From Methanothrix harundinacea (lineage in GTDB: Archaea > Halobacteriota > Methanosarcinia > Methanotrichales > Methanotrichaceae), in the NCBI GenBank assembly GCA_001509375.1, contig LGFT01000002.1, positions 1-63,672 of the forward strand: 63,672 nt of DNA, written 5' to 3'. The position numbers and the translations under genes are program-made. Within the stretch, counting starts at the first letter, position 1, and each line of letters opens with the position of its first letter. This document shows positions 1 through 63,672 of this stretch, in pieces. Under the pieces are notes generated by a model. The model had not been told where the DNA came from. It saw nothing but the letters and a program-made list of their open reading frames with translations, and searched no databases.

Positions 1-1439
1 CAACTCACAAGGACGATTACCGAGATATCGGTCCAAAACGGTGGTCGTGAGAGTAGACTCCGAGGATCAGAGCGGCAGGTGCTGGCTGACCTCTTCGACC
101 TTGTGAGGTTCATTGATCCTGACATCATCCTCTTCCCAGACGCTGACCAGTGGGTTCCCAGGATGATCGCGAGGGCTGAGAAGTATGGACTCGAACCATG
201 CCTCAGCAGGACCGACTGGTTCAGGAACCTGGCTTCGAGGTCCTATTTCAGCTACGGGAAGGTGGAGCACAAGTACGGCGCCGTGATCCCCGAGGGTCGG
301 ATACTAATCGATACCATTAACAGCTTCACTTACAGGGAAAGTGGGATCGGAGGAGTCATACTTGCATCCAGGCTGACGGGGTTACCGCCAAACCTCACGT
401 CTCGATTTACCCCCGGTACCCTCATCTCAAACTACGAAGTCTATGAAGCCTTGAAACAGGGCATCGCTGTGCCTTTCAGAAAGCATGATGCTGAGCGGCA
501 GAGAACGATCGTGGACCTGAAGTCAGCCGACAAGGGCGGCATGATCTTCCAGCCGCAGCCAGGCATTTATGAGAAGGCATACGAGCTTGACTTTACCTCA
601 TTTTACCCTTCGATCATAGTGAACTACAACCTCTCTCCCGAGACACTCGATGGCTCTAAAAGGAGTGGATTCTTGAGTAGCGTCATCGAGCCTCTCTTGG
701 ATCTGAGACTTGAGACCAAGAGGCTGAAGAAGGTCGATCCCAAGTACAAAGGTCTTGATTCAGTGCTGAAGTGGATGCTGGTCACCTGTTTTGGATATAC
801 CGGCTATAAGAACGCGAAGTTCGGACGGATCGAGGTTCACGAGTCCATAACCTCCATCTCAAGAGAGTTGCTGATCAAGACGAAGCAGATCGCCGAGAGC
901 ATGGACCTGGAGGTGCTTCATGGGATCGTCGACTGTCTCTGGGTAAAAGGCGGCGATGCATATCAGTTCAAGGAGAAGGTGGAAGCTGTCACCGGTATAG
1001 TCACCGAGCTTGAACCCTACGACTGGATCGTCTTCCTACCCCTGGCCGACGGCTTTGGAGCTTACAACCGGTACTTCGGTCGGATGTCGAGCGGCAAACT
1101 GAAGGTGCGAGGTGTCGCGGCGCGAAAGAGGGGAAAAGGTTCCATCGAGGGCTGCAAGGTGCAGATCCCTCCGAGATGGTCATACATCGAAGGATAAGCA
1201 AGCTGCACTACGAGAAGAGATGCGTTCAGGCCTCAGCGATCTATGCCTATCGAAAAAAAGGAGTTAAGATCTCGCCGGGTATGACAGTGGGATACGTGGT
1301 GCGCGATGCTGGAGGGCGGGAGGTCGATACGGAGGGGGACGCCTCAGAGTTTGATCTCGACTATTACGGAAAGCTCCTCGACAAAGCATGGTACGAAGCC
1401 GCTTTCGTCTTCAATTTCATTGAAGGAGGATTTAGCTAG
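1..1439 (+). pseudogene. Decayed family B DNA polymerase (PolB2-like), 5' end outside window
   Basis: The frame is open from base 1, so the start lies upstream of the window. It encodes the end of the exonuclease-like domain and the palm. Motif A is visible as DFTSFYPSII and a motif B-like region as LVTCFGYTGYKNAKFG. Motif C reads HGIVDCLW instead of YGDTDS, which is the PolB2-type substitution. The block usually found between SPETL and the IEPLL helix is absent, an apparent in-frame loss. At about base 1140 homology jumps from frame 1 (stop near 1197) to frame 3, where the thumb (PSEMVIHRRISK, then SPGMTVGYVVRDA) continues to the stop at 1437-1439; roughly 40 codons are missing at the junction. 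I read it as a broken gene. A sequencing error could explain the frame change but not the missing blocks. Confidence 0.75.
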
Positions 1440-1840
1440 AGGAACATCTCGGAATACTTTCGCGCCACGAGGTTCTTGTTTCTCCATAATGTCGAAGATT
1501 GCATTATTCTGCAAGGATTGGAGCCGTATTATAGCGTTGAACCCAGTCCTTACTCATGATCTGCGCTAAGGTCGGGAGAGAGTTCTGCATGGACCCCCCC
1601 CCATTGTCCTCTCCCTACCCACCCTTCCCTTCTTATCTTCAACTTAGTTGGTGGAGTTCCCTGCATAGATTCTTCCCTCTTGATGTCGGTTAAAGACCTG
1701 AAATTCTGGAAATTTGATCTAAGCTACATCCCTGTAATATCCCGCGTAACCATACCCCTCTGCCCCGACTAATTGGGTTTCAGTTAACCAGAAACACCTC
1801 ATATGATGTCGATATTAGCATTAGTATACACCACAAATGT
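1440..1840. other. Intergenic region without a recognisable gene
   Basis: About 400 bases lie between the polymerase remnant and the DUF1699 promoter. They contain a C-run near 1594 and pyrimidine-rich sequence, with no credible open frame, tRNA or strong inverted repeat. The base composition is more AT-rich than the gene-dense part of the window. Confidence 0.5.
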
Positions 1841-1841
1841 C

Positions 1842-1880
1842 TATAAATACTTGAATTACATTCTAGCAATTGTAAAGGTG
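1842..1880 (+). promoter_or_regulatory. TATA box and ribosome binding site of the DUF1699 gene
   Basis: A consensus archaeal TATA box (TATAAATA, 1842-1849) predicts a transcript start near 1870. AAGGTG at 1875-1880 lies 7 nt before the ATG at 1888, so the leader would be short. Confidence 0.7.
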
Positions 1881-1887
1881 AATCCAC

Positions 1888-2295
1888 ATGAAAATTAGAG
1901 TTGTAAGTTCAAGAGATGAGATACCAGAGCTGAGACCGAACGAGCAAATGGTCCACATAGCATTCCGACCTTCCAACGTCGATCTGCTGGACATTGTGAA
2001 GGCGTGCCCCAGGATGAGAGCGATCCAGGTGCCCCCCTCCTACAACAAGACTCTGTCCAAGGCGATAAGGCTCTTCCTCGATATGCAGGGGATAGACCTG
2101 CTTGAAGGAGATGTCTGGGGACACAGGAAGGATATCGACGAGTATTACATGGTCGAAGAAGATGCGATCGATCAGATCGGAGACCTAATCGCAGGTGGTG
2201 AGAGCATCAACGATGCTGTAGCTCACGTCCAGATGACGACTCGACTATCGCCCGACCTGATCAAGTACATAGCCAAGTCCAAGATGACCGCCTGA
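1888..2295 (+). CDS. DUF1699 family protein
   Basis: This 135-residue soluble protein matches what I recall of DUF1699, a small family of unknown function found in Methanosarcinales. It has an N-terminal alpha/beta segment (MKIRVVSS) and a central motif around QVPPSYNKTLSKA, followed by an acidic helical half. No catalytic motif, signal peptide or membrane helix is visible. It has its own promoter and is probably monocistronic. The start is supported by the TATA box and the ribosome binding site. The family call is fairly sure; the function is unknown. Confidence 0.75.
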   Translation: MKIRVVSSRDEIPELRPNEQMVHIAFRPSNVDLLDIVKACPRMRAIQVPPSYNKTLSKAIRLFLDMQGIDLLEGDVWGHRKDIDEYYMVEEDAIDQIGDLIAGGESINDAVAHVQMTTRLSPDLIKYIAKSKMTA

Positions 2296-2463
2296 ACTTC
2301 GCTTCAGGCTCATCCGGACTCTTCATAGACTTCCCTGCCTTTCTGCTTCGAGCATTTCTTCTCTGGTAGCTCCGGTTGATAATTCACCTTAGGGTGATGA
2401 CGGCGAAAAATATCTGTTGGTTAATCCGTATCTTTCTCCAAGAGGGCGGTGAGGAGATAAAAT

Positions 2464-3123
2464 ATGCCAACGATCTATGATCTCATAAGAGCTTTGAAGA
2501 GCGATGTCGTGCGGGATCGCCAGGCTGCTGCTTATACGCTCGGTAGGACAGGCGATCCCAAGGCAGTTGATCATCTCATAAATGCTCTAAACGACGATGA
2601 CTGGAGGGTTCGAGAGCGTGCTAGCTGGTCTCTAGGCAGTATCGGAGATGCTAGTGCCGTTGATCCTCTCATCAATGCTCTGAACGATGACGACTCGTGG
2701 GTGCGATCAAGGGCCGCCTATGCTCTCGGTCGAATAGGCGAGACCAAGGCTGTCGATCCTCTAATCGTGTTACTCAAGGACGAAGGCATAGGAGTCCGAT
2801 GGAGGGCGATCGAAGCTCTTGGGAGGATCGGTGAGCCGAAGGCGGTCGACTCACTCGTTGAAGCTCTGAATGATATGGTCTGGAGTGTTCGGTCCAGGGC
2901 AGCTTGGTCTTTAGGCAGGATTGGCGATACGAGAGCTATTGAGGCACTTATCGAAGCTCTGAAAGACGATCACAAGTACGTTCGCCGTAATGCTGTCCTG
3001 GCTCTCTGCCGGATTGGTGATTCACGGGCTGTCGACGCACTGACTCGTATAGAAACGAGTGACAAGGAGTCGATTGTTCGAGAGGCTGCAGCCAACGCAT
3101 TGGAGAAACTGGGGGCAGGTTAG
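2464..3123 (+). CDS. HEAT-repeat (PBS lyase-like) protein
   Basis: The 219 residues consist almost entirely of six to seven HEAT-type repeats of about 31 residues, each with a core like VRxRAAxxLGRIGDxxAVDxLIxAL. Such repeats form a curved helical scaffold for protein binding; some family members are lyases of phycobilisome linkers, a role not relevant in a methanogen. There is no signal peptide. GAGGAGATAAAAT precedes the ATG, a good ribosome binding site. The repeat DNA is itself internally similar. The partner is unknown, and neither neighbour suggests a function. Confidence 0.8.
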   Translation: MPTIYDLIRALKSDVVRDRQAAAYTLGRTGDPKAVDHLINALNDDDWRVRERASWSLGSIGDASAVDPLINALNDDDSWVRSRAAYALGRIGETKAVDPLIVLLKDEGIGVRWRAIEALGRIGEPKAVDSLVEALNDMVWSVRSRAAWSLGRIGDTRAIEALIEALKDDHKYVRRNAVLALCRIGDSRAVDALTRIETSDKESIVREAAANALEKLGAG

Positions 3124-3173
3124 CCCCTTTATTTTCCCGTATTGCTTCTCCAAGCCCTTGCACTCGGATTTCT

Positions 3174-3572
3174 TTATCTCCCTATTGGCTGTAGGTATCC
3201 GATAGGAGATCCATCTGCTAGTACAACCACCTCACCTCTAGCGTTCAGCGCTAGGGTTACGTTATGACCCATCAAAATCGGATAGGCAGCTGTGTCATTC
3301 AAAACTGTAAAGCAGATCTGGTTTGGAATGGTCTCCTCACCAGCTGCCTCATTACGTAGGAATGACGCGAGCTCCTTGGACTGCCGTTGTTCTACCCATG
3401 AAAGTCCCCCCGTCCATGCAGATCCCAAACCAGCCTCAAAACGGGCCTCGGCTGATTCCTCGCCTGATCGGTTCTCTATATCTGCAGTTGGAGGAAAGTC
3501 CCCAAGCTCATCACACATGGCTCCTATCGATAAGCATAGAATTGTAGCTACCAAAATTTTTATGCAGGACAT
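3174..3572 (-). CDS. Small secreted protein of unknown function
   Basis: This 132-residue open frame begins with a typical signal peptide (basic MSCIK, hydrophobic ILVATILCLSIGAM, then a Cys and acidic residues), so export is likely and lipid attachment possible. The mature part has an acidic segment and a C-terminal half with short beta-like strands (ICFTVLND, NVTLALNARGEVVVLADG). I do not recognise the family. It lies directly downstream of tRNA-Leu on the same strand, in the lower-GC stretch next to the alpha operon. It may be a lineage-specific insertion. Confidence 0.5.
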   Translation of the reverse strand: MSCIKILVATILCLSIGAMCDELGDFPPTADIENRSGEESAEARFEAGLGSAWTGGLSWVEQRQSKELASFLRNEAAGEETIPNQICFTVLNDTAAYPILMGHNVTLALNARGEVVVLADGSPIGYLQPIGR

Positions 3573-3708
3573 ATTTGGTAAACCCCCGTTTGGTAATGGT
3601 GATTCCCAATCATATAAGGCTATCCTTCAATCCTTCAAGCATTTTCGAAGAAACGCGGCCAAAGCGGCGCGATCTATTCATAAAATCGACATCAGAAAAG
3701 GTGTGTGA

Positions 3709-3793
3709 TGCGGGGGATGGGATTCGAACCCACGAACTCCTGCGAGACAAGGCCCTCAACCTTGCGCCTTTGACCTGGCTTGGCAACCCCCGC
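3709..3793 (-). tRNA. tRNA-Leu (anticodon GAG)
   Basis: The minus strand folds as an 85-nt class II tRNA. The acceptor GCGGGGG pairs with CCCCCGC, the anticodon stem is CAAGG/CCUUG around the loop UUGAGGG (anticodon GAG), a long variable arm follows, and the T arm is UGGG-UUCGAAU-CCCA. The discriminator is A and CCA is not encoded. It lies 34 nt downstream of rpoD on the same strand and may be processed from the alpha-operon transcript. Confidence 0.95.
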
Positions 3794-3827
3794 CCATGGT
3801 ATTAATGCGGATTCTGTTTGACCATCT

Positions 3828-4628
3828 TTATGCTAGCTCGCTCAGCTGCTCACTGAGCTGCGATGCGCGTCTCTTCACCTCGGCTGCAGCCCCGGCCACG
3901 AGGTCTTTGGCGGTCATCGATCCAGCGGTGTCGATCTTCATCACAAAGACGTCCTCGATCGGCACCACTTTGATTGCGCCGACATCGCACTCGTTCACAC
4001 AAAGCTTGCAGAGGGAACAGTTCGTGGGGTCAGTGACCTCCAGCTTGCCCCCTGCCTCTCCGATCACGAGGATCTTTCGTGGGCAGACCTCGACACACTT
4101 TCCGCAGCCTTCACAGTGGTCAGCGATCTGTATATCCGGCAGGTTCTTGTAGCCGCAATGGGTTCCTGACTGCCATTTGGCGTGAAGCGTGCCCCGATTC
4201 AGAGTGACGATCCCCTCCAACATCAACTTTTCGCCTTCTCCCAGGATCGCTATCGGAATCTTCTCAAAGGCGACCTTCACCCCGGGATCTGCAAACCTGA
4301 TATCTCCGGAGTGAACAGTGCAGGGACCCTCAGCTGTGAGGGTCATTCCCACCTGGCAGGCGGGACATCCCGCTCCACCGCACTCGCACTCTTCTGGAAC
4401 CGAGAAGAGGCTGAGGTCGTCTGCCTTGATGGGCACGAGGCCCAGCCTCAGGGAGAGCTGCTCGTCGAATAGGACCGATGTATTGTCATAAATACTTATC
4501 TCGTCAATGGCCAGGGAGGGCACCTCAGAAAGGCATGCTCTCCTGATGGCGTTGGCGAAGGCCGGCTTCACGCCCTTAAGAAGGAACCTCGCCCGGTCCT
4601 CTCTCAGCTCGATCAGTTCCAATTGCAA
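3828..4628 (-). CDS. rpoD: DNA-directed RNA polymerase subunit D (Rpo3)
   Basis: This is the alpha-like assembly subunit of archaeal RNA polymerase, which pairs with Rpo11 to seed the enzyme. The 266 residues start with the conserved dimerisation segment (FANAIRRACLSEVPSLAID). A ferredoxin-like insert follows with two full cysteine clusters, CEGCGKCVEVCP and CSLCKLCVNEC, the two-[4Fe-4S] form known from Methanosarcinales. An extra Cys-rich stretch (CECGGAGCPAC) lies before it. It is the last protein gene of the S13-S4-S11-rpoD operon, 3 nt after rps11. tRNA-Leu follows, but the usual L18e-L13-S9-RpoN-RpoK genes do not. Confidence 0.97.
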   Translation of the reverse strand: MQLELIELREDRARFLLKGVKPAFANAIRRACLSEVPSLAIDEISIYDNTSVLFDEQLSLRLGLVPIKADDLSLFSVPEECECGGAGCPACQVGMTLTAEGPCTVHSGDIRFADPGVKVAFEKIPIAILGEGEKLMLEGIVTLNRGTLHAKWQSGTHCGYKNLPDIQIADHCEGCGKCVEVCPRKILVIGEAGGKLEVTDPTNCSLCKLCVNECDVGAIKVVPIEDVFVMKIDTAGSMTAKDLVAGAAAEVKRRASQLSEQLSELA

Positions 4629-4631
4629 AGC

Positions 4632-5021
4632 TTACACCCGTCTGCCCCTCTTTCCGCCAGAGGGCTTGGTGCCGTCGTGGGGAATGGGGGTTACGTCCTC
4701 GATCCTGCCTATCTTGAGACCAGCCCTCGCCAGAGCTCTTATGGCCGCCTGGGCGCCGGGTCCCGGAGATCTCTGCCCGTTTCCGCCGGGGGCTCTGACC
4801 TTGACGTGGACGCCCATGATCCCGTTCGTCATCGCCTGCTCGGCGATCTGGCCCGCCATCTGCATGGCCGTATAGGGAGAGCTCTCGTCTCTCGCCGCCT
4901 TGACCACCATTCCGCCCGATACTTTGGCGATCGTCTCCGCACCGGTGAGGTCAGTGATGGTGATGATCGTGTTGTTGAAGGAGGCGTATATGTGGGCAAC
5001 GCCCCATTTTCCTTCTGCCAT
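4632..5021 (-). CDS. rps11: Small ribosomal subunit protein uS11
   Basis: The 129-residue protein has the uS11 signature: [18 protein letters not shown] near the start, then [24 protein letters not shown] and the basic tail GGKRGRRV. It binds 16S rRNA in the platform of the small subunit. Its start lies 2 nt after the rps4 stop and its stop 3 nt before rpoD, so the genes should be translationally coupled. Length and start match archaeal orthologues. Confidence 0.98.
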
Positions 5022-5023
5022 AT

Positions 5024-5566
5024 TTATCCTTCCACCTTGGGTATTCTGCTGGCCCTCTCAGGGTGACCTTCCTGAGTCATGGGCGAACCAGGATAATAAT
5101 CGATGGTCATTTCCTCGCCACGCTTCACGAAATAACCGGGAACGGTGACTTTCCGCCCCGTTATTTGTATGTGGCCGTGAGTTATGAACTGGCGAGCCTG
5201 CCTCAGGGTCTTGGCGAGCCCCTGGCGGTAGACCTGAGTTTGAAGTCTCCTTTCCAGAAGGTCCTCCACTTTTATGGAGAGGACGGAGTCGAGATCGCCA
5301 TCTTCCTTGAGCATTCCGTAATTCTTGAGGTGTTCCAGCACGTCCGTCGTCTGGGCCTCAAGCCCCGTCTCGCCACGAGTTGTGGCGGCCAGGAGCTGAC
5401 GGCTCACGCGCCGGTACTTTCTGATAAGGCTCTGAGCCTTCCATACCTCTCTCTTGTTTCGCAGGCCGTAATTCTTGACAAGCTCCACCTCCTGGGCAAT
5501 CCTGTCGGCTTCCCAGGGGTGGCGCGGCGTATCGTAACTCTTCCGACACTTACCAGGATATCCCAT
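5024..5566 (-). CDS. rps4: Small ribosomal subunit protein uS4
   Basis: The protein has 180 residues, the usual length for archaeal uS4. It begins [18 protein letters not shown] and carries the S4 RNA-binding domain (LARQ-type segment [21 protein letters not shown]) at about residues 105-150. It is a primary 16S rRNA binder. It lies 15 nt after rps13 and 2 nt before rps11. In bacteria uS4 represses its own alpha operon through a leader structure before rpsM. That parallel is relevant here because the rps13 leader in this window is also structured. Confidence 0.97.
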
Positions 5567-5581
5567 AAAAACCCGCCTCGC

Positions 5582-6037
5582 TCACTTCTTCTTCCTGCTA
5601 ACGCCCACAGTAGCTCCCCTTCGACCAGTGGATCGGGTCTTCTGGCCCCGAACACGGAGACCGCGCTCATGCCTGATTCCCCTGTAGCTACGGGTCTTTC
5701 TGATGATATCCATCTCTTCCCTTTGGGTGAGCATGAGGTCGGTTCCCATCACGTGCCTATCTTCGCCGGTGAGGAGGTCCTTTCTCCTGTTCTTCATCCA
5801 GACGGGGAGGTGGTCCTGGGCCGACTCCACGATATCTCGTAGTCTTGATATCGCCTCTTCTGAGAGCATGCCAAGGGTCTCAGTGGGGTCGATCTCTGCC
5901 TTCTGAGTGAGAAGGCGGGCGTTTCTCCTGCCCATGCCCTTGATGCCGGTGAGCGCCATCTGAACGGGCTGATGACCGTTGAGGTCGGTGTTCAGTATGC
6001 GCACTATATGTTTCAGCTCTTCAGTCTCTTCTGCCAA
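5582..6037 (-). CDS. rps13: Small ribosomal subunit protein uS13
   Basis: This 151-residue protein shows the uS13 helix-two-turn-helix region (ALTGIKGMGRRNARLL) and the conserved C-terminal YRGIRHERGLRVRGQ with a basic tail, which contacts the small-subunit head and tRNA. The start codon is TTG at 6037, placed 6 nt after a strong GGAGG. The next upstream in-frame codons do not give a better start. It is the first gene of the alpha operon. Its ribosome binding site is part of a predicted hairpin, described separately. Confidence 0.96.
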   Translation of the reverse strand: MAEETEELKHIVRILNTDLNGHQPVQMALTGIKGMGRRNARLLTQKAEIDPTETLGMLSEEAISRLRDIVESAQDHLPVWMKNRRKDLLTGEDRHVMGTDLMLTQREEMDIIRKTRSYRGIRHERGLRVRGQKTRSTGRRGATVGVSRKKK

Positions 6038-6090
6038 ATTATTCCTCCAGAAATCTGAAGCCTTCGGATGTCACCGAAGGCCCTCTGGAG
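6038..6090 (-). promoter_or_regulatory. Structured leader covering the rps13 ribosome binding site
   Basis: Read on the minus strand, CUCCAGA (6090-6084) can pair with UCUGGAG (6051-6045), which contains the Shine-Dalgarno GGAG. Inside it, GCCUUCGG (6081-6074) pairs perfectly with CCGAAGGC (6067-6060) around a 6-nt loop. The two stems stack with a small asymmetric internal loop. Folding would hide the ribosome binding site of a TTG-initiated gene, so a translational control element is inferred. Confidence 0.6.
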
Positions 6091-6198
6091 CAGCCCCGGA
6101 TCATAGTCCGACGCCGCCCTCGCATCAGCAAGTGCCGATGGGGCGAATGAATCGCAAACGTTAATCCAACCCTGAGATTCGCTACTGATACATAAGAC

Positions 6199-7488
6199 TT
6201 ATGGAGCCGGTGGGGCCCGACCTTCACGAACCGCAACGCTGCAGCCGATCCTCGCCATCTCCTCGAAGAAGCCGGGATAGGATACCGAGACGGACTCTGC
6301 AGCGTCTATTATTGTATCTCCCGCCACGAGCCCCGCCACAGTCAGGGCCATGACGATCCTGTGGTCGTGATGGCCGCTAACCTTCGCGCCCTGGAGCAAC
6401 CCCCCATCGACCACCAGCCCATCGGGTCGCTCTTCGATCTTCGCCCCCATCTTGGAGAGCTCCACTGCCATGGCACTGAGCCGGTCGGTCTCCTTGTGGC
6501 GGACGTGCTCTGCGTTTTTGATGATGGTTCTTCCTTCGGCGACGGCTCCCAGGACGGCTATGGTGGGGACGAGGTCTGGGGTGTGGCTCGCGTCCACCTC
6601 GATCCCTCCAAGATCACGCCCCTCGATATCGAGGACCCCCTTTTCCTTGTCCCAGGAGATCTTCGCCCCCATCTCCTGGAGGATGGCGACTATCGCCGAA
6701 TCGCCCTGCTTCGAAGGGAGAAGGCCCAGGACGGTGAGGCGCGATCCCGTCACTGCCGCCGCAGCCAGGAGGTAAGATGCGGAGGAGAAGTCGCCGGGGA
6801 CGGTGTAGCCGTCCAAGTCGTAGCTCTGCCCCCCTTCCACGAAGAACTTGCGAAAATCGGTCTCGATTTTGGCCCCCGCCTCCTCCAGCATCTCGAGGGT
6901 TATTTCGGCATAGGGGCGGGACTTCAGCTCACCATCGATCTCGATCTCGGTGTCTCCTTCGACTAGGGGACAGGCTATCAGAAGGGCCGAGAGGAACTGG
7001 GAGCTGACGCTCCCGTCAAGGACGGTCCTTCCGCCTCGAATTCTTCCCCTGATCACCAGGGGAGCGCAGTCGTTCTTCTTTATCGAGAAGGCTTCGGCCC
7101 CCAGGTCGCGAAGGGACTTGAGGAGGGGGGCGTTGGGCCTCCGCCGGATTGAGGCGTCCCCGGTGAGGACGGCTCCATCAGTGAGGGCCGCCACTGCGGC
7201 CATGATCCGGAGGGTTGTCCCCGAGTTCTCGACGTCGATGACGTTCTCTGGCGTCTTTGGCCTTCCCCCAACGCCGATCACCGAGATCCCCGTCTCCTGT
7301 CCCTCGATCTGGGCCCCAAAGGCCTCAGAGGCGTTTAGGGTGGCCCTGGTATCGGCAGAGAGGAGCGGCCGCATCACCATGCCGCCAGGTCCCAGGGCGC
7401 TGATGGCGATCGCTCTGTGGGTGTAGCTCTTTGAGGGCGGAACTGTGACCTCGCCCGTGACCGTGGAGCGCTCAACAGATGCTATCAT
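6199..7488 (-). CDS. aroA: 3-phosphoshikimate 1-carboxyvinyltransferase (EPSP synthase)
   Basis: The enzyme condenses shikimate 3-phosphate with phosphoenolpyruvate in the shikimate pathway. The 429 residues show the N-terminal PPSKSYTHRAIAIS motif, ENSGTTLRIM, the SSQFLSALL segment and DHRIVMALTVAGLVAG near the end, with a standard length. The Lys and Arg residues that bind the phosphates are present. It is on the same strand as the alpha operon and separated from it by the rps13 leader. Chorismate synthase, the next enzyme of the pathway, is encoded at 47863 rather than here. Confidence 0.96.
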   Translation of the reverse strand: MIASVERSTVTGEVTVPPSKSYTHRAIAISALGPGGMVMRPLLSADTRATLNASEAFGAQIEGQETGISVIGVGGRPKTPENVIDVENSGTTLRIMAAVAALTDGAVLTGDASIRRRPNAPLLKSLRDLGAEAFSIKKNDCAPLVIRGRIRGGRTVLDGSVSSQFLSALLIACPLVEGDTEIEIDGELKSRPYAEITLEMLEEAGAKIETDFRKFFVEGGQSYDLDGYTVPGDFSSASYLLAAAAVTGSRLTVLGLLPSKQGDSAIVAILQEMGAKISWDKEKGVLDIEGRDLGGIEVDASHTPDLVPTIAVLGAVAEGRTIIKNAEHVRHKETDRLSAMAVELSKMGAKIEERPDGLVVDGGLLQGAKVSGHHDHRIVMALTVAGLVAGDTIIDAAESVSVSYPGFFEEMARIGCSVAVREGRAPPAP

Positions 7489-7553
7489 CTCTCATGGGAT
7501 GGATGAGTGAGTATAAAAAATCGAGCCGACAAAGGACGACGACCGCGAAGCTC

Positions 7554-8285
7554 TTATACAGATATCGCCTTCGCGAGATCGATGACCTCCTCCAGGGAAA
7601 GCTCCTGGGGCCTCTTCTCCAGAAGATCGGGGTCAACTCGCGAGAGGGCCTCCGAGGGGACCTTCATCGCTGCAAGGGATCTCTTCACCTTCTTTCTCCT
7701 CATGGAGAAGAGAGCCCGGGTGAGGTCGTCGAAGACCTTCTCTTCACCGGGGATCGGATCTTCGCGAGGCCGGAGGCGGACGATCGCCGACTCGACCTGG
7801 GGCATCGGCCTGAAGGCACTTCTGGGAACAAACTCGAGGATCTCGGCTTCGGCGCGATGGGATACGTTGAGGGTGAGCCTGCTGTACTCTTTCGTTCCCG
7901 GCAAAGCCACCATCCTCTCTGCAAATTCCCTCTGGTACAGCAGAACTGCGAAATCGAAGGGCTTCTTCAAAAGCCTGAAGGTTATCTTTGATGAGATCTG
8001 GTACGGCAGGTTCGATACGATCTTGTTGTAGTCCGGGAGGGGGACCTTGAGGGCGTCGCCTCTTATCACCACAACGTTGCCAAAGCGCCCTTTCAGGGAG
8101 GTCGCGAGAGCCGGATCGACCTCGATGGCGAAGACCTTTCCCGCCCGCTCCGAGAGGATGCGGGTGAGGTTTCCTGTTCCTGGCCCAACCTCCAGGACCC
8201 TGTCCTCTTCGGATAGAGACGCATAATCGCATATCCTGGCAAGAACCCGACGATCGACGAGAAAATGCTGGCCGAGCTTCTTCAT
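7554..8285 (-). CDS. ksgA: 16S rRNA dimethyladenosine transferase KsgA/Dim1
   Basis: The protein methylates two adjacent adenosines in helix 45 of 16S rRNA during small-subunit maturation, using S-adenosylmethionine. In 243 residues it starts KKLGQHFLVD, has the SAM-binding VLEVGPGTGNLT motif, the acidic IEVDP, and the catalytic NLPYQISS (NLPY) motif at about residue 90. The C-terminal helical domain is short, as in archaea. It ends a minus-strand run that begins with trmY/pus10 and includes L21e and RpoF, a typical archaeal translation cluster. Confidence 0.96.
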   Translation of the reverse strand: MKKLGQHFLVDRRVLARICDYASLSEEDRVLEVGPGTGNLTRILSERAGKVFAIEVDPALATSLKGRFGNVVVIRGDALKVPLPDYNKIVSNLPYQISSKITFRLLKKPFDFAVLLYQREFAERMVALPGTKEYSRLTLNVSHRAEAEILEFVPRSAFRPMPQVESAIVRLRPREDPIPGEEKVFDDLTRALFSMRRKKVKRSLAAMKVPSEALSRVDPDLLEKRPQELSLEEVIDLAKAISV

Positions 8286-8341
8286 GATTGTCCCTTCAGA
8301 AAATAGATATCGAAGATCAAGGGCCTTTTGTTGCGGCCCTC

Positions 8342-8926
8342 TCAGCGACGGCGCGGATCTGCGGTGAAGATCCTGTACTTGATCCGATCGTCGGCGACCT
8401 CGTCCTCGATTCTTTTTGCCAGAAGCTTCTCTGGGTTATAGATCCCCTTAACCCGCTCGGATAGATCCTCAAAGCTATTGAAGGGGCCCTTCTTCCGCTC
8501 ATTGAGGACCGCCCACATCAGTTTTTTTCCGATCCCCGGGAGCAGCTCCAACGCATGCATCCTGGTGGTCAGGGGACCGGCCTCGTTGAAGAATCGAAGG
8601 TAGAACTCCTCCCTCTCCAGGACGATCTTCTGGAGGGCGTAAGGAAGCTCGACCCTGGCCCCCTGGGATAGATCTTCGTAACCTATCCTCCTGTTGACCC
8701 GATCTATAACCTGTCGGTCTTTGCCCACGAGCATGACCTTGACTCCTATCTCAGGCATTACACCCTCCTTCGGAGTCATCTCCATCAGCACAAAGTCTCT
8801 CTCGCCCACTGACTGGACGATGGGCCGCTTCTGAAACCTGCCCATCGAGTCCGCGACATGCCCGTAGGGAAGGTAATCGAGAACCCAAGCTGTCTCTTCG
8901 CGTCGTGGAGATCTGCCCGAGGCCAT
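8342..8926 (-). CDS. DUF655 protein, helix-hairpin-helix nucleic-acid binding
   Basis: The 194-residue protein matches the archaeal DUF655 family, which is usually encoded between rpoF and ksgA as it is here. The N-terminal half carries the family segment WVLDYLPYGHVADS; an OB-like region follows. The C-terminal part has a helix-hairpin-helix (LELLPGIGKKLMWAVL), a DNA/RNA-binding motif. It probably acts in rRNA or ribosome maturation, inferred only from context. The spacing to RpoF (21 nt) and KsgA (56 nt) suggests one operon. Confidence 0.88.
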   Translation of the reverse strand: MASGRSPRREETAWVLDYLPYGHVADSMGRFQKRPIVQSVGERDFVLMEMTPKEGVMPEIGVKVMLVGKDRQVIDRVNRRIGYEDLSQGARVELPYALQKIVLEREEFYLRFFNEAGPLTTRMHALELLPGIGKKLMWAVLNERKKGPFNSFEDLSERVKGIYNPEKLLAKRIEDEVADDRIKYRIFTADPRRR

Positions 8927-8947
8927 GCTTATCCTCTCAATCGACTT

Positions 8948-9295
8948 TTATCTTCTCAGCACTATGTCGAGGATCGCTTCTAGATCCTCCTCTGTGAGGG
9001 TGAACCGCTCTTTTGCGTAGATGGCCCTTATCTCGTCCTTGGTCTTTGGCCGGATGTCGGAGATCTTGATGGAGATCTCTGGGTTCATCTTCTCAAGGCC
9101 CGAAAGCTCCTCGACCATCTCTCGGCTATCGGTTGCCGTTCCTTCTGAGAAGATGTCGGCGTGCTTGATAGCCCTTCTAAGCTCGTAGCCGAGCTCCTCA
9201 GGCTCATCGGTCCTCTTGAGCCTTATCTCCTCTAGGGCCTCCTTCACCTCGGCGAGGGTCAAGAGCTCTTCGCTCAAAATATTTTTGACGATCAT
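8948..9295 (-). CDS. rpoF: RNA polymerase subunit Rpo4 (RpoF)
   Basis: This is the archaeal Rpb4 homologue, which with Rpo7 forms the stalk of RNA polymerase. The 115 residues start with MIVKNILSEELLTLAEVKEAL and end in the HRDC-like helical bundle (TKDEIRAIYAKERFTLTEEDLEAILDIV). It follows L21e by 1 nt on the minus strand and precedes DUF655, an order conserved in many euryarchaea. Confidence 0.95.
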   Translation of the reverse strand: MIVKNILSEELLTLAEVKEALEEIRLKRTDEPEELGYELRRAIKHADIFSEGTATDSREMVEELSGLEKMNPEISIKISDIRPKTKDEIRAIYAKERFTLTEEDLEAILDIVLRR

Positions 9296-9296
9296 C

Positions 9297-9587
9297 TTAA
9301 TTCTGGGGTTTCAGATGTTCTGGGAGGGATATGACCATCTTTTTGGCGTTTCCGTCCCTGACTTCCAGCAAATAAGCCCTGCCCCTCCGGCCCAAGACTT
9401 TGCCAGTCTTCCCGTGGAACTTGGGGTTGGGCATTCCCCTGTGGATGCTCGGGTCTAGAACGATGTGGACCATCTCTCCGTCGTTGAAGTCCTGAATCGC
9501 CCTGCTCACGGGGGAGATCCCCCGCCTTCTGACTGATTTGCTCAGCCTATCTCTAGTCCGTTTTCGTACTCCGTGTGACTTGGGCAT
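9297..9587 (-). CDS. rpl21e: Large ribosomal subunit protein eL21
   Basis: This 96-residue basic protein begins [18 protein letters not shown] and carries [20 protein letters not shown], both diagnostic of eL21. I chose the ATG at 9587 rather than the in-frame GTG at 9599, because all family members start with MPKSHG and because the bases from 9599 form a GTGGAG ribosome binding site. The gene then overlaps the end of pus10 by 35 nt, so the two are probably coupled. Confidence 0.96.
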
Positions 9588-10908
9588 CTGCCTCTCCACC
9601 TACATTTAATACGTCCAGCTCCACCACCTTCGCCCCGACGCCGAGAAGTCCTGCAAGGCTCGGCTCCGTTCTTCCATCGTCTCCGGATACCAGCTCTTTT
9701 ACGTAAAGGCCGCTTGTCCCCTTGAGGGTCATCCTGGCGGTCTTTCCTGATAGCCGGTCGAGCCGAAAGTCGAGGACCTCCCTCTTTCGGACCTTGTCGG
9801 CCCTTCGATGGGAGACTCGAGTTGGCGTGCGCTGTTCAACCAAGCCGACCAGTTTGTCCAGAACTGATTTAAGCTTTTCTTCTGATACTTCTTTTTCGAA
9901 TTCCACCAACATAGAGTAGCTCTTCTCGAAGAGGGCCTTCTTCAGGTGCTCAACCATCGCCTTTTCGGTGAATTCGAGGCCGAGGACCTCCACCTTTCCA
10001 GCAGCCCGACGGTTGATCTCCTCTTCGAGGCGGATCAGGTCGACGGTCCGGATCCGAGGAGATACCGCCTCCACGACGAAGGGCCTGCCAGTCCCCAGCA
10101 TCCTGGCGTCTATGTCCTCTCTCCCCGAGCCGTGAAATACGGTGTCGTCGCACCTGGTGGCCTCGATGATGGGATCGCGAATGAGCTCGTCTACCGACTC
10201 GGGGTACCTCCGGCCGGTGAAGTTGCAGCTCTCGCACCCGCTCCCGCCGCATTCGCGGCAGGGCCATCTCGTCTGGGGAAAGCCCCTCACCAGCTTTCGG
10301 TACCTGCCCCGGATGTAGAGGGAGCTGACCTGGACGTCAACCTGCCCCTCTCCCACGTTCAAGACCAAAAGAACGTCGGGCGAGCTGAAGCTCGTTGTCT
10401 TTTCCGTCCTTTCCGCGATCCTCTTTCCCACCTCGCGATTCAGCTCCGACTTCATAGGCTCTGCGTGCCGAGACCCGCCATCCGCCAGGATCAGCTCCTC
10501 ATTCTCGGCGAGAAGGCCGCTCATCTTTGTGCCGACGAGGAAGGTGCCGTGCTCGATGTGGCGTAGCTCTCTCTCCGCCGACTCTGCCCAGTGGTCGAGC
10601 CTCTCCGGCTCCATCTCCCCGAGACAGACCCAACATCGCTCCGGCTCGCCCTCAAGGCCCAGCTTCAGCCTCGCGCTCTTGGAGCTGGGAGCGAGTTCCT
10701 CCAGGATACCCCGACCTGAATCGTCCAGGGACCCGGCCATGGAGAGAAAGGTCTTGATGGCCCTGCCCCGTTCTGCATTCGTCAAGCCCGTCGAGAGCAT
10801 CGCGAACTGACGCCCAAGACAGCTGTCGCAGATGGGTCCGAGCTGGAGGATCCTCCTCGCGACCATCGTCAGCTTGGAGACGTCGTTTCCCATTTCATCT
10901 GAACTCAT
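9553..10908 (-). CDS. pus10: tRNA pseudouridine(54/55) synthase Pus10
   Basis: Archaeal Pus10 makes pseudouridine at tRNA positions 54 and 55. The 451 residues begin with the family's zinc-binding region ([10 protein letters not shown], later CWVCLG), and a second Cys cluster reads [16 protein letters not shown] at about 230-245. A THUMP-like region precedes the catalytic domain, which has [21 protein letters not shown] with the catalytic Asp. The C terminus ([21 protein letters not shown]) is conserved. trmY lies immediately upstream on the same strand and its product acts on the same nucleotide. Confidence 0.95.
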
Positions 10909-10938
10909 GTTGCCGCATCTCTTTTTGTATCGCTAACT

Positions 10939-11565
10939 TCACTCTTTCGTCCCGTTCCCGTCTATCTCACTTTCATCTCGATTTGCTGCTTCTCTTCTAT
11001 CAAGTTCGTTATTTATCAGCACTATGCAATGGTCTGCGTGGAGGCTCCTGGGCCCCACGGAGACGATCGCAGCATTCAGGTCCGTCATGAAGGCCTCGTC
11101 CTCCTCTGAAAGGCCGATGTGGTCTCCGAGGACGAAGGTCCCATCAGCGCCCGAGGATAGGCCTCGATAGTCAGATCCGTCCTCTCTTAAATAGTAGGTC
11201 GCCCCGTCGCCGAAGATCTCCAGGTTCGCCAGGTCTCCGATCCTGACGAAGATCCCCGGCGTCGATTTGGTCCAATTGGAATCTACCTCCAGGGCCAGGG
11301 CCTTCTTTAGCAGCGCTGCAGTAGTCCTCTCGTCGGGGTTGAGGTGGCGCAGATCCCTTCCCCGGAGTTGGATCGTCTTTGGAGAACCTCCTCCGCGCAA
11401 TATCAGGTAGACGTGGACGTCCCTCCTGATCCCATGGGAGAGGACGAAGGCAGAGTTGATGCACCGGCAAAGGATGTCGATCCTTCCGGAGGTGCCGGGG
11501 ATGTCCTCGAGGGAGAAGTCGGGGGTCGTAGCCGCCCGATTTCCCACCACTACGAAGTTTCTCAT
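10939..11565 (-). CDS. trmY: tRNA (pseudouridine(54)-N1)-methyltransferase TrmY
   Basis: TrmY methylates the pseudouridine made by Pus10 at tRNA position 54, giving m1-pseudouridine in place of ribothymidine. The 208-residue protein is a SPOUT enzyme (former DUF358). It starts [11 protein letters not shown] and has the SAM-pocket segments [23 protein letters not shown] and [19 protein letters not shown]. The start at 11565 matches the family; a longer open frame upstream is not conserved sequence. The C-terminal tail is short and acidic. It lies 30 nt before pus10. Confidence 0.95.
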
Positions 11566-11661
11566 GGGATGAGGGTGGGAGAACTTAGTAAATCCCCTTT
11601 TTCGTCCCCGAAATTTTCGATGGGGCAATGAAGCGAAACTTCTCATAATTGCGGCATCATC

Positions 11662-11697
11662 TATATATTCAGCGATCCAAATCAGGATGGTGATCCT
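11662..11697 (+). promoter_or_regulatory. TATA box and ribosome binding site of the 11698 gene
   Basis: TATATATT-type sequence at 11662-11669 predicts a start near 11690. GGATGGTGATCC immediately before the TTG start is an extended Shine-Dalgarno sequence matching the 16S rRNA end. Confidence 0.6.
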
Positions 11698-12282
11698 TTG
11701 AAGAATATCTTACTTTTGGCGTCCTTCTGTTCCGTTGTCTCTCTGGCCGGCTTGGCCATTGGTGAAGAGGGTCAGCAAGATCTGCTGATCCAGGACAGCG
11801 GGAATGAGACGACGGTAAACCTCGCTGGCCTCTATTCGTCTGGATACTTAGGGGTTTCAGAAACTGTGAAGTTCACGCCGCCCAAGCCCGTCTGGATTCT
11901 GGATGCGGTCCAGATCCTTGGCTGGGACGGGTTCGAGGAGAATGGAACCCTGCCAGAGGAGCAGATCATGAGCATGGAGATCAGGGACGAGAATCTGAAC
12001 CTCCTCTATCGGTTCACGGATTCCCAGCTGCCTTATTTCACCTTCATAGGACAGCCGGGGATCGGCGTCATCGAAGTTCCCTCCTTGGCCATAAGCGGCG
12101 ACTTCTACGTATGCTTCTACGACCGGGGAGCCGTCGACGTCGGGATAGATAGAAACGATGCCGAAGGGAACTCGTACTTCTTCGATATGCAGACAAAAGA
12201 CCTCTTCCCCGCAGAGGTAGGGATAGTTGGCTCTGAGGAGCTGGTGCCCGTGAACTGGATCATCAGAGCGGTCGGGCACTGA
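11698..12282 (+). CDS. Secreted protein of unknown function
   Basis: The 194-residue product has a clear signal peptide ([22 protein letters not shown]) followed by a beta-rich mature domain with repeated aromatic strands, for example [15 protein letters not shown] and FYVCFYDRG. The start is TTG, supported by the TATA box and the extended ribosome binding site. I do not recognise the family. The overall look is a jelly-roll-like extracellular domain, but this is only an impression. It lies 23 nt before a PAC2 gene, so the two may be co-transcribed, though their roles look unrelated. Confidence 0.7.
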
Positions 12283-12305
12283 AAAAGCCCGTCCATCCTC
12301 CCATC

Positions 12306-13010
12306 ATGTCCAAGAAAATCTTCGGTCCGTGCGTCTGCATCGGCGGCATGCCCGGCATCGGAAGCGTGGGGAAGGTGGCTGCAGACTATATCGGCACCGC
12401 CCTGGAGTGCGCGACCTTCCAGCTGATGGTATCCACCGGGTTTCCTCCCGAGGTCCCAGTAGAGGGCGGGATTGCAAGAGCCCTCCAGGTAGAGCTGAAG
12501 GCCCCGGGAGGGAGGGACGATCTCCTGGTCCTCACCGGGGACGCCCAGCCCCTGAAGCCGCCCCACATGTACAACCTGGCCGGAGAGATCCTGAATGCCC
12601 TTGCCTCCTACGAGGTTACGGACCTGATCACCCTGGCAGCCTACGTCGGAAGCTCCGAGGAGAGGGTCTTCGGAGTGGCCACAGACTCCGACTTGGCTTT
12701 CGCCCTCGAAGAGAGTGGCGTCGCCCTCCTTCGAGACGGGATCGTAGGCGGCCTCAACGGGATTCTCATCGGCCTCTGCCCCTCCTACGGGATGCGGGGC
12801 GTATGCCTCATGGGGAAGACCGACGGGGAAAAGGCCGTCGACCTAGGAGCCGCTGAGACTCTGATTGAGGCCACAAGCAGCCTTCTGGGCCTGAACGTCA
12901 ATACGGAGATCCTGGACTGGGCCCTCAGTGAGGAGCCGAAAGAGGACGAGGATGAGGAGAGAACGCGGCCCCATCGGCGAGAGGAAGACGATCACGCAGG
13001 ATATGGATAG
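12306..13010 (+). CDS. PAC2 family protein (proteasome assembly chaperone-like), paralogue 1
   Basis: This 234-residue protein belongs to the PAC2 superfamily, related to eukaryotic proteasome assembly chaperones. Features are an N-terminal GGMPGIGSVGKVAADYI segment, LLVLTGDAQP, VATDSDLAFALEESGV and GGLNGILIGLCPSYGMRGVCLMG. The C-terminal tail is very charged (acidic then Arg-rich). A second PAC2 gene sits at 44248 and the proteasomal ATPase PAN at 19191. The archaeal biochemical role is not established. Confidence 0.85.
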   Translation: MSKKIFGPCVCIGGMPGIGSVGKVAADYIGTALECATFQLMVSTGFPPEVPVEGGIARALQVELKAPGGRDDLLVLTGDAQPLKPPHMYNLAGEILNALASYEVTDLITLAAYVGSSEERVFGVATDSDLAFALEESGVALLRDGIVGGLNGILIGLCPSYGMRGVCLMGKTDGEKAVDLGAAETLIEATSSLLGLNVNTEILDWALSEEPKEDEDEERTRPHRREEDDHAGYG

Positions 13011-13868
13011 TTAAACAGCCCTCACCACAAGGGCGCCCCGGGGGACCCCCACCGTCATTGAGACCGGCTCGCACTTGGCCCTCATGACGTAGATGAGCCT
13101 TCCAGCCAACATATCGTCGAACTCGGTCATCGTCTCGAAGTTGCCCATACCCTTGGCTATGACCAGGAAGTCGTCGTCATGGAGGAGGTCGAGGAACTCT
13201 AGCCTCGCCTTCTCCAGGGATAGGCCAATGACAGGGCCCGTCGGTTCTATCGGGAGGGTCGTCATGGCCCTCAGCTCATCGGCGGTGACGTCGTTTAAGA
13301 TGGGTCCCGTCTTGGGTCCGATGACGATCTGCTTTCCCATCTCCAAAAGCCTCTCGATGACGAAGAGGTCGAAGACGACCTCACCGGCGTTGTCGGTGAG
13401 GTAAAGGATCTTCTCGAACCGGTTTATCCGCCGCCGCGCCTCCTCCAGGTCGCCGTCGAACTTCTCGTTCAGGGTCTCAAAAAAGACGTCCTCGAAGGAG
13501 TCGACGTCGAAGTCGTGGCCCTTGACCCCCCACTCCATGGAGTTGGCAGCGGCTGCGATCCTGATCAGGGCCTCGAGCTTGTCCTCCGCCTCCTCGTAAA
13601 ATCTCTTCGCGAGGGGGATGAGGGTGCTGGCCACCCGGTTGCTTTCGGCCTTCATCTCCCGATACGGGTCGGGGTTTTTGCTCCTCCTCTTCATGATCTC
13701 TTCCCGCTCGTTACCCACCACTGAGGGGACTTCCCCTTTGTGCTGTACCATGAAGTCGAGGAGTTCCTCCATCGCCTTCTTCTTCGAATCGTCGTCTGAG
13801 AAGAGTATATCGCATTCAAACTTGGCCCGATCGAGGATGCAGCTGTAGCAGTTTGAGGCCATCTTCAT
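13011..13868 (-). CDS. DUF89/ARMT1-like damage-control phosphatase family protein
   Basis: The 285-residue protein is a small archaeal DUF89 member, a family of metal-dependent phosphatases that remove harmful sugar or cofactor phosphates. Key features are the N-terminal CYSC pair, LYLTDNAGEVVFD (a metal-binding Asp-Asn pair) at about residue 155, and IAKGMGNFETM near the end. All are hallmarks of the fold. GGAGG lies 7 nt before the ATG. The gene starts 4 nt after the HDAC-family gene stop, so the two form an operon. The substrate is unknown. Confidence 0.87.
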   Translation of the reverse strand: MKMASNCYSCILDRAKFECDILFSDDDSKKKAMEELLDFMVQHKGEVPSVVGNEREEIMKRRSKNPDPYREMKAESNRVASTLIPLAKRFYEEAEDKLEALIRIAAAANSMEWGVKGHDFDVDSFEDVFFETLNEKFDGDLEEARRRINRFEKILYLTDNAGEVVFDLFVIERLLEMGKQIVIGPKTGPILNDVTADELRAMTTLPIEPTGPVIGLSLEKARLEFLDLLHDDDFLVIAKGMGNFETMTEFDDMLAGRLIYVMRAKCEPVSMTVGVPRGALVVRAV

Positions 13869-13872
13869 CCGA

Positions 13873-14721
13873 TTACCTCCCCGCCAGGACCGCTATCACC
13901 TCAGGGATGGCCTTCGAGGCCACCTCGGGGACAGAGCCTCCGCTAAGTACGAAGACGACGCCCTTATCGCCTGCGGCATTCAAGATGGCCCTCGCCATCT
14001 TGGGGTAGACGGCGGAGGTGAGCTCGAATCCGCCGTAGTCGTCGGCGTGGGAGTCGTGGCCGAATACCACAAAGCAGATCTGAAAATCGAAGTTCTTGGC
14101 CATCTCTAAGCTGCCCTCAAGCTCCCTGAGAAACTGATCGTCCCCGGCGTCAAACCCGATCCCGACGTCGTAGTTGTTATTCTTCCCGTCAAAGTTCGAG
14201 TTCTGTTGGTGGTTGAAGTTTATGTGGTAGACGTTTGGATCGGAGCCGAAGAAGTTTCTCGTCCCGTCGCCGAAGTGGGGGTCGACGTCGACGATAAGAA
14301 ACCTCGCAAGACCCATCTCCCTGAGTCTCATGATCGTTATCGCGAGATCGTTAAAGTAGCAGAAACCCCAGCAGCTCCCGGGGCTGGCGTGGTGGCCTGC
14401 AGTCCCTGTATAGGCGAAAGCGTTTTCTGCCTCTCCTCTCGCCACCATCTCAGAGGCCTTAAGGACGCTCCCCGCCGAGAGGAGGGCAACGTCGTAGTAC
14501 TGCCGGTTGTAAGACTCTGTCCTCATCCTCTCCATGTGCTCGGGGGTATGGGCCCTCTCGACGAGGGAGAGGGGTGCGGGCTCGGGCTCGAAGACCTGAA
14601 CCTTGTCCCCCTCCAGGAGCCCCGACCTGGCCAGAGCTTCAAAGGAGGGCCTGATGCGGTGCTTGAGGACGCTGTGCCCCTTCGACCCGAAGTCCTCGTG
14701 ATAGATGACGGCAACCTTCAT
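13873..14721 (-). CDS. Histone deacetylase superfamily protein
   Basis: The 282 residues carry the arginase/deacetylase fold with His110-His111 (GHHA), Asp145/Asp147/His149 (DVDPHFGDGT) and Asp223 (GHDSHADD), so the Zn ligands and the His pair are intact. The catalytic Tyr that stabilises the oxyanion, normally in GGY, is Ser263 here (LSGGS). This may mean a different acyl or polyamine substrate, a weak enzyme, or a binding protein. It is the first gene of a two-gene operon with DUF89. A GNAT acetyltransferase occurs in the window (53552), but no link is shown. Confidence 0.9.
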   Translation of the reverse strand: MKVAVIYHEDFGSKGHSVLKHRIRPSFEALARSGLLEGDKVQVFEPEPAPLSLVERAHTPEHMERMRTESYNRQYYDVALLSAGSVLKASEMVARGEAENAFAYTGTAGHHASPGSCWGFCYFNDLAITIMRLREMGLARFLIVDVDPHFGDGTRNFFGSDPNVYHINFNHQQNSNFDGKNNNYDVGIGFDAGDDQFLRELEGSLEMAKNFDFQICFVVFGHDSHADDYGGFELTSAVYPKMARAILNAAGDKGVVFVLSGGSVPEVASKAIPEVIAVLAGR

Positions 14722-14765
14722 GTTCCAGAGGTCTCTCCATCGACCTTATAAAACGTTCCGACCGC

Positions 14766-16301
14766 TTAGATCTGGGAGTACCTCGGGTACCTCTCCAGGA
14801 GCATCCCCTCGACGACGATGGGCATATCCCGCAGGGCGTCGTTGGCGGCCCTCTGGACCTCCCAGTCCTTGCCGGAGTATATGGTGAAGAGCGGCTCCCC
14901 CTTCTTCACGACCTCTCCCATCTTCTTGTGGATCCGGACCCCGGCCTTCTTGTCGGCGGGAGCACCAGCATTTCTTGCGATCTCGATTATCCTCTTGTTG
15001 TCGAAGGAGATGACGTAGCCGTTCGCCGGGGCGAGGATGTCCTGGTGATACTCGCCGATCTCGATATCGCTGCTCTTGACGCTAGGATCGCCACCTTGAG
15101 CCTCGATGATCTCCATCATCTTCTCGTGGGCCTTGCCGCTGGTGAGGATCCTCTCAGCCATGGTCCTCCCCTCGCCCCGGGCGGCGACGCAGCCCATCCC
15201 GGCGGTGCACCCGATCTCCAGCAGAATCCCGGCCAGGGAGAGGCTCTTCTCCCGGAGGCTGTTCGGACCCTGGCCGTTCTCGAGCATTGTGAGCGCCTCC
15301 TTCACCTCCAGAGCCGGTCCTACAGTCCTTCCTACTGGAGAGCCGCCGAAGGTCATGGCGCACTCGACCCTGATCCCGAGCCGGTCCCCCAGGTCGATGA
15401 GGTCCTTGGCCATCGACCTACCGTCGGCAGCCGTCGGCAGCTTCGTTCCGGGTCCCACGGGCATGTCCATAACCACCGAGTCTGCGCCGACCGCCCCCTT
15501 CTTGGCCATGATCGATGCCAGCATCTGGCTGTAGGGGTCGATGGTGAGGGCGTACTCGGCCCTGATCAGCTTGTCGTCGGCGGGAGCTATGTTCGTCGCC
15601 CCACCCCAGGCCAGGACTCCGCCGACGCTCTCCGCGATCTCCTTGATCTCGTCGGCACTGAACTCCACGGGTGCCAGAATCTCCATCAGGTCCGAGGTCC
15701 CCCCGGCCCCGGTGATGGCTCTGGAGCTGGTCTTTGGGATGAGGAGGCCCGCCGCCGCCACGATCGGCACCACCAGGAGGGAGACCTTGTTTCCGGGAAC
15801 TCCGCCGATGCTGTGCTTGTCCACCACGGGATGGGTGTCGAAGTGGATCCTCTCCCCGGTATCGATCATCGCCCTCGTCAACCACTCTGTCTCCTGAGAG
15901 TCGAAGTTTCTTATGTAGAGGGTGGTGAGGTAGGCGGAGATCTCGACGTCGCTGAGATTGTTGTCAACGATATCCTGAACGATCGTCCTGATCTGGTCTT
16001 CGGTGAGCTTCTCCTCGTTCATGATCCTCTTGATATAGCTGACAGAGAGGGGCTTAGGCGCCGGAGCCACGTCGACCTCCCTCGCCTCCCCGATTCTCTG
16101 GTGGGCCTCGGTGAAGATCCCGACCTTCCCGGGCTCCACCATCTGGGTGGTGACGTCCAAAATCGCGGTGAGGGAGGCGCCCTTAGCCTTCACCCGCACC
16201 CGATCACCGGCGTTCATGCCCATATCTCGCGCATCGGCCAGGTTCAGCATCACCTTGTACTGTCCAATCTCTATGTCAAAGGGGTTGACCTCGAATAACA
16301 T
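14766..16301 (-). CDS. deoA: AMP phosphorylase (thymidine phosphorylase family)
   Basis: The 511-residue enzyme has the archaeal AMP phosphorylase layout: an N-terminal double-psi-like domain of about 85 residues absent from bacterial thymidine phosphorylase, then KHSIGGVPGNKVSL, the SSRAITGAGGTSD loop and the C-terminal domain. It converts AMP and phosphate to adenine and ribose 1,5-bisphosphate. In archaea this feeds ribose-1,5-bisphosphate isomerase and type III RuBisCO. Neither partner gene is in the window. It stands alone on the minus strand between unrelated operons. Confidence 0.93.
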   Translation of the reverse strand: MLFEVNPFDIEIGQYKVMLNLADARDMGMNAGDRVRVKAKGASLTAILDVTTQMVEPGKVGIFTEAHQRIGEAREVDVAPAPKPLSVSYIKRIMNEEKLTEDQIRTIVQDIVDNNLSDVEISAYLTTLYIRNFDSQETEWLTRAMIDTGERIHFDTHPVVDKHSIGGVPGNKVSLLVVPIVAAAGLLIPKTSSRAITGAGGTSDLMEILAPVEFSADEIKEIAESVGGVLAWGGATNIAPADDKLIRAEYALTIDPYSQMLASIMAKKGAVGADSVVMDMPVGPGTKLPTAADGRSMAKDLIDLGDRLGIRVECAMTFGGSPVGRTVGPALEVKEALTMLENGQGPNSLREKSLSLAGILLEIGCTAGMGCVAARGEGRTMAERILTSGKAHEKMMEIIEAQGGDPSVKSSDIEIGEYHQDILAPANGYVISFDNKRIIEIARNAGAPADKKAGVRIHKKMGEVVKKGEPLFTIYSGKDWEVQRAANDALRDMPIVVEGMLLERYPRYSQI

Positions 16302-16383
16302 GTTGAACCTCTTTTAGCTTCTTGATAAGACTGTTTTCAGCTTCAAACGATCATCTTTTGGATCTCAAGCCTTAATTAATTCT

Positions 16384-17175
16384 CTATTCCCCACGGTCGC
16401 CTAATCTTCTCCAGTCTTGGGAGAGGACCTTGAGCCGGTCGATCATCTCTGATACCTTCCTTTTCCCTTCAATGTGGTCGGTGTTGCAGACTATCCGAAA
16501 TTCTTCTTTCGACTCGATGACCATCACGTCTGCCCCGAAGATCAGCCAGGATAGGTCCACGGCGACGCGGGCCATCTCCGACCAGGTGGTGGAATTCTCT
16601 CTCATGAACTCCCCCGCAATTTCTAGGGCCGATTCGACGCCCGCCCTCATCTCCTCTGAGAGCTCGATCCTCGACCAGAAGTCGTAATCTTCCCTGAGGT
16701 CGGGGTAAAGCTCCCTTATCGCCGTCTCGATGTAGAGGTTGTAGGCCACTGTCCTGGTGGGGTCAAAGGAGAGGACGCCGCATCTAGCTATCTTGTCGAG
16801 GTTCTCTTTTATCGTCGGAAAGTAGGCGGGAAATATCTCTGGGCCGGTCCTGAAGATTATCCTCTCTATTCCCAGGTCTGCGAGGACGTTGATCATCTCG
16901 AGAGTGATCTTGGCGCAGAAGTCGCAAGCTGAGCCGATGTGGCGCTTCATCACCTTCTCTTCGAAAAGGACGTGGTAGAACTCGTGGAGGAGGGGGTAGG
17001 GCTCGGCCTCCGAGAGATATATCCGATAGCCTTCATGCTTATGGACCGTCTTTCCGAGGACGAAGGGCTCATCACTGATCTCGACCTCGATCTCGACATC
17101 GAGCCTCCAGGCCCTCTTCAGCCCCTCTACAATTTTGGTGAGGCCTTCTCCAGAAGGGTCAGAGATCGGATCCAC
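16384..17175 (-). CDS. Uncharacterised protein with an HExxH zinc-protease-like motif
   Basis: The 263-residue soluble protein has HEFYH at residues 64-68 in a hydrophobic helix (LLHEFYHVLFEE), the zincin metal-binding pattern. His79, Cys84 and Cys87 follow soon after and could be further ligands. The rest is helical, with no signal peptide or membrane segment. I do not recognise the family, and proteolysis is only a suggestion. Its start overlaps the upstream nucleotidyltransferase gene by 49 nt, so it is the last gene of the aMBF1-Sua5-nucleotidyltransferase operon. Confidence 0.7.
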   Translation of the reverse strand: MDPISDPSGEGLTKIVEGLKRAWRLDVEIEVEISDEPFVLGKTVHKHEGYRIYLSEAEPYPLLHEFYHVLFEEKVMKRHIGSACDFCAKITLEMINVLADLGIERIIFRTGPEIFPAYFPTIKENLDKIARCGVLSFDPTRTVAYNLYIETAIRELYPDLREDYDFWSRIELSEEMRAGVESALEIAGEFMRENSTTWSEMARVAVDLSWLIFGADVMVIESKEEFRIVCNTDHIEGKRKVSEMIDRLKVLSQDWRRLGDRGE

Positions 17176-18068
17176 TCTCCCGTTGCCTCTCTCGATGTTC
17201 CCACCACGAGCCGTTCGCCCTCCTCCGTCTCCTCGACGACGCCGCAGGCATCGATCCTCTCGCCCGGCAGGGCTTGGCCTGCATAGGTGTGGGTATAGCA
17301 GAGGATCTCTGAGATATCGTCGTGGTCGATTTCATAGACCGCGGGGTTGTCGAAGGCAAACTCGGCCTCAATGACGCGCCCCTCGATCCTTCGCCTTCCA
17401 GCCTTTTTCCCCGGAGGGAAAGGCGGCCTGATCTGATCCCAGTCCCTGGTGAAGAGGAGGTCGAAGTAGGTCGCGTCCACAAGCCCCCGGTTCCCCTTCC
17501 TCCTCTCGTGGAGGACGAACTCGTCGCGACTGATCTCCGGGACCCTCTTTTGGTAGATCTTATCCCAGGTGGCCTCGTCCAGATCCCGGATCCTTCCATC
17601 CTCCTCTTTTGCCCTCTCGATGAGGTCCCTCGCCCGCCACCAATCCCTCCCGTAGACGAGGAAGTCTATGTCGGAGGCAGGACCATCTAGCCCCACCAGG
17701 ATTGAGCCCGTGATCCCCATCATCTCCTGGGGGACGCCGCCCTCTTTCAGGACCGAGACTATCTCTCCAACCCTGTCGTCCCTCTCCGCCACCTTTGGAA
17801 GCTCCTTTTCGGGCCGATAGATTCGTAGGATGTCCTCCTCGGGGACGACATGGACGTCTTGGATGTACTCGGGCTTTTCTCTCCGGAGAAACTCGTAGGC
17901 CATCTCGAAGTCGAGCTTCCGATACCTAACGCCGCCGGTCGTTCTCTCCCCATCTGGATCAGGGACATACCGCAGCATTGATCTGATACCCTCGGGGTGG
18001 TGGTAGTCTACCACCGCAAATATCCAGCCGTCTACAGTCTGGAGGAAATCTCTAATTCTCGCTCTCAT
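17127..18068 (-). CDS. Predicted archaeal nucleotidyltransferase (COG1665-like)
   Basis: The 313-residue protein carries a pol-beta-type nucleotidyltransferase core: GSILVGLDGPASDIDFLVYG at about residues 120-140, with the paired Asp residues of the metal site. The N-terminal region (DGWIFAVVDYHHPEGIRSMLRYVPD) and a C-terminal beta domain (EAEFAFDNPAVYEIDHDD) are typical of an archaeal family of unknown substrate. The start overlaps the Sua5 stop in ATGA, which indicates coupling. The tRNA-related gene upstream suggests an RNA substrate, but this is inference. Confidence 0.8.
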   Translation of the reverse strand: MRARIRDFLQTVDGWIFAVVDYHHPEGIRSMLRYVPDPDGERTTGGVRYRKLDFEMAYEFLRREKPEYIQDVHVVPEEDILRIYRPEKELPKVAERDDRVGEIVSVLKEGGVPQEMMGITGSILVGLDGPASDIDFLVYGRDWWRARDLIERAKEEDGRIRDLDEATWDKIYQKRVPEISRDEFVLHERRKGNRGLVDATYFDLLFTRDWDQIRPPFPPGKKAGRRRIEGRVIEAEFAFDNPAVYEIDHDDISEILCYTHTYAGQALPGERIDACGVVEETEEGERLVVGTSREATGEWIRSLTLLEKASPKL

Positions 18069-18649
18069 CCTAATAGCTCCAGCACTCTCTCCATCCCCGC
18101 TCCCTCCCTGATCACCTTTCTCGCCGCGAGGTCGAAGAGGGTTGAGGGCCGGCCAAACCGCGACCTTCCCCCGTCCAGGATGACATCGACCTCGCTCGTG
18201 ATCTTCGGATCCAGCTCCTCGATGCTTGCAGGCGGCTTTTGGCCTGAGAGGTTAGCGCTCGTCGAGGTGATGGGGCCTATCATTCCGATCAGCTCCAGGG
18301 CCACAGGGTGGTCTGGGAACCTGATCCCCACCATAGGCGATCCAGCCGTCACGATGTCTAGAAGGTCCGGGCCCCTCTTGACGAGGATTGTGACCGGTCC
18401 CGGGAGCACCTTCCGAAGGAGGGAGAGGTCTTCTTCATCGATGGACGCCACCTGCTCCATCATCTCGAAGCTGGCGACGGCCACCGATAGGGGCATCGTA
18501 CGGTCTCGCCTCTTGATCTTGAAGATCCTCTCCACCGCCTCGGGGATGAAGACTGAAGCGCCGATACCGTAGACGGTCTCGGTGGGATAGACTGCCGTCC
18601 CTCCCCGAGCCAGAACCTCTGCCGCTTTGGCGACCGCCTTTTCAGTCAT
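18065..18649 (-). CDS. L-threonylcarbamoyladenylate synthase (Sua5/YrdC/TsaC family)
   Basis: The enzyme makes threonylcarbamoyl-AMP from threonine, bicarbonate and ATP, the first step of t6A37 formation in ANN-decoding tRNAs. The 194 residues show the YrdC core: GGTAVYPTETVYGIGA, the KIKRRDRTMPLSVAV segment, PGPVTILVKR, and SPMVGIRFPDHPVALELI with STSANLSGQKP. It is the short form without the extra Sua5 domain. The ATG at 18649 overlaps the aMBF1 stop (ATGA); an earlier in-frame start gives non-conserved sequence. TrmO and MtaB elsewhere in the window act on its final product. Confidence 0.94.
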   Translation of the reverse strand: MTEKAVAKAAEVLARGGTAVYPTETVYGIGASVFIPEAVERIFKIKRRDRTMPLSVAVASFEMMEQVASIDEEDLSLLRKVLPGPVTILVKRGPDLLDIVTAGSPMVGIRFPDHPVALELIGMIGPITSTSANLSGQKPPASIEELDPKITSEVDVILDGGRSRFGRPSTLFDLAARKVIREGAGMERVLELLG

Positions 18650-19131
18650 CTCTTCTTGATGAAGGCGATGTCGCCCAGGGTCAGACCCCTGCCGCCCTTG
18701 CCCGACTTCCATTCCTCGTCGCTCAGTTTATCGGTCAGCTTCACGTTCAGCTCACGTTCGAGCTTGATCCTCACCGAATCCTCGGGGATGATCTCGTGCC
18801 TCTCGATCTTTCTGATGAGGGAGGCCTTCTCCTTGATCTTGATCCCCAACTCTTCGGGGGTCAGGTCCATCCCCTCCCGGGCCTCTTTGACGATCCTGCC
18901 GTATTCGGGAACTATCTCTGGCATCTCCCTGAACTCGTCGCGGCGGGGCTTGGGCCTGGGCGGCGCCCTGAAGGCCCGCTCATGAGGAACGACCTTTCTG
19001 GGTACAGGCGAAAACTTATCTGCGACCTCTCCAAACCGGGCGCAGCTGTTGCAGACCTGCAGTTCAGATCCGTCGATCACCACTTTTCTTGGCTTGCCGG
19101 AGATCTCTGTACCGCATATCTCACACTGCAT
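18646..19131 (-). CDS. Multiprotein bridging factor aMBF1
   Basis: This 161-residue archaeal MBF1 homologue has an N-terminal zinc ribbon (CEICG, then CNSCARFG), a basic Pro-rich linker, and a Cro-type helix-turn-helix (MDLTPEELGIKIKEKASLIRKIERHEI) at about 88-120. In eukaryotes MBF1 bridges TBP and activators and guards against ribosome frameshifting. Archaeal aMBF1 binds ribosomes. It heads a four-gene minus-strand operon and shares the 59-bp upstream region with divergent pan. Confidence 0.94.
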   Translation of the reverse strand: MQCEICGTEISGKPRKVVIDGSELQVCNSCARFGEVADKFSPVPRKVVPHERAFRAPPRPKPRRDEFREMPEIVPEYGRIVKEAREGMDLTPEELGIKIKEKASLIRKIERHEIIPEDSVRIKLERELNVKLTDKLSDEEWKSGKGGRGLTLGDIAFIKKR

Positions 19132-19190
19132 ATTTGCTCATCTCGGAAAAGTTTAATAGCAGTCACCGTTAAATACGCTTTGGAGATCCC
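19132..19190. promoter_or_regulatory. Divergent promoter region of aMBF1 and pan
   Basis: Two TATA-like elements lie in this 59-bp gap. TTTAATAG (19152-19159) fits a pan start near 19180. On the minus strand GTATTTAA (19176-19169) fits an aMBF1 start near 19145. Both transcripts would have short leaders. Confidence 0.5.
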
Positions 19191-20411
19191 ATGGACGAAT
19201 CGCGAGTCGGCGCTGATTTTTCGCGCTACCTGATGGACAGGATGCGTCAGCTTGAGGAGAGAAACCTCGCTCTTCGAGAGCAGAAGGATCGGGTGGAGGG
19301 CGAAAAGCGCGTCATGGAGAACCAGAAGCTCAAGTTCGAGCGCGAGGTGAGAAAGCTGCGGAGCGAGCTTGAGCGTCTGAGGAGCGGGCCCCTGATTGTG
19401 GGCACGATCCTGGACGTTCTGGACGATAACCGGGTGGTGGTCAAGAGCAGCACAGGCCCTCGATTTGTCGTCAACGTCTCTCAGTTCATCGAGGGGGACC
19501 TCAGGCCCGGAACCAGAGTCGCATTGAACCAGCAGTCCTTCTCCGTTATGTTCGCCCTGCCATCATCCCACGATCCCGCCGTCTTCGGCATGGAGATCGA
19601 GTCTGCTCCTGATGTTGATTTCGGCCAGATTGGGGGGCTTGAAGACCAGATCTCAGAGATCAGAGAGATCGTGGAGCTGCCCCTGAAGAGGCCAGACCTC
19701 TTCGTCAAGGTGGGGATAGAGCCACCGAAGGGCGTTCTTCTCTACGGACCTCCAGGAACAGGAAAGACCCTTCTCGCGAAGGCCGTCGCCCGCAGCACCG
19801 AGGCGACATTCCTCAGGGTGGTGGGAAGCGAGCTCGTTCAGAAGTACATCGGGGAGGGCGCGAGGATGGTGAGGGAGCTCTTCGAGCTAGCCCAGAACAA
19901 GGCTCCCGCCATAATATTCGTCGACGAGCTGGACGCCATCGGGTCCAGGAGGATGGACGGGGCGACGAGCGGCGATCGCGAGGTTCAGAGAACCCTCATG
20001 CAGCTTCTGGCGGAGATGGACGGCTTCGACCCCCGGGGCGAGGTGAAGCTGATTGCGGCCACCAACAGGCCCGACATGCTCGACCCGGCCCTTCTTCGGC
20101 CAGGGCGGTTCGACAGGCTGATCTACGTTCCCCTGCCCAACAAGGAAAGCAGACGTTCGATCCTATCGATTCATACGGCCTGCATGAATCTCCACCCCGA
20201 TGTGGACCTGAAGCGGATCGCAGACTTAGCCGAGGGCGCCAGCGGTGCAGACCTGAAGGCCCTGGCGACGGAGGCCGGGATGTTCGCGATCCGCGAGGAG
20301 AGGGACGTCGTCTGCCACCGGGACTTCGAGAGGGCCCGCGCCAAGATCTCAGATTCACATTCCGAGACGACCAAAGAGGTCTCAGAGGTGGCCTTCGGCC
20401 AGTACGCCTGA
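19191..20411 (+). CDS. pan: Proteasome-activating nucleotidase PAN
   Basis: PAN is the hexameric AAA+ unfoldase that feeds the archaeal 20S proteasome. The 406 residues have an N-terminal coiled coil (about 12-66), an OB domain (about 67-135), Walker A GPPGTGKT at 186-193, Walker [12 protein letters not shown], and the second region of homology [20 protein letters not shown]. The C terminus is QYA. The penultimate Tyr of the proteasome-docking HbYX motif is present, but the hydrophobic residue before it is replaced by Gln. The two PAC2 genes in the window fit a proteasome theme. Confidence 0.96.
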
Positions 20412-20509
20412 TAGAGTTGCCGTTGGGGCCTTTTCGACACCATTTTTCTTGGCGGCAAAAGATCATAACGCAATCGTTTGGCTACACCTCAAACTTGGTG
20501 GGGTTTTTC

Positions 20510-21148
20510 ATGGAGGTTGAAACTCTGAAGAGGCTCGCCCTCCTCGGGGCGATGAAAAAAGACGTGACTTTATCGTCCTCGACCTTCGCATCATTGATCG
20601 GATCAAGCCCCCAGACGGCATTGGAGAGGCTCTCAGTCCTGGAGGAGGAGGGCTACATTGAAAGGGTCGTATCCAATGAGGGCCAGAGGGTGAGGATCAC
20701 CCATGAGGGCGTCCTGCGGCTGAAGGCGGAGTACAGGGACTACCAGAAGATCTTCGGTGAACTCCAGGTTGTGAGGATAAAAGGAAAGGTCGCTTCCGGC
20801 CTGGGGGAGGGACAGTACTACATATCCAGGGAGGGCTACATGAGGCAGTTTTCCGAGAAGCTCGGCTTCGATCCCTCACCCGGCACCCTGAACCTGCTAT
20901 TGGATGAGCCCTTCGCCCTCAGCGAATCCGATTTCAAGTCGGTCAGGATCGAGGGCTTCGAAGACGAGGGGAGAACCTTCGGAGCGTGCTGGTGCCGTCT
21001 CGCCAAGATCGACGGCATAAAGGGGGCCATCGTGCGGCCCGAGAGGACGAGCCGCACTGCCACCCTCCTGGAGCTGATTGCGCCCGTTAACCTGCGGAGG
21101 TCCCTGAGCCTTTCAGACGGCGACGAGGTGGATGTGATATTGGAATGA
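20510..21148 (+). CDS. ribK: CTP-dependent riboflavin kinase with N-terminal winged helix
   Basis: This archaeal enzyme phosphorylates riboflavin to FMN using CTP. The 212-residue product has an N-terminal winged helix (about 1-85, with LSSSTFASLIGSSPQTALERL) and a C-terminal DUF120 cradle-loop barrel. The barrel includes GKVASGLGEGQYYISREGY, FDPSPGTLNLLLDEP and the C-terminal VNLRRSLSLSDGDEVDVIL. The winged helix suggests that it also regulates transcription, as in related fusion proteins. The ATG at 20510 is chosen because the 31 residues before it are not conserved in character. Confidence 0.93.
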   Translation: MEVETLKRLALLGAMKKDVTLSSSTFASLIGSSPQTALERLSVLEEEGYIERVVSNEGQRVRITHEGVLRLKAEYRDYQKIFGELQVVRIKGKVASGLGEGQYYISREGYMRQFSEKLGFDPSPGTLNLLLDEPFALSESDFKSVRIEGFEDEGRTFGACWCRLAKIDGIKGAIVRPERTSRTATLLELIAPVNLRRSLSLSDGDEVDVILE

Positions 21149-21169
21149 AAGAATAAGATGCAAAAATAA

Positions 21170-21213
21170 AATGATTTATAAATAATTTAACCACTCATAA
21201 ATCCCTGTGACTT
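21170..21213 (+). promoter_or_regulatory. TATA-like element with no clear gene
   Basis: An AT-rich block with a good TATA match (TTTATAAATA at 21173-21182) lies between two convergent genes and points into the 3' end of the TPR gene. A transcript would start near 21205, close to an ATG at 21214, but the open frame that follows is the antisense of the TPR gene and looks non-coding. Confidence 0.35.
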
Positions 21214-21333
21214 ATGATACGATTCGTTGCCCTAAATGAACGAACCGCGGGATATCGCCAATTAGCACCCGACGGTGAAGGATCTCTTTCCGATAGCCAA
21301 GAAGTACGGGGCGTCCCCTCAAGTCAAAAAGAT

Positions 21334-22143
21334 CTACTTTCCGGGAACACCGGACCCTCCCCTCCTCTCCAACTCTTCCTGGTACTCCAGCGTCCTCAGC
21401 TTCATCTCCCGAGCCTCGGATTTTGTTGGGTCCAAGAGGATCACCCGATCGAAGGCCTCAATCGCTTCCTCGTACCTTTCGAGGGCCAGGAGGGCGATTC
21501 CCCTCACCATCCAGCCTGGGACGAAGTCGGGCATCGTCTCGACCAGCTCCTCGGCGAGATCCGCCACGGCATCGTACCTCTTCATCTTCGAGAGGGGTCC
21601 AAGCTTGTTGAACTTATAGCTGGGCTCCTCAGGTTCAAGCGTGAGGAGAAAGTCGAGGAAGTCGATGGTGGCCTGAAGGTCCCCTCGGTCGTAGATCGCC
21701 CCCGCGAGGTCGTTCCACTCTTCGGGGTCCCGGAGGCTCGGGGCTTGGCTGACGCCCTCCCGATACGTATCCTTCGCCTCGTCAATACGATCGAGGTTCC
21801 TGAGGGTCATCACCTTCGAGATCCAGCCCCGGACGTGGTCGGGCTTTGCCTCGATCGCCCTATCGAAGTACTCGATCGCCCCCTCGTCGTCGTTCTTGAG
21901 GGCTAATATCCCGCCCAGGAGGTCCAGAAGCTCCGGATCGTTGGGCTTAATCTCAACGGCCCTTTCTGCAGAGGCCCTTCCGTCGTCCAGCCTCCCCGCC
22001 CCCAGGTACGCGACCGCCAGCTTGTACCACGCTTCGACGTCGGACGGGTCGGCATCGACGAAGCTTTTGAAGAACTCCACAGCCTCCTCGAACCTGTCCG
22101 TGTGCATCAGGAAGATACCATCTTCAAACCTGCTTTCTGCCAT
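21334..22143 (-). CDS. TPR-repeat protein
   Basis: The 269-residue soluble protein contains about six tetratricopeptide repeats with the usual Trp/Gly/Tyr/Ala/Pro pattern, for example AWYKLAVAYLGAGRLDDG and AIEYFDRAIEAKPDHVRGW. TPRs mediate protein-protein contacts, and no partner can be named. I prefer the ATG at 22143 (MAESRFEDGIF), which follows GGAGG at 10 nt; an in-frame start 17 codons upstream exists. It is convergent with ribK and stands alone. Confidence 0.85.
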   Translation of the reverse strand: MAESRFEDGIFLMHTDRFEEAVEFFKSFVDADPSDVEAWYKLAVAYLGAGRLDDGRASAERAVEIKPNDPELLDLLGGILALKNDDEGAIEYFDRAIEAKPDHVRGWISKVMTLRNLDRIDEAKDTYREGVSQAPSLRDPEEWNDLAGAIYDRGDLQATIDFLDFLLTLEPEEPSYKFNKLGPLSKMKRYDAVADLAEELVETMPDFVPGWMVRGIALLALERYEEAIEAFDRVILLDPTKSEAREMKLRTLEYQEELERRGGSGVPGK

Positions 22144-22314
22144 ATAACTAGCGCCTCCGGGGACGAGCGATCCAACTCTTGCGAGCCCGGCCATGAGCTT
22201 GAAATCGTGAACTTGAATATCCGGCTCTGACTTCGCTTCGTTTCAGGTCGATTCCCATATTATAAAAACTTCTTCGCCGCCCCAATGATCGGGAGATATG
22301 TTCGGTCAGAACCT

Positions 22315-22983
22315 CTATGAAGGGGCCGAGCCCTCCCCCTCCTCCGCCACCATCCAGTTCGAGGCGTCGAGGACGACTCCCTCCCCGAAGATGGCGTCCC
22401 CAGATGAACCCTCAGCCACGTCCATCGCCCGCCGGGGCTTCCTCTTGACGACGACCATAGGCGGCTCGGGAAAGGGCTCCGAGAGGCTTCGGTATTTCCG
22501 GACGATTTCCTCGATCTCCCCCTCGTCGACGAGGCCGATCCGATCGATCACCTCCACCTGCTGCTGGAACCTCTCGATAGCCTCCTTCGATAAATTCTCT
22601 ATGAAGGGTATAGCCCCCTTTGAGCCCAAGATCCTTCCCTCTCCATCGATCCCATTTCTGTGAAGAGCCAGAATGGAATCCCCCGGCAGGTGCCCCTTCG
22701 ATTCTGCGCCGCATACCAGGAGGAACCGGAGGTTGGGGTTTGATATCAGATTTGCCACCACCTTCTCCACGCCGAGATTCTCGGTCTTGCAGGGGCCATA
22801 GATCGCCGCCCCCCTCGCCCTCAGGTTGCTTGCGAGAGTCACCACAGCAATCTGTGATCCGAGATCCTCCAGCCTGTAATCCCCCCTTATCGGCGGCCAA
22901 TTCTGGAGGTCGGAAGGCAGATTCTGGTCGTCTTCGGCGTGATCATCACGATTCGAACTGACGGAATCTTCGCCGGTCATCAT
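22315..22983 (-). CDS. MtrA homologue without membrane anchor
   Basis: MtrA is the corrinoid-carrying subunit of the Na+-pumping methyl-H4MPT:coenzyme M methyltransferase. These 222 residues contain the corrinoid domain: IYGPCKTENLGVEKVVANLI, LLVCGAESKGHLPGDS with the cobalt-ligand His98, and GSKGAIPFIENL. The C-terminal membrane helix of true MtrA is missing and is replaced by an acidic tail, so this protein should be cytoplasmic. No other mtr gene lies nearby. It may serve a soluble methyl transfer, like Methanosarcina MtxA. The first residues are acidic and poorly conserved, so the start is not certain. Confidence 0.87.
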   Translation of the reverse strand: MMTGEDSVSSNRDDHAEDDQNLPSDLQNWPPIRGDYRLEDLGSQIAVVTLASNLRARGAAIYGPCKTENLGVEKVVANLISNPNLRFLLVCGAESKGHLPGDSILALHRNGIDGEGRILGSKGAIPFIENLSKEAIERFQQQVEVIDRIGLVDEGEIEEIVRKYRSLSEPFPEPPMVVVKRKPRRAMDVAEGSSGDAIFGEGVVLDASNWMVAEEGEGSAPS

Positions 22984-23050
22984 GATCTGCGTGGGTTTAC
23001 TGGTTTAAATGATTTAACTGCCTACAACGGGCAATTTACAAGCAAGAAGG

Positions 23051-23149
23051 TTAAATATGAAAAAGACGACGCTTATACTAATTTGGAAAGTTCGATGATC
23101 TGGAGAGCTGGAACGCTACCGAGTTACAGAGGGAGAGGCTGACTGAAAA
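23051..23149 (+). promoter_or_regulatory. Promoter region of the winged-helix gene
   Basis: TTAAATAT at 23051-23058 is a good TATA box and predicts a start near 23080, giving a leader of about 70 nt. GGGAGAGG lies about 12 nt before the ATG at 23150. Confidence 0.5.
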
Positions 23150-23566
23150 ATGGCATCTTATGAGGAGCGAATTCTCAAGGCGATAGAAGATTCAGAAGTT
23201 GGGCTGACCACCGTGGACGTGGCAAAGCAGGCTGGGATCAGCAAAACCACGGCCATAAAGTACCTTTCAGTCCTGAAATCCGAAGGCAAATGTGAGTTCG
23301 TGGAGGTAGGGCCCTCAAAGCTATGGAGGTCCAGCGAGCCTAAAGAGGCGGCCATAATCCCTGAGAACGTCGAGTGTCTCGAGGATTTCGAGGCCGCACT
23401 GAAGAAGGGCAACGATTTGGAGATGGCATCTTTTAAGTTGTCGGTGGTAGCTCAGCTCGAGGAGATTTCTGATGACGTGACCATCTCCATGTCCTTCAAA
23501 GTTAAACCGGAGAAGGTGGAAACTTTCATGAACCTCATGAAGAAATGCGTACTTCAGACTGAGTAA
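23150..23566 (+). CDS. Winged-helix DNA-binding protein
   Basis: The 138-residue protein starts with a winged helix-turn-helix (residues about 5-60, LTTVDVAKQAGISKTTAIKYLSVL, then the wing KCEFVEVGPSKLW). A C-terminal domain of unknown type follows and ends near a Cys (MKKCVLQTE). It looks like a small archaeal transcription regulator. It lies 89 nt upstream of a KaiC/GvpD-like ATPase on the same strand, with a hairpin and a second TATA box between them, so it may be a functional partner with separate expression. Confidence 0.8.
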   Translation: MASYEERILKAIEDSEVGLTTVDVAKQAGISKTTAIKYLSVLKSEGKCEFVEVGPSKLWRSSEPKEAAIIPENVECLEDFEAALKKGNDLEMASFKLSVVAQLEEISDDVTISMSFKVKPEKVETFMNLMKKCVLQTE

Positions 23567-23582
23567 AGTCGGCCCCCGACTT
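23566..23582 (+). terminator. Perfect hairpin just after the winged-helix gene
   Basis: AAGTCGG and CCGACTT form perfect 7-bp arms around CCC, overlapping the last base of the TAA stop. It could slow or end transcription of the regulator gene, or be an operator for the next gene. No U-run follows. Confidence 0.4.
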
Positions 23583-23655
23583 GATGAGCATATCTAACTC
23601 TCGAAAATCAGCCTTAAATATGACATGTGCTAACAAGTAGCCCTGGAGATTTGGG

Positions 23656-25035
23656 ATGAAAAATATGCGGATACCGTCTGAAATCTTCGACTTCTTCGGG
23701 GTCGAAGAGGGTCAGACGCTTCTCGTAAAGGGGATGCCGGGCACCGGAAAGACGACCCTGGCTCTGGAGATTATGAACTCCGTCTGCAATAAGATGAACG
23801 GGATGTACATCTCCACCCGGGTAAACCCCCTTCGAGTCTACGGCATGTTCCCTTGGATCGACGAGATTATCCCATCCAATAACGTAGTAAACGCCACCCA
23901 AAAGATGCTCCTTGAAAGCCTAAAGAACGTATGCCAGGAGGGCTCCGGCTACGAGGTGGTCCTCGATTTCTTCAAGACATTTTTGGACCAGGCCGAGGAC
24001 ATGGACGACCCCATGATCGTCATCGACAGCTGGGACGCCGTCATAAACTACACAGCCCACCTCCTCGGAGACGCTCAGCACAGTCTAGAGCAGAACATAT
24101 GCGAGTTCGCCCGGGACATGGGAATTCACATGATCTTCGTGAGCGAGTCGGCGGATTTGATGCCCCTCGACTACATCGTCGACGGCGTTGCGACCCTGAG
24201 GAACGTCAGGATTACATCCTCCATATCCAGCGAAAGCCGTCCTGAAGGGATGACGACGAGGTATGCACGAGAGATCGAGCTGGACAAATTGAGGGGGGTG
24301 GAGATCAAACAGAAGGTGTACACCTGTACCCTTTATGGCGGAAGGTTCTGTTACTTCGAGCCTGCGTTCGGATATGTCAGCCCTCAGATACGGATCTTGA
24401 GCGATGGGGACAGGATAGCCGACCCATGCGACGACCGCATCTCCACAGGGATAAGCGACTTCGACAAGATCACTGGTGGCCTGGGTCTTGGTTCTTGCAA
24501 CGTCCTAGAAATCGATCACGGCGTCGGAAAGAGGTACTACCAGGTGCTGACGGCTCTCGCCTCAAACTCCGTCAAGAACGGAAAAGCGGTCCACATAGTT
24601 CCGAGCATCGGCTATCAGATCACTCCCCGAGATGTCTTTGTCCCCTCCAACGTGATGGTGCTGGAGCCGGGAGGCGATCGTGACCAGTGGTACGAGACTC
24701 TCTTCAAGCACTGGGACACCCTGAGAGAGAGGACGGGCCGGCCGATCCTCAACATTCTGGGCCTCGACTCGATGGAGTTCGCCTTCGGCTACGAGAGGAT
24801 GCTGAACGCCACCAGCCGCATGTTTCAAAAGTGGAAGGAGACCAGTGACGTCAACGTGGTGGTGGTGAAGTCGGGCCAGAAGAGCATAAGAATGACATCC
24901 CACATAGCTGACACCTACTTCGTCATCAAGGAGCTGAACGGGGGTCTCTGCACCTACGGCCTGATCCCCCGGACCGAGCCCCACTATATGGTCTGGGACA
25001 AGAGTAACAACATCAGGCTGATACCCATCGTTTGA
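23656..25035 (+). CDS. KaiC/GvpD-like RecA-fold ATPase
   Basis: The 459-residue protein has two RecA-like halves. The first is intact, with Walker A GMPGTGKT at 26-33 and a Walker B strand MIVIDSWDAV near 120. The second starts at about residue 262 (ISTGISDFDKITGGLGLGSC) but its P-loop is degenerate (DHGVGKRY). The layout resembles the regulator GvpD and KaiC-family signalling ATPases. There is no gas-vesicle gene here. A TATA box (TTAAATAT, 23614-23621) gives a leader of roughly 13 nt. It probably works in signalling together with the upstream winged-helix protein. Confidence 0.8.
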   Translation: MKNMRIPSEIFDFFGVEEGQTLLVKGMPGTGKTTLALEIMNSVCNKMNGMYISTRVNPLRVYGMFPWIDEIIPSNNVVNATQKMLLESLKNVCQEGSGYEVVLDFFKTFLDQAEDMDDPMIVIDSWDAVINYTAHLLGDAQHSLEQNICEFARDMGIHMIFVSESADLMPLDYIVDGVATLRNVRITSSISSESRPEGMTTRYAREIELDKLRGVEIKQKVYTCTLYGGRFCYFEPAFGYVSPQIRILSDGDRIADPCDDRISTGISDFDKITGGLGLGSCNVLEIDHGVGKRYYQVLTALASNSVKNGKAVHIVPSIGYQITPRDVFVPSNVMVLEPGGDRDQWYETLFKHWDTLRERTGRPILNILGLDSMEFAFGYERMLNATSRMFQKWKETSDVNVVVVKSGQKSIRMTSHIADTYFVIKELNGGLCTYGLIPRTEPHYMVWDKSNNIRLIPIV

Positions 25036-25083
25036 TTTCAGCCTATTGTCCGATTAAGGGCCTGCCCTTCTAGATATTCCATA

Positions 25084-25470
25084 TTACACCCAGTGGTCGC
25101 CCTCAGCCCCGATCTCCTTCTTCCAGATGGGGGCTCGTCTCTTAATCTCGTCGATGACGTATTCGCACCCCAGAAAGGCCGCTCGCCGGTGGGCCGCTGT
25201 GCAGACTATCAGGACGATCTCTTCCCCCACCGAGAGTGTTCCTATCCTGTGGATCATGTCAACGGACAACAGGTCGAACTTCTCCATCGCTTCCTTCTGG
25301 ATTGTCTTCAGCTCCTCCCTCGCCACCTCACAGTAGGCCTCCACCTCCATCCCCGAAATCCCATCGTCTCTGACGGTGCCCAGGAAGGATACAACGGCCC
25401 CCGCATCGGGCCGCTTCGCCCCCGCCAAAATCTCTTCGATTGCGATTCTCTCCTCGGTGATCTCGATCAA
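25084..25470 (-). CDS. moaE: Molybdopterin synthase catalytic subunit MoaE
   Basis: MoaE transfers sulfur from the MoaD thiocarboxylate to precursor Z to make molybdopterin, needed for the Mo/W formylmethanofuran dehydrogenase. The 128 residues show GAVVSFLGTVRD, EAYCEVAREEL, HRIGTLSVGEEIVLIV, AHRRAAFLGCEYVIDEIKRRAPIWKKE with the active-site Lys and Arg residues. I start it at TTG (25470), 7 nt after GGAGG and 16 nt after the MoaD stop; the longer open frame upstream runs into moaD. It is the last gene of the eight-gene operon that starts with ycaO. Confidence 0.93.
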   Translation of the reverse strand: MIEITEERIAIEEILAGAKRPDAGAVVSFLGTVRDDGISGMEVEAYCEVAREELKTIQKEAMEKFDLLSVDMIHRIGTLSVGEEIVLIVCTAAHRRAAFLGCEYVIDEIKRRAPIWKKEIGAEGDHWV

Positions 25471-25486
25471 GCCAAGGCCTCCGTTT

Positions 25487-25765
25487 TCATCCGCCGGAGA
25501 AGGGCGGGAGCAATGCCACCTCGTCCCCCTCCTCAAGAGCCGTCATCGAGAGATCAAGATGATCGATTCCCTTTCGGTTCCTGAGGATCGTCACACCATC
25601 GCCGACGGCCCCGTCAGAGCGGAATAGATCGCCTTCAAGCTCTGGATGAGAGAGAGAGATAGCTTTCAATAGGTCGCAGAGGGTGGAACCCTCTTCAAGC
25701 TCGACGCGATTCTTCTCGCCTGCGATCTCCCTGAACTTTGCAAAGGCCCTCACGAACACCCTCAT
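25487..25765 (-). CDS. moaD: MoaD/ThiS-family sulfur carrier protein (1)
   Basis: This 92-residue ubiquitin-fold protein ends in the required Gly-Gly (PPFSGG), the site of adenylation and thiocarboxylation. The N-terminal strand MRVFVRAFAKFREIAG and the EEGDEVALLPP segment are typical of MoaD. It lies directly upstream of moaE, so it is the likely molybdopterin synthase small subunit. A second carrier is encoded in the same operon at 27353. The single E1 in the operon could charge both. Confidence 0.92.
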   Translation of the reverse strand: MRVFVRAFAKFREIAGEKNRVELEEGSTLCDLLKAISLSHPELEGDLFRSDGAVGDGVTILRNRKGIDHLDLSMTALEEGDEVALLPPFSGG

Positions 25766-25775
25766 CTATTAAGCC

Positions 25776-26048
25776 TCATCTCTTCGCCCTCAACCTCTCA
25801 ATTTCCTCTTTCCCCTCGATCCTCATGACGAAGGTCCCATAGCAGGGCTTGGTGTAAGGGAAGATCACCTTCTCTTCCTCGATGCCGACGAGGAGCGGCG
25901 GAACTCCTATAAGGTGGACGTTGAAGATCCTGTAGCCTGGCGGGACCTCGACGGTATACTTGAAGTTCTTTTTTATGTACTCTCGCGCCTCTTTGAAGGA
26001 GCACTGGGACAGGAGTACCTCGTACTTCAACTCCTCGATACAGCTCAA
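25776..26048 (-). CDS. DUF1894 family protein (methanogen-specific)
   Basis: The 90-residue protein matches what I recall of DUF1894, a methanogen family of unknown function. It has MSCIEELKYEVLLSQCSF at the N terminus, PPGYRIFNVHLIGVPPLLVGI in the middle and FPYTKPCYGTFVMRIEG near the end. Cysteines at residues 3, 16 and in KPCYG are candidates for a metal or sulfur site. Its start overlaps the DUF1890 stop by 4 nt and its end lies 10 nt before moaD. The context points to sulfur transfer or cofactor work; the function is unknown. Confidence 0.8.
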   Translation of the reverse strand: MSCIEELKYEVLLSQCSFKEAREYIKKNFKYTVEVPPGYRIFNVHLIGVPPLLVGIEEEKVIFPYTKPCYGTFVMRIEGKEEIERLRAKR

Positions 26049-26536
26049 TCAATCACCTCGTCTATAAGCCTCTTCAGGGGAACCGGGTCGTGGACCGCCT
26101 TGGCCACCAGCTTTCTGCAGTCGAAATCGACGGTCTTTTCCAGCTCTTCGGCCCCTCTTCCGAAGATCAAAAGGAATAGTTCGGCCCCGGAGATGTAGCT
26201 CATCGTCCCGGCGTAGGAGATTCCTGCGTCGCTGTGCGCGAAGGCGAAACAGAGTTCGAAGTCCATCTTTCCCTCCGAGATAGAGGCGATGCAACGGTCG
26301 ATGTTCATCGTCTCGCCGATGTAGTGGCCCATGGGGTCTGCGAGCTTCATCAGCTTTAGGGCCGCTCCTGTTCCAGCCACCACCACCTCGTCTCCCCTTC
26401 TCCTAAGATTGTGAGCCAGGTAGAGAGCGATGCTGGTCTGGACTGGGACCTCGGGACAGCCCAGAAGAAGAAGAACCCTTCTCTTCCCGGAATTAATTAA
26501 AGCCGCCGCATCCCCAGAACTCTCAGAACCTTCCAT
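26045..26536 (-). CDS. DUF1890 family protein (methanogen-specific)
   Basis: The 163-residue protein has a flavodoxin/Rossmann-like pattern: VLLLLGCPEVPVQTSIALYL near residue 20-40, EVVVAGTGAALKLMKLADP, then a conserved centre (FAFAHSDAGISYAGTMSYI) and a C-terminal LIFGRGAEELEKTVDF. This matches the methanogen family DUF1890, often found with DUF1894. The first about 17 residues look non-conserved, so the true start could be slightly later. It sits 25 nt after the E1 gene and overlaps DUF1894. No activity is known. A role next to the E1 and carrier proteins is inferred. Confidence 0.8.
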   Translation of the reverse strand: MEGSESSGDAAALINSGKRRVLLLLGCPEVPVQTSIALYLAHNLRRRGDEVVVAGTGAALKLMKLADPMGHYIGETMNIDRCIASISEGKMDFELCFAFAHSDAGISYAGTMSYISGAELFLLIFGRGAEELEKTVDFDCRKLVAKAVHDPVPLKRLIDEVID

Positions 26537-26561
26537 GTGATATCATCAGCCTCAGGCCTAC

Positions 26562-27293
26562 TTAAAACTCTTCCACGCCACAGTCGCCGCATCGAGGGTT
26601 TCTCTCGATGGGTATCTCGTCGCATTCCGCCCTTAGGCCGTCCCAGATGAGGAGCCTCCCCCCGAGAAGCTCACCTTTCCCGGCCAGGTACTTTATCGCC
26701 TCGGATGCCTGGATCGAGCCGATGACGCCGCAGGTGGCTCCCAGAGCGGGGCTCGTCTCCTTGGGGGGCGAGCGAGGAAAGATGCATCTGAGGCACGGAG
26801 TCTTTTCTGGGATGACGGTGGTGGCCTGGCCGTTGAAGCCGGATATCGCCCCATGAAAGAGGGGAACCCCAATCTCGATGGCTGCCCTATTGAGGAGGTA
26901 CCTTGCGGGGAAGTTGTCCAGGGCGTCGATGACCAGATCGGCTTCGCTCACCAGGTCCGCCAGGTTATCCTCGTCGGCGAAGAGGGCAACCGCCTCTACA
27001 TCGACCTCAGGGTTGAGACCCAGAACAGTCTCAGCCGCTGAGACAGCTTTGGAACGCCCAACATCTCTCGCCCCGTGGAGAATCTGGCGGTTTAGGTTGC
27101 TAATTTCTACGACGTCGCCGTCGACGACGATGATCCTCCCCATCCCGGCGACGGCGAGATAGGCGGTGACTGAGGACCCCAGGCCCCCTGCCCCGACGAC
27201 GAGAGCGGTCGCCTTCTTTAAGCTCTTTTGGCCCTCGACCCCGAAGAGCCTGATCTGCCGCTCGTACCTTCCAGATTCCTCCAAACTGTCCAT
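26562..27293 (-). CDS. moeB: E1-like adenylyltransferase (MoeB/ThiF/UbaA family)
   Basis: The enzyme adenylates the C-terminal glycine of ubiquitin-like sulfur carriers. The 243 residues show the ATP motif GAGGLGSSVTAYLA, DVVEISNLNRQI, the DALDNFPARYLLN segment, the zinc cysteines CLRC and CGDC, and the catalytic Cys region GATCGVIG. I start at the ATG at 27293, 6 nt after GAGG; the alternative TTG at 27305 overlaps that site. It has no rhodanese domain. It is the only E1 seen here and probably serves both carriers of the operon. Confidence 0.93.
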   Translation of the reverse strand: MDSLEESGRYERQIRLFGVEGQKSLKKATALVVGAGGLGSSVTAYLAVAGMGRIIVVDGDVVEISNLNRQILHGARDVGRSKAVSAAETVLGLNPEVDVEAVALFADEDNLADLVSEADLVIDALDNFPARYLLNRAAIEIGVPLFHGAISGFNGQATTVIPEKTPCLRCIFPRSPPKETSPALGATCGVIGSIQASEAIKYLAGKGELLGGRLLIWDGLRAECDEIPIERNPRCGDCGVEEF

Positions 27294-27352
27294 TTCAAGC
27301 CTCAAAATGTAGTATAATATGGCTAATATATCAATCGATCAGAGGGCCAGCC

Positions 27353-27631
27353 TCAGCCGCCCACCACCGCCGAGAAGAGCGCCACCTCATCACCCGCCGC
27401 CAAGGCCGTATCTGGGCCGTTCAGCGACTCGGAGTGTCTCCCGTTGACCATGATGTTCACGTCTTCTCGGACCCTGCCGGAGGAGTCGAAGATCTGATTA
27501 TCAAGGTCGACGGACCTCGAAGCCAGCTTTTTCATAAGGTCGAATACTGTGGAGCCTTCGGGAAGGTCGACCTCCATCTCCCTGTCCAGGAGGTCTCTGA
27601 ACCGTGCGTAGGCCTTCAGTCTGATTATCAT
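27353..27631 (-). CDS. MoaD/ThiS-family sulfur carrier protein (2)
   Basis: This second ubiquitin-fold carrier has 92 residues and ends in VVGG. It differs from the MoaD at 25487 through most of its length (MIIRLKAYARFRDLL, NIMVNGRHSESLNG, AAGDEVALFSAVVGG). Its start overlaps the TfuA stop in ATGA, so it is translationally coupled to the YcaO-TfuA pair rather than to MoaE. That placement makes it a plausible sulfur donor carrier for McrA thioamidation or tRNA thiolation. Confidence 0.9.
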   Translation of the reverse strand: MIIRLKAYARFRDLLDREMEVDLPEGSTVFDLMKKLASRSVDLDNQIFDSSGRVREDVNIMVNGRHSESLNGPDTALAAGDEVALFSAVVGG

Positions 27632-28278
27632 GGTTGTCCTGCGATCTCCTTTATCCGCTTTAGGGCTTGTATGGCGTCGTCCCTCTTCAGGTCTCTCTTC
27701 TCTTGAAGGAATCTCCTAAAAGCCTCTCGCTGTGGCTCATCGATCCCCTCTGCCATCTCCAGGATCTGTTCATAGGTTCTTTTCGGGAAGTAGAGGGACG
27801 ATGCGCAAGCAATGAGCTTCTCGCCCGCCTCCGGCTCGATATATCCCAACTCCACAGCGGCCCTGACGTTGTCCCTGATGTTCACCAGAGGCTCGGATAG
27901 GGGCTCGAATTTGATGGGATCAAATATGAGGGCCACCTCGTCGTCGGAGATGAGGACGTCCTCCTGGTAGAGCCGGAAGATCTCGCCCACCCCCTCCATC
28001 CCGAAGGGATGAAGCTCTGCGGCCCTAAGGGCCCCCATGCTGGAGGCGCCGACGACGGCTACCCCTCTCTCCAGGACGGCGAGAATCTCCTTGTGAGCTA
28101 CGGCGCTGTCCTGGAAGAAGACGCCGTCGATGAGCCCTACGATTTTGGCGCCCTCCTTCGCGGCCCTGAAGACGTCGCCTCTCTTGGCGGGGGGGCGATA
28201 TTCGGCCTCCAGGATCTCTTCGGCCCTCGCCCTATCTAGGCTTGGCCCGAGAAAGACGACGATTTCTCTTGATCTCAT
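27628..28278 (-). CDS. tfuA: TfuA-like protein, partner of YcaO
   Basis: TfuA proteins work with YcaO in thioamide formation; in methanogens the pair installs the thioglycine of methyl-coenzyme M reductase. The 216 residues contain the TfuA core: IVVFLGPSLDRARAEEIL, IVGLIDGVFFQDSAVAHKEIL and the GVAVVGASSMGALRAAEL segment. Its start overlaps the end of ycaO by 47 nt. TfuA is thought to help deliver or activate the sulfur source, and the next gene encodes a sulfur carrier. Confidence 0.93.
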   Translation of the reverse strand: MRSREIVVFLGPSLDRARAEEILEAEYRPPAKRGDVFRAAKEGAKIVGLIDGVFFQDSAVAHKEILAVLERGVAVVGASSMGALRAAELHPFGMEGVGEIFRLYQEDVLISDDEVALIFDPIKFEPLSEPLVNIRDNVRAAVELGYIEPEAGEKLIACASSLYFPKRTYEQILEMAEGIDEPQREAFRRFLQEKRDLKRDDAIQALKRIKEIAGQP

Positions 28279-29452
28279 CTCTGCACCGCTTGCCCCGCCG
28301 ATCCTGGTCCATGGCGCTCTGCTCCAGGCCCGGAACCATCACCCTCACCACAGGGACCCCGATCTCCTCTCGGGTGAGGTCGACGACTATGGCTCTGTCC
28401 ATCCCAGCCTCTTCGAGCCGTTTCAGCATCAGGTTGATGTCGTCGAGGAAGTCCTCGCTATCCTGGGACTTGATCTCGGAGAAGGGCCTCGTCTCCGAGT
28501 CGCCAAACCAGTGTCTGTTCAGCCTCTTGGTCCTATCGTAACCGATCTGTCTCCTGAAATCCGCCGTCGTCGTGTCCTCTCTAGCTCCGTGGATCTGGGT
28601 CAGCCTCGACTGGGCGACCTCCGTCAGGGCCCGGAGGACAGCCACCTGGGCGCTGGTGTGGGTTCCCATCCCGATGGTGAGAAGGGCGGGGTCCTTCAGC
28701 CTTAGGTCGTCAGAGGCCGCGGCGATGGTGGGGACTCCGACGTCGCTTGTGATATCTTTTATCAGGACGTTCACCTCGGCGGCGGCGAACTTCTCTATGA
28801 GCCCCGCCGCGAGGCCGTCCTCCACCTCCGTGACTCGTGGCCCAGTCCTCTTTGCCGCCTCAACGAGGGACCAGGCGTCCCTCTCAATCACCTCGGAGAG
28901 GCCGTGGAAGACCGCCTCCTCCAGGACGTTTCCAGAGGCGAGGCCGTTGGTGTTCGTCCGAAATAGCTGCGGATAGTTGGGAGGCATGGGGTGGAAGACC
29001 CCGCTCGCAGGGACCATCACCTCCTCTCTTCTGATCAGGTCGTAGCCCTCGACCCAGGGGATGGCCATATCGGGGTTCGCGTCCTGAGGGAGGATCAGGT
29101 CCCTCGGGTCGACTGCGTTCGTCTCGGACGCAAGCTTTGAGCAGGTCTCGACCAAAAGTACCCTCTCGTGGACCTCGGCAGAGTACCGCTCGATCCCCTC
29201 CATCATAGCCGAGACCCTCGCCTCAGCAGGGGTGGCGCCCTTGCCGTTGTAGACGGAGATCGCCCCCTTATCAGCGGCGGGCCTGATGCTGGAGAAGACG
29301 GGGATCCCGATCCGGTCCAGGTTGGTGATGTCGGCCACCCTGGTTATCCCCGCTAGCTCCATCTTGGGCGCTATCCGGTCGAGTGTCTCCTCGGGGGAGA
29401 AGGCTCGGTGTGTATCGGTCTTGTACCTTTTTATGCAGGATCTGAGCAACAT
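28232..29452 (-). CDS. ycaO: YcaO-domain protein for McrA glycine thioamidation
   Basis: YcaO enzymes phosphorylate backbone amides with ATP. The methanogen member converts a glycine of McrA to thioglycine. The 406 residues show ATPAEARVSAMMEGIERYSAE, the NTNGLASGNVLEEAVFHGLSEVIERDAWSL region that forms the ATP site, and a C-terminal VPVVRVMVPGLE. It is the first gene of the eight-gene minus-strand operon. Downstream partners are TfuA, a ThiS-like carrier and an E1. The extreme C terminus is Arg/Lys-rich and lies within the tfuA overlap. Confidence 0.95.
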   Translation of the reverse strand: MLLRSCIKRYKTDTHRAFSPEETLDRIAPKMELAGITRVADITNLDRIGIPVFSSIRPAADKGAISVYNGKGATPAEARVSAMMEGIERYSAEVHERVLLVETCSKLASETNAVDPRDLILPQDANPDMAIPWVEGYDLIRREEVMVPASGVFHPMPPNYPQLFRTNTNGLASGNVLEEAVFHGLSEVIERDAWSLVEAAKRTGPRVTEVEDGLAAGLIEKFAAAEVNVLIKDITSDVGVPTIAAASDDLRLKDPALLTIGMGTHTSAQVAVLRALTEVAQSRLTQIHGAREDTTTADFRRQIGYDRTKRLNRHWFGDSETRPFSEIKSQDSEDFLDDINLMLKRLEEAGMDRAIVVDLTREEIGVPVVRVMVPGLEQSAMDQDRRGKRCRDEIKRNRRLSRAKPR

Positions 29453-29586
29453 CCGTTATCAACTCTTAAGCTTGAAGGCGTTCTCAAAGGCAGGCCGCCG
29501 GCTTCTGAGGTGGGTGGTCTTTATGGCCCTAAATACATGTCGGGTTTTTTGCCCTTGAATAAGGAACGTTTTCGGGGGACAAGCCT

Positions 29587-30867
29587 TCAGAGAAAGGACA
29601 GAAAGATCCAGTAAACCAGGAGGTTTATGGCTGTGAGGGGGAAGCCCACCTTCACGAACTCTGAGAAGGTGATGGTCGTCCCCCTCCTCTCGCCGTTCTG
29701 GACGATGATGACGTTGCTCGCCGCCCCCAGGATCGTCAGGTTTCCGGCGATGGTGCTTCCCGCCGCAAGAGCCATCATCCCCTCGACCGAGGCGTCGAGG
29801 TGGGATAAGAGCGGCAAGTATAGGGCGACGAAGGGGACGTTTGAGATGAACTGGCTCAGAAGGGCGCTCGTCGCGAGGATGACGGGAATCGAGGTCGCCT
29901 CAAGGCTTGAGCCGTTTATCGCAGCCTGGAATAACCCTGCGTCCCAGACGCTCTCCATCAGGACGAACATGGAGGCGAAGAAGACCAAAGTCCTCCAGTC
30001 GACCTTCTTCGCCACCTCGACCCTTCGGGGGCTGAAGACGAGGATGGGCAGGGCCGAAAGGAGGGCGATCTCCGTCAGGCCGAAAGGGGACCCGAAGCCG
30101 AAAGAGACCGAGACGATCTTGACCGTGATGAGGGCCACAATCAGGGCGAGGGACGCCCTGGATAGGTGGGCCAGGTGTCGATCGTCCACGCTCTCTCGGC
30201 CGTGGTTGAGGACCCGATCCCCAAACTCTCTCCAATAGAAAAGTCTCAGGATCCCGTAAGCGATGAGGAGGTTCGCGGCGGTGGGCAGGGCGAGGTAGCA
30301 AAAGAAGGTGACGAAGGGGTTTGGGACCCCGTCACCCAGGGCTATCAGCAGGTTCTGGGGGTTTCCGATGGGGCTTGCGACGCTTCCGATCGTCACTCCA
30401 AAGGCGAGGGAAAGGAGGAGGAGCTTGGGGGAGATATCGTATTTTTTCGCGAAGTGGAGGAGGAGGGGGGTTCCGACGATCGCCAGGGTGTCGTTCATCA
30501 GGATCGCTGATAAAATCCCCGTCCCAAAGAGGATCGCGAGGATGAGCTGGTCGACGCTACCGGCCCTTCTGAAGATCCGGCTGGAGAGGTTCGCGAGGTA
30601 GCCGCTCTCCTCCAGGGCCACCCCGACGACGAACATCCCGGTGAGAAATAGCATCACGTCCAGGTTGATCGCCCGAAGGGCGTCGGCGGGGGAGATCGAG
30701 CCGGTGAGAAGGACGGCGACGGAGCCGGCGAACATGATCTGCCAGATCATCACCCTCGTCAGCAGAAGCTGTCTTCCCGCGATGGCCGCGAGGACCGCCG
30801 CCAGGACTAGGAGGGAGACGTTCCCGGAGGGCGCTATAGTCTGAGATAGAATCTGGGGGTCGTACAT
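29587..30867 (-). CDS. ArsB/SLC13-type ion permease
   Basis: The 426-residue integral membrane protein has about 11-12 hydrophobic helices and the two inverted hairpin motifs of the ion transporter superfamily: ILMNDTLAIVGTPLLL with GSVASPIGNPQNLLIA, and SNVPFVALYLPLL with GSTIAGNLTILGAASNVIIV. It resembles arsenite/anion permeases and citrate-type carriers; the substrate cannot be told from sequence. No arsR or arsA lies nearby. It is monocistronic, 134 bp upstream of ycaO. Confidence 0.88.
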   Translation of the reverse strand: MYDPQILSQTIAPSGNVSLLVLAAVLAAIAGRQLLLTRVMIWQIMFAGSVAVLLTGSISPADALRAINLDVMLFLTGMFVVGVALEESGYLANLSSRIFRRAGSVDQLILAILFGTGILSAILMNDTLAIVGTPLLLHFAKKYDISPKLLLLSLAFGVTIGSVASPIGNPQNLLIALGDGVPNPFVTFFCYLALPTAANLLIAYGILRLFYWREFGDRVLNHGRESVDDRHLAHLSRASLALIVALITVKIVSVSFGFGSPFGLTEIALLSALPILVFSPRRVEVAKKVDWRTLVFFASMFVLMESVWDAGLFQAAINGSSLEATSIPVILATSALLSQFISNVPFVALYLPLLSHLDASVEGMMALAAGSTIAGNLTILGAASNVIIVQNGERRGTTITFSEFVKVGFPLTAINLLVYWIFLSFL

Positions 30868-31013
30868 AGGGGGTGGCGGCTCTCAAGCTTTATTTCAGGG
30901 GCCAGGCGGCGAATATTCAAGGCCGCTCACTGAAGCGAGCCTGGATATATACGCTTTTCTCTGCCTGTTCAGAACCTCTTAAACTATGAAAATAAATTTA
31001 CAAGATCCAAAGC

Positions 31014-31054
31014 TATATTTATTGGCCAGCCTTTGGGCCGTTTGAGGAGATAAT
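31014..31054 (+). promoter_or_regulatory. TATA box and ribosome binding site of the 5'-nucleotidase gene
   Basis: TATATTTA at 31014-31021 predicts a start near 31045. GAGGAG at about 31044-31049 precedes the TTG start at 31055 by a few nucleotides. Confidence 0.6.
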
Positions 31055-32779
31055 TTGACTCGGTCGACCTATAAAACAGGAGATGAAACTTCAAGATCTC
31101 TCTTCCCGGGTTTTTGTCTATCAGTTCTGATCGCGGTTTTGCTGACGGATTTGGCTATTTCATCGCCAGACCCATCGGAGAACGAGACCCTAGAGGTTCA
31201 GATCCTGGCCATCAACGATCTTTGCGGACATCTTCAGCCGCCTCAGGGGACCGTGAAGGTAGGCTACAACAGCAGCTCCCAGCCCGTCCAGTTGGAAGCC
31301 GGAGGCGTCGAATACCTTGCGACCCACATCAAGGGACTGAAGGCGACCAACCCCGAAACGATCCTCGTCTCGGCAGGAGACAACATCGGCGCAAGCCCCC
31401 TGATATCGGCCCTCTTCCACGACGAGCCGACGATCGAGGCCCTATCCCTGATGGGCTTCGATTATTCCGCTGCCGGAAACCATGAGTTTGATGAGGGGGC
31501 CAGCGAACTTTTGCGGATGCAGTACGGCTGTTGCAATCCTGCTACCGGATGCCAGGATGGAGATCGGTTTGTGGGGGCGGGTTTCGAGTACCTCACCGCC
31601 AACGTAGTCATCGAGACGACGAACGAGACTCTGTTTCCCCCCTATGCCGTCCGAAACGTTCAGGGTATCCCTGTGGCCTTCATCGGCGTCTCTCTGAAGA
31701 GCACTCCATCGGTGGTGGTACCCTCTGGAGTGGAGGGGCTCAAGTTCATCGATGAGGCAGAGGCGGTCAACGGTTGCGTCGAGGTTCTGAAAGGACAGGG
31801 CGTCGAGACGATCGTGGTCCTCGTCCACAACGGCGGCCTCTCGGCAGGGCTTCCCAATGAGGGGATGAACCCGTGCGAGGCTATCGAGGATATAGTCAAC
31901 CGGACCGACGATGAGGTCGACCTCTTCATCACCGGCCACAGCCGTCAGGCCTACATAGCGGAGATAGACGGACGGCCCGTGACCCAGGCCGGATTGGAGG
32001 GGAATTTCATAACGGACATCGATCTCGTCATCAGTTTGAAGACTAAAGACGTGGTCGAGGTGAGGGCGAAGAACGTGGCCGTGACCAGGGACGTTCCCAA
32101 AGATCCGGCAGTCTCTCTTCTGTTGGAGAAGTACGCTGACTTGGTGGGACCTCTGGCAAACAAGGTCACAGGGTCAGTCACTGCCGACATATCGAAGACC
32201 TCAATCGAATCGGGCGAATCCCCCCTGGGCGACCTGATCGCCGATGCTCAGCTCTGCGCCACCTCCTGCAACGAGAGCGCGGTGGTGGCCTTAACGAACC
32301 CAGGCGGAATCCGCACCAGCATTCTCTTCAACAAGATCTCAGGAGATGAAAAGCCCGGCGAGGTGACCTACCAGGAGGCCTTCGATGTACAGCCCTTCGG
32401 CAACAGCCTGACTGTGATGAACCTGACGGGGGAGCAGATCGACATGATCCTCGAAGAGCAGTTCGATAATCCAGGCCCGGGTCAGAATCGGATCCTTCAG
32501 GTATCGAGGGGTTTCACCTATGCCTGGTGCGAGTCTGCGCCAACGGGAAGCAAGGTCGACATCTCCAACATCAAGATCGACGGCACGCCGATAGACCCCA
32601 ACCAAACCTACAGGGTTGCTGCAAACTTCTTCCTGGCGGAAGGTGGAGATGGCTTCGTCACCCTTAAGGAGGGTGTCGATCGGATCTGCGGCATCACCGA
32701 CCTGGAGGCTCTGGTAAATTATCTGAAGGAGAATTCGCCGGTCTCTCCGCCACCGATGGGCAGGATATCCTTTGTGTAA
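31055..32779 (+). CDS. Secreted 5'-nucleotidase / cyclic phosphodiesterase family protein
   Basis: The 574 residues start with a signal peptide (about 1-37, with LSVLIAVLLTDLAISS). The metallophosphatase domain follows: AINDLCGHLQPP in place of the usual DxH, VSAGDNIGASPL, AAGNHEFDEG, VVLVHNGG and FITGHSR. The C-terminal 5'-nucleotidase domain (about 350-570) contains SPLGDLIADA, NPGGIR and the substrate-ring segment TYRVAANFFLAEGGDGF. It should act outside the cell to release phosphate or nucleosides. The first metal motif, NDLCGH instead of NDxHG, is unusual. The start is TTG. Confidence 0.9.
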   Translation: MTRSTYKTGDETSRSLFPGFCLSVLIAVLLTDLAISSPDPSENETLEVQILAINDLCGHLQPPQGTVKVGYNSSSQPVQLEAGGVEYLATHIKGLKATNPETILVSAGDNIGASPLISALFHDEPTIEALSLMGFDYSAAGNHEFDEGASELLRMQYGCCNPATGCQDGDRFVGAGFEYLTANVVIETTNETLFPPYAVRNVQGIPVAFIGVSLKSTPSVVVPSGVEGLKFIDEAEAVNGCVEVLKGQGVETIVVLVHNGGLSAGLPNEGMNPCEAIEDIVNRTDDEVDLFITGHSRQAYIAEIDGRPVTQAGLEGNFITDIDLVISLKTKDVVEVRAKNVAVTRDVPKDPAVSLLLEKYADLVGPLANKVTGSVTADISKTSIESGESPLGDLIADAQLCATSCNESAVVALTNPGGIRTSILFNKISGDEKPGEVTYQEAFDVQPFGNSLTVMNLTGEQIDMILEEQFDNPGPGQNRILQVSRGFTYAWCESAPTGSKVDISNIKIDGTPIDPNQTYRVAANFFLAEGGDGFVTLKEGVDRICGITDLEALVNYLKENSPVSPPPMGRISFV

Positions 32780-32844
32780 GAGGTGTTCTGCGGGCTTTCG
32801 GCCCCGATGACCGCGATCCCCTTCTCTCCAAGGCCCACAAGGGG

Positions 32845-33267
32845 TCACTTCCTCCAGCCGACGGTGGCGTTGGGGATGCTGTCGACCTCCGAGAAGTAGG
32901 GCTTGATGTCGACGAGAGGCGAGCCCTCCATGGCGTCGAGACCCCGAACCCTCAGCCTCCCTTCCTCGATCCCCAGAAGCTCAACTATCCCGATGCCGAT
33001 GGGGTTGGGCCGGTTAGGAGATCTGGTAGAGAAGACCCCGTGCTCCTTTCCGTCGTAGGGAGGAAATGCCTTGAGCATCTTTCGATCAGCTCGGTCGAGC
33101 CAGTAGAGGAGGATGAGGTGGGTGCACCCCTCCACGTCCGTGAGCCCCGGGAGGAACTCCTCGAAGACCTCCACCTCGCAGACCTCATTTGAATGCCGCC
33201 CTTGGAACGGGGCCTCGGCCTTCGTCTTGAAGGGGGAGTGAATTATGCCGATCTGTTTGAGGTTCAT
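32845..33267 (-). CDS. trmO: tRNA (N6-threonylcarbamoyladenosine(37)-N6)-methyltransferase TrmO
   Basis: TrmO adds a methyl group to t6A37, giving m6t6A, using S-adenosylmethionine through an unusual beta-barrel (class VIII) fold. The 140 residues show IGIIHSPFKTKAEAPFQG, CTHLILLYWLDRADR, FSTRSPNRPNPIGIGIVELL and DAMEGSPLVDIKPYF, all family signatures. The length is that of the compact archaeal form. It is convergent with the nucleotidase gene and monocistronic. The substrate is produced through the Sua5 pathway (18065). Confidence 0.94.
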   Translation of the reverse strand: MNLKQIGIIHSPFKTKAEAPFQGRHSNEVCEVEVFEEFLPGLTDVEGCTHLILLYWLDRADRKMLKAFPPYDGKEHGVFSTRSPNRPNPIGIGIVELLGIEEGRLRVRGLDAMEGSPLVDIKPYFSEVDSIPNATVGWRK

Positions 33268-33596
33268 GGCGATGGGTTTGTATTCGAAGGGAAAAAAGGG
33301 CTTCGGAGGATAACCGTCGGGGCAGATTTATCCCCGTCACCTGAATCCGGGCGTTCGTCTCTTCTGGAGGCGATGGAAGTGCCCGAATGGATCCGAAACC
33401 AGCAAATCTGGCGTCACCGGTGTGCGGTCAGAAGGCCCTCGATGGGCCAGCAGCTGGATAGACGACAATTACCTTTTAGGTCAAATTAGCGGCGGAGCAC
33501 CCCGCCCCAGTGTCGGCGGGATATCCGTTTAAAAAGCCGTTTGAGCTGCATTTTCTTCTAATTTCCCCCTCCGAACCCCACCATCCGACCGGAACC
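33268..33596. other. Intergenic region with GC hairpins, no gene
   Basis: No credible open frame is present. Near 33489-33520 a GC-rich stretch can fold in alternative ways (GGCGG/CCGCC and CCCGCC/GGCGGG). GGCCC-TCGAT-GGGCC near 33438 is another small hairpin. These may be structured RNA or chance in GC-rich DNA. Confidence 0.35.
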
Positions 33597-33632
33597 TTTA
33601 TATTCGACAAATGCCGTAGTATAGTACGGCAT
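33597..33632 (+). promoter_or_regulatory. TATA box with a perfect inverted repeat at the start site
   Basis: TTTATATT (33597-33604) is followed after 6 bp by ATGCCGTA (33611-33618), a 6-bp spacer and TACGGCAT (33625-33632). The right arm covers the expected transcript start, so a dimeric regulator bound here would block initiation. The arrangement fits an archaeal operator. The MoxR-like gene is the first gene downstream. Confidence 0.6.
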
Positions 33633-33705
33633 GTAACGTGCCATTTCCTCCCTCCTTTACCCTCTATTTTTTTCTTCTTCAATAACTCCAAGCCTTTTCG
33701 TCTCC

Positions 33706-33738
33706 TTTAAATAATACCAGATCCCCCCTTTTCACCAT
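33706..33738 (+). promoter_or_regulatory. Second TATA box, leaderless start of the MoxR-like gene
   Basis: TTTAAATA at 33706-33713 predicts initiation near 33735, almost at the ATG at 33739. No ribosome binding site precedes the ATG, as expected for a leaderless mRNA. Confidence 0.6.
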
Positions 33739-35082
33739 ATGCCAGACCCTCTGCGGAAGATCGACGACCTGGTCTCAGCCCTGGAGGAGCTCCGTCTCCA
33801 CGTTGGGCCCGCCGACCTCCAAGTGGGAGAGAGGAAGGTGAACGGCCAGCTCTACATCCCCCTGGCCAACGCCTGCCTCCGGAACAGGGCCGCCCTCCTC
33901 TATGGAGGGATGGGCGCGAACAAGACGACCCTGGTGAACCTTCTGGGATCGGCCTTCTTGGGCCTCTCCTTCGACGAGGTCGAGAACCGGATGGTTACGG
34001 GCCACCCCGAGCAGACCGAGGAGAAGATCGTGGGGTTCATCGACCCGCGCCAGTGGTCCTCTTCCCCGGCCCCGTCTCACCGATCGTCGAAATCCTCGAT
34101 CAGTTCGCTGTCGTCGTCTTCATTTTCATCCTTCGACGAGGAGGTTGAAGCGATCGAGGTCCTCTGGACCCCCTGGGCGAGGTCGAGGTGGAAGGTGATA
34201 AATGAGATCAACCGATTTCCATCCGGAAAGCAGAACCTCTTTTTGGAGCTGCTCCAGAAGCGGAAGGTGAGCTACGCCGGGGAGACCCTAGACCTGGGGG
34301 ATACCTGTTACTTCGCCACCATGAATCCCGACTTCAGCGCCACATATCCCCTCGACGAGGCCCTCCTCGATCGGATATCTATCTCGGTCCCTGCGACCCA
34401 GCCCGATTTTCTCGCAAGTCTCGCTCTCGCTGAGAGGGAGAAGGAGGTCTATGAGCTGGCCGAGTCCCTCCCCCGTCTATCATCCAAGGAGTTCGACAGC
34501 CTTCCTGGAATGGTCGCTGCAGTGAGCCTCGATAGCCGGGTGGAGCTCTCGATAATCTCCCTTCTCCGGGACTTCACCCTCTGCGAGAGGGCCCCCGCCT
34601 TCGACAAGACTCAGCTATCCGGCGGGTCTAAGCCGAGCCGGGGCCTATGCGCTGGGTGCCATTACTTCAACAATCCCGAAGTCTGCTGTTGGCAGGTGGA
34701 CGAGGGTCTATCCGACAGGGTGAGACAGGACCTCCGATCCTACACCAGGGCTTTGTCCCTCCTCCTGGGTCTTGGGGGTTCGGGAGAGTTGATCGAGGTC
34801 CTGAGGGCCGTGGCCCCCTACGTCATCTGGCATCGGCTCTCCCCCAACAGGACGATGCTGGAGCGACCCCCTTACTACAGGGCCGGGCGGCTTCAGTACA
34901 TAAAAGACCTCGTCGAAAAGAGCATCAACCGGACCCTGAACGAGCGAGGAGAGATGAACATGATCTTCGCCCGGGCCGTAGACGGAGAGATATCTCCTAG
35001 AGAGGCTATAGAAGAGCTATCGGGGTACGACGACCCCATCGCCAGGCTCGACTACGCGAGAGCCCTGGAGAGGATGGTTTGA
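33739..35082 (+). CDS. MoxR-like AAA+ ATPase with Ser-rich insert
   Basis: The 447-residue protein has a MoxR/CoxD-type AAA+ core with altered motifs. Walker A is GGMGANKT (56-63). The Walker B strand reads VINEINR (153-159), with Asn155 in place of the usual Asp and Glu156 kept. The sensor 1 strand is FATMN (192-196). A Ser-rich low-complexity stretch (about 107-131) is inserted between Walker A and B. A Cys set (282, 304, 307, 316, 317; CAGCHYF...VCCW) could bind metal. MoxR ATPases work with VWA proteins as chaperones or metal inserters, and a VWA gene is two genes downstream. The stop overlaps the next start (TTGA). Confidence 0.85.
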   Translation: MPDPLRKIDDLVSALEELRLHVGPADLQVGERKVNGQLYIPLANACLRNRAALLYGGMGANKTTLVNLLGSAFLGLSFDEVENRMVTGHPEQTEEKIVGFIDPRQWSSSPAPSHRSSKSSISSLSSSSFSSFDEEVEAIEVLWTPWARSRWKVINEINRFPSGKQNLFLELLQKRKVSYAGETLDLGDTCYFATMNPDFSATYPLDEALLDRISISVPATQPDFLASLALAEREKEVYELAESLPRLSSKEFDSLPGMVAAVSLDSRVELSIISLLRDFTLCERAPAFDKTQLSGGSKPSRGLCAGCHYFNNPEVCCWQVDEGLSDRVRQDLRSYTRALSLLLGLGGSGELIEVLRAVAPYVIWHRLSPNRTMLERPPYYRAGRLQYIKDLVEKSINRTLNERGEMNMIFARAVDGEISPREAIEELSGYDDPIARLDYARALERMV

Positions 35083-35939
35083 AGCTCTCTGGGTTCATGG
35101 ACCAGGCCTATGGGGGGAAGGTCAGAGGGAAGAAGAGGCTTGAAGAGAAGAGGGGCGAGTTTCTCCTGGGCTTTGAAGACCTTGCCCAGAGGCTGAAAGA
35201 GAGGCCGAAGAGGGCTGAGGTGGAGGCTCTCGCCCCAAAAGATGCTAACTCGATAGTCGACCTCGTCCTCTCGTCCTCGCCAAAGGGCAGGAGAGAAGAG
35301 ACGATCTATGGCATTTTAACCGGCCTCGCGGCCGAGAGGCTGGCGGAGCCCCTCGTCATACCGCCCCGAAACTACGCCGGCCTGGAGATGAAGAGGGGGA
35401 CGATCGTCCTGGACGGCGCTGCTCCGGCCACCGGGCCGAAGAGGGTCTCGGGCGGGGCGGGTCAGACCCGGCCTCAGGGCGCGAAGGCCCACCACCTTGG
35501 GGAGAAGATGTCCGGAGGAAGGCTGATAATCCGGGGCGGCGCCGGAGACTACCTGGGCCAGGAGATGAGGGGTGGCGGCATCGTCTGCTCATCCTCCGGC
35601 GATTATGCCTTCCGGAATATGACGGGCGGCTGGGGGGTCGTCAAAGGCAACGCCGGAAATTATCTCGGGGTCGGAAACTCCGGCGGCAGGATCGTCGTCA
35701 AGGGGAGGGTCGGAGCCAGGGCGGGCTGGCTGATGCGGTCGGGGAGGATACGGGTGGGAGAAGACGCCAGCGAGTACCTGGGCCTCATGATGGGCGGCGG
35801 CTCCATCTCCATTGGGAGGAGGGCCGGTCCCAGGGCTGGGTGGCGGATGAAGGGCGGTCTGATCGAGGCAGCAGGTTATGGCCCCGAGGCGGGAGATGAG
35901 AAGGTTGGGGGCAGAATACTCCGAAGAGAGGATCTATAA
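35079..35939 (+). CDS. GXGXG beta-helix protein (GltB C-terminal / FwdC-like)
   Basis: The 286-residue product has an N-terminal helical part of about 100 residues. It is followed by repeated turns of a right-handed beta-helix with GG-rich corners (GEKMSGGRLIIRGGAGDYLGQEM, NMTGGWGVVKGNAGNYLGV, and four more). This is the GXGXG fold found in glutamate synthase and in FwdC of formylmethanofuran dehydrogenase, where it is structural. No catalytic residues are obvious. The start is TTG, overlapping the MoxR stop. The last 44 nt overlap the VWA gene. Placement between a MoxR ATPase and a VWA protein is unusual. Confidence 0.85.
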   Translation: MKLSGFMDQAYGGKVRGKKRLEEKRGEFLLGFEDLAQRLKERPKRAEVEALAPKDANSIVDLVLSSSPKGRREETIYGILTGLAAERLAEPLVIPPRNYAGLEMKRGTIVLDGAAPATGPKRVSGGAGQTRPQGAKAHHLGEKMSGGRLIIRGGAGDYLGQEMRGGGIVCSSSGDYAFRNMTGGWGVVKGNAGNYLGVGNSGGRIVVKGRVGARAGWLMRSGRIRVGEDASEYLGLMMGGGSISIGRRAGPRAGWRMKGGLIEAAGYGPEAGDEKVGGRILRREDL

Positions 35940-37455
35940 GGTCTGGGAGAGGTCCCGGGCGAGCTGGCACCGTCCCCAGCTTCCAAGGCCGATCATCGAC
36001 GGGTCTGAGGATGCCGACGGCTTTCCCTTCAAAAACTACAGGATCGTCATCGATTCGGATGCCCTCGAAAAGGGCGAGATGTATCTGGAGAACTTCTTCG
36101 ACCATCTGATCGTCCACTATCTCTTCTGCCCGCGGTCCCTGGAGACGGCGGGAAGGCTCTCTCTTGCGGCCCTGGAGGGTCTGGAGAAGAAAGGTAACGA
36201 GAGGGACCAGGCGAGGAGGATGGTGAACATCTTCTCCGACATCGTCGTCGATACCTTCCGCCTGGAGAGAAGCGCGGAGGACGAGGAGAAGGTTCTCCTC
36301 GGCTGGAGGGATTTTGCGAAGCGGAGCCTATCGCCCCTGGACGAGGCGGTGGTGGGGCTTCTCGCCGAACTCTGGAATGTGGACCTTCCATCGTCGGACC
36401 GGCCCGAGTCGGAGATGCTTCTCTCGATCTTCAGCTGGGGCGTGAAGGACAGGTCGAAGTGGCCGAGGCAGTGCATGCAGATGGCGAGGGTCCTCGGCAC
36501 CCTCGCGCCGGGAATCCTAGGCTCCGGCATGGTCCCCTCCATCGAGGGGCTGGGCGGAAACGCCCATTCGGCCCCGCTGTCGGGGCTCGCCTCGGATCTT
36601 GAGCCGGATATCTATCGAGAGGCGCTGTCGGTTCTGGGGCTTGAAGGGGATCTCTTGCGCTGGTACCGGGACCAGAGCTACAGCATAGTGATCAGACCGA
36701 CGAGTCGCGCGAGAGAGAGCTGTTACCCCTCAAGCCTTGTCAAGTGGCGGATCTCAGATCCCCCAAGTGAGCTTGACGTCGCCTACTCCCTCAGCCTCGC
36801 CCCCCGGCTGATTCCCGGAGTCACCACCTATCGGCGGGTGCAGGAGTGCTGCGGGATGGCGGCGGGATCAGAAAAGGTCCCTGACCTCCTCGTCGTCCTG
36901 GACAGCAGCGGTTCCATGGGAGGCCACCGCCGGGGGACCAAGACCCATGCTGCGACCCTGGCCGCCCTCAAGGCTAGCAGCTTCGCCCACTCCCAGGGGG
37001 CGGAGCTCGCGGCCATCAGTTTCAGCGACCGGATGGTCGTCCAGGAATGGACGAGGGATCTCGTCGCCGCAGAAAAGGTCCTCGTCCAGCACCTGGGGTC
37101 CCGGACTCACATCCCCGGTGAGGAGGTGCTGGGCCTGGCGGGAGAGAGGCCCGGCTGCCTGATCCTCTGCATCACCGACACCCACATCCAGAACCTCTAC
37201 AACGAATGGGACTCGATAAAGGAGGCGACGGCCCTCGGACGCTTCGTCCTCTTCTCCATCGACGAGGCGAACAAGAACAAGCAGGTGGACGAGGCCCTCG
37301 GCGACCTGGGGGCCGTCTACCGGATCAACCGGCTCGAAGACCTCCTCGCGCTCGTCATCGAGACGGCCGAGGAGGCCTACCGGCCCCAGGAACCCCACCA
37401 GGGGCGGCAGAGCGGGGAAAGTTTTATCTCCTCTGAACGAATGGGGACAGGCTGA
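35896..37455 (+). CDS. VWA (MIDAS) domain protein, CoxE/NorD-like
   Basis: The 519-residue protein has a helical N-terminal region (about 1-310) and a C-terminal von Willebrand A domain. The MIDAS motif DSSGS starts at about residue 336 and a later Asp is in CITDTHI. This is the layout of CoxE, NorD and CbbO, which pair with MoxR ATPases to insert metals or remodel enzymes. I start at ATG 35896, after GGGAG; an in-frame ATG 18 nt upstream is also possible. The gene overlaps the GXGXG gene and stops 3 nt before tRNA-His. Confidence 0.85.
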   Translation: MRRLGAEYSEERIYKVWERSRASWHRPQLPRPIIDGSEDADGFPFKNYRIVIDSDALEKGEMYLENFFDHLIVHYLFCPRSLETAGRLSLAALEGLEKKGNERDQARRMVNIFSDIVVDTFRLERSAEDEEKVLLGWRDFAKRSLSPLDEAVVGLLAELWNVDLPSSDRPESEMLLSIFSWGVKDRSKWPRQCMQMARVLGTLAPGILGSGMVPSIEGLGGNAHSAPLSGLASDLEPDIYREALSVLGLEGDLLRWYRDQSYSIVIRPTSRARESCYPSSLVKWRISDPPSELDVAYSLSLAPRLIPGVTTYRRVQECCGMAAGSEKVPDLLVVLDSSGSMGGHRRGTKTHAATLAALKASSFAHSQGAELAAISFSDRMVVQEWTRDLVAAEKVLVQHLGSRTHIPGEEVLGLAGERPGCLILCITDTHIQNLYNEWDSIKEATALGRFVLFSIDEANKNKQVDEALGDLGAVYRINRLEDLLALVIETAEEAYRPQEPHQGRQSGESFISSERMGTG

Positions 37456-37458
37456 AGT

Positions 37459-37531
37459 GCCGGGGTAGGGTAGCTGGTCATCCTTTGGGACTGTGGATCC
37501 CATGACCCGGGTTCGAATCCCGGCTCCGGCC
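37459..37531 (+). tRNA. tRNA-His (anticodon GUG)
   Basis: The acceptor GCCGGGG pairs with CUCCGGC with one G-U. The anticodon arm UGGGA-CUGUGGA-UCCCA gives anticodon GUG. The T arm is CCGGG-UUCGAAU-CCCGG, and the discriminator is C73, as expected for tRNA-His. The base at position -1 is T, so the identity element G-1 is not encoded and CCA is also absent. The gene begins 3 nt after the VWA stop. Confidence 0.93.
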
Positions 37532-37742
37532 TGAACTACCAGCAATTAAATGGCTGAGGGTTATCGCCTTTCTCCGATCTTCCACCTCCATCTCATCGCC
37601 AGCCATCGCCATCGGACCTGGCGGCTTCTATTACAGCTCTTCTCCGCCGGACCCTCCCTCCCGATGCAGGATGCTCAAGGGGCATCATCGTATACCGTCA
37701 TCGCAGCGATGGTTCTGCAAGTCAAAAACATTCCTCGGTTTT

Positions 37743-37776
37743 GAGAGGATCCTCTCGGGAAGAAAAGCTTAAATCG
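37743..37776 (+). promoter_or_regulatory. Palindrome upstream of a TATA box
   Basis: GAGAGGATCCTCTC (37743-37756) is a perfect 14-bp palindrome. A TATA-like TTAAATCG follows at 37769-37776, which predicts a start near 37796. The palindrome lies just upstream of the TATA box, where archaeal activators bind. It may control the lamin-tail protein gene. Confidence 0.45.
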
Positions 37777-37815
37777 ATTCGCTGAAAATAACAGGGTAAA
37801 AGTGGGTGGTTAGTC

Positions 37816-38232
37816 ATGAATAACTCAAGATTTGTGCAGATCGTGTTGTTGGTGTCCGCCTTATTTGTAGGGCTGGCCTTCGCTCAAGATGTCACTCCGG
37901 AGGACATCATGCAGGAGCATGATGAAGCTGTGACTATAACAGGCCTTAACACCGGGGACGACGACGAGTGGGTGGAGATCACAAATCCCGGAATGGCGAT
38001 TCAGGATTTCACCTTCTGGACCCTGGAGGATGAAGGGAACAACACCTACTCCTTCGCCGAAGGCTTCGTCCTCGCCCCCGGAGTGGCCGTCAAGGTCCAC
38101 ACTGGCGAAGGAAACGACACCGAGATCAACCTCTACTGGGGCCGAGACGACTTCGTCTGGGATGACGGAGAGGTGGCGACCCTGATCGACGCCACCGGCG
38201 AGATCGTGGCCAAGTATCCGGAAAGCTCCTGA
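37816..38232 (+). CDS. Secreted lamin-tail domain protein
   Basis: The 138-residue product has a signal peptide (MNNSRFVQIVLLVSALFVGLAFAQ) and one lamin-tail domain: VTITGLNTGDDDEWVEITNPG, FTFWTLEDEGNNTYSF, VLAPGVAVKVHTGEG, WDDGEVATLID. This Ig-like domain occurs in exported bacterial and archaeal proteins, often next to nucleases or as an anchor module. Here it stands alone without an enzyme domain or membrane anchor. GGGTGGT precedes the ATG. The function is unknown. Confidence 0.85.
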   Translation: MNNSRFVQIVLLVSALFVGLAFAQDVTPEDIMQEHDEAVTITGLNTGDDDEWVEITNPGMAIQDFTFWTLEDEGNNTYSFAEGFVLAPGVAVKVHTGEGNDTEINLYWGRDDFVWDDGEVATLIDATGEIVAKYPESS

Positions 38233-38256
38233 GCTTGCGGTGCGGATTTCGCCTCG

Positions 38257-38293
38257 TCATTATTTTTAACGAATACCCACCGCAGAGCTGCGG
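38257..38293. terminator. Possible convergent terminator region
   Basis: Between the convergent lamin-tail and TPR genes, a T-run (TTATTTTTAA, about 38260-38269) could end plus-strand transcription. CCGCAGAGCTGCGG (38280-38293) is a compact inverted repeat. Confidence 0.35.
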
Positions 38294-38310
38294 GTTGCAC
38301 GCGTACCGCC

Positions 38311-38937
38311 TCAATTTGCCTCAGGGGTGGATGGCATTCTATCTTCCAGCTCTTCCTCAGAATTTGAGTTCGCCTCGCCCGCCTCGTCTTCCATCTCCCG
38401 GCTCGCCGTCAGGCTCTCGTTGTAATATTCCAGAGCCTCCTCGAACTGGTTTGTAAGCTGATAGACGGTACCGATCTGGTGGAGGGTTGCAGCCTCTCCC
38501 GCCCGGTTCCCCATCTCTCTATTTATCGCCAGGCTCTCGTTGTAGTACTCCAGTGCTTCCCGAAACCGGTTCGTATCCCGGAAGACTTTCCCGATCTGGT
38601 GGAGGGTCGTCGCCTCTGCCTCTCGGTCGCCGATCTCTCGATCGATATCGATGCTCTTCTTGTAGGCGTCGACAGCATCTTCGAATCGAAGCATCGACTG
38701 CAAAACCAGTCCCTTCTGTTTGAGGGTGGTCGCGAGCATCCCTTTGTCCCCCGTCTTTTCTGCGCAGATCTCCGCTCGCTCCGTGAACTTGAGGGCTGGA
38801 TCGAGGTCGAGGAGGGCATACATCCTCCCTCCGAGGCGAAGGTTAGGCTCCAGGGCCCGCTCATAATCTTTGGAGTAAAACAGATGTTCTGCAATGAAGA
38901 TCTCCACAAGCTGCTTATCGAGATAAGTTCTTTTCAT
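38311..38937 (-). CDS. TPR-repeat protein
   Basis: The 208-residue soluble protein has four to five tetratricopeptide repeats. The last ones are near-identical 40-residue units with REALEYYNESLAINREMGNRAGEA-type cores, which suggests recent internal duplication. The tail is acidic. Similar proteins are common in Methanothrix-type genomes as scaffolds; no partner is visible. GGAGAG precedes the ATG at 38937. Confidence 0.83.
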   Translation of the reverse strand: MKRTYLDKQLVEIFIAEHLFYSKDYERALEPNLRLGGRMYALLDLDPALKFTERAEICAEKTGDKGMLATTLKQKGLVLQSMLRFEDAVDAYKKSIDIDREIGDREAEATTLHQIGKVFRDTNRFREALEYYNESLAINREMGNRAGEAATLHQIGTVYQLTNQFEEALEYYNESLTASREMEDEAGEANSNSEEELEDRMPSTPEAN

Positions 38938-39178
38938 CTCTCCATCACTTCATCCCGACTTTGCGCTATCTCCATCTCCATATGATCAAGGCATTTTGAT
39001 CTTCTGGGTTTGGCTCAATCCTCGCCCTTTTGCGGTCCTCCTCCGCTGAGGCAATCGTCGCTCCGTGGGCTGCAGGAATGAGTTCTATATCCAAAGTATT
39101 TTAATCTTGTTCGGTCTGAGAAAAAGTAGTGGGTTCGGGGTCTGACCCGGTAGTGTTAAAGAATGGATGGCGGTCTGC

Positions 39179-40051
39179 TTAGGCCTCAGTCTCTTCCTCT
39201 CCGCCCGGCCCCCCGGGTTCTATGTAGGCGGGCTCGTCGATCCTTCTCCCGCAGTGGGGGCAGACGACCGCCACCTCCACTTCGCAGACGCCCTCCTCCT
39301 CCCGCCGGCGGTGGACCTCCTCGACGAAGCCTGAGGCCAGGATCCCCGCGGGGAGGGCGAACATCCCGATCCCCACCAGGATCACCAGAGCTCCGATGAA
39401 CTTTCCGACCGGCGTTATCGGGTAGACATCCCCGTACCCCACCGTCGTCAGGGTCACCACCCCCCACCACATCGCAGCCGGGATGCTGGAGAAGTCCTCG
39501 GGCTGGGCCTCGTGCTCGACGTAGTAGATCATGCTGGAGGAGAAGACGAGGAGGGTCAGAAGGGTGAAAAGGCTGATCAATAGCTCCTCCTTCTTCAGGG
39601 CCAGGACCCGGCCCAGGGTTCTCATCGACTCCGAGTACCGTGCCATCTTGAAGAGCCGGAAGAGGCGGAAGAGGCGTATAGCCCTCACAAACCTCAGGTC
39701 GACGAAGAGGAGGGGGAGGTAGAAGGGAAGGATCGCGACGAGGTCGATGAAGGCGAGGGGCGTCCTCATAAAACTGAGCCTCCCCCGGACGGGGGAGGCG
39801 AACTCCTCGTCGGCGGTGGAAGACCAGACCCGGAGGAGGTACTCGATCGAGAAGACCGCCACCGAGAAGGTGTCGAAGGCCTGGAAGAGGGGGTCATATG
39901 TGGAGAAGAGCTCCTCCACCGTCTCCAGAATCACGGCGACGACGTTCAGGACGATCAGCGCCATTATCGACAGGTTGACGATCCTGCTGACCCTGTTGCC
40001 GGGGGGAGAAACCTCCAGGATCTCGTGAACCCATCGCTTCATCCGCGCCAT
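39179..40051 (-). CDS. Voltage-gated potassium channel, KvAP-like
   Basis: The 290-residue membrane protein has six transmembrane helices. S4 carries Arg at every third position (RFVRAIRLFRLFRLFK, 120-135), and the pore filter TTVGYGD is at 202-208. It should form a tetrameric K+ channel opened by voltage. A cytoplasmic tail follows with CPHC (264-267), possibly half of a zinc ribbon. I start at ATG 40051; the open frame extends far upstream but only as antisense of the nitrilase gene. A TATA box at 40085-40078 supports this start. Confidence 0.92.
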   Translation of the reverse strand: MARMKRWVHEILEVSPPGNRVSRIVNLSIMALIVLNVVAVILETVEELFSTYDPLFQAFDTFSVAVFSIEYLLRVWSSTADEEFASPVRGRLSFMRTPLAFIDLVAILPFYLPLLFVDLRFVRAIRLFRLFRLFKMARYSESMRTLGRVLALKKEELLISLFTLLTLLVFSSSMIYYVEHEAQPEDFSSIPAAMWWGVVTLTTVGYGDVYPITPVGKFIGALVILVGIGMFALPAGILASGFVEEVHRRREEEGVCEVEVAVVCPHCGRRIDEPAYIEPGGPGGEEETEA

Positions 40052-40077
40052 TCCGGTTAGAGAAGTAGAATTTCTAT

Positions 40078-40170
40078 GATTTATACTAGATGCCCTTTTT
40101 ATTGTTGCTGATCCCCTGGCCCCTCCCTCCTGAGGTCCCTGCACCTCCCGGTATATCACCTTAATATACT
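40078..40170. promoter_or_regulatory. Divergent promoters of the K+ channel and nitrilase genes
   Basis: On the minus strand TATAAATC (40085-40078) predicts a start near 40056, 5 nt before the channel ATG. On the plus strand TTAATATAC (40161-40169) predicts a start near 40190, at the nitrilase ATG. Both mRNAs would be leaderless or nearly so. Confidence 0.6.
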
Positions 40171-40189
40171 CTGCCCCCTTTTTTTGATC

Positions 40190-40936
40190 ATGATCGCTGC
40201 CTGCCTCCAGCTTTCGATCCATCTCTGCAAGAGGGAAGAGAACCTGGCCAGAGCCCTGACCATGGCCTCCGAAGCCGTGGAGGGGGGCGCAGAGATCCTG
40301 GTCTTCCCGGAGCTCTTCCTCACAGGCTTCTGCTACGAAAGAGACCTGTCGGACCATCCCCCCTACCCATCCCTCGCCCCCCTCCAGTCGTTCGTCGAAG
40401 AGCACGGCTGCCTGATCGTGGGGTCCATAATCGACGGGAGGCTGAACAGGGGCTTCTGCCTCGACGAGTCCGGGATCGGCTATCAGGATAAGATCCACCC
40501 CTTCGGGACCGAGAAGGTCCACTTCGACGGCGGCGGCTCGATATCGGCGATTCCGACATCCAGGGGAAACGTCGGCCTATTGATCTGCTACGACCTCCGG
40601 TTTCCGGAGGTGGGGAGGAAGCTCGCCCTCTCGGGCGCTGACTATCTCGTCACCATCGCCCAGTTTCCGCCGTCCCGAGGGCACGTCTGGCAAACCCTCT
40701 GCCGGGCCCGGGCGATCGAGAACCAGATCCACCACCTCGGCTGCAACGGGGCGGGGCCCGAGTTCAGCGGCGGCTCCGTCATCCTCAACCCCTGGGGGCG
40801 GTCCCTGGCGGAGGCGGGGGCCGAGGAGGGGATAATCCTCGCCGACCTCGACCTGGGGGATCGGGACTGTGCCCGCAGGGAGATCCCGGCCCTGGCGGAC
40901 CGGCGGCCCGAAATCTACAGATCCGAGGATATATGA
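40190..40936 (+). CDS. Carbon-nitrogen hydrolase (nitrilase superfamily, omega-amidase-like)
   Basis: The 248 residues carry the Glu-Lys-Cys triad of the superfamily: FPELFLTGF, QDKIHPFGTEK and LICYDLRFPE. The short form without fusion domains resembles omega-amidases and related amidohydrolases; the natural substrate cannot be named. The ATG at 40190 is chosen over a TTG two codons earlier because the TATA box puts the transcript start there. It is monocistronic, 69 bp before priS. Confidence 0.9.
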   Translation: MIAACLQLSIHLCKREENLARALTMASEAVEGGAEILVFPELFLTGFCYERDLSDHPPYPSLAPLQSFVEEHGCLIVGSIIDGRLNRGFCLDESGIGYQDKIHPFGTEKVHFDGGGSISAIPTSRGNVGLLICYDLRFPEVGRKLALSGADYLVTIAQFPPSRGHVWQTLCRARAIENQIHHLGCNGAGPEFSGGSVILNPWGRSLAEAGAEEGIILADLDLGDRDCARREIPALADRRPEIYRSEDI

Positions 40937-41005
40937 TGATCGACGGCATAAGGATACCTAACGGATGAAGGATTTCTGAGGGACATAATAGGATGGAGGT
41001 ATGTT

Positions 41006-42226
41006 ATGAAGCCTGAGACGGCGAAGTTCCTCCGGTCAAGGTTCAGGGAGTACTACCTGGAGGAGTCCCTGGAGGCGCCCCCCTCCCTCGAAAAAAGGGA
41101 GTGGGGCTTCATCCTCTTCGATGACATGCCGAAGTTCGTCATGCGCCGCCACAAGTCCTTCTTGACGAGGTCTGAGCTAATCGACTACGTCCGAACGTCG
41201 GTCCCGGCTCACGCCTACCACTCCGCCGCCCTCTACGAGAGGCCGGGGGCCCCCAGCATGCGGGAGAAGGGGTGGCTCGGCGCAGACCTGATCTTTGACC
41301 TCGACGCAGACCACCTCCGAAACGCGCCCACCTCTTACAACGAGATGCTCGACCTGGTAAAGGTCGAAACGGAAAAACTCCTGGATTTTCTCCTTGATGA
41401 CTTCGGCTTCGCCGAAGAGGACGTCCGGGTCGTCTTCTCCGGCGGGAGGGGCTACCACATCCACGTCCGGGACCCTCAGGTCCTGGACCTTGGGAGCGGA
41501 GAGCGGCGCGAGATCGTGGACTACCTTAGTGGAAGGGGTCTGGATATAAACAGGTTTATATCCGAAGGCCAGGCCGAAGGAGACTTCGGAGTCGAGACTG
41601 CTGGCGTCATTCGGTGCTCTCCTGCCGACTCGGCGGGGTGGGGCAAAAGGGTGAACAGGTCGATGATAACCTTTGTCGAGCAGATGCGTGCCCTGGAAGA
41701 GAAGGAAGCGGTTAAGGTCCTCTCCTCCGTCGAGGGGATTGGAAGGCGGAACGCCTTCAAATTTCGCCAGAGCCTTATGAGATACGACATATTGGAGCGG
41801 ATACGAAACGGTGAGAGTCTCGACCTCTTCCGGGGCAGCTCCAAGGTATGGAAGCCTCTGATCGAGGGCTACCTCGAAGAGGGGGGGGTCCATCTAGGCT
41901 TCTCCCGAGACCTGGAGAGCGGCGAGACTGACGAGCCGGTCACCACCGACGTCAAAAGGCTGATAAGGTTTCCCCTCAGCCTCCATGGGGGGACGGGGCT
42001 CCGGGTGACGCCCCTCTCCGTCGAGGGGCTCGAATCCTTCGAACCCTTGCGCGACGCTGTCGTCTTCGGGAGCCGCCCTGTCGGCGTATGTCTTCGGACG
42101 CCATTCGAGCTGGAGATGCAGGGCGAGAGCTTCGACCTGGACGAGGGTCCAGCGGAACTACCCCTCTACGCGGCCGTCTTCCTCACGGCTCGGAAGGTGG
42201 CGGAGCTGGGCAAAGCTTTAGATTGA
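41006..42226 (+). CDS. priS: DNA primase catalytic subunit PriS
   Basis: PriS makes the primers for archaeal DNA replication together with PriL. The 406 residues contain the catalytic Asp motif FDLDADH (Asp98, Asp100, Asp102), FSGGRGYHIHV and the later TTDVKRLIRFPLSLHGGTGL. GGATGGAGGT lies 5 nt before the ATG. It begins a plus-strand series with GINS, L44e, S27e, aIF2 alpha and Nop10, the conserved archaeal replication-translation neighbourhood. PriL is at 54052 on the other strand. Confidence 0.96.
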   Translation: MKPETAKFLRSRFREYYLEESLEAPPSLEKREWGFILFDDMPKFVMRRHKSFLTRSELIDYVRTSVPAHAYHSAALYERPGAPSMREKGWLGADLIFDLDADHLRNAPTSYNEMLDLVKVETEKLLDFLLDDFGFAEEDVRVVFSGGRGYHIHVRDPQVLDLGSGERREIVDYLSGRGLDINRFISEGQAEGDFGVETAGVIRCSPADSAGWGKRVNRSMITFVEQMRALEEKEAVKVLSSVEGIGRRNAFKFRQSLMRYDILERIRNGESLDLFRGSSKVWKPLIEGYLEEGGVHLGFSRDLESGETDEPVTTDVKRLIRFPLSLHGGTGLRVTPLSVEGLESFEPLRDAVVFGSRPVGVCLRTPFELEMQGESFDLDEGPAELPLYAAVFLTARKVAELGKALD

Positions 42227-42276
42227 TAAGATGACCTAATATCCTTCTCCAATTGATTTAGCATCGGTGGGCGAAT

Positions 42277-42861
42277 ATGAGCGATCTGGACCTGGTGAAC
42301 CTCCTGCGAAAAGAGCGAAAGGCAGCAGAGCTGTTACCTCTGGAGCCCGGCTTCTACCAGAAGGTGGGCGAGTACCTCGCTGAGCTGGAGCAAGATCGCA
42401 AAGATGTGAAGGACCCCTACTCCGTCGAGGCCCAGATCATCGAAGACGAGCTGAAGGCGGCGCGGGGTAGCATCGGGCGGCTAATCGACCTCCGGATAAA
42501 GAAGATCACGAGGAAGGTCCAGCGGGCGGGGTCGGCATCGAGGGACGTTGCCATCAAGGGGATGACCCCGGAGGAGGAGCAGATATATCGCAAGACCCTC
42601 GCCGCCCTCACCGAGGGGAGAGAGTCGATCCTCAACTCTGTGAACCGGGTCGAGCGCACGACCACCGAAAGGGCTTTAACGCCCAAGAGGGGTATGAACC
42701 AGGAATACGCCCTTGTGATCATGATGGAGAGCGTACCGACGTTCGCGGGCGTTGATGGAAGGCCTTATTCCCTACAACGGGGAGATCTGGTGATGCTTCC
42801 GGCTTTACATGCCAAGAACTTATGCAACAAAAATCTAGCTCGCGAATGTAGGCAGGTGTAA
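42277..42861 (+). CDS. GINS complex subunit
   Basis: The 194-residue protein is an archaeal GINS (Gins51/Gins15-type) subunit. It has the alpha domain at the N terminus ([35 protein letters not shown]) and a short C-terminal beta domain ([23 protein letters not shown]). GINS links the MCM helicase to GAN/primase in the replisome. Its place between priS and L44e is typical. The gap to L44e is only 4 nt. Confidence 0.93.
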
Positions 42862-42865
42862 TCCT

Positions 42866-43147
42866 ATGAAGATGCCAAAGGAGTTTAAAGCTCATTGTCC
42901 TTTCTGCAAAAAGCACACCACTCATGTGGTGGAGAGGGTGCGAAAGGGAAGGGCCACGACGATGGCCCACATCGACAGGCAGAAGAGCCGAGCCCAGGGG
43001 ATAGGAAACTCTGGGAAGTTCTCGAAGGTTCCGGGCGGCGACAAGCCCACCAAGAGAGTAAACATCAGGTACCGGTGCAGCGAGTGCAAGAAGGCCCACA
43101 ACCGCAAGGGCTTCAAGGTTTCAAAGTTCGATCTGGTGGAGGGTTAA
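42866..43147 (+). CDS. rpl44e: Large ribosomal subunit protein eL42 (L44e)
   Basis: The 93-residue zinc protein begins [20 protein letters not shown] and ends with [23 protein letters not shown]. The two Cys pairs form the zinc site near the ribosomal E site. The length is standard. Its last bases (GGTGGAGG) are also the ribosome binding site of rps27e. Confidence 0.97.
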
Positions 43148-43149
43148 CT

Positions 43150-43314
43150 CTGTCTAAATTTCTAAAGGTAAAGTGCAACGACTGCGAGAATGAGCAGGTG
43201 ATCTTCGGCAACGCCGCCACGGTGGTCAAGTGCCTGGTCTGCGGCAGAACCCTGGCCGATCCCAAGGGCGGAAAGGCCCAGGTCAAGACCCAGATATTAG
43301 AAGTCTTAGAGTGA
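43150..43314 (+). CDS. rps27e: Small ribosomal subunit protein eS27, apparent CTG start
   Basis: The 54-residue protein matches eS27 from its first residue, with (L/M)[19 protein letters not shown] and the second zinc pair CLVCGRTL. No ATG, GTG or TTG lies in frame at a sensible position. The first codon aligned to the family start is CTG at 43150, placed 7 nt after GGAGG at the end of rpl44e. I infer initiation at CTG. A sequencing error at the first base is the alternative. Confidence 0.9.
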
Positions 43315-43319
43315 TTGAT

Positions 43320-44093
43320 ATGCAGAATGAGGGTTGGCCTGAGCCTGGCGAGCTCGTGGTCTGTACAGTGGACCAGGTGGTGGACTTCGGCGCCTTCGTC
43401 ATCCTGGACGAGTATAAGGACAAGAGAGGGCTGATTCACATATCCGAGGTGGCCAGCGGCTGGATAAAGTACATCAGGGATCACGTTCGCGAAGGCCAGA
43501 AGATCGTCTGTAAGGTGCTCAACGTCGATCCCTCGAGACATCACATCGACCTCTCTTTGAAGGACGTCAACGAGCATCAGAGAAGGGATAAGATCCAGGC
43601 CTGGAAGGCTGACCAGAAGGCCGGGAAATGGCTCCAGATGGCCTACGAGGGCGAGGAGGAGCACCTGTCGGCGGTGACAGCCAACCTCGTCAAAGGCTAC
43701 GGGAGCCTCTACAACGCCTTGGAAGATGCGGCCGTCAGCGGGATTGACGCCCTCACAGAGGCGGGGCTCAGCGCCGAGGACGCACAGAAGGTTCTCGCCA
43801 TCTCTCAGGAGAACGTCAAGATCCCCTACGTCGAGATCACCGGCTACGTCGACCTCACGAGCCCCGCCTCTGACGGGGTGGAGCAGATCAAAAAGGCCCT
43901 CAAGAAGGCCGCCAAGACCAAGACGGAGGAGATCTCTTTGGACGTGAGGTACGTCGGAGCTCCCCGATACAGAATCCACGTCACCGCCCCCGACTACAAG
44001 CTGGCCGAGGCGGAGCTGCGAAAGGCGGCAAAGGCGGCGATAGACTTCATAGTCAAGCAGGGCGGCGAAGGAATCTTCCACAGGCAGGCATGA
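43320..44093 (+). CDS. eif2a: Translation initiation factor aIF2 subunit alpha
   Basis: aIF2 alpha is part of the trimer that brings Met-tRNAi to the ribosome. The 257 residues show an N-terminal S1/OB domain (GELVVCTVDQVVDFGAFVILDEY, GLIHISEVASGWIKYIRDHV, HIDLSLKDV), a helical middle domain and a C-terminal alpha/beta domain (RYRIHVTAPDYKLAEAELRKA). The start ATG at 43320 is set by the family start and lies 5 nt after rps27e. The stop overlaps nop10 (ATGA). Confidence 0.96.
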   Translation: MQNEGWPEPGELVVCTVDQVVDFGAFVILDEYKDKRGLIHISEVASGWIKYIRDHVREGQKIVCKVLNVDPSRHHIDLSLKDVNEHQRRDKIQAWKADQKAGKWLQMAYEGEEEHLSAVTANLVKGYGSLYNALEDAAVSGIDALTEAGLSAEDAQKVLAISQENVKIPYVEITGYVDLTSPASDGVEQIKKALKKAAKTKTEEISLDVRYVGAPRYRIHVTAPDYKLAEAELRKAAKAAIDFIVKQGGEGIFHRQA

Positions 44094-44251
44094 GGTCGAA
44101 GATAAAGAAGTGCAGGAACTGTGACCTGTACACCTTGAAGGAGAACTGCCCCATCTGCGGCGCTCCGACCCACCAGACGAAGCCCGCCCGGTTCTCTCCC
44201 GAGGACCGGTACGGCAGGTACCGGCGGGCTTTGCGCCAGGAGTCCGAATGA
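44090..44251 (+). CDS. nop10: H/ACA ribonucleoprotein protein Nop10
   Basis: This 53-residue protein is short but clear. It begins MRSKIKKCRNCDLYTLKENC, followed by PICGAPTHQTKPARFSPEDRY, the Nop10 signature, with four zinc-binding cysteines. Nop10 joins Cbf5 in the box H/ACA complex that makes pseudouridine in rRNA. It overlaps aIF2 alpha at its start and the PAC2 gene at its stop, both as ATGA, so the three genes are translated in series. Confidence 0.96.
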   Translation: MRSKIKKCRNCDLYTLKENCPICGAPTHQTKPARFSPEDRYGRYRRALRQESE

Positions 44252-45012
44252 GAGAAACTGTTGTTCGCAGAATTAAGGACCTCGATCTCAATAACCCAAT
44301 TCTCGTCGAAGGCTTGCCGGGAGTAGGTCACGTCGGAAAGCTGGTGGCCGAGCACCTCATCGAGGAGCTGGAAGCCGAGAAGATCATCGAGATCTATTCG
44401 CCTCACCTCCCGCCTCAGGTTATCGTCCTCGATGACGGGACGGTGAAGCAGGTCAGAAACGAGATCTATGCCTACCACGGCGACGATTGTGATATTCTCC
44501 TCCTGGTGGGCGACTACCAGAGCGCCACAAACGAAGGGCACTACGAGCTCACGGGCGCGTTCCTCGATCTCTGCGAGGAGTTTGGGGTCAGCAGGATCTA
44601 CACCCTAGGAGGGTACGGCACGGGCCAGTTCGTAGACAAGCCCCAGGTTCTGGGGGCCGCGAACAGCCTAGACCTCGTTGAGGAGATGAAGGGGTACGAC
44701 GTCGTCTTCCAGGAGAATGAGCCGGGCGGGGGGATCGTAGGGGTCAGCGGCCTGTTGGTGGGCCTTTCGAGGCTTAGGGATATAGATGCCGTCTGTCTGA
44801 TGGGCACCACCAGCGGCTATCTTGTCGACCCCAAGAGCGCCCAGGAGGTCCTCCGGGTTCTTTCCAAGGCCCTGAATATCGAGGTGGACATGCAGGCTCT
44901 GGAGGAGCGGGCCAAGGAGATGGAGAGGATCGTGGGCAAGCTGCGGGAGATGGAGAAGGCCCAGACGCCTTTCGAGACGAGCGGCGAGGAAGACCTCCGC
45001 TATATCGGATGA
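44248..45012 (+). CDS. PAC2 family protein (proteasome assembly chaperone-like), paralogue 2
   Basis: This 254-residue member of the PAC2 superfamily is the one conserved after Nop10 in many archaea. It shows NPILVEGLPGVGHVGKLVAEHLI, LLLVGDYQSATNEGHYEL, YTLGGYGTG, and GIVGVSGLLVGLSRLRDIDAVCLMGTTSGYLVDP. A coiled-coil-like C-terminal tail follows. The activity in archaea is not known. It differs clearly from the 12306 paralogue. Confidence 0.9.
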   Translation: MRETVVRRIKDLDLNNPILVEGLPGVGHVGKLVAEHLIEELEAEKIIEIYSPHLPPQVIVLDDGTVKQVRNEIYAYHGDDCDILLLVGDYQSATNEGHYELTGAFLDLCEEFGVSRIYTLGGYGTGQFVDKPQVLGAANSLDLVEEMKGYDVVFQENEPGGGIVGVSGLLVGLSRLRDIDAVCLMGTTSGYLVDPKSAQEVLRVLSKALNIEVDMQALEERAKEMERIVGKLREMEKAQTPFETSGEEDLRYIG

Positions 45013-45019
45013 GTTGATC

Positions 45020-46357
45020 ATGACCGAGGATCTCTTCGAAAACGCGATCCGGCTCCTCAAGCTGGCCGAGAAGGCTGGGGCCGAGGAGGCCGAGGTCTTC
45101 GGTTCCGCGGCGAAGGTCGTCGACGTCGACCTCCGAAAAGATCAGGTCGAGATGGCGAGCGAGAGCCGCGACCGGGGCTTGGGCCTTCGAGCAGTCGTCG
45201 GGGGGGCGGTCGGCTTCTCGGCCACCAGCGACCTCTCTAAGCTGGAGCTGGTGGCTGAGAGCGCCGTAAGGGCAGCCCGAGCCCGGGGATCCGACGATAA
45301 GTGGCGACATCTTCCCTTTCCGAGAAAGCCGCGCCGCCCGGAGGAGGTCTACGATCCCGCCATCGCGAAGATGGAGCCTGAAGACTGCCTCGACCTGGCG
45401 GCGACGCTCCTCCACGGGGCGGGAGCCATCTCAGACGCAGAGCCCGTCTCCGGCGGCGTATCCGCCGTCTCTGCCTCGGAACTTCTAATAAACTCCAACG
45501 GAATCGAGCTGGAGGAGAAGGGCACGATCTTCACCGCCTACTTGGAGACTGTGGCGAGGGGCGAGGACGGCACCGCCACGACAGGTTACGATTTTGCCAA
45601 CTCCAGAACGGCCTTATCGGACCTTGGGGATGTGGGGCGGTCGGCGGCTGACCTTGCGGTCCGGTCCGTCGGTGGCGGCCGGGGCGAAAGCGGAAAGGCC
45701 TCGGTCCTCCTGGGGCCCATCGCCTTCGCCGACATCCTCGAAAACGCCTTCGTCCCCTCGGCGTTCGGGGACAACGTCCAGAAGGGGAGGTCCTCCCTGG
45801 CGGGGAGGATCGGTGAGACGGTGGCCGAAGAGAGCTTCAGCATAACTGACGACGGCCTTCTCTCTGGCGGGATGGCCACCTCCAGCTTCGACGGCGAGGG
45901 GGTCGCCTCTCAGAGGACTCCCTTAGTCGAGAAGGGCGTTCTGAAGGGTTTCCTCTATGACTCTTATACCGCGGGAAAAGAGAAGACCCCAGCGACGGAG
46001 AGCACCGGAAACGCTGGAAGGCCGGGTTATGCGGGGATCCCGCGGATCGGGACGACGAACCTGATCGCGTCTTCGACAAAGCCCCGGGACGTCCTGGAAG
46101 AGACGGAGAGGGGGTACCTCGTCACCGGCGTCATCGGGGCTCACACCGCAAATCCCGTCTCCGGCGACTTCTCGGTGGAGGCGAGAAACGTCTTTTCGGT
46201 CGAGGACGGATCTCTTAGTAAACCGATCCGCTCCCTGATGCTGGCGGGAAACATCTTCGAACTCCTCGGTGCGATCAAAGCGGGAACCGACGCGAGGATG
46301 GTGGGATCGGTCGTCGTTTCCACCGTCAAGGTGGAAATGAAGGTTGTGGGGAGCTGA
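45020..46357 (+). CDS. TldD/PmbA family protein, TldE (PmbA) type
   Basis: The 445-residue protein belongs to the TldD/TldE metalloprotease family, which acts as heterodimers on modified peptides. It lacks the HExxxH motif of the catalytic TldD subunit. Instead it has the TldE-type segments GLGLRAVVGGAVGFSATSD, LLGPIAFADIL and the C-terminal GDFSVEARNVFSVEDG with IRSLMLAGNIFELLG. A TldD partner is not in the window. ATG 45020 follows an in-frame TTG by two codons in the context TTGATCATG. Confidence 0.88.
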   Translation: MTEDLFENAIRLLKLAEKAGAEEAEVFGSAAKVVDVDLRKDQVEMASESRDRGLGLRAVVGGAVGFSATSDLSKLELVAESAVRAARARGSDDKWRHLPFPRKPRRPEEVYDPAIAKMEPEDCLDLAATLLHGAGAISDAEPVSGGVSAVSASELLINSNGIELEEKGTIFTAYLETVARGEDGTATTGYDFANSRTALSDLGDVGRSAADLAVRSVGGGRGESGKASVLLGPIAFADILENAFVPSAFGDNVQKGRSSLAGRIGETVAEESFSITDDGLLSGGMATSSFDGEGVASQRTPLVEKGVLKGFLYDSYTAGKEKTPATESTGNAGRPGYAGIPRIGTTNLIASSTKPRDVLEETERGYLVTGVIGAHTANPVSGDFSVEARNVFSVEDGSLSKPIRSLMLAGNIFELLGAIKAGTDARMVGSVVVSTVKVEMKVVGS

Positions 46358-46433
46358 AGGAAAGACCTTTCGAAGACAAATATATTAGAATAATTTGATA
46401 AATTTTATGTTATAATTTTAGAGGCGATTGTTG

Positions 46434-47288
46434 ATGATTATAGGTGGACCATCCTCCCAACTTCTGGGGGGCAGGGTTGCAAAAGTTCTCAATGAAGATC
46501 TGGCATTGTGTGAGTACAGCAGCTTTCCCGACGGCGAGGCCTATACTCAGGTCTGCTCCTATCTCGACGACGAAATCGTCGTAATCCATAGCACGCCGTC
46601 AGACCGAGACATAATCCAGCTCCTCCAGCTTCTGGACGTACTTCGGGGAAGAAGGATCGACCTGGTCATCCCCTACTTCGGCTACGCCCGCCAGGACAAG
46701 CAGTTCAAGCCCGGAGAACCCCTCTCGGCGCGGGCGATGGCCGTCGCCATCGACGCCTTCCTCGCGGAGGGCTCTCGGATCTATACCGTCAACATCCACG
46801 ACCGGTCGGTCCTCAAAAACTTCAGCCACGAGGCGGAGGACCTGGACGCAGCGCCCCTCCTTGCAGACGAGGTAGGGAGGATGGGCCTCGACGACCCGGT
46901 GATCATATCTCCGGACGAGGGAGCGGTCCGGATGGCGAAGGTGGCGGCAACGAGGCTTGGGATCGATTACGATTACCTTGAAAAGACGAGGCACAGCGGG
47001 ACCGAGGTCTCCATGGCCCCCAAGGAGATCGACGCACGGGGGAGGGACGTGGTCATCCTCGACGACATGATCGCCACCGGCGGGACTATGGCCCAGGCGA
47101 TATCGATCTTGAAGTCGAACGGTGCGAAGAGGGTCTACCTCGGCTCGGTCCATCCAGTCCTAACGGGGAGCGCCGTCTTGAAGCTCTGCCGGGCAGGGGT
47201 CGAGTCGATCATCGCCACCGACACCCTGGAAAAAGCGGTCAGCACCGTCTCGGTGGCGAGGCTGATCGCCGAGGCCGTCAGACCCTGA
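46434..47288 (+). CDS. prs: Ribose-phosphate pyrophosphokinase
   Basis: The enzyme makes PRPP from ribose 5-phosphate and ATP. The 284 residues show YSSFPDGEAYTQV, PYFGYARQDKQFKPGEP with the flexible loop, the VNIHD metal site, KTRHSGTEV and the PRPP motif VVILDDMIATGGTM. The length is that of archaeal Prs. The ATG at 46434 follows GAGG by 9 nt; two TTG codons precede it. AT-rich DNA upstream carries a TATA box near 46379-46386. Confidence 0.95.
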   Translation: MIIGGPSSQLLGGRVAKVLNEDLALCEYSSFPDGEAYTQVCSYLDDEIVVIHSTPSDRDIIQLLQLLDVLRGRRIDLVIPYFGYARQDKQFKPGEPLSARAMAVAIDAFLAEGSRIYTVNIHDRSVLKNFSHEAEDLDAAPLLADEVGRMGLDDPVIISPDEGAVRMAKVAATRLGIDYDYLEKTRHSGTEVSMAPKEIDARGRDVVILDDMIATGGTMAQAISILKSNGAKRVYLGSVHPVLTGSAVLKLCRAGVESIIATDTLEKAVSTVSVARLIAEAVRP

Positions 47289-47292
47289 AAGA

Positions 47293-47709
47293 TCATCTTC
47301 CCCGGATGATGGAGAAGGTGGCCGAGGTCATGGAGAGTACCTGACCTTCGGTCCCTTCCGCCTTAACGCAGCCCTCGGCGAAGGCGACCTGCCGTCCTAT
47401 TCTTACGACTCTCCCTTCGGCGACGACCCTCCCCATCCGGGCTCCCTGGAGGAAGGATGTGGTCTCCGAGATCGTCGCGATCCGGTCGTTCTCGTCGAGG
47501 GCGGTGAAGAGGGCGAGGGCCATCGCCTCGTCGGCGAGGGCGGTGTAGATCCCTCCCTGCATCCATCCCGCCCCGTTCAGCATATCGGGCCTCACCTCCA
47601 TCCTAAGCACTGCCTTTCCATCGCCAAAGGAGACCGCCTCGATCCCCATCAGTTTGAAGAAGGGGTTTGCATCTCTTCCTTTCTCTCTCAGATCTTCGAG
47701 GTAGCTCAT
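47293..47709 (-). CDS. PaaI-type hotdog thioesterase
   Basis: The 138-residue single-domain hotdog protein has MLNGAGWMQGGIYTALADEAMALALF, the conserved helix of the PaaI/YigI family with the catalytic Asp/Glu position. Strands ATISETTSFLQGARMGRVVAEGRVVRIGRQ follow. It probably hydrolyses acyl-CoA thioesters; the substrate is unknown. It is convergent with prs, with 4 nt between the stops. Confidence 0.85.
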   Translation of the reverse strand: MSYLEDLREKGRDANPFFKLMGIEAVSFGDGKAVLRMEVRPDMLNGAGWMQGGIYTALADEAMALALFTALDENDRIATISETTSFLQGARMGRVVAEGRVVRIGRQVAFAEGCVKAEGTEGQVLSMTSATFSIIRGR

Positions 47710-47862
47710 TATATCGCCTTTTCATCAAAACCGGTCTGTAAAAGCCTTTTGTAGGGTGGAATCAAAAGGCCCCTTCAAGACCGTCTCCTAGACGAAAAGG
47801 ACCCATCCGCCGCCTTCTTCGAGACCAAAAAGTGATATCCGTTCGGGTTCAAGGGTTCGATC

Positions 47863-48954
47863 ATGGCAGGGAACTCTTTCGGCAACGTCTTCAGGATCAT
47901 CACCTGGGGCGAGAGCCACGGCCGAGGGATGGGGGTGGTCGTCGACGGCTGCCCTGCGGGCCTCGCCCTATCTGAAAAGGACGTCCAGGTAGAGCTGGAC
48001 CGGAGGCGGCCAGGCCAGAGCTCCGTCTCGACCTCGAGAGCGGAAGAGGATCGGGTCGAGATCCTCAGCGGCATCTTCGAGGGGGCTACGACGGGGACTC
48101 CGATCTCGATGCTGGTCTGGAACAGGGACGCGAAATCGAGCGCTTACGATGCCTTGCGGGACCGGCCTCGTCCGGGCCACGCCGATCTGGGCTATGTCGC
48201 CCGGTACGGGGTCCGGGACCATCGGGGCGGGGGGAGGTCCTCGGGGAGGGAGACCGTCGGCAGGGTCGCAGGTGGCGCCGTGGCAAAGAGGCTCCTCGCC
48301 GAGAGCGGGATTCTGGTGGTGGGCTACGTTCGCGAGTTGGGGGGTGTTCGTGCCGGCATTCCCGACGACGCAGACATATCCCGCCTCCGAGACGAGGCCG
48401 AGAAGAACCCCGTCCGCTGTCCCGACCAGAAAGCGGCAGAGGAGATGGTCCGGGCCATCGACCAGGCCCGCTGGGACGGCGACAGCCTCGGCGGCGTCGC
48501 CGAGGTCGTCGCCAGGGGCGTCCCCGCCGGCCTCGGAGAGCCGGTCTTCGATAAGCTCGACGCCGACCTGGCCCGCTCTCTCATGGGGATCGGGGCGGTC
48601 AAGGCCGTGGAGATCGGGGCCGGGGTCGAGGCGGCTCGGATGCGCGGAAGCGAGATGAACGATCCCATCCTTCCGGAGCCGGAGGGGCCGATCTTCGAGA
48701 CGAACAACGCCGGTGGAATTCTCGGCGGGATATCGACGGGCGCTCCCATAATCTGCAGGATCTATGTGAAGCCCACCCCCTCCATATCTCGGCCCCAGAG
48801 GACGGTGGACCTCTCCACGGGTGATTCGGCAGAGATTGAGATCAAGGGAAGACACGACCCCGCGATCCCCCCTCGGATCGTACCCGTGGCGGAGGCGATG
48901 GTAGCCCTGGTCCTGGCAGACCACCTCCTGAGGCTGAGAATGGCGAGAATTTGA
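47863..48954 (+). CDS. aroC: Chorismate synthase
   Basis: The enzyme converts EPSP to chorismate with reduced FMN. The 363 residues start [28 protein letters not shown] and contain [18 protein letters not shown], the [21 protein letters not shown] signature, and [15 protein letters not shown] with the C-terminal [17 protein letters not shown]. All FMN and EPSP residues appear intact. It acts two steps after shikimate 3-phosphate, downstream of the aroA product encoded at 6199. Confidence 0.97.
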
Positions 48955-48967
48955 GCCCTGGCCAAAT

Positions 48968-48997
48968 TTTATATCGCCCGCCAAAAGATCGGTGATC
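48968..48997 (+). promoter_or_regulatory. TATA box and GGTGATC element before moeA
   Basis: TTTATAT at 48968-48974 predicts a start near 48996. GGTGATC abuts the ATG at 48998 and matches the complement of the 16S rRNA 3' end. A leaderless mRNA is also possible. Confidence 0.5.
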
Positions 48998-50791
48998 ATG
49001 CAGAAGGAGTTTCATTCCCTCATCTCCCTCGACGAGGCGAGACGGATCGTCCTCGGCGCCGTGCCAAAAGCGGGGCAGGAGGTCGTCCCCCTGGAGAGGG
49101 CTGCCGGCCGGGTCCTGGACGAGAGGGTGGTATCCCCCATCGACGTCCCTGGCTTCGATCGGGCGGCCATGGACGGCTACGCCCTCAGCTCGGCCGAGAC
49201 TCTGGAGGCGAGGGAGGACCGGCCCGTCGCCTTCGACCTCGTAGGAGCCGTCCCCATGGGAAAGAGGCCGGAGCTGGTGGTGGGCGAGGGGGAAGCCGCC
49301 GAGGTCTCCACCGGCTCCATGATGCCCGAGGGCGCCGACGCCGTGGTCATGGTAGAGCACTCCGAGGTCGAGGGCAGGTCCCTCCTCATCAGGCGGGCGG
49401 TCCACGTCGGCGAGAACACCCACCGATCCGGGGGAGACGTCGCCTTCGGCGAGACGGTCCTCCTCCCCGGAAGGAAGCTCTCGGCCCGGGAGATAGGCCT
49501 TCTGGCGGCGGTGGGCCGAAAGGAGGTCCGGGTCAGGTCTCTCCGGGTGGCCGTCGCCTCGTCGGGGGACGAGCTCGTCCCTCCCGGGGAGGAGCTCTCC
49601 CTGGGCCAGATCTACGACATAAACTCCCGCTCGATCGCAGCGGCCGTGGAGGAGTGTGGCGGTTCGCCGATGGTATTCGGAATCCTCCCCGACGACCACG
49701 ACTCCATGGCCGAGGGGCTTATTGCCATGGCAGAAGAGTGCGACCTCATCCTCGTCAGCGGGTCCACCTCAGCGGGGATCGGGGACATGGTCTATCGAGT
49801 CGTCGAGGATCTGGGGGAGATCTCGTTTCACGGGATCAACTTCAAGCCGGGAAAGCCGACACTATTTGGTGCCATTGCCGGAAAGCCCCTCATCGGCCTT
49901 CCGGGATACCCCACCAGCGCCCTTACCGTCTTCGGCCAGCTGGCGGCCCCGGCCATCAGAAAGGCGGTGGGGACTTCGCACCTGGCGCCCAGGATCCGAG
50001 GTCGGCTCGCAAAGCCGGTCCGGTCCGAGGGAAGGCGGCAGATGCTCTCGGTGGGGGTCGTCGGGGGGTGGGTCCGTCCCGTCGATAAGGGGAGCGGCTC
50101 CATCACCACCCTGGCCCTGGCCGACGGCGTTGTCGACATCCCCGACGAAGTCGAGCACCTGGACCAGGGCGAGGAGGTGGAGGTCCAGCTCTTCGGCGAC
50201 TATCCCGAGCCCGCCCTCCTCCTCGAGGGGGAGGACTGCCCCCGGCTGGAGGCCCTGGCAGGGGTCCTACCCTTCGAGATCAGGGTCGTATCCACCGGGA
50301 GCACGAGGGGCGCCATCTCCGCGAAAGACGGCGTCGCGGACGTCGCCGTCGTCTCCCGGGGGGAGGGATTCGATCCGGTCTGGGATGGGATGGGGCTTGA
50401 ACCCGTCGGCGGATACGCCCGCGATCTGGTGATCATCGCCAAAGACCCCCAGCTTCTCGACCTCGAGAGGATCGGGGATCTGAGGGTTCTCGGCTGGACG
50501 CGGGACTCGGAGATGAGCCGGATGTGGAGGAGAGTTCTGGAGGAAGCGGGTCACTTGTCGGTCGGATTTGTCGGGCAGGCCCGGACCCACGCTGCCGTCG
50601 CGGCCCAGGTATCGTCGGGCCGCGCCGACCTGGGATTTGTCGTCCAGGAGGCTGCAGTGGAGACGGGTCTCGCATCAAGGAAGGTGGCCGAGGACGAGAT
50701 CCTATTTCTCGTCAACACTGAAAATAAGGGCCGTGAAGCTGTGCAGACCCTCCTCTCTGCTCTGAAATCTGACGAGTTTCTTTCACGCTGA
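48998..50791 (+). CDS. moeA: Molybdopterin molybdenumtransferase MoeA fused to a substrate-binding-like domain
   Basis: The 597 residues contain a full MoeA part (about 1-400): VPGFDRAAMDGYAL, VSTGSMMPEGADAVVMVEHSE, SSGDELVPPGEEL, SGSTSAGIGDMVY and GLPGYPTSALTVFGQL. A domain of about 190 residues follows that resembles the PBP-like domain of LysR regulators and molybdate-binding ModE/MopI-type fusions (ISAKDGVADVAVVSRGEGFDPVW, GRADLGFVVQEAAVE). MoeA inserts molybdenum or tungsten into molybdopterin. The extra domain may sense the cofactor or the metal. Such fusions are known in methanogens. MoaE and MoaD are at 25 kb. Confidence 0.93.
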   Translation: MQKEFHSLISLDEARRIVLGAVPKAGQEVVPLERAAGRVLDERVVSPIDVPGFDRAAMDGYALSSAETLEAREDRPVAFDLVGAVPMGKRPELVVGEGEAAEVSTGSMMPEGADAVVMVEHSEVEGRSLLIRRAVHVGENTHRSGGDVAFGETVLLPGRKLSAREIGLLAAVGRKEVRVRSLRVAVASSGDELVPPGEELSLGQIYDINSRSIAAAVEECGGSPMVFGILPDDHDSMAEGLIAMAEECDLILVSGSTSAGIGDMVYRVVEDLGEISFHGINFKPGKPTLFGAIAGKPLIGLPGYPTSALTVFGQLAAPAIRKAVGTSHLAPRIRGRLAKPVRSEGRRQMLSVGVVGGWVRPVDKGSGSITTLALADGVVDIPDEVEHLDQGEEVEVQLFGDYPEPALLLEGEDCPRLEALAGVLPFEIRVVSTGSTRGAISAKDGVADVAVVSRGEGFDPVWDGMGLEPVGGYARDLVIIAKDPQLLDLERIGDLRVLGWTRDSEMSRMWRRVLEEAGHLSVGFVGQARTHAAVAAQVSSGRADLGFVVQEAAVETGLASRKVAEDEILFLVNTENKGREAVQTLLSALKSDEFLSR

Positions 50792-50829
50792 ACCTTAAAA
50801 ATCGAAGAATATATCTCATTATGATGAGC

Positions 50830-50849
50830 AGCTGCGTTGTGCAGCTTTT
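50830..50849 (+). terminator. Hairpin with short T-run after moeA
   Basis: AGCTGC and GCAGCT form perfect 6-bp arms around GTTGT (50830-50846), followed by TTT. It lies about 40 bp after the moeA stop and could end that transcript, or be part of the leader of the sensor kinase gene. Confidence 0.4.
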
Positions 50850-50967
50850 ATGAGCTGAAAAAGAATTTGGAGGGGTCAATAGGTCGCGATTATCTGAGAG
50901 AAGGCCGCCGCTTGGGGAGGGTCTCATCCGGGCCCTTTTCGTCGGGGATGGGTTCGATATCCCAAAG

Positions 50968-53574
50968 TTGGACGATATGAAGATCGATACGGCGGGCTCA
51001 AGGGCGGAGGCGACCGACAAGCTAAACGCTTCCTTCTACGACGTCATCGTCACCGACTATTCGATGGATGGCATAGCGCTTCTTAAGACGGCCCGCTCAA
51101 AAGATCCGGAGATCCCCTTCATCCTTCTCATCGACTTTGACGAGGGGGCGATCTCCGAGGCCCTGAAATACGGGGCTGAACACTGTTTTAAGGGAAGAGA
51201 CCGTGGCGTCTTTTTTTCGGACCTCGACCATCGGATCCGTAAGGCGGTGGAGTGGAGAAGAGAGCGCGTTCTCCACCAGGAGCTAGACGAGCGACACAGA
51301 GCTCTGCTCCAGAGCCTTCCGGCGATTACATTTTCCAGCTCCCTGGATTTCGTTCCAACCTCAATCCGCGGAAAGGTCGAAGAGATAACTGGCTACACCA
51401 AAGAGGAGATCTCCTCCTGCAACCCGAGTTGGGGTCAAATAATCCATCCCGACGAATTCCTCTGGCTGAGACCGAAGATGGATGGGGCCAGAGCCGGTTC
51501 TTTGAACATATCGGAGAACGAGTATAGGATCGTCCGCAAGGACGGCGAAGTCGCCTGGGTACACGAGCTGGTCCAGATCGTCTGCGAAGGGCCAGGACAT
51601 TCCGCCAAAGTCGAGGGGGTCCTCTACGACATCACCTTTCGCAAGCGGACTGAGGCTGCGCTGAAGGATAGCGAAAGCAGATATCGGGAGCTAGCGGGCT
51701 TGCTGCCCCTGATCGCTTTCGAGCTCGATCTCGAGGGCAGGGTCACCTTCTACAACCAGAAAGGCCTGGAGGTCTTTGGATACTCCCCCGAAGACCTCAG
51801 GCGAGGCCTCACCATCTTTGACGTGATCGTGAACGACGACCCTGATGAGCTGGAGGGGGGCTTCCGGCTCGCTTTGAAGGGAGTCTGTCCGGATTATGAG
51901 CTTCTAATGAAGAGAAAAGACGGCAGCGCCTTCCCGACCATCATTAAAACCGCCCCCATAATCCGAGATGGCCACCCTTCGGGGCTGAGAGGGATCATCG
52001 TGGACATTTCCGAGAGGAAGGAGATGGAGGAGGCGCTGAGGGAGAGCGAGAGGTTCTATCGGACCATCATCGAGGATCAGACCGACCTCATCTGTCGTTT
52101 CCGGCCCGATGGGGTCATCACCTTCGCGAACGACGCTTACTACCGCTACTTCGGCAAGACTCGTGAGGAGCTAATCGGGCAGACCTTCATGCCCCTGATC
52201 CCGGAAGAGGATCAGGAGATGGTCCGCCAGAAGTTTTCATCCCTCTCCCGAGATTCCCCTCTAACCAGCTACGAACACCGGGTCGTCCTCCCGGGCGGGC
52301 TGGTTCGTTGGCAGAGGTGGACCGATCGGGCGATCTTCGACGATTCCGGCGAACTCGTCGAGTTCCAGTCGGTGGGCCAGGACATCACCGAGAAGAAAAA
52401 GCTGGATGACGAGCTTCGCCGCGCCCACAAGCGTCTGATGGACATAATCGGCTTCCTTCCGGACGCCACCTTCGTCGTAGACGAGGACAGACGGGTGATC
52501 GCATGGAACCGGGCGATCGAGGATATGACGGGCGTTCGAAAAGAGGAGATCATCGGGGAGGGCGATTATGCCTATGCAGAGCCCTTTTACGGTTCTAAGA
52601 AGCCGATGCTTGTCGATCTGATATTTTTAGACGATGAGGATACGGCCTCGCATTACGATCGCGTCATAAAAAAGGGAAAAGATATCTTCGGAGAGGTCTT
52701 CGCTCCCACCCTCTACGGCGGAAGGGGCTCTCACCTCTGGGCGGTCGCTTCACCCCTCTTCGACGATGAGGGACGAGTCGTGGGCGCCATCGAGTCGATC
52801 CGGGACGTCACCGAGCGGAAGCGGGCGGAGAAGATGCTCCAAAGGGCTCACCACGAGCTGGAGGCGCGGGTCGCTGAGAGGACCCGAGAGCTGGAGGCGA
52901 AGAACGCCGAGATGGAGAGGTTCGTCTACACCGTCTCCCACGACCTCCGATCCCCCCTCGTCACCATTCAGGGATTTCTCGGCTTTCTCAAGGAGGATGT
53001 GCGAGATCGGGACGTGGAGAAGATCGACGCAGACATCGAGATGATCTCCGATGCCGTCAAGAATATGGACTACCTGTTGCAGGATACCCTCCGGCTCTCT
53101 CGGATCGGCCGGGTCGCAAACCCCCCCGAGGCCGTCCCCTTCGGCGAGATCGTCAGGGGCGCCCTCGGCTTGGTATCGGAGATGGCGAGGTCGAAGGGGG
53201 TCGAGATATCCACCGCCGAGGGATGGCCCATCCTTCATGTCGACCGACTGAGGATAAGAGAGGTGCTAGTGAACCTGATCGAGAACGGCATAAGATACTC
53301 CGCCGGCCGACCCCGCCCTCTGGTGGAGGTGGGGTGGCGAAAAGATGACGAAGAGACGGTATTCTTCGTCCGAGACAACGGGATCGGGATCAATCCCGGC
53401 CAGCAGGAGAAGGTCTTCGAGCTGTTCTACAAAGCCGATCCGGAGGGCGAGGGGACCGGGGCGGGGCTCGCCATAGTCAAGAGGATAATCGAGGTCCACG
53501 GAGGCCGAATTTGGGTTGAGTCAGAGGAAGGCGAAGGCAGCACCTTCTGCTTCACTCTGCCGGTGGTCGATTGA
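50968..53574 (+). CDS. Multi-PAS sensor histidine kinase with N-terminal receiver-like domain
   Basis: The protein has 868 residues from the first usable start, a TTG. The order is a receiver-like domain (phospho-acceptor Asp in VIVTDYSMDG), four PAS domains (about 105-615, each ended by a DITxRK-type motif), a coiled coil, HisKA (VYTVSHDLRSPLVTIQGF) and HATPase (NLIENGIRYS, DNGIGINPG, GAGLAIVKRIIEVHGG). There are no membrane helices, so it is cytoplasmic. The receiver's first strand appears to be encoded upstream of the TTG in the same frame, so the true start may be earlier and non-canonical. No response regulator gene is adjacent. The signal is unknown. Confidence 0.85.
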   Translation: MDDMKIDTAGSRAEATDKLNASFYDVIVTDYSMDGIALLKTARSKDPEIPFILLIDFDEGAISEALKYGAEHCFKGRDRGVFFSDLDHRIRKAVEWRRERVLHQELDERHRALLQSLPAITFSSSLDFVPTSIRGKVEEITGYTKEEISSCNPSWGQIIHPDEFLWLRPKMDGARAGSLNISENEYRIVRKDGEVAWVHELVQIVCEGPGHSAKVEGVLYDITFRKRTEAALKDSESRYRELAGLLPLIAFELDLEGRVTFYNQKGLEVFGYSPEDLRRGLTIFDVIVNDDPDELEGGFRLALKGVCPDYELLMKRKDGSAFPTIIKTAPIIRDGHPSGLRGIIVDISERKEMEEALRESERFYRTIIEDQTDLICRFRPDGVITFANDAYYRYFGKTREELIGQTFMPLIPEEDQEMVRQKFSSLSRDSPLTSYEHRVVLPGGLVRWQRWTDRAIFDDSGELVEFQSVGQDITEKKKLDDELRRAHKRLMDIIGFLPDATFVVDEDRRVIAWNRAIEDMTGVRKEEIIGEGDYAYAEPFYGSKKPMLVDLIFLDDEDTASHYDRVIKKGKDIFGEVFAPTLYGGRGSHLWAVASPLFDDEGRVVGAIESIRDVTERKRAEKMLQRAHHELEARVAERTRELEAKNAEMERFVYTVSHDLRSPLVTIQGFLGFLKEDVRDRDVEKIDADIEMISDAVKNMDYLLQDTLRLSRIGRVANPPEAVPFGEIVRGALGLVSEMARSKGVEISTAEGWPILHVDRLRIREVLVNLIENGIRYSAGRPRPLVEVGWRKDDEETVFFVRDNGIGINPGQQEKVFELFYKADPEGEGTGAGLAIVKRIIEVHGGRIWVESEEGEGSTFCFTLPVVD

Positions 53575-54055
53575 GGTAAGTGTCGAAGAGATCGAGGACC
53601 ATGGGAACAGACCGGATGTGATCCATGCACCTTTCGGGTCCGGCCCGACGAAAACCGAGACTCTCGTAGATCTCAACAGCGTTGGGCGCCGAGTTGACGG
53701 TGACCGTCGTAATTTCGGGATTTCCTCTCCGGCAAATCTCCAGAGCCTTCTTTAAGAGCTCACGGCCGATGCCCTCGCATTGGAACTCGCCGTCAACGAA
53801 GAAGAGGGTGACGTGGCCGCCGTTACGGATCTCGATCATTCCGGCGATCTCTTTTTCGGTCGCAGCTATCAGGATGAAGTGGTTAGACTGCGACCGACGC
53901 AGAATTATGAGGGGATCTGTGTGGTTACGAAATTCGCGGACGCCCTCTTCGGAAAATTGAGGTGCGACAAACTCCTCGAAGACTCGAAGGGCAAGGTTGC
54001 AGACCAGAGTCTCCTCGCCGCGCTTCATCCGCCTGTACTCAAAAGGACCTTTCAC
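53552..54055 (-). CDS. GNAT family N-acetyltransferase
   Basis: The 167-residue protein is a single GNAT domain: VCNLALRVFEEFVAP at the start, HFILIAATEKEIAGMIEIRNGGHVTLFFVD, the acetyl-CoA loop QCEGIGRELLKKALE and TVNSAPNAVEIYESLGFRRAG. The target is unknown. I start at GTG 54055, which overlaps the priL stop (GTGA); an ATG nine codons later is possible. The end overlaps the convergent kinase gene by 23 nt. It is the last gene of the TFS-PCNA-PriL series. Confidence 0.88.
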   Translation of the reverse strand: MKGPFEYRRMKRGEETLVCNLALRVFEEFVAPQFSEEGVREFRNHTDPLIILRRSQSNHFILIAATEKEIAGMIEIRNGGHVTLFFVDGEFQCEGIGRELLKKALEICRRGNPEITTVTVNSAPNAVEIYESLGFRRAGPERCMDHIRSVPMVLDLFDTYLNRPPAE

Positions 54056-55053
54056 CCACCACCGCCCCTTTTCAGTTTTCGCTCGTAGTAGCTGAGAGGG
54101 TGGTTCACCCACCGGCAGAGCCGGTCCTCGCCAGGACAGTTGCCGTAGGTGGCCATGGTGGCGCAGGAGGGGGGCCTGTAGGATGTTCCGCCCTTCCCAG
54201 CGATGTGCTCCACCTGGTAGCGAGTCCTCTCCTCGTCGAAGTCGGGGCTGGTGTTGAAGACGCTGACTACCTCGTCGACGTCCATCCCCACGGCGAGGAG
54301 GAAGGTGGTGAGGGCGAACCGGGCGGTGTGGGCGAGGTTCGTCCCCTTTGAAACCTGATCTAGCATCCCTCTTATGCAGGGGGGAAAGGCGTCTTCTGTC
54401 ACCTCGCCGAGGTCGACCCTCTCCTCGGCCCTCTTCGCCGAGAGCTCCTCCTCGATCCTCTCCAGGTCGGCCCGGAGTTTCTCGCATATATCCTCTGGGA
54501 CCGGGAGGGGGAGGCTCTGGCCGACCCTCTCTCTCGCCCTCTCTTCGAGAAGCCGGGCGAGCTCATGGCTGGTGACAGCGACCCATCCTGCATCCAGGGA
54601 TCGGTTCACCAACTTCCAGCCGGGGCTTCTCATCCTCGAGGCGGCTTTGAGATAGTCGGAAAAGTGGACTCGAAGCCCGTCCTGGTCGGATTGAGGGAAT
54701 ACTTCCAGGTCGCGGGCCAACAAAAGTAGGTCGCTCAGATCCTCCCGGACCATCTTGCGACTTGCGAGCTTCGCCTCGGCGAGGGCGTACCTTCTGGTGA
54801 GATGTTCGTCTTTGAGGCAGGATACCATCACCCTTGCCAGGGGGTAGGATAAAAGCTCCGCCAGAGGGTGGGCCCTCTCGTCAGGGATCTCCCCTCGGAC
54901 GGCGCCGAGGACGCGGTCCGAGGCCCTCCTCCTCACCAGGCGAGATAGGCGCGGCTCTCGGTTCGGTTCTTCCAGGAGGCCTTCAAGGGAGTAGCCCGTC
55001 TCTTTCACCCTGGCGGCGGCCTCCCGGGAGAAGGGGTAGTCGGAGAGGCTCAT
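54052..55053 (-). CDS. priL: DNA primase large subunit PriL
   Basis: PriL is the regulatory subunit of archaeal primase, with an iron-sulfur cluster in its C-terminal domain. The 333 residues start MSLSDYPFSREAAARVKETG. The cluster cysteines are in FPPCIRGM, PPSCATMATYGNCPG and DRLCRWVNHPLSYY. The ATG overlaps the PCNA stop (ATGA). Together with PCNA and TFS it forms part of the archaeal replication-transcription gene neighbourhood. The catalytic subunit is at 41006. Confidence 0.95.
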   Translation of the reverse strand: MSLSDYPFSREAAARVKETGYSLEGLLEEPNREPRLSRLVRRRASDRVLGAVRGEIPDERAHPLAELLSYPLARVMVSCLKDEHLTRRYALAEAKLASRKMVREDLSDLLLLARDLEVFPQSDQDGLRVHFSDYLKAASRMRSPGWKLVNRSLDAGWVAVTSHELARLLEERARERVGQSLPLPVPEDICEKLRADLERIEEELSAKRAEERVDLGEVTEDAFPPCIRGMLDQVSKGTNLAHTARFALTTFLLAVGMDVDEVVSVFNTSPDFDEERTRYQVEHIAGKGGTSYRPPSCATMATYGNCPGEDRLCRWVNHPLSYYERKLKRGGGG

Positions 55054-55793
55054 TCCTGTTCAATTCTTGGAGCCAGAAGGTAGTTTATTTCGACGCCCTG
55101 GCCGAGCTTGAAGCTGATCCTCAGAGGGTAGTCGACGCCCAACTCCAGCTTCGCCTCCTGAGCCTTTCCAATCGCCTTGCTCATGTCGGATAAATAATCC
55201 AGAGAGAAGAGGGATCTCGCCTTTCCGGGCTTGAGCCCCAACAGCTCCGCCCCGGGCACCTTCAGCTTGAGGGAGTCGATGTCGCCCTTAGCTTCCATGA
55301 AGAACTGGTCCTCGGGATCATCGGTGACGCCTAAAACGACGTGATCGCTCACCTTCTCGGCGGCCCTGATCGCCTTTCTGAGGTGCGCACCCGGAAGGAT
55401 CACGTGGGCCGGGAGGTCCAGCTCAGGCACCCGGGGCTCTTTTCTTATGGCGCTGGGGTCGATGAGGCTGAGAGTATAGGATAGGGAGTTCACCCCTATC
55501 TTCAGCTTGTGGTTCTCCTCGTCCAGCTCGAGGGTGACGTTCTCTCCCCGGTCGGCCATGGACAGAACGTCGGTGAGCCTCACCAGGTCGACGCCGATCT
55601 CGCCGGAAGTCGCCTTGAAGTACTCGAAGGCCTCTGAGTTGAGCCGGAAGGAGACCATGGCCACGTTGGCGGGGTCCACAGCCTTCAGCTCAACGCCGTT
55701 CTCTGACAGGGTGAACTTCACCTCGTCGACAAGAGACGATACCGCCTCCACAGCATCCCGCAGGGTTTCTGCGCTTATCACTGCCTTGAACAT
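55050..55793 (-). CDS. pcn: DNA polymerase sliding clamp PCNA
   Basis: The 247-residue clamp monomer starts MFKAVISAETLRDAVEAVSSLVDEVKF and includes KAVDPANVAMVSF, VDLVRLTDVLSMADRGENVTLEL and the C-terminal LRISFKLGQGVEINYLLAPRIEQE. It should form a homotrimer around DNA and bind PIP-box partners. TFS is 55 nt upstream and priL overlaps downstream, so it sits in the middle of an operon. Confidence 0.96.
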   Translation of the reverse strand: MFKAVISAETLRDAVEAVSSLVDEVKFTLSENGVELKAVDPANVAMVSFRLNSEAFEYFKATSGEIGVDLVRLTDVLSMADRGENVTLELDEENHKLKIGVNSLSYTLSLIDPSAIRKEPRVPELDLPAHVILPGAHLRKAIRAAEKVSDHVVLGVTDDPEDQFFMEAKGDIDSLKLKVPGAELLGLKPGKARSLFSLDYLSDMSKAIGKAQEAKLELGVDYPLRISFKLGQGVEINYLLAPRIEQE

Positions 55794-55848
55794 CCTCGTA
55801 GCCCCTCCTTCGGAGAGAACAATTTTATCTTAAATATAGATTATCCCT

Positions 55849-56160
55849 TCAGTCGTACTCTCTCCAGGTGAAATTGCATTTTGTGCATCTGAAGAAGCGG
55901 ACCTCGCTCTCGTCGGCGGACCGCAGCTGTCGCAGCCACCAGTAGGCGGTGTCGTTCCCGCACTCAGGACACTTGTACTTGGTGGTGGGAAGCCCCGCCG
56001 CCTCGGAATCCTCGATGACCGTCATGGTGCGCTCTCTCTGTTCAGTCTTGCTGACGATGATGTCGCTCTTCTTCATCTCAACCTTCTTGCCACACCTTCT
56101 GCAGACGAGCACTCCCTCCGACGGCACCATTATGCTTTTACAATCGGGACAAAACTCCAT
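55849..56160 (-). CDS. tfs: Transcription factor S (TFS)
   Basis: TFS makes stalled archaeal RNA polymerase cleave its transcript, like TFIIS. The 103 residues have an N-terminal zinc ribbon (CPDCKSIMVPSEGVLVCRRCG) and a C-terminal one (CPECGNDTAYWWLRQLRSADESEVRFFRCTKC) with the catalytic acidic pair DE in the loop. The ATG at 56160 gives the family start MEFCPDC. An inverted repeat and TATA box lie just upstream, which suggests specific control. Confidence 0.95.
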   Translation of the reverse strand: MEFCPDCKSIMVPSEGVLVCRRCGKKVEMKKSDIIVSKTEQRERTMTVIEDSEAAGLPTTKYKCPECGNDTAYWWLRQLRSADESEVRFFRCTKCNFTWREYD

Positions 56161-56164
56161 CAGC

Positions 56165-56192
56165 TGACGAGTACTCACTCGTCATATTAAAG
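56165..56192 (-). promoter_or_regulatory. TATA box and inverted repeat at the tfs promoter
   Basis: On the minus strand CTTTAATAT (56192-56184) is a TATA box. Directly beside it TGACGAGT (56165-56172) and ACTCGTCA (56177-56184) form perfect 8-bp arms with a 4-bp centre, covering the space between the TATA box and the expected start near 56163. A dimeric repressor could bind there. The divergent ACT-domain gene could share it. Confidence 0.6.
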
Positions 56193-56260
56193 TTTACCAG
56201 TTGAATAAAGTACGTGAAGGCGAGAAGCCCTCTTCGGGCGTCTTTCCCTTTGAGGTGATC

Positions 56261-56917
56261 ATGAGCACTGCATTGAACGTAATCTGTGAGAATAGGCCGG
56301 GGGTCTTGAGGGATATAGCGGGGGTAGTCGCCAGCCTCGGCGGAAACATCGAATACACCCAGCAGTTCGTCCTCGAAAGGGGGGTGAACATCGGCAAGGC
56401 GACGATCTACATGGAGATCGACCAGCTGGCAGAAGGGATGATAGAGGACCTCGAAGCCCTTCCTGCGGTCCTGGAGGTCTCTGTCCACCAGTCCTTCGAG
56501 AAGATCTACGGCTCCAGGGTTATCATAATAGGTGGTGGGGCCCAGGTGGCCCAGGCGGCCGTGGGGGCCGTCAACGAGGCCGACCGTCACAACCTTCGGG
56601 GGGAGAGGATCAGCATCGACACCATACCCCTCGTGGGGGAGGCCGCAATCGCCGACGCCGTCAACGCCGTGGGCCGGCTCCATCGGGCTTCAGTTCTGAT
56701 CCTGGCGGGGGCCCTCATGGGCGGCAGGATCTCTGATGAGGTCCAGAGGCTCCAGGAAGAGGGTATACCGGTGATCGCCCTCAAGATGGCGGGATCGGTC
56801 CCCCGCTACGCAGACCTGGTGGTGACCGACCCCATCCAGGCCGGAACCTTCGCTGTGATGCACGTCGCCAAGACAGCGATCTTCGACATAGAAAGGGTTC
56901 GCGGCATGGAGTTCTGA
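56261..56917 (+). CDS. ACT-domain regulator-like protein (DUF5612 type)
   Basis: The 218-residue protein has an N-terminal ACT domain (STALNVICENRPGVLRDIAGVVASLGGNIEYTQQFV), a ligand-sensing fold. A second Rossmann-like domain follows (RVIIIGGGAQVAQAAVGAVNEADRHNLRGERIS, VLILAGALMGGRISDEV, DPIQAGTFAVMHVA). Methanogens carry this pair in one protein of unknown function. The ATG at 56261 directly follows GAGGTGATC, a full Shine-Dalgarno match. It is divergent from tfs. Confidence 0.82.
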   Translation: MSTALNVICENRPGVLRDIAGVVASLGGNIEYTQQFVLERGVNIGKATIYMEIDQLAEGMIEDLEALPAVLEVSVHQSFEKIYGSRVIIIGGGAQVAQAAVGAVNEADRHNLRGERISIDTIPLVGEAAIADAVNAVGRLHRASVLILAGALMGGRISDEVQRLQEEGIPVIALKMAGSVPRYADLVVTDPIQAGTFAVMHVAKTAIFDIERVRGMEF

Positions 56918-56979
56918 GCCTAAATCGGAAAGGAATCCGAGAGAAAACAGTTTGGTGGCGTCGTTCCGAGGCGGCGGGC

Positions 56980-57237
56980 CTATCCGCGAAGCCCCATCGC
57001 CTCGAGATTTCTGATTATGTCCCCCTCAAATAGCTCTTCCACGGTGTAAAAATCGTCCCCTGCCATGAGGACTGGGGCACTGAGGGTAAATACCCCGTTG
57101 ACCCGGAGCTCCGTCAGGGCCTCGGCGGTGGACATATCCACCGTCTCGAACTCGACCCCCCAGCCCTCGAGGACCTTCTTCACCTGCTCGCACCGAGGGC
57201 AGTCGGCAGTGGTGTAAACGACGTACTTCAATGGCAT
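56980..57237 (-). CDS. Glutaredoxin-like protein
   Basis: The 85-residue thioredoxin-fold protein has the redox motif CPRC (YTTADCPRCEQVKKVLEGWGVEFETVDM), a cis-Pro region in TLSAPVLMAGDDFYTVEELF, and a standard glutaredoxin length. It may reduce disulfides or carry electrons with a thioredoxin reductase-like partner. It lies 45 nt downstream of a Cys-rich protein gene on the same strand, so the two may be functionally linked. Confidence 0.88.
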   Translation of the reverse strand: MPLKYVVYTTADCPRCEQVKKVLEGWGVEFETVDMSTAEALTELRVNGVFTLSAPVLMAGDDFYTVEELFEGDIIRNLEAMGLRG

Positions 57238-57282
57238 CTCATCCCTCCTTCACGTTCTCTAATCTCGCTGAACAACTGCGAT

Positions 57283-57618
57283 TCATCTCAGAATCATCGG
57301 GTATCCCCTCTCCGCCCGGACGGCGTAGCCGTCATCGACGGCCCTGTCTGCGCATTCCCTGCAGCACGAGAAGTTTGCAAGGTAAGTTATCCCATCCATC
57401 TCATGCTCGAAGATGTTGTTGCAGCTGAGCCCTATGATCCGTCGGCAGTCCATGCCTCTGCAAAACTCGTGGTCATTCGCAGCCATCGGAAACTCGTCCT
57501 CAAACCAAATCTTCGGCAAAAGGACCGGGAGTATAGCCATGTCTAGGCCACATCCGCAGGGCCCATAAGTGTCCTCGGGCCCATCGTAGACGATGGCCTT
57601 GGTGATCTGATCATCCAT
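57283..57618 (-). CDS. Cys-rich protein of unknown function
   Basis: The 111-residue soluble protein has nine cysteines in clusters: GPCGCG, FCRGMDCRR, LSCNN and SCCRECADRA. They suggest a metal or iron-sulfur site, perhaps zinc. I do not recognise the family. I chose ATG 57618, preceded by GGTGGCGGAAG. A TTG at 57645 is the longer alternative, close to the start predicted from the TATA-like TTATTTAAG (about 57678-57670). It is probably co-transcribed with the glutaredoxin-like gene. Confidence 0.65.
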   Translation of the reverse strand: MDDQITKAIVYDGPEDTYGPCGCGLDMAILPVLLPKIWFEDEFPMAANDHEFCRGMDCRRIIGLSCNNIFEHEMDGITYLANFSCCRECADRAVDDGYAVRAERGYPMILR

Positions 57619-57773
57619 CTTCCGCCACCCCAACTCAATATCCAACTCAAGGCTAGGGGTTGGGAACTTAAATAACCTTTCACGTCATGTCGCTGCCAAT
57701 GCTGGCCGATGTTTCGAACGTAAATTTCAATAGGAGAATTAAGACGCGATGAGCTTCGATGAGGTGTATCCAC

Positions 57774-57800
57774 AAATTTAAAAAAATAAAAAACGCTCAT

Positions 57801-57814
<14 letters not shown>
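57774..57814 (-). terminator. Hairpin and U-run terminator of acs
   Basis: On the minus strand CGCUCAUC (57814-57807) pairs perfectly with GAUGAGCG (57801-57794) around GUUUA, which holds part of the acs stop codon. An almost unbroken U-run follows (57793-57774). It looks like a bacterial intrinsic terminator, although archaeal polymerase mostly needs only the U-run. Confidence 0.8.
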
Positions 57815-59813
<1,999 letters not shown>

Positions 59814-60031
59814 TTCCAACCCTCCTTTTTCAAACGTCGAAGATTTTGTACAATTCTGTCCCAAGATCCTTCGGCAGATCCGACCATCATCCTTTGATAT
59901 TCATCTAGAATCTGCCTTGCGTTCTCTCTGTTTGAGTATGGAGAACGCTTGCCTGGACCATACCCTCTGTAATCTTCATGATTAATAAGGTTAGTGGCCT
60001 ATTAATAGTTATAGATACAAAAATATTATAC
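59814..60031 (-). promoter_or_regulatory. acs promoter and long leader with hairpin
   Basis: A TATA box on the minus strand (GTATAATAT, about 60031-60023) predicts a start near 60000, so the leader is about 190 nt, very long for this genome. Other TATA-like sites at about 60007 and 59989 would shorten it. In the leader GCGTTCTC (59919-59926) and GAGAACGC (59941-59948) form a perfect 8-bp stem with a 14-nt loop. Regulation by the leader is inferred. Confidence 0.5.
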
Positions 60032-60095
60032 ACTAAGTGGGCGTAAATCTTGATAATCAAAAACAGCTGTATTAATGGGCTCAATCGGAGATCGC

Positions 60096-61331
60096 CTATT
60101 CGCGACCTACGACCTCTCCTTTTAGGTAGAAGGGGTTCGTCTCTACGACCTCGAATCGATGGACGCATCCAAGACTCGTGGGTTCACGAACAATGATCTT
60201 TCTGTAGTTCTCCGACCTCGCCATCACCGTCCCTTCCTTTCCCTTTTCCGTCACCTGCGCGACGATCGTCTCTCCGATATACCTGCCGTTTCTCTGGCCT
60301 GCGATCTTTTGCCACAATTGGGTTATCCGTCTCGATCGGTCCTTCTTGATCCGGGACGGCATATCTTTGAGCTTGCTGGCGCCGGTTCCCGGCCTCGAGG
60401 AGTACATGGTTACGTTTACCTTGTCTGGATCTGCTTTCTGGATCAATAGCTCGGTGGCCCTGAAATCCTCCTCAGTCTCCCCGGGAAAGCCCGTTATGAC
60501 GTCCGTGTACAGGGTGATGTGTGGAAAAGCCGATCGGAACCGCGCCACCATTTCCAGGAAGTTTCGGGCTGAATATCCTCTCTTCATGCAGGCTAAGACC
60601 CTGTCCGAGCCCGACTGGACGGGAAGGTGAAGGAACTTGTAGATCTTGGGGTCATCATAGGATACGATCAGGTCCTCCAGAATCGGGCTCAGCTGTTCAG
60701 GATTCATCATGCCGACCCTGACACTGAAGTCCCCGTCGATGCCGACGACGGCGTCGAGAAGTTCCGGGAGGGCTGACCCCAGATCCAAACCGTAGGCTGC
60801 GGCGTCCTGGGAGGCGAGCTGTATCTCCACCGACCCCTCCGCCAGGTGGCTTCGGACCTCTCTCGTCACCTCCTGGATGGTCTTGCTCCTGAGGGGACCT
60901 CTCGCCCTTCTGACGATGCAGTAGCTGCACTGTCCCCTGCAACCCTCCGAGATATTGATGACGGCGCACAGGTTTTGGGGGGTCTGTCGGCGGTGAGGCC
61001 TGATCTCCTCGGGACGGAAGGTCTCGCCCGTCTCCATGCCAATTGACCGATCTAGGATGCCCATCACCTCACGACACCTTATGTCGCGGATCGCCTCGGG
61101 CATTGCCGATGGCAGGCAGCCGGCGACGACGAGCCTTTCGCCCTGGAGGTCGCGGAGCCTCTTTTTCATATCCCTCTCGGTCCTCTCGGTGACGACGCAG
61201 GTATTGACGATGACGAGGTCCGCCTCCTCGAGAGATGAGGGAAGGTGGCCGATCTCCATGAGAGCGGCGCTGAACGCCTCAGAGTTGCCCCGGTTTGCGG
61301 CGCATCCGTAGGTCTCCAGGTAAAATCTCAT
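60096..61331 (-). CDS. tRNA t6A37 methylthiotransferase (MtaB / e-MtaB family)
   Basis: This radical-SAM enzyme adds a methylthio group to t6A37. The 411 residues have the UPF0004 domain with cluster cysteines Cys10, Cys45 and Cys72, then the radical-SAM CRGQCSYC (131-138), and a C-terminal TRAM domain (IGETIVAQVTEKGKEGTVMARSENYRKIIV). The order is that of the archaeal/eukaryal CDKAL1 branch. It starts 1 nt after the AI-2E-family gene stop. Sua5 (18065) and TrmO (32845) act on the same nucleotide. Confidence 0.95.
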   Translation of the reverse strand: MRFYLETYGCAANRGNSEAFSAALMEIGHLPSSLEEADLVIVNTCVVTERTERDMKKRLRDLQGERLVVAGCLPSAMPEAIRDIRCREVMGILDRSIGMETGETFRPEEIRPHRRQTPQNLCAVINISEGCRGQCSYCIVRRARGPLRSKTIQEVTREVRSHLAEGSVEIQLASQDAAAYGLDLGSALPELLDAVVGIDGDFSVRVGMMNPEQLSPILEDLIVSYDDPKIYKFLHLPVQSGSDRVLACMKRGYSARNFLEMVARFRSAFPHITLYTDVITGFPGETEEDFRATELLIQKADPDKVNVTMYSSRPGTGASKLKDMPSRIKKDRSRRITQLWQKIAGQRNGRYIGETIVAQVTEKGKEGTVMARSENYRKIIVREPTSLGCVHRFEVVETNPFYLKGEVVGRE

Positions 61332-61332
61332 C

Positions 61333-62496
61333 TTATTCCGTCTCAGTCATCGCTTCTTGCTGCGGTTCCTTTTCGTCCGACATCTCCTCACCGCCCGACC
61401 AATCGACGGACTCTCCTCCAGCCTGTACAGCTACGCCCGACGATTCAGTCTCCTCTTTTTGTACCTGGTAGACCCCCACCACTACCCCCATCAGGGCGGG
61501 GGCGAGGAAGAACCCGCCAATACCTGCCACCAATACCCCCCCAACGAAGGAGAGGATCACGAGCAACGGATGGATTGTTGACTTTGTGGAGACTATGTAG
61601 GGCCTGATGATCAGGTCTGATGGCAGGTAAATCAGGGCCGTTGAGATGGCGAAGAATAGGAGGGCGTCGAAGAGTCCCATCTCGAAGTACCTGTAGATGG
61701 TTATGGGAACTATCACAAGCCAGGAGGAGAGGACCGGTATCATCCCCGAGATAAAAACGATGCTGGCTAGGGCGAAGGGCCTGGGTATGCCGAAGGCGTA
61801 AAAGACCATAGCTGAGATGAGGCCGCTAACGATGGCGGTATAGATGGCGCCGATAAATATGCCGGAGAGGATGCTGTCGATTCGAGCGCTGTACTTCTTG
61901 TAGATCGAGATGTTCTCAGAGGGGAGGATCATCATGACCCCCCTCGCCAGCCTTCCTCCGTCCATGAGGAGGAAGTAGCAGACGTATATCGAGGCTACGA
62001 GGTTGAGGGCCGTGAGGACCAGGGACATGCCGTAAGAGAAGACTGGAAGGCTCGAGAGGACCCGGGCCAGTATCTCTATCATCGTCTTCAGGCTCCCCGT
62101 CAGATCTTCGTAGATGACAGGAGGAATCTCTCTGATCTCAGGAAGTATCTTGTAGTTTTCAAGGGGCAGTTCGAAGCTACGGATGAACGTTCCCGTCCTC
62201 CGGATTATCTCTCCCTGGTTCTCCACAAACCAGTTGAGCTGGGATACCACCTCGACCCCGCCGAGGCCGAGGATAAGGGCGATGGGAAAGATGATGGCCA
62301 CGGTCGCCACCATTGAGCCGAGACGTCTGCGCTGTCCGAATTTGTCTCTTATCGGCCTGCCCACGTAGGCGAGGACGACCCCTAGGACAATCCCGTCCAT
62401 GAGAGGAAAGAGGAAGTAGGAGATGAGGATCAGAATGAAGAGTAAGGGCAGGAGGATCCAGGCGTTCTCGACGAGCTGGCATCGGAGATCTTTCAT
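61333..62496 (-). CDS. AI-2E transporter (PerM/TqsA) family membrane protein
   Basis: The 387-residue membrane protein has about eight hydrophobic helices, with the family segments LPLLFILILISYFLFPLMDGIVLGVVLAYV and LASIVFISGMIPVLSSWLVIVPITIY, and LVILSFVGGVLVAGIGGFFLAPALMGV near the end. Family members export signalling molecules or act as Na+/H+ antiporters; the role here is unknown. The C-terminal tail is acidic. ATG 62496 is preferred to a TTG one codon earlier. Confidence 0.9.
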   Translation of the reverse strand: MKDLRCQLVENAWILLPLLFILILISYFLFPLMDGIVLGVVLAYVGRPIRDKFGQRRRLGSMVATVAIIFPIALILGLGGVEVVSQLNWFVENQGEIIRRTGTFIRSFELPLENYKILPEIREIPPVIYEDLTGSLKTMIEILARVLSSLPVFSYGMSLVLTALNLVASIYVCYFLLMDGGRLARGVMMILPSENISIYKKYSARIDSILSGIFIGAIYTAIVSGLISAMVFYAFGIPRPFALASIVFISGMIPVLSSWLVIVPITIYRYFEMGLFDALLFFAISTALIYLPSDLIIRPYIVSTKSTIHPLLVILSFVGGVLVAGIGGFFLAPALMGVVVGVYQVQKEETESSGVAVQAGGESVDWSGGEEMSDEKEPQQEAMTETE

Positions 62497-62608
62497 CAAA
62501 TAATCTGCCCCAGGCCTGACTGGACTGCCAATCGATAAATAACTTTGCGGAGGGGAGGAACAAACCCACCACCTCTCCCCCGGTCAGCTCCCAGGTCCAG
62601 AGCTGCCT

Positions 62609-63658
62609 TCAGGCCCGGCCCGGCTTCGGCAGCTCCACCGTCATGAGGACCCGGTCCGACCCCTCGACGATCTCCTCCTGGGTTACCCCCCGGAGGCTGG
62701 CCGCGAGGATAGCGCCCCCGGCGCCGACTCCCTCTTTGGCGCTCCCGCGGGCGTAGCAGCTGAGAGCCGGTATCTTGGACCTTTCTAGCCCTGGGTCCGC
62801 CATATACCACCTCCGCCCCAGCTCCTCCACCGTCTCTACGAAGCTCGCGTTTCGATCCTCCACGATGTACTTGGTGGTGGCGATGGAGACGTCACCGCCC
62901 AGACCCAGTGCGTCGGCGGCGCAGAGGACTGCGGCCATCTGGGTCCCACCCGCCAGGACCACCTTTGTCTCCGAGAGGCCCTTAAGCAGCCCCAGAACGG
63001 CGGGGATCATGGGGTCGCCAAGCTCCCGAAGGGCCCGGAGCGGATCCGGCCTCATGGACCCGAAGGAGGCGCCGCACCGCTCCATGGCGGTGTCGACGAT
63101 CTCCTGCTTTTTGGCCATGGGATGATCCAGAAGGCTGCTGGAGACCCTGCCGGGATATCCCAGGGCCTGCATGACGGCCATGGCGGTCGTCGTCCCTCCC
63201 GCAATCGACTCTCCTATGAATATGCAGTCGGAAAATGCGGCGAGCTTCTTTCCCAATAAGGCAGACCTGTCCATAATGTCGGCGGCGTCAGGTACGGCGG
63301 TAGAGAACCTGATGTCGCTTCCGGCCGAGCCGTTCATGTCGACATAAGGCACCGCAGGCTTTCGTCGCAGGCCGCTGGTCACAAAGAGGGAGGGGATCCC
63401 CGAGAGGCTGAGTGCGGCCTTGGTCACTACCGCCGGGGTCGTCGCCCCCTCCGGGGACTCCGGGACCTCGGGTATCGTCACGATCTTGTGCAGCTCCACC
63501 AGCTCCGCGTCGGCGCTGGGGGTGTAGTCGGTGAGGTCCGGCGATGCCCCCGCGGCGCTCAAGCCGGGGATCTTCCCGGTGTCGGTGTTGGAGAGGACGC
63601 AGAGGAAGAGGGGCCGCTCTGGCTGGTAATCAAAGTGAGGGTGGATCCAGTCTTGCAT
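62609..63658 (-). CDS. cobT: Archaeal CobT-like nicotinate-nucleotide phosphoribosyltransferase
   Basis: This archaeal CobT family makes alpha-ribazole-type nucleotides for the lower ligand of cobamides, which methanogens need for MtrA and methyltransferases. The 349 residues show FLCVLSNTDTGKIPGLSAAGA, VVTKAALSLSGIPSLFVTSGLRRKP, FIGESIAGGTTTAMAVMQALGY and VLAGGTQMAAVLCAADALG. ATG 63658 lies in the context TTGATCATG. The gene is complete, and its promoter is at or beyond the window edge. The corrinoid-binding MtrA homologue at 22315 is a possible user of its product. Confidence 0.93.
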   Translation of the reverse strand: MQDWIHPHFDYQPERPLFLCVLSNTDTGKIPGLSAAGASPDLTDYTPSADAELVELHKIVTIPEVPESPEGATTPAVVTKAALSLSGIPSLFVTSGLRRKPAVPYVDMNGSAGSDIRFSTAVPDAADIMDRSALLGKKLAAFSDCIFIGESIAGGTTTAMAVMQALGYPGRVSSSLLDHPMAKKQEIVDTAMERCGASFGSMRPDPLRALRELGDPMIPAVLGLLKGLSETKVVLAGGTQMAAVLCAADALGLGGDVSIATTKYIVEDRNASFVETVEELGRRWYMADPGLERSKIPALSCYARGSAKEGVGAGGAILAASLRGVTQEEIVEGSDRVLMTVELPKPGRA

Positions 63659-63672
63659 GATCAATATGGTGT

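Follow-up and report, generated by a model that had tools for sequence, protein, structure and literature searches.

A thioglycine residue is conserved in the enzyme that produces biological methane, and the closest described route to its installation in McrA is the TfuA-YcaO system of Methanosarcina acetivorans. Genes of the thiF, moaD, moaE and moeB kinds adjoining ycaO-tfuA were reported in 2017 (Nayak 2017, PMC5589413) and, as the papers citing the later study describe it, archaeal TfuA hydrolyses thiocarboxylated ThiS, supplying YcaO (Liu 2021, pmid 33707784, as cited in PMC13063428, PMC8153245 and PMC8939145). Methanogens that lack TfuA make thioglycine as well, and YcaO can use sulfide in vitro (PMC5589413, PMC7581889). 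Outside the published example, the carrier and the E1 that act in vivo are not assigned in the accessible literature. Branched carrier systems with one common E1 are represented by UbaA and the SAMPs of Haloferax and by Urm1-Uba4, and dual SAMP1/MoaD roles are known in haloarchaea.

Here we describe an operon that names candidates for both the carrier and the E1. It lies in a 63,672-nucleotide stretch of Methanothrix harundinacea DNA (the window; contig LGFT01000002.1) belonging to a genome that is 97.5% complete (G000). The initial annotation of this DNA had called the path of the sulfur to McrA unsettled, which is out of date given the TfuA step on ThiS thiocarboxylate attributed to Liu 2021 in the citing papers. 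Delivery from a carrier thiocarboxylate to TfuA-YcaO is supported by our analysis and is not new; what is new is that, judging from the sequences, one carrier looks dedicated to McrA thioamidation and the only E1 detected in the genome looks to be shared with molybdenum-cofactor synthesis.

Results

Eight closely packed genes with a predicted McrA thioamidation pair

The M. harundinacea-like Methanothrix contig carries eight minus-strand genes, running from YcaO to MoaE in the order of Table 1. YcaO and TfuA overlap by 47 bp, and overlaps of 4 bp join the TfuA stop to the carrier A start and DUF1890 to DUF1894, while gaps of 25 bp and 10 bp separate E1 from DUF1890 and DUF1894 from carrier B, respectively. 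The gap between carrier A and E1 is about 47 bp if the E1 starts at TTG 27305 and 59 bp if it starts at the inner ATG 27293; MoaE probably starts at TTG 25470, not at the long-ORF start 25536, which leaves 16 bp between it and carrier B. Coordinates, strand and curated family models bear out the gene order and the short gaps and overlaps described initially.

Table 1. Genes of the Methanothrix operon, with positions in the window and Pfam matches.
Gene	Position	Strand	Length	Assignment	Pfam match
ycaO	28232..29452	-	406 aa	predicted McrA glycine thioamidase, ATP-dependent amide-backbone activation	PF02624, 334 bits
tfuA	27628..28278	-	216 aa	YcaO partner, predicted hydrolase of thiocarboxylated carrier	PF07812, 156 bits
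carrier A (carA)	27353..27631	-	92 aa	ThiS/MoaD-fold, tail FSAVVGG	PF02597, 52.7 bits
E1	26562..27305	-		MoeB/ThiF-type adenylyltransferase	PF00899 (ThiF), 250 bits
DUF1890	26045..26536	-		MTH0777-like	PF09001, 185 bits
DUF1894	25776..26048	-		MTH0776-like	PF08979, 131 bits
carrier B (moaD-like)	25487..25765	-	92 aa	tail LPPFSGG	PF02597, 53.5 bits
moaE	25084..25470	-		molybdopterin synthase large subunit	PF02391, 114 bits

YcaO scores 518 bits against TIGR03266 ('YcaO-related McrA-glycine thioamidation protein'; cut-off 365) and TfuA 285 bits against NF033432 ('TfuA-related McrA-glycine thioamidation protein'; cut-off 235). TfuA has a solved relative (6xp8, E 3e-47) and keeps the residues that are invariant across 92 aligned archaeal sequences. 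With both proteins above the curated cut-offs, and with an McrA carrying the modifiable glycine encoded in the same genome (site MGFFGYDLQDQC, contig G000:C98), their earlier assignment to McrA thioamidation holds.

One E1 and two Gly-Gly-ended carriers

A profile search of the genome returned a single ThiF-family match, the operon's own E1, whose best solved relative is E. coli MoeB (1jw9, E 1e-45) and which has no rhodanese domain. Over 79 aligned sequences the nucleotide-binding glycines (G38, G40, G41), the adenylation residues (R73, K86, D130) and the cysteines of the first zinc-binding CxxC (C171, C174) are invariant, and the second zinc pair (C239/C242) is kept in at least 93%. The cysteine equivalent to MoeB C187 / ThiF C184 is absent from the alignment of the Methanothrix E1 and its sampled relatives, which are missing the segment; the second E1 of Methanosarcinaceae has it. 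This cysteine takes part in some sulfur transfers, and its absence speaks against a combined sulfur-transfer operon. Because no other ThiF-family protein was detected, sharing of the E1 by both pathways is supported, and it is likely to charge both carriers.

Carriers A and B are the two ThiS-family proteins detected in the genome, and both end in Gly-Gly; the same genome gave one MoaE and no match to a short GG-tailed (SAMP2-like) carrier. Both exceed the cut-offs of the ThiS Pfam, SAMP1 and moaD_arch models, carrier A with 68 bits for SAMP1 and 55 bits for moaD_arch and carrier B with 61 bits for moaD_arch. Their SAMP1 scores might be taken to mean that they are SAMP1-type modifiers attached to lysines and not sulfur donors, but the SAMP1 and MoaD models overlap and the carriers are directly linked to TfuA and MoaE, both of which use thiocarboxylates; we find this reading scarcely credible. 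As a side observation, carrier A and the short SAMP2-like carrier show complementarity that is a lead only (Fisher p 0.02, uncorrected for kinship).

The tails of solved MoaD and SAMP1 proteins read PPxxGG. Carrier B has a tail of this type and adjoins MoaE, as a MoaD would, and we propose it as the MoaD for MoaE. Carrier A resembles a MoaD neither by tail nor by MoaE linkage: in the Methanotrichaceae split, P/S-A-x-x-G-G tails of its FSAVVGG type occur in 16 of 18 rows of carriers linked to TfuA only and in 0 of 62 MoaE-linked rows (Fisher p 6e-15 for tail against neighbour, taken as description only because the tree offers no more than one independent pair that is informative). Few evolutionary events account for the difference in tails, and the carrier tree is poorly resolved. 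Carrier A, rather than carrier B, is proposed on these sequence features as the dedicated donor to TfuA.

Linkage of carriers, E1 and MoaE to TfuA across archaea

A check of operon conservation, suggested with the initial annotation, showed that TfuA has a carrier, E1 or MoaE gene within 6 kb at 52 of the 72 archaeal loci, the arrangements being of several unrelated kinds; in a 2.4-Mb genome holding two clusters of this sort, such proximity would be expected at about 1%, and the layout is therefore not accidental. Arrangements changed at least 11 times on the YcaO tree. A carrier directly follows TfuA, with E1 and MoaE elsewhere, in L171/G010, L063/G018, L221/G031 and L230/G042, and does so independently in the ANME-2c genome G044, where a second carrier accompanies MoaE. 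In Methanocorpusculaceae (L093, L096, L098, L100, L101) it is the E1 that directly follows TfuA, and neither a carrier nor MoaE was detected next to it.

These arrangements bear on the possibility that the operon mainly serves molybdopterin or tungstopterin synthesis, with YcaO-TfuA placed beside it for co-regulation with methanogenesis and YcaO drawing on ambient sulfide. The presence of MoaE in most clusters agrees with such a role, as do the thioglycine of TfuA-less methanogens and the sulfide use described above. We nonetheless consider it unlikely, given that several lineages keep a carrier alone or an E1 alone beside TfuA without MoaE, that linkage arose repeatedly in independent arrangements and that TfuA, by the cited account of Liu 2021, acts on ThiS-COSH.

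Within Methanotrichaceae the carrier linked to TfuA parts from the one linked to MoaE. The operons of G007 and G008 have lost E1 and carrier B and keep carrier A beside TfuA, and where relatives carry a DUF1890-DUF1894-carrier-MoaE module, the carrier in it is of the carrier B type. G007 and G008 have retained MoaE in their TfuA operon, adjoining carrier A, which counts against the combined operon, since carrier A could there still serve MoaE. Against a dedicated carrier A stands a carrier-A-type gene placed with E1 and not with TfuA in G013, G040, G043 and G046. Co-occurrence of a carrier with YcaO-TfuA in other methanogens, whose absence would initially have been held against the proposal, was found; the carrier A type was not found in TfuA-positive Methanotrichaceae G011, G016, G017, G035, G036 and G037, and the dedicated carrier is thus dispensable or replaced there. 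Another genome, G012, was considered as a natural knockout (McrA present, ycaO and tfuA absent, carA cut where sister homology ends) and set aside, because a single event, or a join in the assembly, would account for all three.

A competing account with some claim to attention, though we doubt it, makes the carriers interchangeable: the E1 would charge both, TfuA and MoaE would accept either, carrier A would have arisen by recent duplication without a role of its own, and the operon would be no more than a sulfur-carrier regulon. ANME-2a/b-type genomes have one carrier between TfuA and MoaE, and the single carrier detected in ANME-2 G032, G033 and G034, in this position, has the tail FPPVAGG; many TfuA-positive Methanomicrobiales likewise have a single detected carrier, and the ANME-2c carrier of L064 is TfuA-linked yet PPVAGG-tailed. 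Yet TfuA-linked carriers of Methanotrichaceae share a tail with alanine that none of the 62 MoaE-linked carriers has, and in split operons each kind accompanies a different module.

DUF1890 and DUF1894

Solved relatives exist for DUF1890 (1kjn, E 2e-26) and DUF1894 (1z9v, E 1e-16). Both lie inside the operon and have invariant cysteines in their alignments (C27 in DUF1890, C3 and C69 in DUF1894), and at one locus (L263, G067) they directly follow TfuA, which would suit a part in thioamidation, for example as sulfur source for the carriers. We judge such a part very unlikely: DUF1890 does not exceed its family cut-off in TfuA-positive Methanosarcinaceae genera (g13 to g17), and is thus not needed for thioamidation, and where YcaO-TfuA lies elsewhere, the DUF1890-DUF1894 pair is still found with carrier B-MoaE or next to FdhD. 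DUF1890 was also considered as a sulfur relay and rejected; its AF2 model (pLDDT 90) has 1kjn as its only strong fold match besides generic Rossmann folds, and its distribution does not follow that of TfuA. DUF1890 goes with the molybdopterin genes rather than with thioamidation.

Discussion

We read the locus, with a probability of roughly 0.7, as a combined sulfur-transfer operon in which the E1 charges both carriers, carrier A serving TfuA-YcaO and carrier B serving MoaE. The curated YcaO and TfuA models, the McrA site, one E1, one MoaE, two carriers, recurrent linkage and distinct tails favour it. The single E1 would adenylate the C-terminal glycine of each carrier, and the adenylate would become a thiocarboxylate with sulfur whose probable source is the NifS-type desulfurase encoded in the genome, or else free sulfide. 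TfuA would then hydrolyse carrier A-COSH, releasing sulfide at YcaO, which would phosphorylate the McrA glycine amide and replace its oxygen by sulfur, while carrier B-COSH would dock in MoaE for molybdopterin or tungstopterin synthesis. The earlier proposal of an E1-made carrier thiocarboxylate feeding TfuA-YcaO, with the same E1 used for molybdopterin, fits all findings and stands in part: its core step is, from the citing papers, already published and the E1 is the sole ThiF-family protein detected, but some TfuA-positive genomes do without a dedicated carrier.

It is conceivable, at slightly less than even odds, that the carrier was duplicated in Methanotrichaceae and separately in ANME-2c, one copy coming to serve TfuA-YcaO only and the other molybdopterin synthase only, with a single E1 without the usual transfer cysteine charging both and the A-x-x-G-G tail acting as an address label. 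The tail would offer a testable reason why one E1 can feed two sulfur pathways without cross-talk.

Among known systems, that of M. acetivorans (Nayak 2017, PMC5589413; Liu 2021, as cited) resembles the Methanothrix operon in the curated families of both enzymes, the McrA substrate site and the kinds of neighbouring gene. The Methanothrix operon differs in bringing two carriers and one E1 together, and in a TfuA-linked carrier that has its own tail and parts from the MoaE-linked one in relatives. The MoaD-MoaE-MoeB molybdopterin synthase system matches carrier B, MoaE and the E1 in family and order, whereas the Methanothrix E1 is the only one detected, sits between two carriers and is without the MoeB C187 / ThiF C184 cysteine. 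Haloferax UbaA-SAMP and Urm1-Uba4 are alike in that a single E1 charges several ubiquitin-like carriers for different acceptors; in Methanothrix the predicted acceptors are TfuA-YcaO and MoaE.

An operon uniting McrA thioamidation genes with two sulfur carriers

The cluster described in the initial annotation proved to be a real and functionally coherent operon of eight genes, with gaps of at most ~60 bp and overlaps at three junctions, carried by a Methanothrix that comparison with relatives places near M. harundinacea. Its function is mostly explained already. Thioglycine formation requires ycaO and tfuA, near which thiF, sufS, moaD, moaE and moeB have been reported (Nayak et al. 2017, PMC5589413), and archaeal TfuA hydrolyses thiocarboxylated ThiS to supply sulfur to YcaO (Liu et al. 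2021, pmid 33707784, as cited in PMC8153245, PMC8939145 and PMC13063428). Given these findings, the annotation's mechanism, in which a carrier thiocarboxylate feeds TfuA-YcaO, agrees with the literature, and its premise of an unsettled sulfur path is dated, as far as the citing papers convey the TfuA/ThiS result. The present analysis contributes two assignments: a carrier that is probably dedicated to thioamidation, and a single E1 that is probably shared.

Features of the operon and its borders
Feature	Position	Strand	Remark
Operon	29452-25084	minus	ycaO, tfuA, carrier A, E1, DUF1890, DUF1894, carrier B, moaE
Carrier A	27353-27631	minus	tail FSAVVGG
E1	26562-27305	minus	MoeB/ThiF-type
DUF1890	26045-26536	minus	one invariant cysteine
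DUF1894	25776-26048	minus	two invariant cysteines
Carrier B	25487-25765	minus	tail LPPFSGG
moaE	25470	minus	TTG, best-placed start
KaiC-like gene	23656-25035	convergent to operon	downstream border
CitMHS transporter		minus	ends 134 bp upstream of ycaO

Conservation of the linkage

The proposed linkage is conserved: a carrier, E1 or MoaE lies within 6 kb of TfuA in 52 of 72 archaeal loci from the genome collection, where chance predicts ~1% per locus, both figures uncorrected for kinship. The carrier sits immediately 3' of TfuA in Methanotrichaceae and ANME-2, E1-carrier-MoaE lies upstream of ycaO in Methanoculleus, E1 directly follows TfuA in Methanocorpusculaceae and at loci L076 and L080, and L078 has a convergent version. 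At least 11 changes among these states fall on a quick YcaO tree with several forks open, and a linkage that re-forms in varied ways is stronger evidence of shared function than a single inherited order. TfuA is adjoined by a carrier alone in five genomes (G010, G018, G031, G042 and ANME-2c G044) and by E1 alone at five loci (L093, L096, L098, L100, L101); the link therefore goes beyond mere proximity to molybdopterin genes. Archaeal-type relatives of TfuA and YcaO also occur in Geminicoccaceae, Nannocystis, Polyangium and Paracoccus (L099, L103-L106, L108, L109).

DUF1890 and DUF1894, which accompany molybdopterin genes or FdhD (the pair adjoins an FdhD family gene at two Methanomicrobiales-type loci, L237 and L252), are best seen as cofactor-maturation partners. 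The pair lies immediately 3' of TfuA in G067 (L263), and DUF1890 had no match over the cut-off in TfuA-positive Methanosarcinaceae.

Two carriers, two proposed partners

Within Methanotrichaceae, [ycaO-tfuA-carrier A] and [DUF1890-DUF1894-carrier B-moaE] are modules that can separate, and carrier A is probably the dedicated carrier of thioamidation. A P/S-A-x-x-G-G end (A-tail) occurs in 16 of 18 distinct rows of carriers adjoining TfuA but not MoaE, against 0 of 62 adjoining MoaE, a count that is descriptive and no independent test, since the tail change represents few evolutionary events. PPxxGG is the tail in the solved structures of MoaD and SAMP1. With tail columns left out of the tree, the A-tail Methanotrichaceae carriers group with the TfuA-linked ANME-2 carrier (weak support, 81/0), and a single origin for the A-tail set is not rejected (AU p 0.22). 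A reasonable reading is that an ancestral carrier would have served both TfuA and MoaE, as the single carrier of ANME-2 genomes G032-G034 may still do, before duplicating and specialising; ANME-2c G044 has a second, separate carrier split.

The role of carrier A may not be private to TfuA, because G007 and G008 retain MoaE without carrier B in the TfuA operon; E1 is gone from it as well. The A-tail carrier adjoins E1 rather than TfuA in G013, G040, G043 and G046, and was not found in TfuA-positive G011, G016, G017 and G035-G037. A short SAMP2-like carrier might stand in for it, being present in 6 of 7 examined Methanotrichaceae without carrier A, several times directly 5' of E1. Such SAMP2/ThiS-like carriers with V-V/I-H-G-G tails immediately precede E1 at L215, L218, L219 and L220, in several Methanotrichaceae, mostly ones without carrier A. 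In some Methanothrix genomes there is another carrier-MoaE-E1 cluster, the second, whose sequence differs (L166, L174, L177). The Methanotrichaceae genome G012 encodes McrA, with ycaO and tfuA undetectable; at its locus L179 (2721-3847; contig C94) carA breaks exactly where homology to sister locus L032 ends (95.7% DNA identity over 2379 bp), a break that a deletion/insertion, or else a join made in assembly, would account for.

The source genome itself (G000, 97.5% complete) encodes McrA with the modifiable glycine site MGFFGYDLQDQC kept. The single ThiF-family protein, the single MoaE and the two ThiS-family matches detected in it lie within the operon; its NifS/IscS-type cysteine desulfurase is on contig C71. 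A search of this genome found no short GG-tailed carrier. A third, SAMP2-type protein of 73 aa (G000:C3:746-922; L267, 704-922) may, as it stands, be no thiocarboxylate carrier, since it ends in Ser-Ala-Gly instead of Gly-Gly and matches of equal length, 73 aa, recur across Methanotrichaceae, at least once with an identical SAG tail.

A probable shared E1

The single E1 detected in G000 probably serves both pathways. No ThiF-family E1 was detected in the 97%-complete genome G010, which has TfuA, carrier A and MoaE. The operon E1 belongs to a subgroup without the usual transfer cysteine loop, which is kept in a second E1 type of some Methanosarcinaceae (L163). It retains the MoeB adenylation residues and zinc cysteines; whereas MoeB and ThiF carry a cysteine at C187/C184, it lacks the segment holding that residue and has no rhodanese domain, which suggests that sulfide or persulfide probably attacks the carrier adenylate directly.

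Follow-up and report, generated by a model that had tools for sequence, protein, structure and literature searches.

A three-gene MoxR, GXGXG beta-helix and VWA module in Methanothrix harundinacea, probably encoding a three-part remodelling machine

We analysed a 63,672-nucleotide stretch of Methanothrix harundinacea DNA (the window), in which three overlapping genes on one strand, at 33739–37455, encode a MoxR-type AAA+ ATPase, a GXGXG beta-helix protein and a VWA protein. We concluded that the trio is probably an undescribed three-part remodelling machine of the MoxR/VWA type, with the GXGXG protein as its obligate partner. The genes form a tight module that selection keeps together in Methanotrichaceae and that is distributed all-or-none in a second family; its proteins have an intact Walker A and MIDAS and an FwdC-like beta-helix. 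An initial annotation had read these genes as a dedicated activation system of a composition not known to have been described. The arrangement was confirmed, with all three genes at their assigned positions on one strand, and our literature search returned no paper combining MoxR and GXGXG. The locus comprises the following features.

33706..33713, plus strand: TATA-like box TTTAAATA, 5' of moxR, within the conserved block TCGTCTC(C/A)TTTAAATAAGACCAGATC
33739..35082, plus strand: moxR, MoxR-type AAA+ ATPase, 447 aa; Pfam AAA_3, 30.7 bits
35079..35939, plus strand: GXGXG gene, 286 aa, TTG start; Pfam GXGXG, E 9.4e-8
35878..37455, plus strand: vwa, 525 aa at most; helical N-terminal domain and C-terminal VWA domain
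37459..37531, plus strand: tRNA-His(GUG), 3 nt past vwa; ARAGORN and Rfam

The overlap between moxR and the GXGXG gene is 4 nt. That between the GXGXG gene and vwa is at most 62 nt and varies with the choice of vwa start; the real start may lie 18–27 nt downstream of 35878, and orthologues in several genomes of the same genus begin at residue 7 or 10. The TATA-like box and its surrounding block are kept in six aligned loci of the genus, and by the archaeal consensus the box is a putative promoter. In 16 of 22 Methanotrichaceae loci, that of M. harundinacea included, vwa has a tRNA-His gene no more than about 100 nt away. Besides the trio, no conserved protein-coding neighbour was found in the loci read, and no fwd or glt gene stood beside the module in any of them.

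The proposed three-gene order was sought in other genomes, and the trio was collinear in all but one of the 24 Methanotrichaceae sampled; moxR orthologues were likewise present in 23/24, and dN/dS values of 0.10–0.27 showed purifying selection on the trio. Conservation of this extent greatly exceeds what chance would give. Highly diverged orthologues of all three genes (16–32% identical) were found in a second archaeal family, apparently the Archaeoglobaceae. There the order was MoxR-VWA-GXGXG, with a second GXGXG copy in some genomes, or VWA-GXGXG with moxR at another locus. The module was patchy in this family (14 of 55 genomes): 13 genomes carried both MoxR and VWA, one carried VWA only (68% complete), and 41 carried neither. 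The full-length GXGXG protein occurred only in VWA-positive genomes (12/14), and the two remaining VWA-positive genomes were 76% and 68% complete, with the module on short contigs. That is, the three proteins were found together or were absent (Fisher p about 1e-10 to 1e-11 across the 55 genomes; the values are indicative, since the genomes are related and independence is overstated). The initial annotation's proposal of a dedicated module thus held in both families and across their differing gene orders. We also looked for loci of this MoxR/VWA subtype lacking the GXGXG gene, the observation that would count against such a module, and found the gene at every sufficiently complete one. Around a more distant MoxR/VWA pair, from a single Methanosarcinaceae-type genome, the 37 kb read contained no GXGXG gene, and the GXGXG protein is therefore not intrinsic to the whole MoxR/VWA branch.

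These data bear on the reading that the genes are neighbours without joint function, held by synteny beside tRNA-His, which we consider negligible. Although tRNA-His follows vwa in most Methanotrichaceae, the association is kept in the second family in another gene order and without the tRNA (none lay near the module in the Archaeoglobaceae-type loci examined). Co-occurrence holds even where moxR is unlinked, and the all-or-none distribution contradicts a purely positional explanation.

A pattern scan of genome contigs with the VWA protein returned mainly records labelled Methanothrix, Methanosaeta or Methanotrichaceae, plus a few loosely named MAGs; the scan missed the Archaeoglobaceae-type genomes and is hence silent on absence elsewhere. 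Nothing was found in viral contigs scanned with the MoxR alignment, or in plasmids by tblastn with a second-family MoxR orthologue. A radical SAM gene adjoining moxR in one Archaeoglobaceae-type genus and one further genome was considered as a fourth member and rejected, because it is widespread and is missing from four of five module-bearing genomes of another genus. Extra GXGXG matches in module-bearing genomes were ordinary FwdC, encoded next to FwdA-type genes, and similar matches in module-free genomes were GltB-type genes.

Within the MoxR protein we located four sites.

33904..33927, plus strand: Walker A GGMGANKT, residues 56–63, from the alignment of both lineages
34000..34026, plus strand: signature GHPEQTEEK, residues 88–96, subfamily-specific, between Walker A and B
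34201..34206, plus strand: Walker B N155-E156, Asn replacing the usual Asp
34582..34689, plus strand: C282 ... C304-x2-C307-H308-Y309 ... C317, putative Zn or [4Fe-4S] site

The protein exceeded the AAA_3 cut-off of 27 bits and has the AAA_3/AAA_5 core and a Walker A motif, in which G56, G59, K62 and T63 are invariant across both lineages. The GHPEQTEEK signature was invariant in 17/17 aligned sequences from both lineages and exact in three of five further orthologues from one Archaeoglobaceae-type genus. A serine-rich insert (about residues 107–137) is found in the genus Methanothrix. Walker B reads Asn-Glu in all 24 Methanotrichaceae MoxR sequences and Asp-Glu in the second lineage, so the hhDE pattern is lacking in the former and present in the latter. 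Judged by its core match, the M. harundinacea protein is a divergent MoxR-type ATPase and not a canonical member; we kept it in that class because the Walker B departure is a single residue. The Asn may weaken ATP hydrolysis in Methanotrichaceae. The four cysteines, which the initial annotation did not mention, are invariant in the alignment of both lineages and are kept in five orthologues of one Archaeoglobaceae-type genus and in the distant Methanosarcinaceae-type MoxR. By their conservation they are a likely site for Zn or an Fe-S cluster. Among PDB sequences, the MoxR profile matched 2R44 best (E 2.9e-12), a solved MoxR-type ATPase (CHU_0153); the match spans only profile positions 38–251 and stops before the cysteine site.

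The GXGXG protein has two parts.

35079..35420, plus strand: helical N-terminal domain, residues 1–114, from the predicted structure
35484..35939, plus strand: FwdC-like beta-helix with GXGXG repeats, residues 136–286, by profile and fold match

Sequence, profile and fold all assigned the protein to the GXGXG beta-helix. Its Pfam GXGXG match (32.3 bits) fell barely under the 32.5 cut-off, its profile matched FwdC (5t5i_C, E 1.3e-30) and GltB (E 2.7e-7), and FwdC was the top match of its AlphaFold model in Foldseek (E 5.5e-5). The protein is not itself FwdC: it scored 82.3 bits on TIGR03122 against an equivalog cut-off of 130.65, whereas the genuine FwdC of the same genome scored 261.3 bits and is encoded after a FwdA-type gene at another locus, which the module genes are not. 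Nor is it a glutamate synthase large subunit (14.4 bits against a cut-off of 1047 on GltB models). Thus FwdC shares the beta-helix and is the best profile and fold match, but the module protein has an extra helical N-terminal domain and lies outside the fwd operon. That domain was modelled as helices, confidently from residue 32 onward, and the matches of the full-length profile to second-lineage proteins include it. The invariant residues of the aligned beta-helix are nearly all glycines, with no obvious catalytic or metal-ligand set.

The VWA protein carries an intact MIDAS.

36901..37179, plus strand: MIDAS D342-x-S344-x-S346, T410, D434, from the alignment of both lineages

These residues were invariant in 35 sequences from both lineages, and a VWA partner with the MIDAS DxSxS-T-D set is thus encoded alongside MoxR. 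By sequence only, VWA_2 matched at E 0.019; the AlphaFold model (pLDDT 78) was backed as a VWA fold by Foldseek (best E 1.0e-5). The M. harundinacea protein had no Pfam VWA_CoxE match with E allowed up to 1, and neither had the VWA protein of another sampled locus with E up to 0.1. A PDB fold search matched nothing to the helical N-terminal domain. A zincin-like domain there (H76/H80 in Methanotrichaceae) was rejected, as the second lineage has not retained these histidines, and no Pfam metallopeptidase family matched the M. harundinacea protein. The distant Methanosarcinaceae-type VWA has HETSH and weak M48/SprT matches under cut-off; a degenerate metallopeptidase ancestry of the domain is possible.

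Taken as a machine, MoxR would form a hexameric ring, and the VWA protein would dock in it and grip a target via the MIDAS metal. ATP hydrolysis would then twist or loosen the target, as for NorQD, the mechanistic template (PMC9976466, PMC13036017). The GXGXG protein would be a built-in adaptor or a dedicated substrate of the ring, and we lean slightly towards the adaptor: a beta-helix of the FwdC/GltB type would serve as a platform or scaffold on which a cytoplasmic client enzyme is positioned. Metal loading by the module, as the initial annotation suggested, is plausible by analogy with NorQD and CoxDE. Should the four-cysteine site bind Zn or an Fe-S cluster, the activity of the machine could depend on metal or redox state.

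An alternative that we consider less likely than not, though a serious one, makes the GXGXG protein the client: an enzyme subunit or scaffold, built as a beta-helix, that would need MoxR/VWA for its folding, metallation or assembly, in the way that NorBC needs NorQD. Its gene lies inside the operon, client genes adjoin norQD and cbbQO, and the GXGXG gene is duplicated in tandem in several genomes of two Archaeoglobaceae-type genera, as a structural product might show. However, the lack of an obvious catalytic or metal-ligand set weighs against this, and a gene for an enzymatic partner was linked nowhere in the loci read.

The initial annotation had proposed as client either the beta-helix protein or a GXGXG-containing enzyme, such as Fwd or GltB. 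In a related reading, the module acts as a chaperone of formylmethanofuran dehydrogenase (or of archaeal glutamate synthase), and the GXGXG protein stands in for the FwdC/GltB beta-helix during assembly or cofactor insertion. FwdC is the nearest fold and profile match, and FwdC-type genes occur in both module-carrying families, but they also occur in module-free Archaeoglobaceae-type genomes, and other methanogens make Fwd without the module. With no fwd or glt gene adjoining the module, and no obvious tracking of the module by Fwd copy number, a GXGXG-containing enzyme as client was not supported and the chaperone reading seems unlikely. More speculative still is the idea of a metal- or redox-sensing MoxR working with an FwdC-mimicking beta-helix that recognises and activates a central C1 enzyme, for example formylmethanofuran dehydrogenase, in Methanothrix and some Archaeoglobaceae.

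Among methanogens that use acetate, Methanothrix is a major one, and almost all of its sampled relatives keep this three-protein ATPase module, a description of which was not found in the literature searched. As an adaptor, the beta-helix subunit would give MoxR/VWA motors a new route to selecting clients; as a substrate, it would show that FwdC-type helices have to be actively assembled. Through the four-cysteine site, the motor would be connected to metal or redox state. The conserved residues and the all-or-none distribution make direct tests possible.

Among known systems, NorQ/NorD (Fe_B insertion into cNOR) likewise pairs a MoxR AAA+ protein with a VWA protein whose MIDAS is intact and whose N-terminal domain is long. 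It differs in having no third beta-helix protein, a D-E Walker B in NorQ and known client genes, and the portions of the NorQD reports consulted describe no four-cysteine site like that of the module MoxR. CbbQ/CbbO and CoxD/CoxE share the two-gene MoxR/VWA logic, whereas the module has a third subunit, a VWA protein without a VWA_CoxE match, and no linked rubisco or Mo-CODH gene; client enzyme genes adjacent as in NorQD, CbbQO and CoxDE were absent from the loci read. The bacterial MoxR-vWA ternary conflict systems (VMAP, iSTAND, FtsH and beta-propeller types) also place three constant components around a MoxR/vWA pair (PMC7159879). This similar three-gene logic, the patchy distribution in Archaeoglobaceae-type genomes and a weak sub-threshold bpMoxR match (E 0.062) of one Archaeoglobaceae-type orthologue would suit a defence role, which we nevertheless regard as very improbable. 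PADLOC gave no match for the three M. harundinacea proteins, VMAP, STAND, FtsH and propeller domains are absent, and the VWA protein carries no variable effector. In contrast to those systems, the archaeal module has an FwdC-like beta-helix without effector domains as its third component, and is near-universal and strongly conserved in Methanotrichaceae.

Window 33739–37455 is made up of three overlapping genes on the plus strand, carried by a genome of 2.38 Mb in 118 contigs. The module and its flanks read as follows.

33706–33713: TATA-like box TTTAAATA, inside a block conserved at six same-genus loci
33739–37455, + strand, first gene: moxR, 447 aa
33739–37455, + strand, second gene: GXGXG beta-helix gene (GX), 286 aa, TTG start, overlapping moxR by 4 nt
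33739–37455, + strand, third gene: vwa, up to 525 aa, overlapping GX by 62 nt from its first ATG, or by fewer should translation begin further downstream
37459–37531: tRNA-His(GUG), starting 3 nt past the vwa end

About 4–6 kb from the module (27628–29452) lie TfuA-related and YcaO McrA-glycine thioamidation genes, each above its curated cut-off.

The comparison took in 24 Methanotrichaceae genomes related to the window's own at family level or closer. Orthologues of all three proteins were found in 23 of them (24 of 25 with the window's own genome); the remaining one, G011, had none of the three. The initial annotation had suggested searching genomes for the three-gene order, and that order was identical at every Methanotrichaceae locus read, whereas orders differed in a second family, f9. 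Pairwise dN/dS was 0.10–0.13 for moxR, 0.20–0.25 for GX and 0.18–0.27 for vwa. Among the Methanotrichaceae loci compared, no further conserved protein-coding neighbour adjoined the trio. At 16 of 22 loci, the window counted, the tRNA-His(GUG) gene and vwa were no more than about 100 nt apart; neither Archaeoglobaceae-type genomes nor genus g6 had this gene next to the module.

We searched 394 genomes of the phylum by profile for relatives of the VWA protein. Outside Methanotrichaceae, full-length relatives occurred only in f9, which we take to be Archaeoglobaceae; the remaining matches were short, covered the VWA core only and scored 3e-9 or weaker. Genera g55 and g64 of f9 had the order MoxR-VWA-GX, in many cases with the GXGXG gene doubled in tandem, and in genus g62 VWA and GX were adjacent with moxR at a separate site. 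Across 55 f9 genomes, 13 had both MoxR and VWA, one (68% complete) had VWA alone and 41 had neither. Full-length GX (E below 1e-45) was present in 12 of the 14 VWA-bearing genomes and in 0 of the 41 others; the two exceptions were 76% and 68% complete, with the module on short contigs. Fisher tests gave p = 1e-11 (MoxR-VWA), 2e-10 (GX-VWA) and 3e-11 (GX-MoxR), values that overstate the strength because related genomes were treated as independent. This all-or-none pattern covered three genera, persisted in g62 despite the non-adjacent genes, and included a g55 member (G177) from which the whole set was absent. The three-gene module first recognized from the window is sound, and better supported than was then known.

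In G105 and several g62 genomes, moxR was immediately preceded by a radical SAM gene (L200:10298-11209, L227:8220-9101, L228:5983-6873, L230:6518-7459); it is common elsewhere too, and was missing in four of five module-bearing g55 genomes. Five g62 genomes had a small predicted lipoprotein gene directly downstream of moxR (L227:6357-6884, L228:8210-8743, L230:8785-9342, L231:7879-8466, L229:1953-2612), with no Pfam match in the two proteins tested.

The MoxR protein had an invariant Walker A and the signature motif GHPEQTEEK; its Walker B was Asn-Glu in 24/24 Methanotrichaceae copies vs Asp-Glu in f9. Four cysteines (C282, C304-x2-C307-H308-Y309, C317) were invariant across 27% identity, and their spacing resembles Zn or [4Fe-4S] sites, suggesting that they may bind one or the other. 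A Ser-rich insert of variable length (residues about 107–137, between Walker A and B) occurred in the window's genus and was absent from the other genera aligned. In the VWA protein the MIDAS residues (the metal site of the domain) were invariant and Foldseek confirmed the VWA fold; its helical N-terminal domain had no known match. Genome G198, probably of Methanosarcinaceae type (same class), encoded a distant MoxR (L253:12993-14741, -) that shares the four cysteines and the Asn-Glu Walker B; a VWA protein with a HETSH motif (L254:7014-8630, -) lay about 10–11 kb from it. Because no GXGXG gene lay in the 37 kb read around this pair, the MoxR/VWA branch with these cysteines is older or wider than the trio.

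The GX protein comprises an N-terminal helical domain followed by a beta-helix. It was closest to FwdC, the GXGXG subunit of formylmethanofuran dehydrogenase (Fwd; profile E 1.3e-30, fold E 5.5e-5), with GltB further away. Identity with FwdC was rejected: GX scored 82.3 bits where the cut-off is 130.65, and the true FwdC of this genome, encoded next to an FwdA-type gene, scored 261.3 bits. A further FwdC-like GXGXG gene on contig C49 of the window's genome (L170:1375-2262, -) adjoins a tubulin/FtsZ-family gene (L170:202-1305, +; Pfam Tubulin E 3.4e-34, CetZ_C match weak). Fwd is the sole client to which similarity points, but we consider it an improbable one, because module-free f9 genomes also had FwdC-type genes, and at the loci read such genes were never linked to the module.

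In established pairs such as NorQD, as described in two published accounts (PMC9976466, PMC13036017), the VWA partner sits in the pore of a MoxR ring, with the MIDAS touching the client. Since the trio has parts equal to these, a remodelling role would be the natural inference: a MoxR ring and its VWA partner would contact a client through the MIDAS, as in NorQD. The function proposed in the initial annotation, a dedicated activation system, seems reasonable, and we lean slightly towards GX as an adaptor or scaffold over GX as the substrate. PADLOC models did not match the window's proteins. The literature searched gave no publication treating both MoxR and GXGXG. Bacterial MoxR-vWA ternary conflict systems (PMC7159879) have effectors, and third components different from that of the trio. 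Compared with NorQD and like pairs, what is new in the trio is its constant FwdC-like third subunit.
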